Below are positions 1 through 64,000 of a DNA stretch of 64,000 nt, in pieces. A program made the translations under genes and the position numbers. The notes under the pieces were generated by a model that was not told where the DNA came from, did not search any database, and was given only the letters and a program-made list of their open reading frames with translations. Position 1 is the first letter of the stretch; the number at the start of each line of letters is the position of its first letter. This DNA comes from Antedon mediterranea (lineage: Eukaryota; Echinodermata; Crinoidea; Comatulida; Antedonidae), in assembly GCF_964355755.1 (NCBI RefSeq), contig NC_092671.1:10923001-10987000 (forward strand), in the 5' to 3' direction.

Positions 1-363
1 GCTCCATATTAGTCAATTTCATTTGTGTTAGTTCTAATTCTAATTTCTGTTTCATGCTTGCTTCTAATTGACGTTTTATCTAAATAAATTAATATTGATT
101 AAAGGTTATTATTTGGTCCTAGGCAACACGCCAATCGTACTGTACAAAATACAGTAGAACCCTACTATAGGGACATCTTCGAGAACCAAAGTTTCCTGCA
201 TATAGGTTGGTCATGTATCACCCACTAACGTAACAATCAACTACTAACATAACAAAAATCAACCACTAATGTTTAATGTTACTATAGTGGTTTATTGTTA
301 GTGGGCGATACAGGCCATACTGTTAAAACATATATATTCTATTGTTTGTTTCAGGGAAAACTG

Positions 364-1372
364 ACCCTTGTCACAAAGAAGAGGTGGACAAACTAAAGTA
401 AGCGCATTAACCCTTGTCACAAAGAGGTGGACAAACTAAAGTAAGCGCATTAACCCTTGTCACAAAGAAGAGGTGGACAAACTAAAGTAAGCACATTGAC
501 CCTTGTCACAAAGAAGAGGTGGACAAACTAAAGTAAGCGCATTGACCCTTGTCACAAAGAAGAGGTGGACAAACTAAAGTAAGCGCATTGACCCTTGTCA
601 CAAAGAAGAGGTGGACAAACTAAAGTAAGCGCATTGACCCTTGTCACAAAGGAGAGGTGGACAAACTAAAGTAAGCGCATTAACCCTTGTCACAAAGAAG
701 AGGTGGACAAACTAAAGTAAGCGCATTGACCCTTGTCACAAAGAAGAGGTGGACAAACTAAAGTAAGCGCATTGACCCTTGTCACAAAGGAGAGGTGGAC
801 AAACTAAAGTAAGCGCATTGACCCTTGTCACAAAGAAGAGGTGGACAAACTAAAGTAAGCGCATTAACCCTTGTCACAAAGAAGAGGTGGACAAACTAAA
901 GTAAGCGCATTGACCCTTGTCACAAAGAAGAGGTGGACAAACTAAAGTAAGCGCATTGACCCTTGTCACAAAGAAGAGGTGGACAAACTAAAGTAAGCGC
1001 ATTGACCCTTGTCACAAAGAAGAGGTGGACAAACTAAAGTAAGCGCATTGACCCTTGTCACAAAGAAGAGGTGGACAAACTAAAGTAAGCGCATTGACCC
1101 TTGTCACAAAGAAGAGGTGGACAAACTAAAGTAAGCGCATTGACCCTTGTCACAAAGGAGAGGTGGACAAACTAAAGTAAGCGCATTGACCCTTGTCACA
1201 AAGAAGAGGTGGACAAACTAAAGTAAGCGCATTGACCCTTGTCACAAAGAAGAGGTGGACAAACTAAAGTAAGCGTATTGACCCTTGTCACAAAGGAGAG
1301 GTGGACAAACTAAAGTAAGCGCATTGACCCTTGTCACAAAGAAGAGGTGGACAAACTAAAGTAAGCGCATTG
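364..1372. repeat. 46-bp minisatellite, about 22 units
   Basis: Head-to-tail array of a 46-bp unit that begins CCCTTGTCACAAAG and ends TAAGCGCATTGA. The second unit lacks 3 bp (43 bp); the others differ by single substitutions such as AAGAAG/AAGGAG and ATTGA/ATTAA. The total of 1009 bp equals 22 units minus 3 bp. The sequence does not suggest coding function, because 46 is not a multiple of three and a short ORF at its end (1331-1687) is only a run-out of the array. Confidence 0.97.
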
Positions 1373-1759
1373 CTAATAATAGTGAGCTTTCGCATAAGGA
1401 CGGTAGACGATAGAGATGGTAGATATGAAATGATTGATACAAAAATAAATATCTATGCATTTATGTATGCGTATAAGCCCAGTATACGCTGTTCCGTTCT
1501 CATCGGGATTATAATTGGTCGATTTAACCATGGAGGAAAAATCCTCCATGATTTAACATTCTCTCCAATGAGACGGATCAAAGTTTATGACATCATTTTG
1601 AAAGACCTAGACTCAGAAACTTCTCAAACACACCCACCGCATGTACAGGGTCTGTGGACTATGCAAGGAGGTGGACGAACAATGTAGCTTGTCTCAAAAT
1701 AATCGACACGCTCTGTTAATTACTGTCCCCTTCGTTTATCGTCCTCATGCGAAAGCTCC
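1373..1759. other. Intergenic sequence, no gene seen
   Basis: Unique sequence between the minisatellite and the 3' end of the minus-strand gene. A small perfect hairpin (CATGGAGGA...TCCTCCATG) lies at about 1529-1551. I see no exon with splice signals here. Confidence 0.5.
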
Positions 1760-4700
1760 CTAATAATAAGCGTCAAGAACGTAGATTCCATCTACCTTAT
1801 GTTCCTTATCAGGATCAGAAGGCTTTCTTTCTTTCCAAGAACCAGCAACTGGTGGAGAAGGAGACCTCTCGAATGGTCTGTTGACAGATTTTTTGGTTGC
1901 CTTACTGGCAGCAGCTCCAACATCAATGCCAAGTAGTTTGGCTTTCTCTGTGAACACCTCATGGCAGTCATCTGCAGTTTTATCTTTGCTTGGTTTCTCA
2001 TCTATTTTAAGTTTATCAAGACTTGTTTGTAACTCCAAAAAAAGATCTTCAGCTTCACCTGTAATATTTTCTCATCTTTATCATTTAAAAATTAATTAAT
2101 CTTTAGTATTTGGTTTAGAATTTCTTTTCTGCCTGTGAATTTACATATACATATTTTCTTAATTATACTGCCTTAAATGCTATCTATAATTTTGTTGATT
2201 TCTTTCCACCAGAAAAAATGAATACGTTTTAATATACGACATTTTAGGATTATTCAATATCATTTTTTTTTATTACATTTAATGCATTAAATTTTCATTT
2301 AAATATGCTGAAAGAAGTTTACACAATATATATAATATAATACTATAACTATATAATACTAATAATATAATAGTAAAAATAAAATTAAAAATAAGGTCGC
2401 TCTGTAGATGAGTTGGTAGATGTTTCCTAATATTATTGGAAAATCTTTACCAATAAAAAACAACAACAATCAGATGATTGGTAATAAAGTGTAATATCCT
2501 ATTTTGTGAGGTTTTGCATTGATATAATCTTTGCAAAACTTCAAACTGCCAGCAAAACTTCAAACTATCTGTTTTGAAATGATTTACAAAATTGTTGTTT
2601 ATTGCAAATCTGTCCCATGAAAGCTGTTTAATGAATTTTCAATATAAATATACGATACATTTACATTTTGCGATAAGTACTTACTCTCAGATAAACTTAT
2701 TGATGTGCAGTCTGGATCAGTTGGTTCCAAATTTGGAGACTTGATACCAGATGTAGTCGATTTGCCTTGCTATAAATAATATAAAACTGTATTATGCAGA
2801 AGGAACAGATAAAGAACAATAACATTTTATAATGCTAAAGCAATAAAATAAGAATTACATCAAAGAAATCCGTTAACAACAACATACAGTTAGCATTATT
2901 TGGAAATTTGTCAAATTATATTGTTTTGATTTTTCATTTTATACTATATCATGTTGCTTTTAAAACTAAGTCTCATTTGAGGCTAAGCGAGTGTGTTAGA
3001 AACTGTTACCGCTACCACAGTTACCGCCAAGAATTGAACCCTGTACTATGGCATTGGAAGGCAAGCATGGTAACCACTAAGCTACAGTACAAGCAAATAA
3101 TACAGTTAGCATTACTTCGAAATTTGTCAAATTATATTAACATAATTGTTTTGACAGATTTGTTTTAAACTATATGCTTTTAAAAGTTTCATTTGAGGCT
3201 AATCAAGTGAGGTAGAAACAGTTACCACTAAGGTTTGAACCCTGCACCATGGCACTGGAAGGCAAGCATGGTAACCACCAAGCTACACTATTAGATATAA
3301 ATTGTACGTACTGGAGTAAATGGTGTAAAAGGCTGAGCTTGAACATCAAGGCCAGTCTTAGTTGGTGTTGACGGTTCAACGTGTTCATCAGGTTTAGTAG
3401 CACTTGGAGCAGAAAATATATCAGAAACTTTTTGTAGACCTGTACTCTCGGGAGACTTTACGGGAGACTTTATGGGAGACTTAACAGGAGACCCGTCAGG
3501 TTGGTCCTGTTAAGGTGAAACAACAAAACATTGTACATGAAATAAATATAATGTTTTAAGCTCTGACTACACTAGTTTGACAAAAAAAGTATAATGTGCC
3601 CAAATATGATAGTGATTTTCCCAAATATGGTAGTGACATGACATCATGTCCATATATGGGCACATCACATTTGTTTTGTCACATAAAGTTTGATAGTGTA
3701 GACAAGGCTTTAAAATAGCAATACGACAACCTCTTCAATTCAATTCAATAAACTTTATTGTCAAACTCATGAATGGCCTGAAACTTTGGCTGAAAGTACA
3801 CACATTCAGATTTTCTAAAAACATAGTCGCACAAACATTAAAAAAGTACAAAATCACATAAAACAGAGAACAAGATGTCTTGTGGGGTAAAAGAGATATG
3901 ATAATAAGGAATATTTTGAAAAAAACCATCTGAGAAGAAAAATGGAGGGAGAATTGGATTACCAACATAGTAAGAATGTTGAGTAAGCCTGGGATAAGTT
4001 TGGGAAATACAGCGATTATTTACTGTCTCTCCTTATCCATATAATCTAAGATTTCTGTCTTGGTGTTTATGTTTTCTTAAGCTATTTTTAAATGTATTGC
4101 AATTTCGGAAACTTAATAAAGAATGAAATAATTGGTGATTTATCCTCACTTTTATGAAAATAGAAAAATAATTGCTTACCTCTGCCACGCAAACAATATC
4201 CCCCTGGATTAGGAACATGGGAGATTTAAGGAAGAACCTTTGAATACCACCAAATTTTGAGATGATTTTCCTCTTAGATTCTGGTAATGACATGAACGTG
4301 CTGAGTATACGTTTATTACAAACATCCATTGGTCCATTATCTCGCAACACTTGTGAAAATAACCTTTTTAAAAAGAGATTTATTTGAATGAAATAGTGTA
4401 TATCTTTTTTGAATATCAAGTTATCTTTTTACGTTGAACTTGTATACAAGGGAGCATTTTGATTTTTGTTCGTAACACAACTCAAGTATATAAGTATGGC
4501 ATGCCATTTGTGAAAACAAATTTTTTTTTTCATATTATAGGGTAAACTATGAGGTAAGAATAATGGCTCTGTGAATATGACATCCACAGACCATTAGGAC
4601 CAAAGGATTTAGTTAATATAGATGACATGTGGATACAGTAGGCCTACAAATTTAGTAATTCTAGATGTAATGTATTTAAAAAAATAAATACTTGTAAAGT

Positions 4701-5068
4701 TGTTTTTTCTCTTCATGTTGTTCCTGTGACAGAAATACATCAGAGTTTTTTGAGTCTTGCATTTTGTTCTGTGAAACATTATCTCTGTTCTGCACACCAC
4801 CTGAATTAGTGTTATGTTGCGCATTACCTCTGATAGAATGCTGTTGTTCACCACTGCCTCTATTACTGTTAGTGTTCTGTGGCGACATATTACAGCTCCC
4901 CATTGGCCGGTTTAATGACGGCCATCTTGAATTCTGCTGGTGATTGGGTACTTGAAAGAGTGTAGTTTGTTGGTACAATGTCTGTTGATATGTTGGATTC
5001 GGAAGAAGTGGGGGTCGATTTTGAGATAGTTGGTTTGCTGCGTATTGATTTTTGTTGTAATCATACAT
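1760..5068 (-). CDS. Unrecognised Q/N-rich protein with a short helical module, 379 aa
   Basis: Five coding exons on the minus strand: 5068-4692, 4363-4180, 3506-3312, 2769-2685 and 2058-1760. All junctions are GT-AG and in phase, and the stop is at 1760. Residues 1-125 are Q/N/S-rich and low complexity. Residues about 127-187 form a folded-looking segment with KFGGIQRFFLKSPMF and QGDIVCV, which in shape recalls small helical or winged-helix modules such as LOTUS/OST-HTH or the TTC3/DZIP3 type; I cannot assign it. Residues about 188-252 carry four K/V-SP repeats (SPVKSPIKSPVKSP). The C-terminal 100 residues are charged and end VLDAYY. The in-frame sequence upstream of M1 (to 5129) lacks a Met. 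Upstream exon-like pieces at about 5270-5325 and 5640-5720 do not splice in frame, so they are probably 5' UTR. Function unknown; possibly RNA- or ubiquitin-related only if the module call is right. Confidence 0.7.
2985..3090 (-). repeat. tRNA-derived SINE fragment (intron of the 1760-5068 gene)
   Basis: The minus strand shows a box A-like TAGCTTAGTGGTTA and a box B-like GGGTTCAATTC about 40 bp apart, the layout of a tRNA-derived SINE head. No intact tRNA cloverleaf or discriminator end is present, so this is not a tRNA gene. A second copy lies at 3185-3300. Confidence 0.6.
3185..3300 (-). repeat. tRNA-derived SINE fragment, second copy
   Basis: Same family as the copy at 2985-3090. The minus strand reads TAGCTTGGTGGTTACC, then CTTGCCTTCCAGTGCC, then GGGTTCAAACC, with the same flank (GGCTAA...). 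It lies within an intron, just downstream of the exon that ends at 3312. Confidence 0.6.
3559..3712. mobile_element. MITE family M1, copy 1
   Basis: Short non-autonomous element. The left terminus AAGCTCTGACTACACTAG and right terminus GATAGTGTAGACAAGGCTT are imperfect inverted repeats. The core has ATATGGTAGTGACATGACATC and CCATATATGGGCAC. Related copies lie near 12.9, 23.5, 26.6 and 29.4 kb. Confidence 0.75.
3725..4000 (-). repeat. LINE 3'-end fragment with TTGAA tail
   Basis: Read on the minus strand, the segment ends in CAATAAAGTTTATTGAATTG and a short TTGAA repeat. Non-LTR retrotransposons of the CR1/L2 type often end in such microsatellite tails. No reverse transcriptase sequence remains. 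Confidence 0.4.
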
Positions 5069-5325
5069 GGGTACATTATTTGATGTGTAGGGTTGACCAT
5101 TTGGAGGTGGAGTGTAGGATCCCAGTAGCCTAGAAACAATACATAAGATTGAATTATTGCCATGTTTATATTACATACTTATATACAGTAATGAACTAAA
5201 ACAATTAGGGCAAAAGAAAATGTATGTAGTTAATACAAATGAAATCAGTCAGTTGTGTCTTATTCTTACCCAGCAGGTTGAAACATTCTGTCCTTGTCAG
5301 GTGTGAGAGGAGGTAGCTTAGTTTA

Positions 5326-6590
5326 GTTAGCTAAACAAATCAAAGAAATACACCACAATCACATTCTTCAACCTGCAGTGTATGTAAAATAAAACATTAT
5401 ATTAGGCCTAGTATTATTAATTAGGCTTATTGGAATATTGATTTGTTATCCTATTCTATTATATTATTAAATTAGGTAGGCCTAGGTAGGTGACTGTAGG
5501 GCATATTATTAGCTTCTTTTATTGATGGTTTTAAATGATACCATTTTTTTTATTTTATGGAAACTAAACAACAGCATTCAGGCATAATCGTTAAATAAAC
5601 TAATCAGTGAAGACCATGACCACGTTGTGAATACCTGTGGTCAGCGTGATGGCTTTCCGGTGTGGTGGCATGCGACCGACAAGAGGATCGGCGGAGAGTA
5701 GGAGGAAGAAGGACAGAGAGGTACAGTGTACAGACTATAGGCCTACTACAAAAGCTACTGTACTAGTACAGAACTCGCATCCGCTTTAACTAATTCCCCC
5801 AATAAACAACCACACACAATTTCGTTGAAGTAATGAAAATACTAGAATACAGACCTCTCATTTCATAAACGTAACAAACACGACGCGAGGGGACGACAAA
5901 AACATAGGCTGAAAACAAAAAATGTTTAATCTCTCCCACCTGGTGTTCAGAATTACTCAAGTGTGAAAAAATTATGCGAAAACATGCGCAGAAAGAAACT
6001 TTTTTAAAGTTTGTAAAAGTTTTCAGAAGTTAGACTAAATCATGGAGGTCTAATAATAACTATCAATTATCTTGCAAAATTAAATTATATAATATACATA
6101 TCATGTTGTTATTATTTCGTCTTAAAATGTAACAAGTATTAGATAATAATAGTAATATAGTTTCATTATTCCATTTGTAGTTTGAATAGGCCCTCATATG
6201 TACATCATCTATACAACAAAAGCACAATTGGCCTTACAAATCAAATCATTGTGCGTGGTATAAAAAATAAAACAATAATTTTCAATAACTTTTTAGTGGT
6301 TTAAGTTCTTTCTAGGGACGTGACTATAACATGGCGATTTGAATATAGTATATGGACATATTATTTTTCCTAATGATGTAAGCTCACAGGAGGACACAGA
6401 TAAGAATTAGAGAATAAAACGTAACTTTATACGAATAATTGATATTAGTAAGTCAAGAAATTAGAAGGGAGAAAGAATAAAAACTCTACCTCGATAATAC
6501 ATTGTTTTAAGGCACTTCCCCTGAAAATTAAATGGAGCAGTCCATTACGGCACTAAAAAATACTTATAGTTTGGATATGCTACACTCACC
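5326..6590. promoter_or_regulatory. Divergent intergenic region, putative bidirectional promoter
   Basis: About 1.3 kb separates the presumed 5' UTR of the minus-strand gene from the guanine deaminase start. The GC-richer part around 5620-5720 looks like a transcribed leader: read on the minus strand it has a GT donor after ACCACAG and an upstream ATG whose frame closes soon after splicing. I see no clear TATA box. That this is a shared promoter is inference from gene orientation. Confidence 0.35.
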
Positions 6591-9500
6591 ATGACATCTG
6601 AATCAAACATGGATATCATATTTTTCGGGACGTTTATGCACTCTACAAAAGAACATTCATTGCAGATTTTGGAAAATCATTACATAGGCATTAACGATGG
6701 ACAGGTCAGTGATCTTAGCTAACATATTTCATCTTGTTTGAAAGTGAAAAATGGAAAAGTACAAAAACTGTGATTGTTAATGAAAATATTGTATTATCAT
6801 TATAAATACAAATGTTAATATTGTTAGTAGCAGGATTAAATTTAACAATGGTACTTATAGTAGGACATCTGTAGAATTATGTCAAACAGAAGTGTCGCTC
6901 ATTTTCTTTCTTTAGGCCTATCACACCGTTTCAAAACGTTTATCATTTTTAGTTATTTGTAATTAATCTGTGGTGGCGTTAGAAACAGTTTATACATATA
7001 CTATTTTACAACATTGAACAAAAGTTATCTGTCCCGTTGAGATACATAGATCTTTCAAGGTAAAGTGGGCAACATATGTTGTACACTTTTATATTGATTC
7101 AGCGAAGCCTGACCTTTGCAGATCTAAAGAGCGATTAAGGTATTGTCGTATGAAAGGCTACGCCTACTTCATGCGTTTTCGTGCTGAGATAATAGCAATT
7201 AAACTTAGAGTTTTAACACACAGATTATTTCTCATAATATTGTATACACCGCATTGTAATTCTTCACCTTGAATCATATAACTATTAAGTTATTTAAGCT
7301 ATTTAATTATTACTAATATTAATTTGCTGGGCTTTAGAGATTATCTAAACCACCCAGTGACTGGAAATTAATCAATTGAAAAATTCTGGAAATCTATGAG
7401 AATAGATAAAGCCACCCAAACGTATTACCGAGATTCCAACCCGGAATCTCCTCGCAGTGAATAATGTCAGTATAGGCCTATCGGAAAGACTTTTGTGTTA
7501 TTACAATCCTAGTTCACGCTTCACGTCTTACGAGGCACTTTTCAAATGTATTTGATTCAGAATAGCCAGCTACCCCAAAACGTATAACTGAGATTCCAAC
7601 CCGCAATCTTCTGGTAAATAATGTCAGTGGCATATCGGAAAGACTTTTGTGTTATTACAATCTTTCAAGCTCGTCTTACGAGGCACTTTTCAAATATTGT
7701 ATTCATAATAACCAGCTACAGTTAATCCAATGAATATTTGGCACCCAGTGATTATGAAGGCATAACACTTACTGTGATTTACACATATTGTTTTATTGAG
7801 TTTTACCCTCACGCATAGAGTTATAAAACTGCATATAATAAAAACAATCAGGGTATACGAACTCACAGTATATCAATATAACTAACAAACCGATAAACTA
7901 TTACGTTACAGAACTTATTTTATGAACAAACAATGATTTGTAATCTTTGTCTCATCATCCTTATAAATTTCATTTTTTTAGATACAATTTTTGACCGACA
8001 AAGAAGATTTTGAAAGATTGGCCGCCAAGTTTAGTTACAACTTGCAATCAGTTAGACATCTTAAACCAGGGCAAGTCATTATGCTTCTATATAATCATCA
8101 ACAAAAACCCATATACAGATATCTGTGATTTACTTTAGTTATGCCTATTGATTGAATATTGAATGAGAATTATAGTATGAGAAACGGATTAAGGCCAACT
8201 TACAAAGACGGGCGGTAACGGTAAGGTCCGACATTTCATGAAACCTGTAATTAATTACTTTTGTATGCTACATTTAGGCAATTTTTAATACCGGGGTTGG
8301 TTGATACACATATACATGCTTCGCAGTACCCGAATGCTGGTAGCAAGATGGACCTACCTTTGCTGGATTGGCTAGAAAAATACACTTTCCCACTCGAAGC
8401 AAAGTTTTCGGATCTTGAATTTGCAGAGAAATGTTATCGCAAAGTTGTGGTAAGTATCACGTATGTTGGCTCTTTAGATGATTATAATGGAATTAAATTT
8501 AGGCGCCCTATAAATGGTCGTCTCAGGCGAATAAATGTCGTCACAAATAAGCAGAGTTCGCTGTAGATGTTTAGCTGAAATGTACACTGTGTTCAGAGCT
8601 CACAGTCTCTGCTGGACAGGGCATGACAAGGCAAGTGAGACTGTCTTCTAAAATCATTATATAATATGGAGAGCTGGCAAGTGGTAATCGCCCACGCGAA
8701 TGATCAAAATTACGCGACAAAGATGTTTTGAAAAGAGAACTTCTTTCCATCCAGATTCCAATCATTCCTGCTTGGAAAACCTCAAAACTGAGGAATTGCA
8801 CAATGAGAAACATTCAAACATGACGTGCACAAACTTGCAATATAAGAAGAGAAAAAAACATACGAACACTCTATAACAGCTACTGATCATAGTGTCACAG
8901 ATGTCCACGATGCTATGATGATGATTTGATTATATTTATCATTCTGCCGCTGTATTTGAATCATATATGCTGTATTTTTAATTACAATTTGATTCCACCG
9001 CCGCCGCAGCAACATTTACAAATGTATATTCCTTTCTCTACAGGCACGAACTCTAAAAAATGGAACAACCACTGCCTGCTATTTTGCCACAATACACCCA
9101 GAAAGTTCATTGAAACTTGGAGAAATTTGTGGTAAGTACATAGGCCCATGTCAATAAGGAGTTTTCGATTTGCGACGACAGACGACCAAACACTGTGATT
9201 CCTCGCTAACCACCTCGTCTGACTTCACAGGTCCAGGTGACGACGATTTACGGCGTCGGTCAGCGTTAATCGAAAGCTTCCTTATGCGTTCAATATCTCT
9301 ATAGGTATAATACGAAAAATATAATTTTTATATATGGTTTTTTTTTTTATAACAGATGAATATGGGCAGCGGGCCTACATTGGCAAGGTTAGCATGGACA
9401 TTTCAAGCCATAGTAATTACACAGAAACTACTGAAAAGTCAATACGAGATACAAGATGGTAAATTAAAAATAAAACTATGATTCTGAAACACAATATTTC

Positions 9501-12500
9501 CATTAATTATTATGTCTTGTTAAATACCAGGATAGAATGGTAAAAGATAGGTAATCATCCGAGACCACGTAACGGTAAAGTGGTCTCAACTGGAGGGATC
9601 TTTAATTGGGGAGAGAGAAAGAGAGAGAGAGAGTGGCCTTAGTATATAAATTGGACAGGCATAAATACATAGATAATTGTACAGATAGATGAAGAAGATT
9701 ATCTCATGTTTTAATTAATTATAGGTTTATCGAGTCTATCAAAAAACTGAATAACCCTCTGGTTACACCTTGTATTACTCCTCGATTTGCTGTCAACTGT
9801 TCGCCATCGCTATTACGTGCACTCGGCAATATTGCTAAAGAATATGGAGGATTACCAATTCAGGTATAATTACTATTGTTATTCACTAGACGTTGGAACA
9901 CAATAGACGAGGAATTCGTATACTTTTTATTAGTAATAATGGGTAGAAAAGCAATCAAAGGTCATGCTGCATACTTTGACCACTCCACGGATCTTTCTTT
10001 CCTAAGAGCACTGCCTACAGGCCATTGGCCCGGATAGGCCTACATCAATATAAATATTAACAATAAAATAAACTTATGTGTGCGTTAAATAACTTAGCAA
10101 GGTCAAAATATATATTTTATTTTTTACTTGACTTTAATAAAATAAATTTAGTTCCGTTTATGTCTTAATATTTGACCGCAATATAATTGAAATATTTAGG
10201 TTGAATTTTACCATTAAGGGTATAGTTATACGTCGTGTATAATAATATAATTATTAATAATATGAATACTATACTTAACGGGTTTTGGTTGATTTCTGTG
10301 GTCTTAAGATTGTGGTTTCCTGTGATGTACTCCGGTACGTCATTTAAGTTGACCAGTAATGCCGGATGTTCTTCACACTGTATTATTTCTTATGATTTAG
10401 TACATATTAACAAACAAGTATATAGATAATAGTTTATGTTACATTATTATGTTTTTATTTCTAGACACATATCAACGAAACTGTTCGTGAACGAGAGAGT
10501 GTTCTCAAATTGTTTCCAAAACACGATAGCTATGCACATATATACGAATCATTTGGGTTATTAACTAATAAGGTACGGTAACACTGACGTCATCAAATAA
10601 TATTAATAATTATGATCAATCTTAATTTATAATAATTTCACAAATTTCTGTAAACGTGTTATTTTATGACCTTGCATACAATATTTTTGGCAAAACGAAA
10701 CAGACTGTTTGCAGGACATATCGACACGTGAATGAAATCAGTTGGCCTATGTGCCCGTTCGCAGCATTTTTATTACTCGACGTCTAAGGCAGAAATCATG
10801 AATATAATGCATGAGATTAATTATTGTCTATTCGAAGATATCGAGGGGGTTCGTACTCAATGCTTCAGGTCCACAATTTGCAGTCTATACAATTGCGCCA
10901 ACAAACTGGCTGTCCATGCTTATATCATCATTATTCACGATTTCTGCTCGAGACGTCGAGTATAATAGAAATTTCGCAGTCCGTTCGCGGCCGTTCAAAA
11001 ACGAGTAGAAAACTACTGAACGTAATGGGTAAAGTACCATGTCTTTCATAGACATATCTTCGCTTTATATTAAGAAATAAATAAATATCTTTCTATTAGA
11101 CTGTGATGGCACACTGTGTATACATGAACGATTGTGAGTTCGATACATTCAAAGAGACTGAAGCAGGAATCTCGCATTGTCCTACATCAAACACTATGTA
11201 AGAAAGTGAAAGAAAGATAAAATATAAGAGTATTTGCCATCACCACAAAAAAGCTAGAGTAGGATTACATATTATTGCTCATAAATAGCGCTGTAAAATA
11301 GAATAATCTGAACAAATGCGTTTTTAAACGTGACTTAAAACAGTCTATAGATGACTAGGCCCAGCAGTAATGAATGTCCGACCACCCCAGTTATGTTTTC
11401 TCCTTGAAGTGTGCAAGAGCATTTGTTTGCTCGATCTCAGTTCTCTATTACTCACTTCGACGGATAATAAGATTATGTTTCAATTTTGAGTTTTGTAAAA
11501 AGGAGAAAAAATAAATTCAAAAGAGGATAATTGCTACAACTTGTGTTTACATTTCTGTCATTTTCATAATGTATAGGTTACAGAGTGGAATAATGGATCT
11601 TCGAAAAAGCTTGGACAAAGGTGTCAAAATAGGACTGGGTACAGGTAAATATATGGTTTTATCGTGACTGTTATCTGTTATCGAACTCCACAACCTCCTC
11701 CCCAAACACACACCTTCCGTTCCGAAATTGTTCATGTACGTAAAACCTTCATGTACGTAAGACTACTTTTGTTACCTCGTTTATTTATTGTATTAAACAG
11801 ATATTTCAGGCGGATACAGCGCGTCTGTACAAGCAGCAATCCGTGACGGAGTAGGAGCTTCTAAAACTCTTGGAATGGACAAATCAAAATCTTATAAGCC
11901 TGTAGATTTCAAAGAACTGTTTCGACTTGCAACATTGGGAGGAAGTAAAGGTAGCTAAAATCAGAGCAATTAGAACAAGTAACTTCAGACAAAAATCAAT
12001 ACGCCGACTGGTGGACGAAAAAGACAATACATATACAGACTTGGGTCATTATTATATGGTCACATAATGTAAATTAGAAAGTTGTACTTATCTTGGATCC
12101 ACAATATTCACACAAACTCTTACATTATTTTGATAATACAGTTTTAGGTTTAGACGACAAAATAGGAAACTTTAAAGTTGGAAAAGAATTTGATGCTCTT
12201 TTAATTGACCTGACCGTCACCGACAGTCCCTGTGATATTTTTGGGGACGAGATATCAGAGGTGAGTATGGTAGCTTATCATATCTACAACCATTTATTAA
12301 TACTTTATATTTGTAAAGTCTTCAATACCACCATGTGAATAAAACGTTTCATCAAAATACATGGAGACCATCTCTTTTTGCAAAATATGATTCTTTGTGG
12401 TCTAAAGGTGTTTCTTTTACTATAGAATATTAATAAATTACAAAATATTTTAGACCTAATATGAATTCTATTTTCTTATTTTCAGGACCTACTTCAGAAA

Positions 12501-12859
12501 TTTATTTTTCTAGGTAAGTAAACAAAATGTGTATTTTTTGTGAACGTCTTACTTTTTTTACTTCCCACTACAAAAACTAGAGAAGCCTAATCATGTGCAC
12601 AACTTTGCGTTGATTACGGGTGCGTCTCCATACGTTTGTTCCAAAAAATGATAATGTGAAGCTCTTAAGCATTGTGCATCAAGCGCTATAATAAGATCGA
12701 ATATTAATCTCGTCCAGTACAATCGCTATTGCGACGAAGTATGCCATAAACGTTACATTTATTGTGTGTTTGGTTCTATTAACAGGAGACGACCGAAACA
12801 TTGTGGAGGTATACGTAAAGGGCCAGCAACGTCTTCAGAATAACAACTTTCTTTGTTAA
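6591..12859 (+). CDS. Guanine deaminase (guanine aminohydrolase), complete, 449 aa
   Basis: Thirteen exons splice cleanly: 6591-6704, 7982-8070, 8278-8449, 9044-9131, 9356-9458, 9725-9863, 10465-10572, 11100-11197, 11577-11644, 11801-11950, 12142-12260, 12486-12513 and 12786-12859. They give 450 codons including stop; mammalian GDA is about 454 aa. The product hydrolyses guanine to xanthine and ammonia in cytosolic purine catabolism and belongs to the amidohydrolase superfamily. All zinc and active-site landmarks are present: PGLVDTHIHASQY (two metal His), TPRF (substrate Arg), HINE (metal His plus catalytic Glu), MAH (His) and GLGTDISGG (metal Asp). HCPTSN and KVGKEFDALLID are also typical. 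The second intron starts with GC instead of GT (8071). The start ATG opens MTSESNMDIIFFGTF, matching the family N-terminus. Exons 10-11 have a decayed duplicate at about 24.2 kb. Confidence 0.97.
7418..7720. repeat. Tandem duplication, two ~150-bp units in GDA intron 1
   Basis: The segments starting GAGATTCCAACCCG at about 7430 and 7590 share TCGGAAAGACTTTTGTGTTA and TTACGAGGCACTTTTCAAAT in the same order. They are diverged by small indels. Nothing suggests function. Confidence 0.75.
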
Positions 12860-12879
12860 ATCATGAAACAAGTAAATCT

Positions 12880-13003
12880 CTATCAAACTAGTGCGATGTC
12901 CCTATATATAGCGGTGATATGTCCAAATAATATGGTAGTGACATAACCACCATGTCCATATATGGGCACATGACATAAAGTTTGATAGTGTAGACAGAGC
13001 TTT
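12880..13003. mobile_element. MITE family M1, copy 2
   Basis: Shares TATGGTAGTGACATAACC, CCATATATGGGCACATGACA and the right end GTTTGATAGTGTAGACAGAG with the other M1 copies. The outer part of the left inverted repeat is lost. It lies directly downstream of the GDA stop codon, probably in the 3' UTR or flank. Confidence 0.7.
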
Positions 13004-14399
13004 ATGAATAGATAGACTCGCTATTTCAGCTTTTGTCATAGCATATTATATACAGTATCTTTATCTGATAGTTGTATTTGTATAAAATTACATTTTAAAA
13101 TGTATAAAATGAAAATATAGAAATATAATATTCAAATCAATAAAAATATGTACCAAAAAGAATGTAGTACAATTTAGTATAATAGATTATATTATCTGAT
13201 GGAATGTATTCTTCATATCAACGATGTATTTTTATTTGTACACTGTATAAAATGAATATAAATATATTATTTAACTAAATAAAAAAGTATTATTTGTTTT
13301 TACTTTATGTACTCAAAGTAAATATTCAAAAAAAATATATCCCTTTATCCTTTTAATTAGCGACCTGATTGAATTTAACTAGTCTATTTGTAGTAGAGTA
13401 GAGAGGCCAAATACACAAAAGTCCTCTATAAAAAGTTTGGGGGGCATTTTTTGTTAATAGCAGGCAACCATGTTGAATGTATCCTTTGTGGGGTGACAAA
13501 AACGATAGGGGTGGATGTCATCTTCAGTTTTGGGTTTTAAGGTCAGTTTATGTGGTCAAGAGGTCAAACAAGGTCAAAATATAGGATTTTTTTTTATTCA
13601 CGGAAAATCATCTACATCTTCAGATCTATCCAAAAAGGTATATCTGAAGATCAACTGATGCTTCATATTATAGTAATTATGAGATAAGCCTTTAATTTTA
13701 CACATAAAAACATAGGAAATTAAATATAAAAGTGTCATTTTCTCAAAATGTTGTTTTCACATATTTCTGTAAAGTACACACAGTTTTTTAATAGGCTTTT
13801 CCCAGTCATTGTAAATTTGTCTTTTTCATGTTGTCCACCAGTCATCGTTTTGATTTTTGTCGGAAAAAATAGGTCAAGTGTTATATGTATGAAACGCCAT
13901 ATGTGCCAAAAGATTGGTCTTTTACTATAATATTAATATTACCTATAATAATTAATGTAATACAGTAATATTTAGAAATTAGTTTTTAGAAAAATTTTTA
14001 ATATTACCTATAATAATGTAATAATACTTAGAATTTGTTTTTAGAAAAATTTCTAAAACAGAGACCCCCCTATATGACCTAATGTCAAGATGTTTTTGTT
14101 TGGGTCAGAGACCCCCTATAATGTAATTATTTAAACATTTTTTTCATTATTTCAATGATACAAGTTTTTATTGAAGTTTGTTGTTTCAAGAAATCTCGAA
14201 AGAGAAACCTGGGTATCGAGTCTTTGCTTTCAAAAACCCTAACTATTGGACTTTATCAAGGTTGGAAGGAGTGGTAATTGGGGACTTCTTCTTGAGGCCT
14301 TCGCATCTATGCTATCATGGCTGACGGTGATAACAAATATAAAACTCCTTAAGTAATTAAGAAGTCCTTTATACACATGGATAAAGACGGTTTTAACGT

Positions 14400-14830
14400 T
14401 ATTTACAAACATTACGTTACGTACTGTGTCCAGGTATGAAATCCATTTCTCCAAAAAGACATAAACGCACTTGAAGAGGACAACGTCATGCGACAAATCA
14501 AATTCCAGCTATCCATTCTTATTCATATGAAGATCGTTTAAAGTTTCTTGGCCTAACAACCCTGTATGACAGACGAATTCATGGTGACTTGATTGAAAAA
14601 AAAAGGAAGACTTCCTTCAAATGAGATGCAATCTAAGCAGAAATACACGAGGACAGCTTAGACTTTTTAAACCTAAATTTCACAAAGGACTGATAGGAGA
14701 TCCACTTTTTCACAATTAGTAATTATATATTTTAATAGTTTGCCAACCAAAGTCGTCATTTCTGAAACCACCAACACATTTAAAAACCGATTGGATTCGT
14801 TGTAGAAATGAGGTTAAAAAGGTAAACAAA
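14400..14830 (+). pseudogene. Non-LTR retrotransposon C-terminal relic
   Basis: Broken reading frames on the plus strand give pieces resembling the region after the reverse transcriptase of CR1/Jockey-like LINEs: CVQVWNPFL-like, KDINALEE, SYEDRLKFLGLTTLYDRR, IHGDLIE, then NTRGQLRLFKPKFHKG and FNSLPTKVVISETTNTFKNR. Frameshifts and stops interrupt it. It lies inside the composite 13.4-18.9 kb element. Confidence 0.7.
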
Positions 14831-17517
14831 TTTACCTATCTAAACTATCAGAACCAATATTCTAAACACTGAGTGGATGATTGATCAATTCAAAATAGAA
14901 TCATTGGTATAACATGAAACGCTGTTAAATTCATTGATAGGTTCTGCATGACATGGTCAGACTGATCACGAATCACACATAATACACAATATTCTTTCGA
15001 ACTGACAGATGATAAGGAAGATCTTATATTTAAAGTAACAACTTATTGGAAGAAAAAAAACAGTAGAACTTAGAACTTCATGAGCCACTGAGAAAGCATC
15101 GCTCTAAACCTTTGCGGATTTCTATAAGGCAACTGTTTCGATAAAGTATATAAAAACTGACAGAAAATCTGCTGATCAACCATTGGAGTATGATCATAGC
15201 CCAATTTTAATATCTTTAACCAAATATGACTTCACATATCTTGATGGATGGCGTTGAAATACCGACAGATGTTCCAGAAGAAAACTTAAAGTAAAAACAT
15301 GATGGTCATGCACTATAGGATGCAGTAAACATGGCTGTAAACATTTGGTGACTATGCAAGTATTTATTCAAGTTACCTAGATATTTCGTCATTTTGTTGT
15401 ATTTGATCATTACATTGGAAAGGGGTGGATAAAAGCAGTGACACGATTGAAAGGATAGTCCCAATGTACTAATCTGTACTTCCGTATGTGTTTTGGGCCA
15501 CACTCATCGGTTTGGAGGAGAACAAATATCACAAAGTTTTTAGACATTCTTTATGTCAATAACAAAGAGCTTGCAATTATAAGTTGATGTTAATTAATGA
15601 TATGCACTTTGTAACAGTAGCCTTCAAAAGTATGGACGATGTCTGGTATAGTGAACAATAAAGTGGTTGAAAGCCTATTAAGAATAATCTAACCAGCTTC
15701 CATGCTATTACAGGTTGCAGCACGTCATTATTTGCTGGTTATGGGAAGAGGTCATACTAGAAATCATTTGTAACGCATCCACTCCTTGTAAATGGAATTG
15801 ATTAAGATTAAGACTTTCCACGTACAGTGTACACTAAAGTTTAATATTGCCAAATATATGGTACTCTTGAGCAGAACTGTATAATAACAGACTACTCTTT
15901 GGTGTTACCTCCATCTAGACTCAGTGACCATATACCATTAACACTAGTGATATATATTTCCCTTAAATATTAAGTATTTCACTTCACTCAATAAATATTT
16001 AAGTACCTGTATTTCTACTTCGGGAAACACTTAAAATTAAAAAAAACTCGCCTATGGTGAATACAGACATCATAGAACCTAAACACACGAGCCAACTATC
16101 AGGCCTATGTGGCCTAAATGAATCGGGTCGTTTGGAAGCCCCTAACCCAGTAGTCAGTTTGGAACTTGTTACATGTGTATGTAAACTAAAGAGCCAGATG
16201 AAGTTGTTACAGAAAGCATGCATATGTGGTTGTGATTCAATCGTTTGCCGTTACCCAGATGGCCAGTAGGCATTATATATCAGTGCTTGAAGAAATACCC
16301 ACCTCAGAGCGTTACCTCCTTCCATCCCAGAAAATTTTCGAATATTGGCATGTGCCCATGCCGCCCATTACTCCCAACCCACAAACCCTCTGTGACCGTT
16401 TTTAAATGAAATTTAAGACATTCCAGTAGGCCTCCAACAGCTTAAACCTCTATTTTACCATATTTGACCTTATAACCTTGAAAATGACCTTTGACCTGAA
16501 ATTTGAGAGCGGCATCCATCCCTATCTTTTTTGTCATCCCATAAGGGATATATTCCACATAGTAGAGCAGTTAACGCCATAAAAATAGCCAAGTTGTGCA
16601 CTTTATTACCAAAGCATGAAACTTTCCACAAAGTTTCTTTGATGTATATAGATTCAAAATATCGGGAGGTGCCAAGTGTCCAACGTCCGGTATGGCGGCC
16701 ATCTTGATTTCAAAATGGCCACCATAAAAACAAAAAATGTTCATATCTTGGCAACTATAAACAGTAGAGACTTGATTCTGGTGTTAAATTGTTCACAAAC
16801 CACATATTTCTATTTACTCTAATGAAAAGTTTCGTCCAAAAATGACCGAAAATGACGTTTCTTCCAGTTTGACCTTTGACCTCTTATCTGTATATCTCAG
16901 TAACTACTGATTATTTTCAATCGATTTTGGTGTCATTTATATTTGTAGTAATGAAACATTTTCACATAAAGTTACTGGAAATACAATTTATAACCTTTGA
17001 CATATATAATTATGTGAACATACTGTATGTGGTTTAATTGGTATAAATGCACCTAATTTTTTACCAAAATAAATGACACGGAATTATTATTCTGAATTTT
17101 TAACTTTTGATGTGATAGGATAGGTATAAAGTATGACAGATCACTGAGCTCATCTATGCCGACATGTTTGCTAAACTGTGATGTGTCAATCGTTTTTTTG
17201 TTACATCGAAAAAAATGTAGGCCTACTCCATTTTTATGGTAATGGACCTTTGCTGTAAACCTTTCATCTGAATCCTTTTCTTCGATTTTCTCTAGTCATT
17301 GATTTTTTAGCAAAATCCGAACTAAATCAATTCGTAAAAGACATCTCAATATAATTATTCAAGTAATCCTCAAATTAGTGACATGGACCTACAATATACT
17401 GTTCTGTACAAGACCTGTTTAGGCATCCACCTGTGGGCTTTCACTTTAAAAGTCTTGGTTTCCTAATCATACAAGAAACAATGTCTAATTTAATCAATCA
17501 AAGTAGTGGGTTCAGAT

Positions 17518-18486
17518 AGATAAAGAAGGGGGTGTAAGACCATCCACAGACAAAGAAGGGGTTGTAAGACCATCCACATACAAAGAAGAGGGTATAAGAC
17601 CACCCACAGACAAAAAAAGGGGGTGTAAGACCATCCACAGACAAAGAAGGGGGTGTAAGACCATCCACACACAAAGAAGGAGGTATAAGACCATCCACAG
17701 ACAAAGAAAGGGGTGTAAGGCCATCTACAGACAAAGAAGGGGATGTAGGACCGTCCACAGACAAAGAAGGGGGTATAAGACCATCCACTGACAAAAAAAG
17801 GGGTATAGGACCATCCACAGACAAAGAAGGGGGCGTAAGACCGACCACAGACAAAGAATGGGGTGCAAGACCATCCACTGACAAAGAAAGGGGTATAGGA
17901 CCACTTACAGACAAAGAAGAGGGTATAAGACCATCCACAGACAAATAAGGGGTGTAGGACCATCCACAGACAAAGAAGGGAGTGTAGGACCATCCACAGA
18001 CAAAGAAGGGGAGAAGACCATCCACAGACAAAGAAGGGGATATAAAACCATCCACAGACAAAGAAGGGGGTATAAGACCATCCACAGACAAAGAAGGGGT
18101 GTAAACCATCCACAGACAAATTAAAGGAGTCCAAGACCATCCATACACAAAGAAAGGGGTGTATAAGACCATCCACATACAAAAAAGGGGTTTAATACCA
18201 TCAACGGACAAAGAAAGGGGTGTAATACCATCAACAGACAAAGAAGGGGGTATAAGACCGTCCACAGAAAAAGAAAGGGGTGTAAGACCATCCACAGACA
18301 AAGAAGGGGGTGTAGAACCGTCCACAGACAAAGAAGGGGGTGTAAGACCATCCACCACTGACAAAGAAAGGGGTATAGGACCACTTACAGACAAAGAAGG
18401 GTATAAGACCATCCACAGACAAAAAAGGAGGTGTAGGACCATCGGACCATCCACAGACAAAGAAGGGGGATGTAAAACCACCCACA
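17518..18486. repeat. 30-bp minisatellite, about 32 units
   Basis: Tandem array of a unit like GACCATCCACAGACAAAGAA followed by GGGGGTGTAA. Units are mostly 30 bp with 1-3 bp length variants. It sits exactly between two long inverted arms. Because 30 is a multiple of three it leaves long open frames on the minus strand (17490-18538) that are repeat artefacts. Confidence 0.95.
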
Positions 18487-18886
18487 GAATCGATTGAAAA
18501 TGACCAGTAGTTACAGAGATATACAAATACGAGGTCAAAGGTCAAACTGTAAGAAACGTCATTTCCGGTCATTTTTGGACGAAACTTTTCATTAGAGCAA
18601 ATAGAAATATATAGTTTGTGAACAATTTGAGACCAGAATTAAGTCTCTAATGTGTATAGTTGCCAAGATATGAACATTTTTTGTTTTTATGGTGGCCATT
18701 TTGAAATCAAGATGGCCGCCATACCGGACGTTGGACACTTGGCACCCCCCGATATTTTGAATCTATATACATCAAAGAAACTTTGTGCCAAGTTTCATGC
18801 TTTGGTAATAAAATGCACAGCTCATGTCATTAACTGCTCTACTAACATGGTTGCCTGCTATTAACAGAAAATGCCCCCCATGATGA

Positions 18887-19444
18887 AAAAGCTCACATTG
18901 GCCGCCCTACTATTTATTAACCTTAAACATAGTATATTAAATTGTTTTTAAAGATAAACCAACTATGTATTTTTGTGTATATCTTATTACAATTAAAAGA
19001 CAAAAAAGGGGAATCCACCCAAAATAATTTTTTTCGCTATGTCACTACCAACAACGATGGTGTTACAAAAATATACTATAAACTATAAAATATAAAGACC
19101 AACTCAAACATGATAGTACAATGCATTTAAAATTGCCTATACTATTGAGAGAATTGACATCATAGGGCCTACTCATAAATCAAAGGTTAACACTGACAAT
19201 GGTTAATATTATTTAACTGGAATCTTATTTTGTTCATCTCACAATACAGAAAGGTAACAATTAAGTGAGAAAAACAACCAAAAACCACCGAGAACATTAT
19301 CCATTTTATTACTCATTTTATAGCTTTTTAATTTTATGTTATTAATAAAAGTGGCGTGAAAAAAAAATTCGTCATTCAGTAAATTGGAAGACTACATAGG
19401 TCTGGTCTATCTCGGCGGACAGGTTTAAAACATCACGATAATAT
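18887..19444. promoter_or_regulatory. 5' flank of PPxY gene 1, shared with the 25.1-kb paralog
   Basis: The segment 19245-19420 aligns by eye with 24915-25075 upstream of the second paralog. Shared pieces include ATACAGAA, AACAATTAAGTGAGAAAAA, GTGGCGTG, and CAGTAAATTGGAAG versus CAGTAATTTGGAAG. The conservation marks a duplicated 5' flank or leader that probably holds the promoter. No TATA box can be named with confidence. Confidence 0.5.
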
Positions 19445-21223
19445 ATGTATTCACTGGAACAGGTAAAACTTGATTAGTTAACGTTCAGTAAGAGCCCGTT
19501 CAGGCTGAAGTTATTTACCCGGGTAAAGGTTTGTTTCATGGACACTGTTCCCTAACTGTGGGTAAGAACCAACTTATCTGGGTAAGTAACTAATCCTGAA
19601 CGCACTGGGTATTTCATATTAAATATTTGTTATTATTTATACTTTTACGAAGTATATAAAAAAATCACAAGCTCACAATAACGTTTACAACAATGTTGTT
19701 CTTCCACGAGACAGTATTTTGAAAGTAAATGATACTGGTTCCTATATCTATCAAGTAAATCAGTCACAGATGCAACATTATAACACATTTCGTGGGGGAA
19801 AAGACTACAAATTGATACTACAGTATTCAGTCTTAATAATCTATAGGTCCATTGTTTAAGGGATCATATGAAAATTAATTAATGACTCCTTTTTCTTTCT
19901 TTGGACATGTTAAATTATGTTATTAATCAACGGTTTTTTGCTATCACAGCCTCCGGCGTACGGAGCTCAGCCGGCTGGCGACTCTCCACCACCAAGATAT
20001 CCTCCACCACCAAGATATCCTCCACCACCAAGTTACCCTCAACCAACAAGTTACCCTCCACCGGTACAACCACAACAAGCATTTGTTCATGCACACCGTC
20101 CTAGTTTAGTCGTAGTAAGAACAACGTCTGTTCCAGTTCTTGAAGAAAGGTACGTTTAATCGGTATAGGTTATGGTTGCTATACACAATCAAGGAATATC
20201 TTCTGTTTGAGGAGAAACTTTGAGTTTAAACTTCTAAGAACATAATAAGCGGATTCATAATTTCGAATAAGAATTGTATTGATCACAAATAAGATAGTTT
20301 CACAAGAAAATTTTAATCATGTATTTTACCGCCATTTTTCATTTTTACATTTTAATTAACATCGTATCTAAAATTATAAATGAAAACAAAATGGTTAATA
20401 CTGAATTCAAGCATCTTGAATATATATATACAGTACCTGTATTTTAACTACTTTAAACACTTACTTTTAATTGTCACAAATGTACTTATATGTATATAAT
20501 AATATTCACCAATGAGAATTTAAATAAACGTGAGACGAACTCACACAAGACAAAAAAAAAAGAATTGTATTGTTTAATGAAGTGCTGAATCAAATAATCT
20601 ATCTATTGCTTCTTAGAGGTACGGTGTTCGCCTGTTCACGTTTTGTTTTGGATCGAACGGCAATTCGAATCAATTTAATGTTACCAAGTTTATATTTAAT
20701 TTTGTAGAGAACGGGAAGAAAATGTATTATGTTATATTGGGATGACAATACTGTTCCCGTTTTTGATCTTCGTCTGGATATTCAAGGTACGTTTAAGCAT
20801 TGTCACAAATACTGTGCTGTGTGTTTCTCTCACTATGTAAACTTACAAGCTGGACGTTTGTATAAATATAAAATTATGAACATTGATCTTAATATATATC
20901 TTAGTGTTTTACCATTTGTATGACAGACCTAGTGTCTTGCTTTTTCGTAGTTTTGGGCTTCGCTTTGTCTTTTTCTGTGTTTTTATGTGTTTTAGATTTA
21001 TATTTTTATACACATTTTATCATGTAAAAATCAATCGCAATTCAGTTTACTGTGAAGATTATTTTAATAAATATACCATTATGAATGAAAGAAAAAATGA
21101 TTATTGATTCTAAATCGTTGCGACGCCAAGCCAACAAAATAAATACGTCTAGACAATACCATATTAAATAATACTATTTTCTTCTTTCTTTTTGGTTTAC
21201 AGTGGTTATACGACTTATTTTGA
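19445..21223 (+). CDS. Small PPxY-rich single-pass membrane protein, copy 1 (105 aa)
   Basis: Four exons: 19445-19462, 19950-20149, 20708-20786 and 21203-21223. All are in phase with GT-AG introns. The protein starts MYSLEQ, then has a proline/tyrosine-rich stretch with PPAY, PPRY, PPRY and PPSY, which are PPxY-type WW-domain ligands. Next come a Val-rich segment (RPSLVVVRTTSVPVLEER), a charged stop (EREEN), and one hydrophobic segment of about 20 residues (IGMTILFPFLIFVWIF), ending KWLYDLF. The plan of a P/Y-rich N-terminus, a charged hinge and a membrane segment ending in an aromatic tail resembles CYSTM1/BRI3-like small tail-anchored proteins, but the cysteines of CYSTM are missing. The six-residue first exon is the least certain part; it is supported by a matching exon and 5' flank in copy 2. 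Likely an adaptor recruiting WW-domain (for example NEDD4-type) proteins to membranes; this is inference. Confidence 0.72.
19490..19612. mobile_element. Short inverted-repeat element in intron 1 of PPxY gene 1
   Basis: The ends CCCGTTCAGGCTGAAG and CCTGAACGCACTGGGT are imperfect inverted repeats around a core that holds TTTACCCGGGTAAA and GGGTAAGTAAC. Size and structure fit a MITE. The corresponding intron of the 25.1-kb paralog does not show it, so it inserted after the duplication. Confidence 0.45.
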
Positions 21224-23466
21224 TTAGATTTGATTTTGGATCAATGCACATTGGTACTGTAAATACATGGACTATTTATGTTGTTGAGGAATAATGGAAT
21301 GGACACGGACATTTACATACGTTTTTGTTGATTATGATTCATTCTGTAGCTGTTCATAATATTTTATTTATATATATTTCAATATAATTCTAATAACAAG
21401 TTTAGAACTATTAGGCCTCATATTTCAGATTCAGATTTATTTGGTCCTTCCGGAAATTCATGACAGGTACAATCGCTCAGATAAAAATAACATTCAATAT
21501 ATATATTTATAAGTAAAATAATTTGAAACGATAAAGATGAGGAAATCTGTGAGAATGAGAAAAAGTCGCCCCAACCGAGACTCGAATAATTAATTAAATT
21601 TCAGTATATCACCGGGCGGTTTAGAATTAATGTTCTTTGCTTTGATTTGTTTATACTAGATGGTACGCTCGCTTCGCTCGCGTACCATCTAGGTCGTGCC
21701 CACAGATGGTTCTCGAATACATATATTTCAGTGTAACAAAACTGGCGATTTCAAATTTACGTACCGCAGGACTATAATACATTGTCGTTTACAGAAACGA
21801 ATAAATAGACACGATGATTTATGTAGTCAACTAAAATTAGCACCCTGTGAATTACTTCCGAAGGAGAAACTTATCACAAAATGAGTCCATATTTTTTATT
21901 TGGACTCATTTAAAGAAACCCAATTTGTGTTTTGTATGTAACATTAGGGTTGAGGGATGGGAAAGCGGATAGGTACAAAGAGGAACGATTTGTAAATATA
22001 TTCTTTATCCACTCAGTAACGAAATATTTTTTTCATGTTTTATAGGCCTATAAATAATATACCTCTAAATACAGTAAAACATTAGCGATTTAATGCTTTG
22101 TTAAAACTGTCACTGTCATAATCGATTGAAATATTAAAGTACATGTCACGATACACCACTACGACGTTTATATTATTGGTAATTATTAATTAATACAAAC
22201 GTTGAGAAGGAACTGTCAGTATAAAGTTTATTTGTATATCTAACAGTAGAGCCTATCCACAATCTCAGTAATAAAGTTTATTTGTATATATTTTTATATT
22301 ACATCTAACAGTACGAACATTCACAGTAAGAAATGTTCGATTTAAATGAGGAACAAAAATAGTTAATAGGTATTTACAGTATTGTCAAAGTATTGCAAGT
22401 TTATTCTCAAAGGGCCCATATATTTACCTACCGTATGTGTTAAACCAAGGGCTCATAAATTTACCTACTTGTGTTAAACCAAACTCTGGCAGACTGAGAG
22501 ATTGGGATGTTCCATTCATCGCAAATGAATACATTTGTATATAATCGTATATTAAATCTATCAAAATAGTATTTTTTTAAGAAAATCGGCCTGTCTTCAA
22601 CATTATGATGCTGTACTCTAGCTGTTCAACCAGTTTTCAGCTATTAAAAACAATTATCGTAGGAGGAGATAAGAAAATGCGAAGCCTCCTCGCATTTTTG
22701 TGGCGGGTATTTTTCAAGATGGACATCCATTAGACAGTGTATACCACGATCGGAAAACACCCTATTTGGGGCAAATCGTTGAACCTAAATTCGTTTTAAT
22801 TGTCAATAACTAATTATCTAACTTAATCTAATTAGTAAACAGGGTTACATCAGGTAGTTAAAATCAGTACCAAAAGTACGAACCAACTTTATATACCATC
22901 GAGTAAATATTCTAGAAGAAACGCGCGATTTATCGAATTTTGCCCTCACGTAAATTTATATATAGATAAGTAAAATAAATATAAACATGTAAAGAGTTGT
23001 AAAAAAGATACACTATACAAAATAAACTACAAGGTGATGGCAAAAGGGACGACTGAATTTAGATATCTGTTAGTTCTACATAGTGTGCTATAAATGCCCT
23101 TTGTCGTTTTTAGGATTGTTTGCCTTGATGTTACATAAATTGGCTTTATAATATAGGTGTAGGCCTATGCCTATACCTAATATAATAAAATAAATATCGG
23201 GTTGTCTAAAAACAGGAATTCAAAATACAATCGATATTATTAATAATTCATAAATTATTAACATTATAATATATAAAAATTAAAATTAAATAAAACCGTT
23301 TTACAATTTAAATATCAAAAAGAGAATGAAAATATAACCTCCTTGGCGGAGGTAAATATTATAGATATTGCCTCCTTAAGGCGAAAGGGGATGACAAATG
23401 TAATATTGCTCCGATAGAAAAGACAATATATATATTACAAAAGCAGAATAGATTCAAATAGATAAC
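21224..23466. other. Intergenic, repeat-derived, no gene seen
   Basis: About 2.2 kb downstream of PPxY gene 1. It holds a LINE-tail-like CAGATTCAGATTTATTTGG at about 21430, a near-perfect hairpin at 21659-21691 (GATGGTACG...CGTACCATC around CTCGCTTCGCTCG), and a partial direct repeat (AAAGTTTATTTGTATAT) at about 22213 and 22272. No exon with support was found. Confidence 0.5.
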
Positions 23467-23468
23467 TT

Positions 23469-23637
23469 CTGTTTACACTATCAAACTAGTGTGACAAAAC
23501 ACGTGTGATGTGCCCAAATATGGTAGTGATGTGCACAAATATTGTAGTTATAAATGATGTCATCGCGTCCATTATATTTATGAGCATATCACATTTTTAT
23601 GTTACATAAAGTCCGATAGTGTCGACAGAGCTGCTTT
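23469..23637. mobile_element. MITE family M1, copy 3
   Basis: Starts CTGTTTACACTATCAAACTA and ends GTCCGATAGTGTCGACAGAG, imperfect inverted termini. The core has GATGTGCCCAAATATGGTAG. It is more diverged than copies 1 and 4. Confidence 0.7.
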
Positions 23638-23698
23638 ACTCTATAAGCCAGCAAGCCTTCTTGGCTAGACCTTCTCTGCATGTACACCGATTTGCTTA

Positions 23699-23879
23699 AA
23701 GCTTGGTTCCCACTAGAACGTAACGCAAGGACGTAAACGCAACGCAAGCGTTTTAACCAATGACAAGCGAAGTTATAAACAGTTAGCAATCACAAGCGAA
23801 TAAGCCATCGCTTGTGATTGGTCAATTCACTTGCGTTGCGTTACGTCCTTGTGTTGCGTCGCTAGTGGGAACCACGCTT
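23699..23879. mobile_element. MITE family M2, copy 1, TA-flanked
   Basis: The terminal inverted repeats AAGCTTGGTTCCCACTAG and CTAGTGGGAACCACGCTT are flanked on both sides by TA (23697-23698 and 23880-23881), the target duplication expected for a Tc1/mariner-type insertion. The interior repeats AACGCAAG and CACAAGCGA motifs in inverted order, so the whole element is nearly self-complementary. There is no coding capacity. Confidence 0.85.
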
Positions 23880-24164
23880 TAGGGGTCTTTAACGAATGGA
23901 TATTCACAACACATTTTATCAACGACAGCCCTTTTTGAATTTGTCGTCATGATTTAAATGGAAATATAACGTTATCGATCCTCGGAGGTGTATTCATGTG
24001 ATGCCATTTCAATCAATCACGGTCTCGCATCTTTTCCTTATATTTATTGACTTGGTAAGTACAATGTTTCAATTATTATGTTATATATTATACTTTTACT
24101 GTACAAATAATCAGAACAAACTTTTCAAATAAACCTTCTAAAACCTAGGGTTTTTTTTGCAACA

Positions 24165-24375
24165 TTTTAGACCAACTCTGCCTCAGCCGTCAAGCTGCCA
24201 ACACTCCTGGAATGACAAATCCAAATCTTGATACGACTTATTCTACTTTGAACATTAGGAGAGGTAAAGGCAATTCAAATACTAACTAACAATTAACTTT
24301 ACAATTATCATTTTAGGTTTAGAAGACAAGATAGGAAACTTAAAAGACGAAAAAGAAGTTATTATTGTTTAGTTT
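24165..24375 (+). pseudogene. Guanine deaminase pseudogene fragment (exons 10-11)
   Basis: The sequence at about 24170-24275 matches GDA exon 10 with indels (CTCCTGGAATGACAAATCC versus CTTGGAATGGACAAATC; AACATTAGGAGAGGTAAAGG versus AACATTGGGAGGAAGTAAAG). Then comes a short remnant of intron 10 and a strong match to exon 11: TTTTAGGTTTAGAAGACAAG versus TTTTAGGTTTAGACGACAAA, and GGAAACTT-AAAGACG. Frameshifts and stops abolish coding. Because the intron between the exons is retained, it arose by DNA duplication, not retroposition. Confidence 0.8.
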
Positions 24376-25131
24376 GATTCCAATTTAAGTATCCCCATTT
24401 AATCGAAGGTATTCAGAGTTACAAGGTCAATATTTTTATAATAATACACAAAAATAATACACAATGATGAGTACTTGTCACTTAATAATTATCAAAAGTA
24501 TGACAAGTGAAAAAACACAATAGCACTTGTTACTGGAGTGTTCGTGGGTAAAGTGTATTAACCTTTGACATTAATATAGAGTATCCGAATGAGATAAATT
24601 AATTATGCATTTTTTAACGGCAAATTCAAGGAATACTATAATAAAAGAATAAAGAATAAAAGACAACCCATCCATAACGTTACTTTGGCGACGTTACAAA
24701 CACTTATTATAGTGTGTTGCTATGCGTTACAAAACAGTGCGGCTGAAAAACTATTATATAATGAATGACCAACTCGAAGTATAGACGGTTTACGAGAAAT
24801 TATAGTACAATATTATTTGATGTTTTATAATTTTGGGGGAATTTTTTTTTATACTCAAACGTACAAAACAAACTTTTACCAAGATTAAGGATTGAATTCA
24901 ACTGAAATCTTGTTTTGTTGTCCGTTGCCAGGATACAATACGCCTAGCAATACAGAAGCTTAACAATTAAGTGAGAAAAATAGATCGATAGTATTGAGAA
25001 GATTAATATTAAATGTGAACGAGTGGCGTGGAAAATATTGGACAGTAATTTGGAAGGCTAAGACAAGTCCAGTATATGCAGACAAGTGTGATCGGATTAG
25101 ACCAGGTTTTGGATTTTATGTGGGAATTACG

Positions 25132-27590
25132 ATGAATTCAGTTAAACAGGTAATTACATTAATTTTAAGCAATACTACTCTAGAAATAGGTGTTTCATAT
25201 TTTTTAAATAATTACCGACTTAAGTTAACAATATACTGTACCAATACAGTGAAATACCATTTATTTTTTAGTCTAAAGTACAGGTAAGGTGTTCTACCTC
25301 TAGCTTATATTTTCACACAAACAAGAAGCATCTTCTTTCTAATATTTGTTTGTTAATCTTGTTAGGCCTACACACTATTCTGTACACTTTGAAGAAGCTA
25401 CCACGGCTTACGGTACATAACAATCCACAATTATATATACTTAATGATTTATAAGGAAATATATGTATTATTTGTGGAAAATCAATAAAGTGTGCAATTA
25501 CTACTGTACATTTGTTTTTGTTTTGTTTTGTTTTTTTTTCCAATGTAAGTTAATTAAGTAAGTTTTATCATCATTTACCTTTTATATGTTGTTGTTTATA
25601 TTTGTATGGACGCACCACCGAAAGGTGTGTGCCACTGATTCGAAAGTGAGTACCAATAAATACTGAATACTGAATAAACAAAAACAATTATAAAGTAAAC
25701 ACACATTTTTTTCGATAGTCATTAGTCAACAATCATTATTAGCATTATTTATCTTTTTTTACGCCATTTAATTGAATAATTATTTGTAAATTAAAATATG
25801 CAGATAATCTAAAATGGAATTAACGAAATATATCATAGCAACCAACTTCCAAACAGTCAAGCATTATGAATGCTTATGGAGATCAACGAGTTTCCGGATC
25901 GATTTGTCACTACACTACTGCATGAATTATGAATGAAATATGTCTCATATTAATACTACATAGGAAAATAGATTGGTTGATTTTTTGGAGGACATTTTAC
26001 ATCATTAATCAAAACAGAATCATTATTCTAGCAATTATGTATATAATTATAAGATAATTTACAAGTTCAAGTACAGTATTACACTTTTTATTTTTCACAG
26101 TTTGCGTCCGAAAAAGTTCTTGGACCTCAGCCTCCGTCGTACGGAGCACAATCGGCAGGATGTCCGCCACCAGGACAACCGGCAGGGTACCCTCCGCCAG
26201 GACAACCGGCAGGGTACCCTCCGCCAGGACAACCGGCAGGGTACCCTCCGCAAGGACAACCACCAGGATACCCTCCACCAGGATACCTTCCAACACAAGG
26301 TTATGCCCCACCGCCAAGTTACCCTCCACCGGTACAACCGCAACAAGCTTTTGTTGCGACGCAACCGCAACCGACTGGTGGTGTAGTCGTTATAAACACA
26401 CAATCGGCTCACCCTCAGCCAGCAGTCGTGCACACCACGGTTGTTCAAAGACCAAGGTATGTGTTTTTGACTTAGGAATTGAGCCTATCAGTACAAACCG
26501 TACGGTACGGAGTACAAACCATAATTTAGCACTCTTAAGCTCTGTGTACACTATCAACAACAACAGTGTGATGATGTGCCCAAATATGGTAGTGATATGA
26601 CGTCATCATGTCCATAACACAGTTTTTGTCACATAAAATTTGATAGTGTTGACACAGCTTTACCTCACAGATGTATTGTCCCCCTAAAAAATAATTGTTT
26701 TGTTAAATATGCCATTTTAATGTCACATAATAGTTATCTATTTTTACCAAAAATTGGATCTAAACAAAATTTTTTACCTGAAAACTATAATTTAAAGCAA
26801 AAAAGGGTCAAATTGGCTGCCAGCCAATAGATTTTTGGTTGAATTTAACAATTTATTATGTTATTTTATAAGTGAAAACATCTTTTTTTTTTCACAGAAG
26901 TGATTTACTTTATTAGAACTACAAAATAACCTATTCAAAGTCTGATTTAAGTAATCTTCATTTTTCATGTTTTTGGGGGACAATACATCTTTAACATTTA
27001 CATTATAGGTCTAAATTGGTTTAGAGGTCAGTACACAAAGTCCATATAAGATATGACACTGCAGAAGTTGCTTACTTGCTTATATAAAATAAAAATAAAT
27101 ATACTTAGAATACTAAACGTTGTGGTGGGACTTGGACAGAAACCAATTTGCCCCGTTTTAATTTTTATCTTTTACAGAGAACGGACAAACCATCTTGTAC
27201 ATCTTGGCATCACAATACTGTTCCCGTTATGGATATTCGTTTGGATTTTTATTGTAAGTTTAAGCCTAAGTTTAAATCACAATCATTTTATGTGCGTTTC
27301 TGTATACATAATATATGTGTATATAATAGATCATTGCTTGTATGAATAAGACAGCAACTGCTCATTACAGGGCGGGTGCCGTAACCACTGGACCTTGATG
27401 AATATTGACATTGAGCATTTATACATAATATGTCAAATCACTGTCAACTATAAATGCGCGAAAAATTAATTCAGAAAAATTCAAATTAAAAGGTAACCAA
27501 TACGATATACACCTGGAATACCAGAATATTCAAATACGCACCATTTAATATTCCCTTATTTTTGTTTCGCAGTGCATATTTGATGATTAG
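25132..27590 (+). CDS. Small PPxY-rich single-pass membrane protein, copy 2 (155 aa)
   Basis: Paralog of the gene at 19.4-21.2 kb with the same four-exon plan and phases: 25132-25149, 26101-26456, 27178-27253 and 27573-27590. The N-terminus is MNSVKQ. Residues about 14-80 hold repeats such as PPGQPAGYPPPGQPAGYP and SYPPPVQPQQAFV; PPSY is a PPxY motif. Then come a Val/Thr segment (PAVVHTTVVQRPRERTNH) and a single hydrophobic helix (LGITILFPLWIFVWIFI), ending CIFDD. The repeat of about 8 residues (GQPAGYPP) is expanded relative to copy 1. No signal peptide is seen, so a C-terminally anchored topology with a cytosolic P-rich head is likely (inference). It could also be read as an XYPPX-repeat protein of the annexin A7/CYSTM style. 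The first exon is tentative. Confidence 0.72.
26537..26661. mobile_element. MITE family M1, copy 4 (intron 2 of PPxY gene 2)
   Basis: Best preserved termini of the family: AAGCTCTGTGTACACTATCA and TTGATAGTGTTGACACAGCTT. The core reads TGCCCAAATATGGTAGTGAT and ATGACGTCATCATGTCCATA. The ATGACGTCAT palindrome in the core would also read as a CRE/AP-1-like site. Confidence 0.8.
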
Positions 27591-29317
27591 ATTGGCTATT
27601 GGACCAGTGTGAACAGCTATTGTAAATACCAGGGTAAATGGATAATTTATTTATTGGATGAGCATCATGGAACTATTTATTTTTGTACTGACTACATCAT
27701 TAATCCATGTGAACATTGTATGATGTGACGACAAGAAGTCAACAATTAAAAAATGTATATAAAAGCGGAAGATTAAAACGACCAGTGTTTAGACATATGC
27801 TGTTTTAACTAAATATAAAATGGAAAGAGATGGTTAAAAAAGGCCTAAAATTGATTGAATATGTTAACAGAGATGTAGCCAATCAGGTATCAAGTATTCT
27901 CTTCCCGGCATGGACTAAGTCTAATAAATCAATTCCAGCAAGATTGATTGATTAAATGGTGGATTGATTGAATGGATGTTTGAACTGACAGATGGATTGA
28001 TTTGATATACACATGTTTCAGTTGTTATTTATGAAACGAAAACACAAAACTATATTTACTGTATTTCTTCTGTACCTGTTGCGCAATATTGTTGTATATT
28101 ACATTAACACTGTATATAAAATAACAATTTTGGAAACATTGAATGAAAATAAAACATTCTCTTCTGTAACTGTTCAAAAGGTTTATCATTTAATTTGTAT
28201 TTTAAATACATTGCATTTCAATATATGATTTTTAACAACATTTTTATAATTTCACAATTATACACTTAAATAAATATTTGTTTTTTAAACTTTGTATTCA
28301 AAATACAAACAATTCATATCAAATATTTCCACAATATAATTTTTAGAAGTTTAAAAACAGATTTTCAATTCAACATATAAAAGGAGATGGAAATATGGTT
28401 TTATATATAAAATAATATATCTAAAATGTATATTATTTAATGTAATTGTAATGTATTCAATGATGTAACATCTTAATGATTGCATTGATTAACTTGGCAA
28501 GTACAGTGTTTCAAGTTTCTTTGGTTGTGTTACTTATATAAAGAGTACTGCAAGTTTTCCTATATAAAATATATACTGTATGATTGACATAAAATTATCT
28601 ATTAAATACATCCTTCTAAAAAGTATTACTTTACTATTACTAACTATTATTAGTACACAATAAGTACTGAAACATCAATTGAATCATTTGAAACACTTTG
28701 TAAAGTTTGTTTTTAAAAATCTGCCTCACACAATTAATGACTGATTCTATTGTGAACCTGTTTTCCGCTTGAACAATCATCATAAATAAAATAGTTCACA
28801 TTAAAGCCACAGATCATAAATCTAATTTTAGGTCAAAAACTGCATTTTATGTTAATTTAAATACTATAGGCCTATGGGCTTATTCGATAATTTAGTTTTG
28901 TAAAATGGTAAAAATATGAAATACAAGTTGATTTTAATCATTTAAGCAGCTCGCTATAAATACCAGCATGCATTGCACACAGATTAATATTTTTGTTTCG
29001 CTTCTGTGATGCACCCACTTTTGATCGATCACAAAGGCAAAACAAATGGAAGTACAGTAACTTTTCAGCGAAAATACTGGGTCTTTCGTTTTGTTTTAAC
29101 AAATTCTGCTAAACACAGAAAGACAATTAATACAGCAACTAGAAAACGCCAGGCTAGGCCTATAGCTAGAGTACAATGTTCATATGTTTACCAGCTAGGC
29201 CTATAAAACTAAGCTCAGCTAGGCTACATACCGTCCATGAGAGGACATTTACAAAATGTCAACATTGTAGGGAAAGTGTCCTAAAAACAATCTAATTAAA
29301 GATGTATTATGAAAAAA
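27591..29317. other. Intergenic sequence, no gene seen
   Basis: About 1.7 kb of AT-rich sequence between the convergent PPxY gene 2 and the SLC5 gene. The first part is the probable 3' UTR and flank of the PPxY gene. I found no exon or structured repeat that I can support. Confidence 0.45.
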
Positions 29318-29440
29318 GTGTGATCTGATCTAAATATAGTAGTGATATGCCCAAATATGGTAGTGATATGACATCATCATGTCCATATATATATTACATC
29401 TTTTTGTCACATAAAGTTTGATAATGTAGACAGAGCTTTA
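29318..29440. mobile_element. MITE family M1, copy 5, left end lost
   Basis: Matches the family core (TATGCCCAAATATGGTAGTG, TATGACATCATCATGTCCAT) and right terminus (AAGTTTGATAATGTAGACAG). The left inverted repeat is missing. Confidence 0.65.
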
Positions 29441-29607
29441 GTTAATGAACATCTAACTGTTTGGTAAAGCCCATCTTAAATAATTATTCAAATTACTATA
29501 AATAATCTAACTTAATTAGCTAGTAAGCACCTCAGCTCTTAATATAATATTGTGCAATTTAAAATAATGAAAAGCATACAGACCTACTGTATTGCTTTCA
29601 TGGTATC

Positions 29608-32600
29608 TTAAACATTGTCTTCATGAAATTCCAATTTCCCATTTGGATGTTTCTGGTCGTCATGGTATTCATCTGAAAGGTAGTCTTCACCTCCTTCCTA
29701 AAAACAATAAATTGATACATTTTTATGTTTAATGACATTAATTGAATATTATACGTAGGTGTTAATTGTGGTAAGACAATAATAATAGTTCATTCCTATA
29801 TAGCACATATAAGCAAGCTCTCAATTTATACACCTGGGTGGACAGAGGCAAATGTAAGTGCCTTGCCTAAGATACAAGCAATGCGGCGAGAGTTGGATTT
29901 GAATCACGATCTCACGATCAGTACTCCAATGTCCAACACACTGCGCCACATGCCCTATTTAGAGGGTAAGGTTCATTATGGGGGTCGATAGGTTGATATA
30001 TTTAGGAGTTAGGTAGATATATTTGGCTTTCTAAGAGGTATTCTTCTAAAACAAAGAAGGGATTATTCTACTGTATACCTAAACTAGACCGTCTAATGAT
30101 GGTAGACCTAGGGTGGTTTTACTTTTTTACACTTCTTACCTCATAATCATACTCCACCCCACACCTTGCATACTTCTTAAAAGATTCTGGTATACAACAG
30201 CAGACAGTTTCCACAACAGGAGATATCAATTTGGGGTTAACATCTTTTGGATCTGTGCGACCTTTATATATGAATACAAAAATGTAATACTATAATTACA
30301 AATATTTTATACAAGCAAACATACAGCACAAACACATTATTACATTACGGAGACTTTAAATAACCCACAATATTTCGATAAATTATTAATACATGTAAAA
30401 TGCATTTACAGTATATTACTACAGTAGAACTACTATTAAGGGGAGCCAAAAAGTGTCACCTGAAGAGAGGCGTCTTCTGAACAGGGTGTCCTAAACAATA
30501 TGTACAAAATAAATTATTCAATTTACATTATAAAGTTAATGAACTTAATCTTACCAGTAATAAAACTTGTTATTAAGCCAATGATGACAACAGTCAGACA
30601 GCCAATGGCACTATACCAAATGTACGAAACGTGATACAAGTCCGCAAACACTGGACTACAAGGAGAAAATGTTTTTATGCTTCCATATGATCTCTTTTTA
30701 ATACAAATAGAACTGTATCCAGACCCCACTACCAGCCCATCAATATACAAATTTTTGGGCCAAATTGAGCATTATGATGAGTGAAAAATTGCTGTGTGTG
30801 CGCAGGCTGTCTATGACTGCTTGTGTTGGAAAACAATATTGATTGGTGTAAAAGACTATTTATCAAATTAGGAAACTGGAAAGGTTATAGAAACAGAAAT
30901 GCAGGTAATGTGGAAACAGCTATTTCAATCTATTGCGCGAATGAAGGCTTTAGGGCTCACAGTTTTTAAAAAACTGCGCATTATACCAGTATAATTCACG
31001 TTTTATTTCCAAAATATATAGCATGTAGAAACAGTTCAGTTTATCAAGTACATTTAGCATGGAATACCATCATCAGACACATGAATTATTATGATTAATA
31101 TTAATACTGTTTCCCATCTGTTTTTTTAAAGCAGAACTTCTCAAATCTCAAAAACTCATAAAAAGCCACACTGAATGCTAACACAAACATACAGGTATGG
31201 CTTACAATGTCATAATCATAAGTATTTTCATTACAGCTGGTCAATTAAAATTCATTGCATATTGTCTCATGGTATACTACTACCAGTATAATGTGTTTTT
31301 ATTGTTCCCAAGCAATGCAAGTTTAAAAGATGGATATTTTGTCTTACTCTTATACAGTACAAGTAAAAAATAAAATCACTTGTAGAGATTGAAAATTGTT
31401 TTTTTTTTTGTGTCAAAGTGAAATAAGTAGGAATACAATCTTTAAAATGTAGTGTATGTTTATAATCGATATTATAAATGTGATGCGATTTGATTTAAAC
31501 ATTTAAACTAAATGTCCGGACAGAAATGCAAAGTTTTTGGAGAAACAAAATTGTATTAAGGTAAATTAGATAATAACCAATAGATGCAATATATATTTAT
31601 ATGTATTTTACACAAGGAGAAATAAAATGCTTATTTAAATGCATGGTGTAGACATAAATATTATTTCAACATCTTATAGCCACAGGTAATTAATTAAAAC
31701 ATCATTATGAATGGTTTATACTCACTCAGGCTCCTCTGTTACTATTGTGTCTGTCAATGTGATTGGTTGCCATGTTGTATATGTCACATTTTGCGTTTCA
31801 TAGCAGCCCTCAGTTGATGTTGGTAAAGCAGGATTGGTTGGAGGATTAAAGTAAGTACCTACACTTATCCAGATACACATAGCAAAGCCAGACAACAACC
31901 CTACCAGTCCACCCTGACAAAAAAAGAAAATGTTATAATTGTCAGCTAAATTACTAAATTTAGGATGTTTTGAATCTATATATTTTGATTAAATTCTGTT
32001 AATACTGATAGTTAAAAAATTTTCTAAATTTCACATACTGAAATAATTCTTTAATGGTTACTGTAAATTTGAACTACAGTAGCGACCACTCTCACCTTTG
32101 ACCTGACCTTAAGCAATAAACCATAGGTGATGTTGATAACAAGATACAATTTGTCACCAAGTCTAAATTTTGAAAAATGTAAAATAGATAAAACGTACCC
32201 ATTTATTAGAACAAGGAAAGAATAAGCCAAGACTAAAGACACCCAATAAAGGTCCACCAACGACTCCAAGTAAGCTAAGTGCAACCTGCAATACTGGGCC
32301 TAGCTTAGATGCTGCAAATGCCAAACATATGGCCATGATTCCATATGCACATGCTGGAAAAATGGGTACATAATACATAAATTAAACAATGATAGAATTA
32401 TTTATATATAATCAAACATAAATATTTTTGGCAATGTTAAAATGTCAAAACAGTAATGGAAAGAGTACTGTACTATAATATATTTAAAAATTCACACTTG
32501 AACACCGCCAGTAAAAATGCGGAGTTGATCCGGAATTGTAAAACCAGAGTCGTACCCGGGACGCAAAAATGCGGAAATGTCGGCCGGTGTAAACGACGTA

Positions 32601-35600
32601 AAAAGTTACCCAGGTCGCTGAATCACCCGGGTAAGTGATGCGGAATGTATTCAGCGTCAAGTTAACCCTGGACGCACCCGAGATGAACCCATGTTTGCGG
32701 TGTAAAACGCTCAGCGTATCTTTACCCGTTTGTTTACTATCCTCGCTCATTATAGTATTTAATTTACATAAAATTAGGATAAGATTGATTTTGTTTATTC
32801 GCTTATTTAATAAATAAAACTTATGGTTATTTGTTATTCATTTTTATTTCAAGATATTATTCTTCACGAGTAGACTTCATTTTTGTGTGTATTGCCATAA
32901 AACAAAATTGTAGGAGATATAATGAGCAGACCATTACTAGGGTGTCTCTTCATGCGTGAGAGGTCGATATTTCGATTGATCTAGAACATTTACACAGGTT
33001 GGTATTTTGCAGTGTAAATAAACGCAACACGTGTCATTCCCGGGTTATGAATCGGGTGTAAAAAGAAAATTTATCCAGACACGACACGGGTTTGTTATAA
33101 GCTCGGCGGTGTAAAAGGGGTATTAGAGTTATAAAGCCAATTACAACTACATAAAAAATATATTTTCCTTAGTGTTCAAATTAAACAAAAAAGTACTGAC
33201 TGCACAAAAACTGGGCTACAGTACTTTCTAGTAAGGGTTTTCTAAATATTGATATCACTATTATGAAGTTGTTTTATACGACGATTATCCAAAGTGTATT
33301 ATCTTACTGTCTGATTTGTAACTATGGTAATTAATTTAAGAAAGATAAAAAAAGGTTAAATAAAATTGTGAAAAGAGCTGTTAAACTTATAGTCGATATG
33401 CCAATCTACCTGGATGAATTATATAGTGATAGATCAATACAGGCTGCTTTGCGTATAATGGGTAATATCAGTATCAGTATCAGTAAACACTTTTGCCAAA
33501 AAACTATAGTCCTTCAGAAAGACATCAAATTTGTGGTGAATAAATCTACCTAAAACTTTAGTGACCAGTGTTGCTTTTGTGTCAGACAAAAATCTGGTGT
33601 TTTTACTACGTTGGATTGGTTTGATGACATCTTCTAAAGTTACCGCAGCTAGTGAATTAAGACCAGAAGATACAGTACTACATGGAAATAAAATAATAAT
33701 AATAATGACAGAAAAACTCTGGGAAGGAAACATATTGCACATATAACTATAAATTAATTGTGTTTTAATTTTTTCATATCTAGGGGGTATTTATTTGATT
33801 ATACATGTTACCATATCACAACCAAAAAAATAAAAGTCTCCCCGAATAAACGGCCCCTAAAAACTCTCCTGAAAAACTCTGGGAAGGAAACATATTGCAC
33901 ATATAACTATAAATTAATTGTGTTTTATTTTTTTCATATCTAGGAGGTATTTATTTGATTATACATGTTACCATATCAGAACCAAAAAAGTCTCCCCCGA
34001 ATAAACGGCCCCTAAAAACTCTCCTGAACATTAAACGTTTATTTGAGAAAATGTGGTAGTTATTTATATCTTTTATTAGTAAAAAATAAATATGTTTGTT
34101 TTAAGTTCAATATATCATGTTTATATACAGTGAAGTAAGTTCAATATATCAAATTGTTATTACAGCCTATTAAAAAAAATACTGGCAATATAAAATTAAT
34201 TTTTTTTTATGTCTATTGATAAAAATAATTTACCTTAGAGCACCACTAAATATTGCTGCAACAAATATTCCAGCCAATCCGTTAATAAAGCCAAGTTTAT
34301 CCATGACATAGTATGGAAGAAGCTGAACAAATAAAATGTATATATGCTAGGTTGCACACCATCACCAACATACATTCAATGATGTATGAGATATTGTAAC
34401 ATTCTGCCTATATTATACACTATGAGCACAATAGATGGTAAATGCCTTTATAAATTCCATATTAATCTCATTAACAGTTAATTTTATGTCATTTCTTTCA
34501 ATATGAATTGTTATGGCAGATGTTCAACTCTCTATACAAAAATGTATTTCTATGTTGGAAAACTGCACATCTAATTATAATCCACAAAAATAAAATTGAA
34601 AATTCTAGTTCTTGTGCCAAATTTTGGTACTTTAAAATCAATGTAATAATGTTATAAAATCAAAATACACACCTGATCAGCACTGGTGATATAGCCAGCT
34701 TTGATTGGGTCACAATCGGCGTAAACGGCGAAGATGACCAAACCGCACATCATTGTTAAACTTATCAATATAGTTATCAAAGGTAGATTAATGTATAATG
34801 ACCTACAAAACAATAAAGTAATTATTATACTAATGAGAAAATATTGACATATGAGAAAATTGACATTAACCCCTACAGACTCATGGTAAATGTTTCTAAT
34901 GACGTGAATGGAAATTAAATGATTTTATAAGTCGAGTTTCAACTTTTGAACTGTAAAGCTAAAGTACCTCTCATTTGAATATGATGAATATAAAAAAAGC
35001 CTGAGCCTATCCTAGGCATAACCCACAATCTTCAAATGCTGCATCAATTTTTACTTTTTAACAATTTTATTAAATAGAAATAAAAATAACAAAATAAGTA
35101 AAAAAAAAAACAATTTAAATTTCATTTTAATTTGTGGAAATGAACAAACAATTACTTAATATCGGTTATCTTTGATAAATTGATATTACCAATAAATTAT
35201 CAAACAATTTCAAAATAATTTGTATTCGTTAACGCAAATATATATTTTCAGTAATGATAATTAGCCATGACGTACATTTGAGCGTCCTTTAATGTTGGAC
35301 AGCTGAGATAACGTTGGACTGACGCCTGATTACATCCGTATGTACCTAACCATGTAAAAGTACCACCGATAATCAGATTCCAAACTGTATGTCGATTTCT
35401 TGGATCAACGCTAAAGCTGTGAAAATAATAAGATTACTATAATTGAACAATGAATTTTAATAATTATACTATAGTGATATGAAATACAATGAAGTAATAC
35501 ACATTAATCCAAAGTTTATTGTACATAGGTGTGGCTATAATATTTGCATATTCTAATCTAAAATAACTGTGGTTAGTTTAGTTGTACAATAGTTCTAAGT

Positions 35601-38600
35601 TCACATCCTGGTAATGTCAACATTTTTTCTCAAAAACCAATTCCACATTGTAACACTTTACACATTTTTGTAGAGCTATTTATGAATATGTTTGTTTTGT
35701 AAACACATTATTTTAAGCCAGTGATTAAACTCATTATGTCCCTATTCATTATATGAAATCTGTTTATTAGAGTTCCTAATTTTGTATTATTTATATTTTT
35801 GTTTTGAGGAGGCTATTCACTACAAGCTATGCTTTCATTTAGGCTCCTCCACTTAAAGCTTGGTTCCCACTAGAAAGAACGTAACGCAAGGACGTAAACG
35901 CAACGCAAGCGTTTTAACCAATGACAAGCGAAGTAGGCCATCGCTTAATTGTGATTGGTCGATTCACTTGCGTTGCGTTACGTCCTTGTGTTGCATCGTT
36001 AGTGGGAACCACGCTTTAAGTTATTAGTGAAAGTGAAATAAAATGAAAATCTTGTAATGATTATATGAGGATGCAATTCACAATTAAAATATTGTTCTAA
36101 TTATAAATTCAATTAGATGCATACTCCCAAGTATTGATTCTGCCATTCTGCTTGTTGATTTCCCAGATATTCCCAAATCCATCAAGAGCAACCGCAGCTT
36201 GAATTACAATCGTTAATAGACCAACGAACATGATGCAAGATTGAAACACGTCCGTCCATATCACGGCTTTTAAACCACCCTATGTAGAAAAGAGAAAACA
36301 CATTGAAAATCTGAAATTAACACAATTTATAATACAGGCATGTGCATCATCTTAATTATCTTATCTTCTAAAGTGGGCACTGTAAACAACATATTTTTTT
36401 TTTTACCATAGTAAATGAGGGTGATCCATCCAGCAATTGCTGATCATTAGGGACCCTCAGAGCTTCACAAGACAAACATATACACAAGTCTTATTACAAG
36501 TTATTGGGAGTGGAGTTGTAATTGAGTCCTTAGAAAAATCCTGACATGTGATGGACTTGAACCCAGGACCCTTGGAGTGGTAGCCAAGCATCATAACCAC
36601 CAAGCCACAACTCCACTCATTCTGTTTATATTTAGGGTGGTAGAACACGTTTCCTAATTAAGGCTTAAAACTGTTATTAGGTGCAGTGTACACAATTAAA
36701 GAGCCCACTACATTATTCAGAAAGATTTGAGTTAGCGGTATTCTGAGACATTTTATCCCCCGGTAATTTATCACTGTGTTCGGCTAACAATCCTACTAGT
36801 AAAATCACTTTGTTAGGGAAACTAGAAGAATGAACCATGTCTCCAATGCTATTGAAAGCAAAAATATAATTTTTATTTTAAATATATTGGATTGTCACTA
36901 AAAAGTCCAACAGTGATAAAAATTGATATTTTTTCAGAATCGACATCCATAATCAATAACAATCAATACAAAAAATAAATACAGTATAAAATTCAGATAC
37001 CAAACAACCTAGCAGTGCAGTACTAGTTTATTCCAAGTTAAACATAGTTTAAATGTTAGAAAGGAATGAACTCTAATAAAGGAAGGAAGATCACCATTTT
37101 TAGTATCAATATGTTTATAAAATATTAATAAATTAATGCATAAATAAATGCAACATATGACATTCCACTGTATACTTACCAAAGATGTATAAAATGTGCA
37201 TACTAAACCAATACCAGCAATAGAACCATATAAACTCAAACCAGTTACTAAAATAGAAAAACATATTCATTATCATTATATCTCTTAGGCATGGCTTCTA
37301 ATCTTTACAACACTATCATAAAAAACCATTGAATTCTTTACTCCATGGCGTGAGTAATTAGATTTGCTCACAAAAGAAAATTATTAACGACCATGGGTGG
37401 TTAGGTATCAGTTCTTTGCAGTAGACTACTAACAACAAAGTAACCCTTGGGAGGAATGCTAATAGTGAAATACAGTTAAGTTCATGCTGAGTTCCTTGAA
37501 CAATATGGTAATTAAGTCACTTAGTTTATATTATAAACTAAGTACACTGATGATATTGATGTTAATACAAATTTCATCCTAGATTTATAATTAATTTTCA
37601 ATCACAATATAATGTGGCATGCCCTTTAATAAATTATCAATAAAATACTGTATACTTAGTATAGGATTTCTGCATATCTAGCAGAAGATTCTGGGTTTGA
37701 ATATATTGGTTTTTCAGATTCCTTCATCTTCACTATTTACAAATTAATAAAGTAAATTCCACTTTATCACTGGGAAGTTTATAATAGATAAAAAAATCAT
37801 TAAAAAGATTGTTTTTTAATTAAGAACACAATCTAGACTGAGAAATGAAGATAACTTAGGCCAACCTACCAGCATTCAAAGCAAGAGCTGGTGCATAAAG
37901 TACAACAGACATATACATCACCTATCATTGAAAAGAAACATTTGTTAGAGTTTCATTTTAGGCAGTGTTTCCGCAGTCCAAAATTAACCGATAAAAATTA
38001 ACAGATGAACTGCCTGTGAAAACAGGGTTTAACCGATTCCACTCGAGAAAAATTAACCGATAATTATCTCATTCAAATCGGATAATTATCGGAAATGTGA
38101 TAATTTTAAGCTTTGCAATGCACTTGTGATGTCACAGCGATATCCTTAATCTCGCGATGTTTCTGAAATCATATGTACATCCCTAATACATTGTTAAAAT
38201 ATGGTCCCCGGTCAAGTTGTCCTTTAAAGGGAAAATCTAGAATAAGACATTACAATATTTTTTTAATCCATCAATTAAAAAAAGAGTGCAGCACCAAAAC
38301 TAATAATTCATAAATTATGTTTTATTTTTAACTAAATGTGATAATTTTAATACATTCAATTTTAATATAAAAAATAAATATCGTTAAATAGTATATTGCT
38401 CTGTGCTTTAATTAATTACAGGTTCTTAATATTAATAAGAATCTAAATTAAGTATTTACCATGTAGATTATAAATGCTGATGTCCCAATGACACGAACCC
38501 AAATACTAAATCGCAATTCAAGATACTGAAAAATAAAAGAAATATCATTATCATAGATTAATCTTAATAATTCTTATAAAATCAAATAGGCCTAAGCCTA

Positions 38601-41600
38601 GGTACAACAAGGGTAATTTGAAGTCAAAATATAAATATCTTAAAATAAGATTAAGATTTAGAATGTAATGTTTATTTTATTATTTAAACATATGTGGTTC
38701 CCGTTGGGGAGGGGGAGGTGGTGGCCTGAATATATGTTGCTTTAAATACTCACCTCCTTCACCCAATCAATTTGGTTTACGATAAAATCGGTTGCATCTA
38801 AAATCGGTCGCGTTTGAAATCGGTCGCGTTTGAAATCGGTCGCGATAAAATCAACTTCCGGTATTTTGTATGGCGCGCCGCTAGAGCTATACGTTTGATG
38901 ATATCGGTCGCGTTTGAAATCGGTCGCATTTGAATCGGTTGCGCTATTTTGTATGGAGCGAGATGTATGCTAGCGGGATATACATTTTCTTCGTTTATAT
39001 AGATTTAATTGATATTTTTTAGGAACTAGATTATTTATGTGGATATTTTCTATTTTGGTTAATAAATATTTATTATCTTTTTTTTTTTTTTATTTCACAG
39101 GTCTCGGAGAAGGACTGTGTCTTTTCAAAATGGCCATTTCTATACACGTTTAAATATTTTATTAGGCATATAATAATTTACCTCTATTTTATTATGTACT
39201 GTTATTAATATATTATATAGAGAATATACGTCTGCATCTTTATGCAAACAATTACGTAAAAGAGAACAATTTATTTAAAAACAATAATTGTTAAATGATG
39301 TATAGCCCGTAAAGCCAGCGTATCTATTTTTATACTTATGCATACTGTGGCAGATATATCATATCCATGTTGTTAACAACTTACTATTGGATCACCTTAT
39401 TTTTTAATTTCTATTTTATTTATGTCTGTACGTTTGTAGGATAATATTAAGTATAGGCCTATAATGATTATTGTTGAGGCAAATCACGTGTATATTTTTA
39501 TTTCTAATGTTTACAATAGGCCTAAAATAGTTTCTAGTAAAAAGGATTATTATATGCGGATCATTAAAAGGCGAGTTAATGAAATAAACCCCGAAATATA
39601 ATAGACCATAATTTCGTGGATGCGCCTTCTATGATCGTGCAGACGTTAACTGCACGTTATTTTGCCGACGGGGATTCCCTTTTTAAAAAAAACATGCACT
39701 AGTGTGTCAAATCATGGACAAAACACGTACAATCGTTGTCCATGGCCAGGTAAAGATGAGGTATAGGCCTATTACTAATAAATAACCATACGTAAACATC
39801 AATAAGCCTCCTGCACGTGTTTTTGTGAAACCTAGTTCCATGGTGCAACGATGTATATAATTTACGTATATACGTCGGCGATACTATAGTTTTTAATTTG
39901 AATATCTTTTATTTCTTCATTTATAATAATCACTTAAGTACCACTTAGTGTCTCACATCTGTACGCCGTTCGTAAATCTGAATGTTTAAATATCCGTGCA
40001 AGATTAATAATAATAATATTTATTCGGTCATCAATGTGAAAATAACCAGGAATGAGAATAGGCTAAAGCCCAAACAGATTCTGCACTCACTCCATACAAT
40101 ACAATCAGTTGAAATTGTTTGTGAATCTTTTATGTCATTTGGTATTTGCTCCCATAGTCTAGGAAAGGAAACAAATACAGAATTATGAAAAGTATTGCCT
40201 TTCGAATTCCAACGTAAAAGCCTACCCGGACATTTTTCACTAGTTTTAATATACTCATTGAAAGAATGGGGACAGTAACCTTTCAACACCTTAAATCCTA
40301 ATGAAAGTCTATGTAATTTAAACAAGTCATCAATAGATAATAATTCAAGCACTTTCAACCTATGAAAATAAGATGTGTCCCAGGAACCTTCCTTTCTAAA
40401 CATTATTATCCTTGTTGCTTTCCTTTGTATACTTTCTATTCTATTAATATTTGATTTCTCAAATGGTGCCCACATTGAACAACAGTAGGTAATCACTGGA
40501 AGTAATAGAGCTTTGTATAAGTTCAACATAGCTAACCAGGACATATTTTTACTACATTTTGAAATGAAACCAAGCAATCTGCTTGCTTTACAACATATAT
40601 AATTAACTTGTGTATGACAAGACAACGAACTATTTACATAAACACCTAGAAATTTGAATTCTGTAACTTTAGGAATATTGTCTGATTCTATGGTATAATC
40701 CCAGTTAACTATCTCTTTACATCTTGTAACATGCATTACGGCGCATTTGACAGGATTTAAGGGAAGTTTGTTTACATTTGCCCATTTAGCAATTAAATCT
40801 AAATCCTTTTGAAGCAATTTACAATCATTATTGTTATAAATAGGACGTGATAATGTGTGATCATCAGCAAATTGAAAAAGAAATATTATTTACAATATCA
40901 CTTACATAAATCAAAAATAAAAGAGGGCCCAAAACTGACCCTTGTGGTACCCCTGAAGTAACATTTACCCACTCTGACTTTTCTCCTCTGTAAATAACCC
41001 TTTGGCGTCTATTTGAAAGAAAATCTGTAATCCATGCATTAGTGTTTCCACCAATGCCACAGTTATTAAGTTTCTTAATTAATCTTTTATGAGACACCTT
41101 ATCAAATGCAGACGAAAAATCAAGAAAAATAATATCAATATTTTTACAGCCTTTAAGTTCTAAGCTCTGTGCCCATGAATGAAAAACCTTTGAAAGTAAA
41201 AGTTCAGTACTATACATTTGTCTAAACCCAAACTGATTTTCTGAAAGGATATTATTATATTCTAGATATTCCCTTAAGCGATAACAAAGCAATTTCTCAA
41301 TAATCTTACAAATTATGGGAGTTAAGGACACTGGACGATAGCTTTTCATTTCGTCTTTGGGTTTTCCATTTCTTTTGAAAATAGGTACAACATTTGCATC
41401 CTTCCATTGTTTTGGTAAAATACCTTTTTGTACAGTTAAATGAAAGAATGTACATAAAACATTATCCAATTGTGCCTTACATGACTTTAAGAATATTGGA
41501 AGCAAACAATCAGGTCCTGGTGATTTGGATACATTTAACTGTGAGAGGGCATAAAATACCTCAGGCATCACAAAGGGTTCACATTCAAAGTTGGTAAGAC

Positions 41601-44232
41601 AATCTATTGTATCCAAATCACAATGCTGATCATTATCTATGCAAAAGTTGTTTACAAATTGTGTATTGAAAAGATTAGCCAACACCTTAGCATCAGATAC
41701 CATTGTGTTATTTATCTTAAAGCTAATAACATCTGAGTCATTTTTTATAGACCTTATATACGCCCAGAATTGTTTTATATCAGTTGTAGCTTTGTTTGAA
41801 ATATTTACAACATAATCCCGATGGCTACAATATATTGACTTTTTTAATTCCCTGCTACAAGATTTGAATTTATTTATGCTTTCTTCAGTTCCTACTTGTT
41901 TAGCAATTTTGTACAACTTTCTTTTCTTTGTGCAAAGCTTTTTGATTTCTGGAGTTATCCAGGGAAAAGATTTCGATTTTTTACATTTCCTAGTTGGTAC
42001 AGATTTTGAAATTGCAAAATTGATAGTACTAGAAATACTTTCCCATATATCACTAATATTATTATATTGGAAACAATTCTCCCAATTAAAATTATCTAAT
42101 ATAGTCTGCATTTTTGAAAAATCAGCCTTTTTAAGAGCATATACAATTTTAGTTATGTCCTTAGCACGTTTATATGAAACTTTAACAGAGATCTCAACTG
42201 CTTCATGATCACATGATTCAAAATTATAAATTGTACGACATTTTTCAATCAGTAGTGGATTAGAAACAAATACTAAATCTAAGAAATGTCCTTTACTATC
42301 ACGTGTAATATACGATGGTTGTTTTAAGACTTGAACTAACCCAGTAGAGTTTGTTGCATCTAATAGACCATTCGCTAGGCTAGTTAAACCACTACTTTTA
42401 TCTACCTGTATATCATTCCATTCAATATGTATATTAAAATTACCAATAAGCGAAACCCATTTGTACTGAGTCATTTTTATTTAAACTTTTTCTAAATTTG
42501 TGTATAAAGCATTTGTGTATTGAATATTGGAAGATGGTGGTCTGTAATATACACCTATAAGAATTTTTCCAATACCAGTGTAACACTCTAACCACAATAA
42601 CTCCAGTATATTATCATTTAGTTCATGACACTCAGATGGTTGTAATGATGTTTTTACAGCAATAAGTACTCCCCCACCATGTGAGTTTCTATCCTTTCTA
42701 AAAACTATATAATCGTTATTAAATAGTTGACTATCATAAATGGAATTGTCAAGCCATGTTTCTGTCATAGATATAATATCATAAAATGAAGAATTAAATC
42801 GAGAATTTATATCATGCAACTTATTTTTAACACTTCTTACATTGCAATAGAATATATTTAGCTTGTTTTTACTATCAGAACCTAATTTTGAATCTATCAT
42901 AAAATCACTTTGGTTTACATTATTACTTAAACTATTATCATAAGTACATTCAGCATTAATTTTAGCATTAGAGAATCGTGTCCACCTTTATTATCCATCC
43001 ATTATTATTCTCACATCTAGGCCTATCATTGTACATCATAGTCCTACTGTATAGGCCCGGTAGATTGATTTATGAAGGTATATTTAATATTTTATTAGAA
43101 TTATCCTAAAACCATGCTCACGTATTAAGAGTGGCGGATATCGAACGTAAAAATCATTGTCATACATCATCTTTCTTTATTGCATAAACCTCATTGAGCT
43201 GGTATCCACTTGCAGGTACAGAACTAGTTTCGTAGTTAACTGTGATTAAAAAATACGCAATAGGCGCGTCTACTTGTTCAATATTAAATTATTTCAACAT
43301 TTTCAAAACTTTAAACAGTGGCATGCTAATCTTTTCAAAAACTTAAACAATATTCAATAACACTTTTTAAAACGATTTTCTAAACGAACATATTACAATT
43401 ATTCATTGACACCTGTAAGATAAAATGAAAACACAAATTATTTATAAATAATGAGATTAATATTTATATTTACTGTACTTAAAAAATAATAACGATCGAG
43501 GTAAAAAAAATGTTAATAGTATAATTCTATATTCAAAACTAAATACTAAAAACATAGCGTTTTCATTAAAAATGTATCTAGTGCGTCCCATGCAAAATAG
43601 CGTGACCGATTTCAAACGCAACCGATTTTAAACGCGACCGATATCATTAAACGTATAGCTCTAGCGGCGCGCCATACAAAATACTGGAAGATGATTTTAT
43701 CGCGACCGATTTCAGACGCGACCGATTTCATCTGACACCATCAATTTAAATAAGTCTAGGCCTAGGCTAGGCCCTAGTACTAAACTAGCCTAGGCTAGTC
43801 CCGGCCTAGATTGACAGATACTTCTTTACAATTTTTTGTACAATTTTAAAATTAAGTGTTTATGACTGTCCATACCTCATACACACTTGTAAGCCTAAGT
43901 CGATAAAATACAGGTACATAGCAATGTGCGGAAATCATTGTCATTAGAGGATATGAAAAAACTACAACCCAGAATTCTGTTCCGAAACTATAACATTCAG
44001 CAGGCGTACCAAGCAAAGCAATAGCCGACATCCAGCTAGCTAGCAAGGAGAACCCGACGGGAACGAAGCGCATTGACCGGTCTCCCATCAGAAATGTTTG
44101 AGTGGTTTGCTGTCCCCCGTCTTTAAATCCATAGTATATGCCAATAATAGCAGAAATAACCAAAACAAGTGAGAATACGATATAATCGACGACCGTAAAG
44201 CTCGCTACCTCTCCTGTTTCACTGGAAGACAT
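29608..44232 (-). CDS. SLC5A8/12-like sodium-coupled monocarboxylate transporter, complete, 613 aa
   Basis: Fourteen exons, all in phase: 44232-43876, 38525-38460, 37921-37870, 37247-37180, 36279-36125, 35416-35276, 34802-34673, 34322-34234, 33677-33550, 32353-32199, 31913-31726, 30655-30555, 30261-30140 and 29697-29608. Human SLC5A8 and SLC5A12 are 610 and 618 aa. SLC5 signatures in order: IGIYYGFKDGGQQT, FLMGDRSM, YLELRF, GGLKAVIWTDVFQ, GGTFTWLGTYGCNQASVQRY, FSGALSTVSSGLNSLAAV and TLEDVIKP, plus a last membrane segment SAIGCLTVVIIGLITSF. About 13 membrane helices are expected. The product would import short-chain monocarboxylates (lactate, pyruvate, nicotinate) with sodium at the plasma membrane; SLC5A6-like vitamin or iodide specificity cannot be excluded from sequence alone. 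The extracellular loop after exon 11 has an N-glycosylation site (NVTY). The protein ends EDNV, unlike the TRL end of mammalian SLC5A8. Intron 1 (5.3 kb) is filled by a repeat carrying a LINE. The start MSSSETG was chosen over an upstream in-frame Met because the family starts just before the first helix. Confidence 0.95.
29820..29965 (-). repeat. tRNA-derived SINE in the last SLC5 intron
   Basis: The minus strand begins GGGCATGTGGCGCAGTGTGT with a box A-like TGGCGCAGTG and a box B-like GATTCAAATCC. It is followed by a tail containing GGCAAGGCACTTACATTTGC and CCACCCAGGTGTATAAAT, a layout common in SINEs of marine deuterostomes. No intact tRNA fold is present. Confidence 0.75.
32490..33125. 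mobile_element. Putative MITE-like element in SLC5 intron 9
   Basis: A GC-richer island inside the AT-rich intron. Outer ends share inverted ACACCGCC/GGCGGTGT, and the interior repeats ACCCGGG, CCCGGGTT and GGTGTAAA motifs on both strands. There is no coding sequence. The boundaries are approximate. Confidence 0.45.
33210..33460 (+). pseudogene. Non-LTR retrotransposon C-terminal relic in SLC5 intron 9
   Basis: The plus strand translates with breaks to IIQSVLSYCLICNYGN, KKRLNKIVKRAVKLIVDMP and YLDELYSDRSIQAALRIMG, the conserved tract after the RT domain of fish and invertebrate LINEs. It is opposite in strand to the SLC5 gene and ends about 90 bp beyond the 3' end of SLC5 exon 9. Confidence 0.65.
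33713..34025. repeat. Tandem duplication (about 155-160 bp x 2) in SLC5 intron 8
   Basis: Two almost identical units, each containing AAAACTCTGGGAAGGAAACA, ATATTGCACATATAACTATA and TCCCCGAATAAACGGCCCC (second unit CCCCCGAA). The array lies about 35 bp upstream (in transcription) of SLC5 exon 9, so it forms most of the acceptor-side flank of that intron. Confidence 0.9.
35856..36016. mobile_element. MITE family M2, copy 2, TA-flanked
   Basis: AAGCTTGGTTCCCACTAG at the left and TAGTGGGAACCACGCTT at the right, with TA on both sides (35854-35855 and 36017-36018). The interior matches copy 1 (GTAACGCAAGGACGTAAACG) with a deletion in the middle. It lies in SLC5 intron 5. Confidence 0.85.
36440..36625 (-). 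repeat. tRNA-derived SINE in SLC5 intron 4
   Basis: The minus strand reads GTGGCTTGGTGGTTATGATG (box A-like) and GGGTTCAAGTCC (box B-like), followed by a tRNA-unrelated body. It is flanked by GAGTGGAGTTGT and its near repeat ACAACTCCACTC. It is not an intact tRNA gene. Confidence 0.7.
38770..43740. mobile_element. 5-kb element with long terminal inverted repeats in SLC5 intron 1
   Basis: The left arm, about 38770-38960, contains iterated AAATCGGTCGCGTTTGA, then GTATGGCGCGCCGCTAGAGC and TATACGTTTGATGATATCGG. The right arm, about 43580-43740, is the inverted copy (ACCGATTTCAAACGC, GCTCTAGCGGCGCGCCATAC). The arms are roughly 160-190 bp and 85-90 percent alike by eye. The only coding content is the LINE at 40.0-43.0 kb, so the DNA-transposon body is probably non-autonomous or was interrupted by the LINE. 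Confidence 0.7.
40006..42990 (-). mobile_element. Non-LTR (LINE) retrotransposon, nearly intact, 5' truncated or partial
   Basis: The minus strand codes an apurinic-type endonuclease (NIFYCNVRSVKNKL; MTETWLD; GVLIAVK; GVYYRPPSS; LIGNFNIH; DLVFVS) and then a reverse transcriptase (KSPGPDCLLP; FKRNGKPKDEMKSYRPVSL; FLDFSSAFDKVSH; GVPQGSVLGPLLFLIYVSD; FADD catalytic box at about 40,860). A thumb/C-terminal part follows (ITYCCSMWAPFEKSN, IQRKATRII). One in-frame TAA (42483-42481) splits the endonuclease, and one frameshift in a T run just before FADD (about 40,872) splits the RT. The 3' end is an ATT repeat directly after the last stop, as in CR1/L2-type elements. The upstream part before 42990 lacks an ORF1 or start. 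Confidence 0.9.
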
Positions 44233-44939
44233 TTTTTTCTGAGGAAAAACTGTAGGCCTACGGCTACGTACGGTACTCACACACGTGCAGTTGTCTCTGT
44301 TTTGTGTTTGAGCAAAGAATATATATCACAAGAATGAGTAATCCGCGATTTTCCCTGTAACAATAATATTGTCCATGTGGTAGGGCGCCGCCATAAGTGT
44401 GGATGTATCTGGGATGTATACAATTTTTTGTGACGGTTTCACTAATCAAATGCTGGACCACCGGTAGTATTTTCATGATAAAAAATGTTATCAACTACAT
44501 GCCAACATCATGCTAAATACTATTTGGATATTTAATTGTTCGTTTTATGCCATTTATTTAGTAAAAACTGCCGTATAAACAGTTTTCTTTATAAACCGGG
44601 CGCTACGATAGCGTGACCGGACGTGTTGGTGTTTACGCGTTTTCACGAAGGATAGTTTAATAATATTCCTATATTTAACTTGTTTCTGGTAAAACAAATA
44701 AATGTTAATGACATTTAACATTTTGTCCTATTAATCATGTATTTTATACTAATTTATATCATAAAAACAATACTTAATTTACCGGGCGTAGAGTAGTACA
44801 CGGCAATGGTAAAGAATAGGCCGTGCTAAGTAACGATTTGTTGATTTTTGGTGTTGCTGTGTTAAGCCTTTTTTGTGAACTAACTTAGCATGTTAGTAAA
44901 TAATTGTCTGTAAAAGTGAATGTGTTAATAAATATACAA

Positions 44940-45245
44940 ATAATGAATGTTTATGAGTGCAATGGTACAAATAATAGCACGAGGTGAATGATGAAAGGTT
45001 ATATCAACGAGGCAAAGCCGAGTTGATATAACCTTTCATCATTCACCAAGTGCCATTATTTGTACCATTACACGAATACAAAACATTCATTATTTGTTTT
45101 ATATAACATCTAAATAACAAACAAAAATGTTTCAAAAAGTACTATTTAACGATCGTTGAATAGTGCGTACTATTGCACGCCATGTGACCCACATTCGTCC
45201 AATCAAATGACAGGAATTTATATAGGTGTTATATAATATGTATTA
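44940..45245. mobile_element. Palindromic element P, copy 1
   Basis: A hairpin of about 65-bp arms centred near 45,015: AATGGTACAAATAATAGCAC and GAGGTGAATGATGAAAGG pair with CCTTTCATCATTCACC and GTGCCATTATTTGTACCATT. A shared flank runs to TATATAGGTGTTATA. The same element lies at 57,404-57,718 in the opposite orientation and is about 95 percent identical by eye. No ORF. Confidence 0.85.
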
Positions 45246-48226
45246 TAAAATAGTTTACAATTGCAAAAACTATTATCATAATTCTATTTAATGTGACATG
45301 TATAATATCTATTAAATGAAGTCTTATTTAGTATGTATACATCCGCCCTTATGAGGGCGGGCATCATTCTCTGGAGCTCTCTGTTACAAATTTCTCATGC
45401 AAAAATATAAAATATAAATATATTCTTTGGTTTGAGTGTTTTTTTTTTATTTTTAAAGCGCCCTCTTTACTTCCGATCGATACCATAATATGGAGTGGTC
45501 CCACTAAATACTCGAAAAGAAGAATTTTGGGTTGTGTAACCTTCTTTAAACACTTCTGCAAAATTTCGAAATGACATTCGAAAATTCACATAATTTACAG
45601 CATTCGTTTCGAAATTTTGCAAAAGTAATCTCGAAAAGAAGTGTCTTAAATTAAGCCTTATAAAGTTTAGGCCTAGGAATATAACTATATTTATATTTTT
45701 TATTTTATTATGTTTTTTTTTTTTTTCTTCTTTTATTTCTTATACAAAACCTATATATAAATACTCAGACTCTGTAAGTAGTTTAATTTGTACAATTTGT
45801 TTAACTAGTTTTAAAAAATCAATAATTCCTTACACATAATTTGCAAAGAGCATCTAGGCCTACTTATAATCAGTTGTGAATTCTTGAATGTTCTATGGAA
45901 TGATTATTAAAGCAATAATATTTTTACTTACATTTTATTATTCGTCAAAATTAACTTATTCGTTGTAAATTAGAAGTTATTATATTTTTGTAATTCTTAA
46001 TTAGGCCCTACTTGTATTGTCACGTTTTCTTTGCTTCTCATTCAAGGGATTGTTAGGCAATTATTTCTGACATGGCGATCTATATAAAACATCCCTTTTC
46101 GTGTAATATGTAAAAAAAAAAAAGAAATTTATATCATAATTAACATGGATATATTTTTAACGCGTTGATCAGATCAAACAATTTCTTAACGTAATCCGGA
46201 TGATTGTTAATATAACTTACACCTGGATTACGTTAAATTAAAGTATGAGACAATGAATATTACAGCATAATTGGATCACAGAGAGATTATAGCAGAATAT
46301 ACTTCTTGACGATTTACTTTTATTGGCAAATCTCTGGTGTTCTATTCAGTTACAAGTCTCTTGCTGAGCCGCCTCTGCAGTGGGTTCATTAGTTTTCTGT
46401 CGAATTATACTAAATCACTTTTTCAGACATACACCCTACTTTTATTCCCCTATAATGTTATGTTTGAAGTAATAGGCCTAAGAATAAAAAATAATATGTT
46501 AGTTAACTGGTGCTGCTCGTTTATTTTATTGTTTTTTTATGATGTAGGCCTATTGTGTGTTTCTTATTTTGTTGATGTTATCTTAAGCTATCTTGTTTAA
46601 ACATTTTAAATATTTTAAGTAGGGCCTACCTTTTAATAATGAAAGAAGAAATTGTCACAATTCAGTTTTTTATGTGAAGATGATTTTAATAAAATATATA
46701 CCATTATGAATGAATGAATTCACAATTTAGTTATTACAAAATCAGCAAACATTTAAGTGGGACGGTTATGGACCAATGGCCCAACACAAGTGGGAACCTC
46801 GTAGGCCTACTCATACTCGTACTCATCTTATTTTGTGTTTCTGTGAGGGTGACAAGAAACAAAGACAATATCACGACGCATGCGTACATGCAGGCAAGGA
46901 ACATTGGTAAATGTAAATGTAAATTGGGGAATAACCTGCGACTTGTACTTACTGGGCTAAATTGCGCACAGGTGTGGATGACACATACCACAACGTTCTA
47001 CTCCCCTAAGGGTCCCTTCTTCGCCAAGTGCTGCCATCATGGGGTGGTACATTTTGGTGAGGGAGGGGGGATCCAATGGTAATTTTTTAAAGAGATATTT
47101 TTATGTGCAGGCACGAATTTAGTGGGAAGAGGGACATGGTTGTTCTCGGGATTTTCCAACCGGACATTTCCCAACGGTATTTTTCACCCGCGTGATGTTT
47201 ATCCCGTAGATTACGGTATCACATTACACTAAAATTAGCATGCACGTCGTCTTAAAACTATACAAAAAAAATACATTTTAATCATTTTAATTATTGTTAA
47301 GAGGTGTGGAATAAAAACTTTTGGGGCTACTTTGGTTGTGTTGGAGTAGGTCTATTGCGCAGTGTAATGGCGGCCAATATTTATAGGTTTCCATGGGGAT
47401 GTAAAAAAATAAATAGAATTGCCCGCAGCATCCAATATTATTGACTACTTCGTGTGGAATTACGACTTAATAACAAAGAAAACAAACTAGAAGAATATAA
47501 ATAACACAATTCTGTCATTCAAGACGCATTCGCCGTTCGACAAAGTAAGCCTTAAGTTTGTTTGCCTTTTTCAAGCAAAACGTAAGTACCATCCTTGTTT
47601 GTTGGTTTACTATTTTTAAATTACAGTTTTATTAAAGAACAAGCAATAACCAAATATATTATAGAATACTGAACACTGTCAAAGTACGTTTTTTTAAATC
47701 AATTTATATCGTTCTTTTATTAGTCATTTTGTTACTTATTTTATATATTTAAATTAATTTTGTTTTAAATGTAAAAACGAATGCAAATGTGGTTTTAAAA
47801 ACATCAAAATCAATATTTTATGTATACAGTATAAGCAAATGGTTTTTATTAACTACTTTTAACGTTGTAATATATGAGAAGAAAATATGCTTTGAAAAAT
47901 ATTTATAACAAAGGTGGGACGAACCCATATACAAGACAAAAAAAAAGATTTCAACAATTGCTCAGAACTTCGGTAAACTTTAGATAGCGTCATGTCACGT
48001 CAGAACCACGGTGATGTTACCAAACTGTTCCTTGTGTTAATTCATTTTCAAAGCTTAGTCCGACTATGTGAAAAACCTCACTAACAATATGCAATTCACC
48101 ATCTATTTTGTATATATCTCTTAAAAACACACATTTTTATTTTTAAAAAAAGGTAATGTTCATCACCTGTTCTTGTAAGACTCTTCGTCAAGGCGCTATA
48201 AAAATTATTTATAATGCTAATATAGA

Positions 48227-48229
<3 letters not shown>

Positions 48230-48297
<68 letters not shown>
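48230..48297. repeat. (TA)n microsatellite
   Basis: Uninterrupted TA dinucleotide run of roughly 34 units. Confidence 0.98.
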
Positions 48298-48301
<4 letters not shown>

Positions 48302-48399
48302 TATAGAATAAATTTAATTAAGGTTTCTGTATATATATATTTTGTTCTCTCTTGTTATTTATATTGTTATTTTAAAATGTGTAATGTATTACTGAAAGT

Positions 48400-48482
48400 T
48401 GATCACGGCCTTGTAGAAGAACACCTTTGTGGTGACAAACATTTCCGTGTTAAAATATAAAGCATTTATTATTATTATTGTT
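48400..48482 (+). repeat. LINE 3'-tail-like fragment with ATT repeat
   Basis: GATCACGGCCTTGTAGAAG, GTGGTGACAAACATTTCCG and a terminal TTATTATTATTATTG. Short ATT tails after a residual coding-like stretch are typical of CR1/L2 3' ends. Confidence 0.4.
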
Positions 48483-48899
48483 AAAATACAATATTATAAG
48501 AAAAAAGTATTAGTAGATAAAAAAGGTTTTATTAAATGATTAGAATAGACTGATTATTAAATTACCTCACCTAATATTCGAGGTTGTTATAAAGTTACAT
48601 GAAGTTGAATTATATATTTATTAATTACAATATAGTTTGATAACGGATTTATTGACGATATTGTTAGATTTAGTACATTTTATTGTAAGTACGTTTATTG
48701 TATTTTTATATAGTTTTCTACATGTTGGAATAAAGCTTCAGAAGCCATATATATTTCCCTCAGCTTGCGCTTCGGGAAATATAATATTCCCTCGAGCAAA
48801 ATATAATTCCCTCGGGGATGTCAAATATTTCACCTCTAACCAGGCAATATAATAATAATAATATCCTCTGTTGACTTCTTTCTTTTAAATTAGAAAAAT

Positions 48900-49988
48900 A
48901 TGGAAAACGAAAGCAGTTACTTCGAAGAAGACTGGGATGCAATGATTGAACCATTGTTGTATACAGACATGGAAAGGTATGTGATATACTGCATTCTGCC
49001 GATCATTGTCATCGTTGGAATTGTTGGCAACTTATCCACCGTCATCATCCTCACCACAAATGCAAACATGCGTAACTCCCTCAATATTTACTTGACAAAT
49101 CTTGCTATTGCCGATAGTCTGTTTCTAGTCGTCGCTCCGGTATTTTCATGGGTTGCCATAAGCCAAACACCATTGCATGTATTCTATGATAACGGCGGTT
49201 ATTCTGCGGAATACTGTAAGTTCAACACGCTCATAGTTGATTCCACGTATATGGTATCGGCAACCTTGATACTGGCTATTTCTGTCGAGCGATTTTTAGC
49301 GATCACCAAGCCGTTGAAATATCGTTCGTACGTGTCCAAGAAGCGCACTGTGAAAATATGCGTCGCAATATGGATTCTCTCATTCGCGTACCAAATTCGA
49401 AATGTTGTAACAGGTGGAACATATGAGTATTCATATCCTTGGCCTGATATGTGGAACGGTGTTCCGAACACTTCGTCCTCTTGCATACTGTGTAGTTACG
49501 ACTTTAGTGACGAAACATGTAAAATCTTGTACTATTTCAACGAAGCGGAGTACGTGTTATATTTAACATTTCTTACATTAATGATACCACTGTACGGTAT
49601 GATAGGCTGCTCTCTTTTCAAACCTTGTTCAAAGAAAACGGAAATCGCCGCAGCGGCAAACCGCACTAACTTCGAACGGAAAGCATTGACAACGGCTACA
49701 ATCACGGTAGTCATATACGTTATTCTCACAGCTCCGATAAATTGTATCTACATGTACGCTTTCAGAGGCGGTACAAATTGGGATCTCATTTCAAAGTTTT
49801 CGAGCGTCTTCAGGTACTTGGCGTTTGTTAATTCTTCGATAAATCCCATAATCTATAACATATCGAACGAAACGTACCGAAAGGCATTTCTCAAATTATA
49901 TGGATTTTCTTCAGGAACGGCACCACAAAAAGCGAATGTCCAAAATCCTTCTCGGAAATATGTTTCAACGATTAGCACTAAATGTTGA
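48900..49988 (+). CDS. Rhodopsin-class (class A) G protein-coupled receptor, 362 aa
   Basis: Single coding exon. The ATG follows a splice acceptor (TTTAAATTAG at 48,885-48,894), so a 5' UTR intron is likely. Seven hydrophobic segments are visible: about 28-50 (GN motif, GIVGNLSTVI), 61-85 (NLAIADSLF), 104-135, 150-168, 213-238, 264-288 and 297-322 (NSSINPIIYN, an intact NPxxY). Conserved Cys are near 106 (EYCKF) and in loop 2 (SSCILCSY). The DRY box is ERF (SVERFLAITKPLKY), and helix 6 lacks the CWxP motif (VVIYVILTAP). The N-terminus is acidic with one NxS site (NES). The type is a peptide-like receptor of the TRH/neuromedin/somatostatin neighbourhood; ligand unknown. The divergent DRY and CWxP motifs and the intronless coding region fit lineage-specific orphan receptor expansions in invertebrates. 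Confidence 0.93.
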   Translation: MENESSYFEEDWDAMIEPLLYTDMERYVIYCILPIIVIVGIVGNLSTVIILTTNANMRNSLNIYLTNLAIADSLFLVVAPVFSWVAISQTPLHVFYDNGGYSAEYCKFNTLIVDSTYMVSATLILAISVERFLAITKPLKYRSYVSKKRTVKICVAIWILSFAYQIRNVVTGGTYEYSYPWPDMWNGVPNTSSSCILCSYDFSDETCKILYYFNEAEYVLYLTFLTLMIPLYGMIGCSLFKPCSKKTEIAAAANRTNFERKALTTATITVVIYVILTAPINCIYMYAFRGGTNWDLISKFSSVFRYLAFVNSSINPIIYNISNETYRKAFLKLYGFSSGTAPQKANVQNPSRKYVSTISTKC

Positions 49989-50935
49989 AACAGGCCGACG
50001 AATACATCTACGGCAGATCTGGCTACGGTAATCAGTTTCGTCAATGAACACTTGAAGCTTTCTTGATACCATTGGCAGCTATGAATCTATAACGATACGA
50101 ATTCGATTCTTCGACACAGTTTTTAAACTTTGCAAACAGGTAAACCTGGTTAGATTGCTACTATTCTGATATTTTCATCTCAACAATTAATATAAACGAT
50201 ATTCAAATCGTGTTTTTAACTTGTTGTTGTAAAACACTTTCTTTTAGAACACATATTTAAATTATAGCACTTTATGATTGGCACAAATTTACAAACTTTT
50301 TCAATTGTATCTCTACAGTTACGATATTAATAATATTATTAAAGATATTTTCACCCTGAAAAAACGGGGTTTTTAAACATTTGTTTGGAATATGCTATTT
50401 TAATATTACATACTAGTTTAACTTTATAGGTGAAACCATTCTTTATTTCTACGGAAGTGAATAACATTATCAAAACTATTGAATGCAATTGACGTTTGGA
50501 ACAGATTTAATAATGGAACTACAAAATGGCCTATTCTTCATTGTTTATGTCTTTGGCGGACAATACACCTTTAATATAGATTTTACTATGTATACAATTG
50601 TATTGCTAACTAAATGCGTGTTATTTTCTGTTATTATGAACGAATACGATGGTATACTGTAATGCTCACGATGTACATTCTTCATCAAACTCAGCCCATT
50701 TATCGATTGATATTCAAACACACCAATTGAACTCTCAGTTTATATGAAATGTTTTTATTTCAATGTAGACGTTTATAAGGCAGTCATTGCAATAGACAGT
50801 GTGTATTACCCAACACATTTATTTAGCAAGGTTGAATGTGACAAAACCTAGTTACTGCAGTAAAATAATGTTGACACGGATACACCCAATGTATACAGAA
50901 TGTAGAAAGATAAATATAAGTACAACTTGAATGTA
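49989..50935. other. 3' flank of the GPCR gene, no further gene seen
   Basis: Probable 3' UTR and intergenic DNA. No exon, RNA gene or structured repeat was recognised. Confidence 0.45.
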
Positions 50936-51256
50936 AAGCTTGGTTCCCACTAGAACGAACGTAAAGATTATATGTCGCAACGCGAGCAAGTTGACCAATC
51001 ACAAGTGACAGTTGGAATAATCTATCGCTTTTGATTGGTTAATTCGCTTACGTTACGACTTGCGTTGCGTCATAGTAAGCGTGGTTCCCACTAGTGACGC
51101 AACGCAAGGACGTAACGCAACGCAAGTGAATTGACCAATCACAAGCGATGGCTTATTCGCTTGTGATTGCTAACTGTCTATAACCTCGCTTGTCATTGGT
51201 TAAAACGCTTGCGTTGCGTTTACATCCTTGCGTTACGTTCTAGTGGGAACCAAGCA
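50936..51256. mobile_element. MITE family M2, two adjacent copies
   Basis: The first copy starts AAGCTTGGTTCCCACTAG after TA (50,934-50,935). At about 51,072-51,090 its right end abuts the start of a second copy (AGCGTGGTTCCCACTAG), which ends CTAGTGGGAACCAAGC near 51,256. The second copy matches the reverse complement of the 23.7-kb copy, including the AACTGTCTATAACCTCGCTT interior. Confidence 0.8.
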
Positions 51257-52169
51257 TAGCCAACGTGTATACGTGCTGTAACGTAAATGTCTATTTATCT
51301 AATAGGCAGAAACCTCATGAACGTAATTGATCATAAAAAATAAACATTTTTATATTTACAAACATTTTATATGACTACAATCAGTGTTCTGGGTAAAAAC
51401 ATAGTAAATATAATGTTTTAATAATTTTAAACAGCAGTACAAAAATGGATAATATAATATTTAATAACAATGCGTAAAGAAGAAAGCAATTATAGCGATG
51501 TCATGTTTGTGAACAATAAGTATTTGTGCGTTTTGTTTAGAATAGGCCTTTTTTTCTAGTAAGTATTGGTCATATTATTACTGGAATCAAAACACAGTGT
51601 CTATTATGATACAATATTATAGCGTATAATATGATATTTTAATTATACATTATAATAGTGTATTGTGCTTATTATTACTATCATGTACTCTTACCTTATC
51701 GACTAAAATATCTGGTATTTAATAATCAATTGACATTATTATGGGTTATAAAAACGTTGTATGCTTTCAGTTTCTGGAACTCGAACAAAATGAATAATAA
51801 CAGACTCATTTATTTCTATTTATGGTATTGTAAATTGAATTGTAGTTATTAAAGGCGTATGAACAAATTGTGCTAATATATAATATTTATCTGTTTAAAA
51901 AATACCATGGATTTGAAATACCACAGCAGAAATATTCGCTTGAAACATGATGATCCATTGTGGAATGACAGAAACAGATCCAACGTTACTTCATAGCCAA
52001 GTAAACATTTCATCCCAATTTGACTTATCCTTCTGCCATGCACTGCAAAAAATAAAAACATTTTAAAATTATAGTCGATGATTATAACATCATACGTTGT
52101 CCAATCATCATTACCACCAACGCCACCGTATCATTACACATGCATTATATTTGTCACAAATGCAATCAT

Positions 52170-52600
52170 CTTTGTCACCAACACCATTTTATCACCAACA
52201 CCATATCGTCACAAATAAAATAATTTGTCACCAAAACCATTTTGTCACCAACACTATTTTGTCACCAACACCATTTTGTCACCAACACCATTTTGTCACC
52301 AACACCATTTTGTCACCAACACCATTTTGTCACCAACACCATTTTGTCGCCAACACCATATCGTTACCAACACCATGTTGTCACCAACACCATGTTGTCA
52401 CCAACACCATGTTGTCACCAACACCATTTTATCACCAACACCATATCGTCACAAATACAATAATTTGTCACCAACACCATTTTGTCACCAACACCATATC
52501 GTTACAAATACAATCATTTGTTACCAACACCATGTTGTTACCAACACCATTTTGTCACCAACACCATATCGTTACAAATACAATCATATTTCTGTCACGA
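52170..52600. repeat. 17-bp minisatellite
   Basis: Tandem 17-bp unit CACCAACACCATTTTGT with variants (CATGTTGT, CATATCGT, ACAAATACAATAATTTGT). Because 17 is not a multiple of three and the unit contains no stop in any register, all three plus frames stay open for hundreds of bases. They encode the same 17-residue periodic peptide; these ORFs (52,097-52,677) are artefacts. Confidence 0.93.
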
Positions 52601-52679
52601 ACACATTCATTACTATCGCCAATAACATCATGATCGTCGTCACCAACCACTTCCAAGAACTTCACACCAACAAATAATA

Positions 52680-54176
52680 TATTATCGATTAGCTTGAACA
52701 TCATCACTACAGTTCCTTTATCTTACCAATACGATCCACACAATCACCCAAGGCCAGAAAAACAAGGTTATGATGAGATGCAGGAGATGGTTGACTTGTG
52801 GTCTCCTACAAAAAAAAAAAAAAATAAACGAGATATTACTATATCTATATTACCTGATAGCACTATTCAAGAGACAACTCAGTTATGAGGTTCTACTGTA
52901 ATATTATCTAAATAAAACAATGATTTAGGTATAGTAATATATTTGAAATTAAAAGTAGCTGGTTCAAATCCTGCTAAACATCTTGGAAAACTATTAGGCT
53001 CTCGTTGACCTTAAGCTCGACGATCGAACAAATTAATAATTTACATAATCTAATTATAACGCTTAACAGGTACCGGTATATTATATGCACTTTGAATATA
53101 AATGCAAACTATTATATTATACCATGGAGGTATTTTATACCTCCATGATACCTCCATGATTATACAATACAAAACACAGAAGAAAACCAATTATTGGAGA
53201 CACCTTGGGGACATAACCAAGTGTACCCTTAATACGCGCGTCCCGTGAATAGAGACCGGTCGTTCAAAACGTCGTTAAAAAACATGTATTCCATTATTTC
53301 CGATTTATGGAGAGGTTCTATTATTTTAGTTAAACAAAACGAAAGTTGCATTGTTAAAGCGATTTTATTGAATATTATATTGTCTTAATTCAAACCTCAC
53401 CAACCATGTTATCTAGATTGTATTTGTTCCGGACACGTATGCAAACTTAAACAATATTCAATATGTAAAAGGGATTTTTGGAAAGAATTTTAAGTAGTTG
53501 AACATTGAGGGAATGTTTAAATACTATATTAGTCACATACGTCTATACAGTATTAACAAATATTATCGTACGAACAGCTCATAATATAAATATCATATCA
53601 ATCGATATGTATTTTTACGATAAAAGTAACAATACGTATCGGTGATAACAAAATACTGTTCTTTCAATGCGGTAACTAAGACAGATACTTATACTGTATA
53701 TAGACGGATACAACACGACCGTTCTCAGAATGGATATAGTGTATTACGTATTTAGGATATGACAAAGCCAAAATGATACTTTGCAAAATTGCTAGTGACA
53801 GCTCAATAATCGTAAGATAATGGCTGGAATCTAGTCTATACTATTGATTTTTACGCTTGTAATAATCAAAACAAACTAAATCAATAGGCCTACGTATATT
53901 TACAAATCATATAAATTCAGAAAGGCAGGCCTATACACAGAATACGAATATACAGCAATTTATTTATATTATACCCGTATAATAAATGAAAGGCAGCCTA
54001 CGGTTTACTGATACTGAAGACAATATGATGTTGATAAAGTACCGTATATCAGCATATTATTATATAGGCCTAAACACTGTTCTTATTCTATTGTACAATT
54101 TTATTGTAGATTAGGCCTACGTTGTAATTTTAATAATCTCATTTTTTGATAATTGAATAAAATAAAGTCAACATAC
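52680..54176. other. Intergenic or intronic DNA downstream of PPxY gene 3, nothing firm
   Basis: The missing 3' exons of the minus-strand PPxY gene 3 should lie here or further down. I found no membrane-helix exon. A candidate last exon, acceptor TTTTTTGCAG at about 52,050, would encode CMAEG then stop, but it lacks independent support. A perfect palindrome (ACCATGGAGGTA...TACCTCCATGAT) sits near 53,120-53,150. Confidence 0.35.
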
Positions 54177-55090
54177 CTTTCATTAACAATTGTAGTGTGT
54201 ACAACTGCTGGCTGTGGCTGGGTGGTTTGTACCACTGTTACCGCTGCCCCTTGAGGGGGATAACCCTGCTGAGGAGGGTAACCTTGTTGTGGTGGGTAAC
54301 CAGGTTGGGGGGCATATCCTGGTTGAGGCGCATATCCTGGTTGAGGGGCATAACCCTGTTGAGGTGGATATCCTGGTTGTGCTGGAGGGTACCCTTGTTG
54401 GGGTGCATATCCTTGCTGTGAAATAAAGATAATATATCATATAATTAATATAGTTAAAATTCTATTTTATGGTCTACATCATGGTTTATTATTCCCATAA
54501 ACGAATATTATTTGCATACAAATGCTCATTAAAATTGTACAGTAATCCGGTGACAAACGTACCATGTCTATAATTAATAGGCTAAATTCTGTATTGACAT
54601 TTATAAAAGTTCAGTATTTGTCCAATTATTGGATGTCCAAAAATAAAATAACTCCTTGGTAAGATGAAGCTCAAGTGAAAGTTCACCGACCGAGATCATT
54701 TTCCAACATCATGATCAACGTTAATAGTATTACACTGTCTGTCAACGATCGTGAATATTATTTGCATAAACATTAAAATGCTTATTGCTATGCATACCCT
54801 GCAATATCTAAGGTAAACCATTTACTCCATGGGTAAACGCAGGGTAGGACCATAAATAACGGATAATTCGGATTCCGATTCTTATACTCTCAAAATAGAG
54901 AAATACATCTTACGCCCCGACCAGGAAACGCTTTCGAAATGAGATTCATAAACAAGCAACCATTCGTTTTGGTCAATTACCTGCTTCTAACGCTAATAAA
55001 AGTCAAGGTCAATTTTGAATCGAATAAAATAATAGCTTATCTATAAATTGTATTACTTACCTGATTATACGGAGGTGGAGGAGCAGACAT
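54177..55090 (-). CDS. P/Q/Y-rich protein, third PPxY family member, 3' end not found
   Basis: Two exons on the minus strand: 55090-55061 (MSAPPPPYNQ) and 54415-54177, joined in phase 0. The second ends with the same phase-2 GAAAG/GT junction as exon 2 of the two paralogs at 19-27 kb. It encodes QGYAPQQGYPPAQPGYPPQ-type repeats of about 8 residues, then VVQTTQPQPAVVHTTIVNER. That matches the PAVVHTTVVQRPRER tail of copy 2, so a membrane-anchor exon is expected next but was not recognised. PPPPY near the start is a PPxY ligand. Opposite strand and greater divergence show that this copy is older than the 19-27 kb pair. It is partial as annotated (89 codons). Confidence 0.7.
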
Positions 55091-55292
55091 ATTCGTTCTG
55101 TTTACTGCACTTATTATACTATCCAAGTATTTTCTGACAAACTGAGTTTCAAGTGCCTAAATATGTCCGTCTCAATTACAGTTACAGCTAAAACAGAACA
55201 AGTTTGTGAACACACACACCTTCTACATTGAGTGCGCCCTCTATAATGTAACTTGCTGGCTCTTTCTCGATCCGGTAATACTTCTATAGGGA

Positions 55293-56105
55293 TATGACCG
55301 GTTGGGCCGCCGACAAGTTGAGCCGCCGGTAATTTCTATGAAACGCCCAGTGCGTCTTTTACGACATTTCGCGTAGTGATAGAGGGGTGTCCTAGTACAT
55401 AAGTTCATGGTCTTTAGGTTTATTGTGTCATGAAAATAAATAATAATTACATACTACAATTTTGTCGGTTTGAACCGCCATAACAACACAGCAAAGGAAA
55501 GTAGTCATATTTAATAATTTAATTGTTTTTAATCTTTCAAGGTAAAAATGCAGTGCACTCCATAATATTTTTCTCGCGTAAAATCACGTTGTCTCTCAGG
55601 ACTAATAGAGTATTGATACTCTTCGAATGAGGTTAAATAATTATTGTTTTTTATCTACTATCTTTTAATAATAATATCATATTTTATTGAATTTTACAAT
55701 GTTAATACACAAAATATTTTACTAAAAAACGGTGATTTTATGCAATTATTTTACCGAAATGGAGTAGGCCTAGTTCATACAACTGCCGCCTAAGGGGGCA
55801 ACATGTTTACGTCATTTTTGGCTAAAAACGATCATTTTCGGTCATGTTTTAGGCCTTATATTTTGGAATCTACAAGTCAGATATTCATAATTATTTCTCT
55901 TTAATTATAATATTTAATAATATATACTAAAAACCGTGATATATAAACTTTGGAATATACATCGTTATATCTAATAATTAATATAAATAGAACTTCTATT
56001 AAATAGAAACGAGCACCGGCGAAAGTAAGCATTTGGTGTTTCATAGAAAATAACGTTTTTCTGGCGGCGGCTCAACTTGTCGGCGGCTCAACTTGGCCTA
56101 ATCCC
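55293..56105. mobile_element. 800-bp element with GC-rich terminal inverted repeats
   Basis: The left end GGGCCGCCGACAAGTTGAGC, then CGCCGG...TTTCTATGAAACGCC, matches the inverted right end GGTGTTTCATAGAAA...GGCGGCTCAACTTGTCGGCG. At the right end the motif GGCGGCTCAACTTG is repeated twice. The AT-rich interior has no ORF. It lies just upstream of PPxY gene 3. Confidence 0.75.
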
Positions 56106-56170
56106 TTCTATATATACACGATAAATAAAAGTACATTCGCTAGTCTTTTACTCTTTGTAGGCAATAACTA

Positions 56171-56386
56171 TTATATCAAGTTTCTTTTAAATGAAACGTT
56201 ATACACCTCATCTGCACACGGACGGTCACGGTAGGCCTCCCTACGACATTTACGCGATACAGTGCCATCAAATGTCCATGTCATATTGATTTGAGCATCG
56301 CATATTAGCGGTGGCACACTTTCTTTATTCGAACAAACCACCCAATACAAAAATAATATAATATATTTTACTAACAGCTGAGCCAT
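56171..56386 (-). CDS. Possible first exon of a secreted or receptor protein, partial
   Basis: The minus-strand frame opens MAQLLVKYIILFLYWVVCSN, a good signal peptide, then has CDAQINMTW, GTVSRKCRREAY and RPCADE, with an N-glycosylation site (NMT). A possible GT donor lies after GCAGATGAG (about 56,207). The C..W..G....C....R.C spacing is reminiscent of extracellular hormone-receptor (HRM) domains, but the match is short. No downstream exon was found before the inverted-repeat element at 55.3-56.1 kb, so it may be a gene fragment or a chance ORF. Confidence 0.35.
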   Translation of the reverse strand: MAQLLVKYIILFLYWVVCSNKESVPPLICDAQINMTWTFDGTVSRKCRREAYRDRPCADEVYNVSFKRNLI

Positions 56387-57403
56387 TTCATAAAAAAAAG
56401 GTTTTACACTTAATACGAAACAGCGTACAACCTTTTATGGCAACCTCTCAAATTGATCGAAGGGTACTGCTCGTCCGGTAATTTATCCAAACCACTAAAT
56501 AATTAGGCATTCTTGCAAAATTGTACGGTAAAATAGAAATATCATTTTATATCACACAAGTAACACATATATAACTGTAATAAAGAAATAACAATTTTAA
56601 AATAAAGCGTTTCAAAATAAATGAAGTCAATGAAGTGTTTATTGTTATTATATATTCTGAAAGTTTTTAAAAGATTTTGCTGCAAATAATAATTTTCAGC
56701 AGAGAATTTCCCTTTTTCTGCTTCGCGTGCTTAATGTAATTTCACTCTTTCCTGGTTTCATACAAGGAAGGACTATGTAGTGTTATTACTCACTTATAAT
56801 AACACCATGCCACTTTGGTTGCAAACAAATCTGTTTTCATTTCTGAGAATGTATTTATTATAATGTGTTAAGAACTAAAGAGGAGAGCTATAAAATAAAA
56901 GTAGGCAAGCCCTGTGTTATTGTAAAAATGGGTAATTTTAAGCTGAGGTGTTGAACAATAAATCGATTTTGATTGAATGTTTTAACAAATATTGATAAAG
57001 CGCTAATAAAAGCAAACATGGTTGATTGCATGTTTATTGTAAGAGTTTTTGGAATCTAGGGACCAAATTAGTTACAAGCAAGGCAAGGAACGCTTAACAA
57101 ACACCAGTACTGAGTCAAAAAGAAAAAACAAAATAGTAAGTACAATTAGTGTTGTGTCTAAAACTAGCATGGGCAATAAAAAAAATACATAGGCTTAAAG
57201 AGGTGCGAAGGTCCCTCAAGCAGTCACAGTGTGGTATATCAAACGGTTAAACTACCGGTAAGCAAAAACTAAAGAGTTATATGTGTAGACATAGGCCTAA
57301 TGCAAAACATGTCAACAACGTTGATATGCAGGAGGACCGACTGTACAAAAGGAGAGAAACCCTGTGATCCGCCTCCGCCAGATATGGTTCAATAATAAAT
57401 ATT

Positions 57404-57718
57404 TTATAACACCTATATAAATTCCTGTCATTTGATTGGACAAATGTGGGTCACATGGCGTGCAATAGTACGCACTATTCAACGATCGTTAAATAGTACT
57501 TTTTGAAACATTTTTGTGTACGAAAAAAAAACGTCTAGATGTTATATAAAACAAATAATGAATGTTTTGTATTCGTGTAATGGTACAAATAATGGCACTT
57601 GGTGAATGATGAAAGGTTATATCAACTCGGCTTTGCCTCGTTGATATAACCTTTCATCATTCACCTCGTGCCATTATTTGTACCATTGCACTCATAAACA
57701 TTCATTATTTGTATAATA
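57404..57718. mobile_element. Palindromic element P, copy 2 (inverted relative to 44.9 kb)
   Basis: Near-identical reverse complement of 44,940-45,245, from TATAACACCTATATAAATTC to AACATTCATTATTTG. The hairpin arms meet at GTTGATATAACC around a short loop CGGCTTTGCC. Inserted between blocks A and B of the local duplication. Confidence 0.85.
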
Positions 57719-57724
57719 ATACTA

Positions 57725-58225
57725 AATCAATGGTGAGACCATTTCGGAAGTTAAAACTTACAAATATTTAGGGGTTGAAATTGATAATGAACTTAAATTT
57801 GATGCAAATAGTAGGTGCATATACAATAAATTACAAAACTTCTCTTCTTTCTACGCAAATTAAACTCTTTTAAAATTTGCCGTACTATTTTACAACTTTT
57901 TTATACTTCTATCTTAAACAGTGTAGGCCTACTTAGTTTTTGCTTAATATGTTGTTATGGTAATTCACGTTTTAAAGATAGATAGATAAAATAGTTAAAC
58001 AAGTCAGTAGAATAGTAGGCTCTGAACAAATTCAATCTGAAGTTATATATAAGGAATTAGTAATTAAAAAATTGAAAATTATTTTAAAAGACCACGTTCA
58101 CCCTCTGCACTATAAATTTAACAAAAGTCAACGTAGTGACAGACTCCTTCAAAGAAAAATTAAAACAAATAGATATGGCAATTCATTCGTCCCTGCTGCA
58201 ATACGGTTTTATAATGAATGACATT
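57725..58225 (+). pseudogene. Non-LTR retrotransposon C-terminal relic
   Basis: Broken plus frames give EVKTYKYLGVEIDNELKFD, SFCLICCYGNSRFKD, KIVKQVSRIVGSEQIQ and RLLQRKIKTNRYGNSF, VPAAIRFYN, the post-RT tract of a LINE. It ends in TTGAATTATATTGAATTATG, a microsatellite-like tail. It resembles the relic at 33.2 kb in motif order. Confidence 0.75.
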
Positions 58226-59480
58226 ACAGAGTTTCCCCATGGGGATAATACAGTTTTAATTGAATTATATTGAATTATGTTGTGTTTTTTTATATCAGGC
58301 TCAGGGTAGTCTAGATAATAGTGTAGACCAGTAAAAAGATCACAATACTATGTGTAATGTGATCTACACTACCACTTGTTAGCATACAGAACAATACAAT
58401 CCAATCTTACACATTTTTCTAAATTTAGTTTATAAAAAATTCCAACATAGCTAAAGTATTATTTTTGAAAGCAGCCATTCAGGCACAATAAATAGGAAGA
58501 CGAATGCTGTAAATGAATTAAGCATACAGTATAATAATAGGTAAGCATATTACAATTGTTGTAAAATTTTAATAATGTATCTGTTTAGGAAAGTGTTAGT
58601 ATCGCATGCTAATGATGTGAGTAAATAAATAAATGAAGCAAAAGAAAAACAAAATAGTAAGTACAGTTAGTTTTGTGTAAAAAAATATAACATCGGCAAT
58701 AAAAAATACATAGACCCAAGAGGTACGAAGATCTCTCACACAGACCATCACTGCTGGTGCACTTTATCAAACTGTTAAACTAAGCAAAAACTAAAGACTG
58801 CATGTTACAAAACATGTCAGCAACAGTTATAACACATTCATGCAGAGAAGGATCCAAGTTAGTCGGTGGGGGAGGGGACACGGTTGACGTGCAAAAAGGG
58901 AAAAAGAAACCGAATGTTCCCCTTGTTACCCGCTTCCGCCGGATATGGTGTTCAGTTTTTTAAACTGAATAACATTAATCATGTATGTACACTGTTAATT
59001 TCATTCACAACAATAAATTTGATTCTGTTAATTGTATGCGAACAAGTTGCAGTGTACCAGTGTAAACAATACTGTGTTCTACACTTGTTAGTATATACAG
59101 TACAATACCAACCGATTCTGCTACTGTCCCTAGGTGATATCTGTATAATACTCTATAATATATGTATGTTAAAAGTACAGCATTTATGCAGACAGCATAC
59201 ACTTGCTGATAGTTATACAGATACATACCTATTGATAGTAGCAGAATCGGGTGACAATACAATCCAATCTTACAAATTCTAAATATAGTTTTTCAAAATT
59301 TCCAACATATCAACAGATAGGCCTATCAGTATTATTCTTTGAAATCAGCCATTCAGGCATATTGAACTGGAAAAGAATGCTGTACTGAATTAGGCATACA
59401 GAATAGGTAAGCATATTACAATTGTTCGTTAGTAAAATTCAGTTTAGGAAAGTGTTAGTACCGCGATGTTAATGTGCTAA

Positions 59481-60152
59481 TCGTGAACGATCCTATACAC
59501 ATTGACAACAATTAGGCCATCGATATGTGCATAATAATGATAGGCCTAGCGATACAACAGCATATGCCTTTGTTACTTTTAAACATCTTAAATGAAATGT
59601 AAATCGTTCACGTCTCCAGTACACTTTCAATGCTACCGTGTGTGTGTTATAGCTATTTTATTTTCTATTTTAAACGTTTCTGATCAACGAAATACTGTAT
59701 ATGGAAAAATAGTAGGCCTGGTGGTAAGATATAGTAGGCCTATAATTTGTTTCACAATGCATTATACTGGGCACTAATTAATAGGCACCACTAATAGGGT
59801 ATGTAAACATTTTATCAACCAATCAGACAAATGATACAGTAAGTAAACATTTATTTTAATGTGAACATTAACCTATACATTTTCTATACGTACGGTACGC
59901 GATATATGCAATTATGTTAACTTGCTAAGAGTTGCTAAACCTTCCACTTTTCAAAGGGAAACATAATCAGCATCAGCTATGAAGAGATATAAACGGTCTC
60001 TAAAAATAGCTAGCAACATTCATGTTCGTTATAAATGGCAAAATTAGGTCATTATTTGACATTAAATGGTCGAGGCGAAAACTCATGACACATGATACTG
60101 CTTACTTTTCAATAAGCTTACGTTTTGCTTATTCTTAGGAGATTACGCAAAG
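59481..60152. promoter_or_regulatory. 5' flank of the SAM-repeat gene
   Basis: Unique AT-rich sequence. A splice acceptor-like TGCTTATTCTTAG ends at about 60,139, 13 bp before the ATG, suggesting an upstream non-coding exon in this region that I could not locate. Confidence 0.4.
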
Positions 60153-63100
60153 ATGTCTAGTCGTAAGAAGAAGAAAAAAGAACTTGAACGCTTCAAATCC
60201 GAACTAAAGTTACGCGACTTACGCGATGACGTCATTGAAATCTTAATTAACGAAGGATTCAGTCGTTTGTCCGATTTACGAGGTTTGGAAGTGGAAGACT
60301 TGGATAAAATACAAAATCTTCAACTGGCACAGTATGTGATTTTGAAAACAAAAATTAAAGAGAAATGGAGTAAGGTGTATGACATGGAGAGCAGCAGTGA
60401 TGGTGAGAGCACAGTAGAAAATGTTGAAGGTAAAGAGTAAAACCTGGAAAGATGTAATTTATTAAAACGATGTTATTTCATTTACATATTTTTTAAATGA
60501 TTTTATAAGGATTAGGCCTACAAGAAAAAAGGATGCAAAATTTGCTAAGAGTTAACAAAGAAAAATTAGCATACTGTACTATACTGTACAAACCCACTAA
60601 TAACAGCCTATCCTATAAATGTATTCAGTATACCGTATCGGCTTACATTAAAAAAATATTCTAAATCACAAATATTTTTCTGAAAGAATGCATTGTCCTG
60701 GTGTGTGGATATTTGCATATATATTATTTTTAACGTAATTAGGTCTACTGTTACAAATGTTTTAAATATCCGAACGTTCCTAGATTAGAGGTAGATATTA
60801 CGTATTATTCAATTCAATAATTACAACTTATTATCTGCCTTGAACAGAAAAATATGAGCCGGAATTGGAATCCAGAAAAAGGCAGAAGAAGCACAAAAGA
60901 AACTCTTCGAAAGAAGGTCTTGATAGTGGTACTTCAAGCTCTAAAACGGAAGATCACAAAGCTTCGGGTCAACGAACAGGGGTCAAGAGTAAAGCTTCAA
61001 CTCAAACCAAACCCGACAAAACTTCGGATATAGAGAGTGGCCAAAATACACAAGATAACACTCGCGCCCAAAATCCACAAAGTACTGGGGCTGGTGAAAA
61101 AACAGAAATGAAGAGTGATTTTAACAAAAGTAAACCCAAGGAAGACAAACATGACAAAACGTCGGATATAGAGAGTAACCAAAATACACAAGATAACACT
61201 TACGCGCCAAAACCCCAGAGTACTCGGGCTGGTGAAAAACCAGAACGAATGAAGAGTGATTTTAACACAAGTAAACCTAAGGACGACAAACATGAAAAAC
61301 CGTCGACAGAACACGTTTCAGATATTGAAGGTATGATTTTCACAATACTAAGTTTGTGCCCATTTTAACCATGATAAGTCGCCGAATAATCTTATTAATT
61401 TTATATTAAATTAGTAACTGTTAGTCAAATTTTCTTTTTAAATACTCTTCGCAAACAAAATCCAATTATTAAATACCGTAAATATAGAAATAATCATTAA
61501 TATGGTGTTGTGCTTAACTATGTTTGTACCCATAGACGTTGAACAGTCGAACGACTTGATAGAACACTTCAATTGCAATTTAGCTAAAAAGTTTTTCAAA
61601 CAGAAGCGATATGATAAAATGGAAGAAGTGTTGGTTAAAGTGGACAGGCAGACGAAATCAGCATACGGTAGAGGAAGATTCGCCACGAAGATATCACAGG
61701 GGTGTAATGATTTTGCTGAATTACATGACTGCATTAACCATCAGATGACAGATGTCAAAGTTTTGCATGAACTGGCATGTGCGCAGTTCCTTTCCCTTGC
61801 AGAGTCTCACAGAGAGATATTGAAAGAGATGGACATGGACACAGAATGTACTATCTTTACTGAATGGGCTAGTCGCTTAGAAGTGATATTCATGGAGAAT
61901 TCGCCTCTTGAATACGGTTCACTTGAATGGAAAACTGTGATTTCCAAAACAGAGGAAGTGGAAAGGTTTTTTTCATCTCTTCCAATTCCAGCAAGAAATG
62001 TCTCAAAATCATACATTCTGTTAATGTTGCAATTTATTTGCCGTATGTGGCTGTATCGAAATCATCTTATTCCAGAAGATCAATATGGTCTGCTTTTAGT
62101 CGCTACATTCGCTCTTCCGCTGTGTGAATCTGAGCTTGTGACGTCAAAATATTTTTGCGCTGTAAAGCATGACATGTACGTGCACGCTGCAATAACCATC
62201 GGGTGTAATATCTCGAATATGCGGTTAGCTGTTAAAGATTGGTATGATGAATTTTATAGGTTCACAAAAAGATGTGAGCAACTCTACGACGAAGGGCTCA
62301 AAATGAACAAAGATATTAGATCTGAGGATGATACTAGAAACTTGGACAAGTTTACTTCCTGTATGTATAGCTTTATTTGAAAATTATATCTTAATAACAG
62401 GCCTATAGTGTGTTTTATCGTTTGTACAGCTCAGACACCACATTACATGTTTACAGCATTATTCTCTTTATTATACTTTTTTTTTATCGAAATTAATTTG
62501 TTTTTTTAAACATTTATTTTTAAAGTGGTGCAATCACGACTGAAGACAGCTGATCTGCATTTTGGCATATGCCAAGATGACTACATACCAGACAGGACCA
62601 CAGACGAGCACCATAGACTGACTGAGCAAAATATAACCACTATTTTGAGTCATTGGAATGACAAAAGCTATAAAGCCTTCTGCCAGTCTATCACTGACGC
62701 CGAAAATCAACTTAAAGATACTGGTTTTAGGCTACAAGTTGGTAGTTGGTTATCTCCTAGATACAAGGACGCATGTAATGTTTTAAATGGTTCTTATAAA
62801 CAACTTGATAGTTCACAGTCTCTCCTTGACAATCTGCGTGACTATCTCATGGAACTCGTAGTTGACTGCAGGCGACTTCTGAAAGATTTGAAGATCTACA
62901 GCAATGATTCAATGACAGACTGGGTTGAAGTTTTCTCTCGATTTTGTTCCGCTGATGATTGTGTATTTGGATCTTCTGAATGGCATGCAGTATTGGATAG
63001 AGCTAAAACAACAGTAGAAAATATGCCACGAGGAGCAAATATTATCGGACGAACAATTACACAAATGTATGTTCAACTTTTCGTAGAGTTAATGAAGAAG

Positions 63101-64000
63101 GCATTTCTAACATATCAGCAAATAACGCCTAAAGACCGACTTGGCCATGTTCGTTTGGCTTTAATTAACATGACAATGGTAAAAAGTCCTCTTCTGTCAA
63201 GTAAATGGTACTCAAGCATGCGATTTAATATATACTTGTGTGGGCTAAGAAGCATAGCATCATGTTTACTAGAAGCTGAGAAGCCTAATAAGGATACGTT
63301 CTATCAAGAATACAAAAACGTAAAAGAAAACATTGACAGTTTAATTGTAGAAAGTCGAAAATTCAAATTGCCGTTTGCCTCAAAGGAAGACTTGGAAAAG
63401 TTTATAGCTCTCCATAAAGGTAAATACAACAATATATAAATTATAAACCAAACTATTCGAAATATTAAAATATATATTTTATTAGGCCTATTTGTCGTTT
63501 TACTCTAGTAGTAAGCTATACCATTTATTAGTGGTCTCTACTTATATACATTACATACAATGCAACACACATAATATGTCATTAACATATAAAGTATAAT
63601 AATGTTTTTATACCTATCGCCTTTTCCCTGAAAAAAAAATTGATTTGAATTGATTAAAATTTCATTTAAAAACAATTGACTTAAAACAGGCTCTAACACT
63701 TTTATGTCTTTCAAAGACGTCAAGCAAAACATGACTGGTAGGTCACATTCTCGAAGCAAAGTGATTGCATCTGATCCTGATGTATCACGACTTGTTGAAA
63801 CGGCAGTCGCTAAATATCAACAAAAGGACTACGATCAGATGACCAAACATCTAGATGATGGTGAAAAGAAAGATGGATCATGTGATGTGCGATTGGCATT
63901 TGCTGGAAATATTTCTACTGAATTCCATCTTGTTGTCACTTTCAGCAATAATATACCCGAGGATAGTGGACTTTCGACTGTCGAGGAAACTACTCAGAAA
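60153..64000 (+). CDS. SAM-like domain plus tandem unknown helical domains, continues past window
   Basis: Five exons: 60153-60429, 60848-61330, 61536-62360, 62526-63419 and 63690 to the edge. All introns are GT-AG and phase 1. Exon 1 encodes a lysine-rich start and a SAM-like helical bundle (ELKLRDLRDDVIEILINEGF, LSDLRGLEVEDL). Exon 2 is a charged S/K-rich linker with two copies of a 46-47-residue repeat (KTSDIES.QNTQDNT, KSDFN.SKPK.DKH). Exons 3 and 4 each encode one roughly 275-300-residue mostly helical domain. The two are distant homologues, sharing GS.EW..V......VE, then Y.LLMLQF/Y.QLFVEL and ALPL..S.L.SK/MVKSPLLSSK. Exon 5 starts a third copy (VAKYQQKDYDQMTKHLDDGE). I do not recognise the domain, and no transmembrane or enzymatic motif is seen. 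Cytosolic scaffold or signalling, perhaps innate immune, is speculation. Confidence 0.85.

Follow-up and report, generated by a model that had tools for sequence, protein, structure and literature searches.

Gene Structure and Genomic Context

The window analyzed here is a 64,000-nt stretch of the Antedon mediterranea genome (contig NC_092671.1, positions 10,923,001 to 10,987,000 of the forward strand; contig positions are given below with the prefix C2). At its right edge lies the 5' part of a forward-strand gene, here called gene A, whose spliced product across exons 1 to 5, rebuilt directly from the sequence, is open over 930 residues inside the window. Exon 1 (60153..60429, 277 nt) carries the start codon, a Lys-rich N-terminus, and a SAM-like five-helix domain, and ends in phase 1. 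It is followed by intron 1 (60430..60847), exon 2 (60848..61330, 483 nt), intron 2 (61331..61535), exon 3 (61536..62360, 825 nt), intron 3 (62361..62525), exon 4 (62526..63419, 894 nt), intron 4 (63420..63689), and the 5' part of exon 5 (63690..64000), all on the forward strand. The four introns are all GT-AG and phase 1, in agreement with the exon boundaries and phases implied by an earlier reading of the sequence alone (the sequence-only reading). Exons 3, 4, and 5 encode the helical domains R1, R2, and R3, and exons 2, 3, and 4 are symmetric (1-1).

Exon 2 encodes a 161-aa low-complexity linker rich in Lys, Ser, Glu, and Thr, which is presumably disordered. It is therefore a Lys/Ser-rich linker and no copy of the repeat. 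In gene A the linker includes the basic sequence RKRQKKHKR together with two imperfect units of 46-47 aa (TSDIES...), whereas that of the neighboring paralogue, gene B, has one such unit. TRF reported no tandem repeat between 60000 and 64000, although the linker has these two diverged units at the protein level.

The gene continues beyond the window, outside the view of the sequence-only reading. Exon 5 (R3) runs to about C2:10987553 (window position 64553) and is followed on the forward strand by the exon of R4 (C2:10987768 to about 10988557), a micro-exon of 17 nt, and, within C2:10989376-10989804, an exon encoding a Death domain. The suggestion that more copies of the repeat might follow past the window thus held on extension of the locus, but the total stops at four (R1-R4).

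The window also contains a single-exon rhodopsin-type GPCR (48894-49988, forward strand; PF00001, E 1.9e-36), a sodium:solute symporter exon just below the Pfam cut-off (43852-44325, reverse strand), and reverse-transcriptase-like ORFs of a non-LTR element (40020-42987, reverse strand), which differs from the element in gene C described below. Two low-complexity tandem arrays (17490-18541 and 52088-52677) contain long ORFs that are probably spurious, and the latter coincides with a strong dip in GC skew (52001-54000). The palindrome TAGGCCTA occurs 37 times in the window (1-64000) compared to 0.5 expected from dinucleotide shuffles and is dispersed (e.g., at 60513 and 63483); a literature search found no paper to explain it. 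Elsewhere, the genome carries the core of bindin, an echinoderm sperm protein (Pfam PF02084, E 2.3e-28, reading ...INDPYDLGLLLRHLRHHSDLLANIENPAVKQRVLDALNE...), which marks the animal as an echinoderm; a COX1 search aimed at the mitochondrial code gave no match.

The Helical Repeat

The three repeat exons in the window were described earlier as diverged copies of one domain, and pairwise phmmer comparisons place their homology far above chance. Among 12 repeat sequences copied exactly from the genomic DNA at five loci (the E-values apply to that small set), R1 matched R2 mostly at 1e-9 to 1e-18 and R3 at 1e-5 to 1e-16 (mostly 1e-8 to 1e-16), R3 matched R4 at about 1e-10 to 1e-12, and R1 matched R4 down to 1e-7 for the gene A copy, with non-significant values for the copies of genes D and E. 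Single-repeat searches of the 354-Mb genome also find the other repeat types (e.g., R1 finds R2 copies at 1e-10 to 1e-12), and among the best candidates scored, all genome matches to the repeats lie on the same contig between C2:10.776 and 11.033 Mb. The proposal of one domain of about 280 aa per symmetric phase-1 exon is upheld, and phase-1 repeat boundaries recur in paralogues D and E.

No family in Pfam, NCBIfam, PADLOC, or the PDB sequences reaches threshold with the repeat, and searches of PDB sequences with profiles of the repeat and of exon 1 returned noise only, so the earlier failure to match a named family persists in Pfam, PDB, and NCBIfam. Matches that came up in the Pfam scans of the gene family, such as those to DUF7905, Styelin, TseH, and DUF2408, were below the cut-off and judged to be chance. 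TPR models match two of the 12 repeats, both R1 paralogues, with a single motif (best E 0.0035); tandem 34-residue TPR motifs above the cut-off were absent, the best TPR_8 score being 17.8 bits against a cut-off of 25.7.

A structure prediction, which the sequence-only reading had proposed, was run on R1 (61536-62360) using AlphaFold2 with an alignment of paralogues and gave a confident all-helical bundle (mean pLDDT 91.2, pTM 0.89). Foldseek found no PDB match to this model at E<=0.001 (E >= 0.045, TMq at most 0.37), nor was there a match to viral protein structures at the same threshold. VIA-align gave Z scores reaching 11 over 113-180 residues, with TPR, 14-3-3, and Bro1-type helical proteins as the nearest structures, and such partial matches at Z 8-11 may, according to the tool's own note, reflect just a common arrangement of helical proteins. 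The repeat loosely resembles TPR, 14-3-3, and Bro1 proteins in being an all-helical antiparallel bundle, with weak TPR profile matches in the two R1 copies, but differs from them in falling under all curated cut-offs and in a Z too low to be informative for helical bundles. On the basis of the predicted model, we read the repeat as a TPR-like helical module of an undescribed family. R2, R3, and R4 probably have the same fold as R1, judging by their homology.

The N-Terminal SAM-Like Module

The sequence-only reading also described a SAM-like module fused to the repeats. The predicted model of exon 1 has five helices (pLDDT 78) and resembles the SAM domain of ASK3 (prob 0.94, TMq 0.60; SAM-like fold Z 7.4). 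In its five helices, with a long last helix, the model is like several SAM domains (ASK3, EphB2, Caskin), with Z about 7 to several of them; nevertheless, the nearest structures include SAM domains (ASK3, EphB2, Tankyrase, and Caskin) and HhH domains (NusA and RAD51) that fit about equally well, and Pfam scans up to E=10 and E=5 found no SAM sequence profile in exon 1. A Pfam match to LRR_EndoS was below the cut-off and judged to be chance. The module is SAM-like in its predicted structure and has no match to a Pfam SAM profile, and the label SAM-like appears fair, though not proved. Exon 1 has a counterpart in a paralogue (37% identity, E 2.9e-5).

Death Domain or Acidic Tail at the C-Terminus

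The Death domain (PF00531) downstream of R4 scores 33.3, 30.5, and 35.2 bits in genes A, B, and C, respectively, against a Pfam cut-off of 22.6. In genes B and C, R4 joins the Death domain in frame via the 17-nt micro-exon. In gene A, the R4 donor reads eight A then GGG, compared to 8 nt then GG in genes B and C, and is thus one base longer; whether spliced or read through, the gene A sequence meets a stop codon before the Death exon, so that this 1-base insertion would cut off the Death domain. The C-terminal position of a Death domain above the Pfam cut-off is shared with known Death-domain proteins, whereas the combination of a SAM-like module with four helical domains matches none of those found in a partial literature search, which also returned no paper on a SAM-like/helical-array/Death architecture.

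The Death domain is not universal in the family, as no Death match or Death exon was found after R4 in the distant paralogues D and E, which instead end in a short acidic exon (L067:1961-2176 and L010:2989-3201, both on the reverse strand). These tails have a conserved terminal motif (..NITGKQNVCVSNAQHITINL and ..FQIGALGLCIIDSQNITINM) in place of the Death domain. The end of the gene E tail, FQIGALGLCII, resembles the RHIM core and may be an amyloid or RHIM-like motif; however, a search with the RHIM profile (PF12721) gave nothing above the cut-off and no match at the gene D and E tails, and the RHIM-like reading is possible as a lead only. A Pfam match to E7 for the acidic tail was below the cut-off and judged to be chance.

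Across the genome there are at least 150 Death matches, many of them clustered, which suggests that Death-based signaling is elaborate in A. mediterranea. Dense clusters of Death-domain exons are found on other contigs (C3 at 19-25 Mb, C5 at 12-14.5 Mb, and C9 at 20.2-20.4 Mb). A partial second match to the Death exon downstream of gene B (L012:5851-5970, forward strand, E 2.2e-7) is probably a remnant copy.

Paralogous Loci and History of the Array

The prediction of a multi-gene family is supported by at least five paralogous loci (genes A-E) within 260 kb, each with four repeats R1-R4 in identical order; the number is a lower bound because only the top candidates receive a score in the genome searches. 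All five are on C2, with genes A, B (from C2:10994424), and C on the forward strand; the reverse strand holds gene D at about 10.776-10.781 Mb and gene E at about 10.807-10.814 Mb. Gene B alone has all parts open, from the SAM-like module and linker through R1-R4 and the micro-exon to the Death domain. In gene C, no SAM exon was detected, R2 is truncated, and a 1085-aa endonuclease/reverse-transcriptase-like ORF, apparently of a LINE, is inserted between R3 and R4 (L014:1096-4353, forward strand). No SAM exon was detected for gene D in the stretches read, and in gene E a deletion has removed 4 bases from R3. In genes D and E an additional phase-0 intron interrupts R4, and phase-1 symmetry is kept at their repeat boundaries.

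In a maximum-likelihood tree of 19 repeats, each repeat type falls on a single branch, with support of 98/98, 99/98, 100/99, and 96/95 for R1, R2, R3, and R4, respectively, and inside each branch the copies from genes A, B, and C separate from those of genes D and E. The tool warns of long branches meeting, so the order among the R types is tentative, but the grouping by position is well supported. Because the repeats cluster by position across the five loci, the array already had its four repeats before the two clusters diverged, and none has been added later. The array had been described as expandable, a view that the sorting of all repeats by position over the five loci (bootstrap 96-100) does not support; it appears instead to be ancestral, fixed at four, and not visibly expanding. 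The best explanation for its origin is an old exon duplication via symmetric phase-1 exons, with the locus now changing as whole genes duplicate and decay. The family also shows that repeat exons of this symmetric phase-1 kind can freeze at a set copy number instead of continuing to expand.

Pairwise dN/dS ranges from 0.20 to 0.54 for the repeats and from 0.73 to 1.05 for the Death exon. The purifying values for the repeats indicate that they are translated and constrained as protein. The Death exon, by comparison, appears to be under less constraint and faster-evolving than the repeats.

Potential Function

The combination of SAM-like oligomerization, a large helical array, and a C-terminal Death domain is probably that of an assembly scaffold working inside the cell. 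The scaffold role suggested from the window alone is plausible and is made stronger by the Death domain found beyond it. The accompanying term ‘receptor’ is not supported in the membrane sense, as the window part of gene A has no signal peptide or membrane-spanning stretch; its N-terminus is Lys-rich, and its highest 19-residue mean hydropathy (1.52) falls within the R1 helical bundle. Genes A-E represent a real echinoderm gene family, and our preferred reading, held with about even confidence, is that it encodes a cytosolic SAM/Death signaling scaffold that has four helical modules for binding and is possibly immune. In such a scaffold, the SAM-like module would mediate self- or hetero-oligomerization, while the four helical modules would offer a TPR-like surface for binding a ligand or partner. 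The resulting clustering would bring the Death domains together and seed their homotypic assembly with MyD88/IRAK/FADD/caspase-type adaptors, which could lead to an NF-kB or cell-death output. An immune role is plausible, with the Death domain and the context as its entire basis. Death domains also function in development and the cytoskeleton.

A rather unlikely alternative is a structural or trafficking scaffold, in which the SAM-like and helical modules organize complexes of the cytoskeleton, the nucleus, or membrane trafficking and the Death domain has no immune role, being merely a binding module as it is in ankyrins and THOC1. Such a scaffold would fit the basic, NLS-like stretch in the linker, the presence of non-immune scaffolds among the nearest helical folds, the stronger conservation of the repeats relative to the Death exon, and the existence of paralogues (D and E) that do without a Death domain. 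However, housekeeping scaffolds are usually single and strongly conserved, whereas the A-E family is clustered and fairly fast-evolving, with many damaged copies.

We regard as improbable the alternative that the genes form an immune receptor family under diversifying selection, whose helical repeats bind pathogen molecules directly in the manner of NLRs but without an NTPase. The tandem paralogues show a birth-and-death pattern, and a Death domain is present in a genome with many other Death-domain gene clusters, yet the average purifying selection on the repeats argues against a hypervariable receptor, and no NTPase or transmembrane segment was found in the exons scanned. Echinoderm NLRs are cytosolic, clustered, and in many cases Death-bearing, in which they resemble the A-E family; the family differs from them in having no NACHT, other NTPase, or LRR above the cut-off in the exons scanned, and no NACHT or NB-ARC NTPase turned up when exons 1-4, R3, R4, and the Death exon were scanned with Pfam. 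Expanded repertoires of NLRs and adaptor domains are known in echinoderm-type animals (PMC9505182, PMC8195603), and the five loci found here, even as a lower bound, are far below known echinoderm receptor families, such as the 203 NLRs of the sea urchin (PMC9505182).

It is very improbable that this is a decaying local family with little function left and gene A becoming a pseudogene: the frameshift before the gene A Death domain, the losses and insertion in gene C, and the deletion in gene E and undetected SAM exon in gene D all fit decay, but gene B is open throughout, purifying selection acts on the repeat exons of genes A and B, and the gene A insertion adjoins a homopolymer and could have arisen as an error in the assembly.

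Returning to the cytosolic SAM/Death signaling scaffold, a more far-reaching and quite unlikely proposal is that the repeat of about 280 aa is an undescribed domain defining a new class of Death-assembly scaffold in echinoderms, and possibly in other marine invertebrates, in which one array is coupled to alternative C-terminal outputs, namely the Death domain in genes A-C and, in genes D and E, the short acidic tail with a possible amyloid or RHIM-like motif at its end. If the architecture is true at the transcript level, an unnamed helical domain would join the modules that animals couple to Death-domain signaling, and the cluster of five paralogues, which differ in the kind of C-terminus they carry, would offer a tractable case for the rewiring of a Death pathway.
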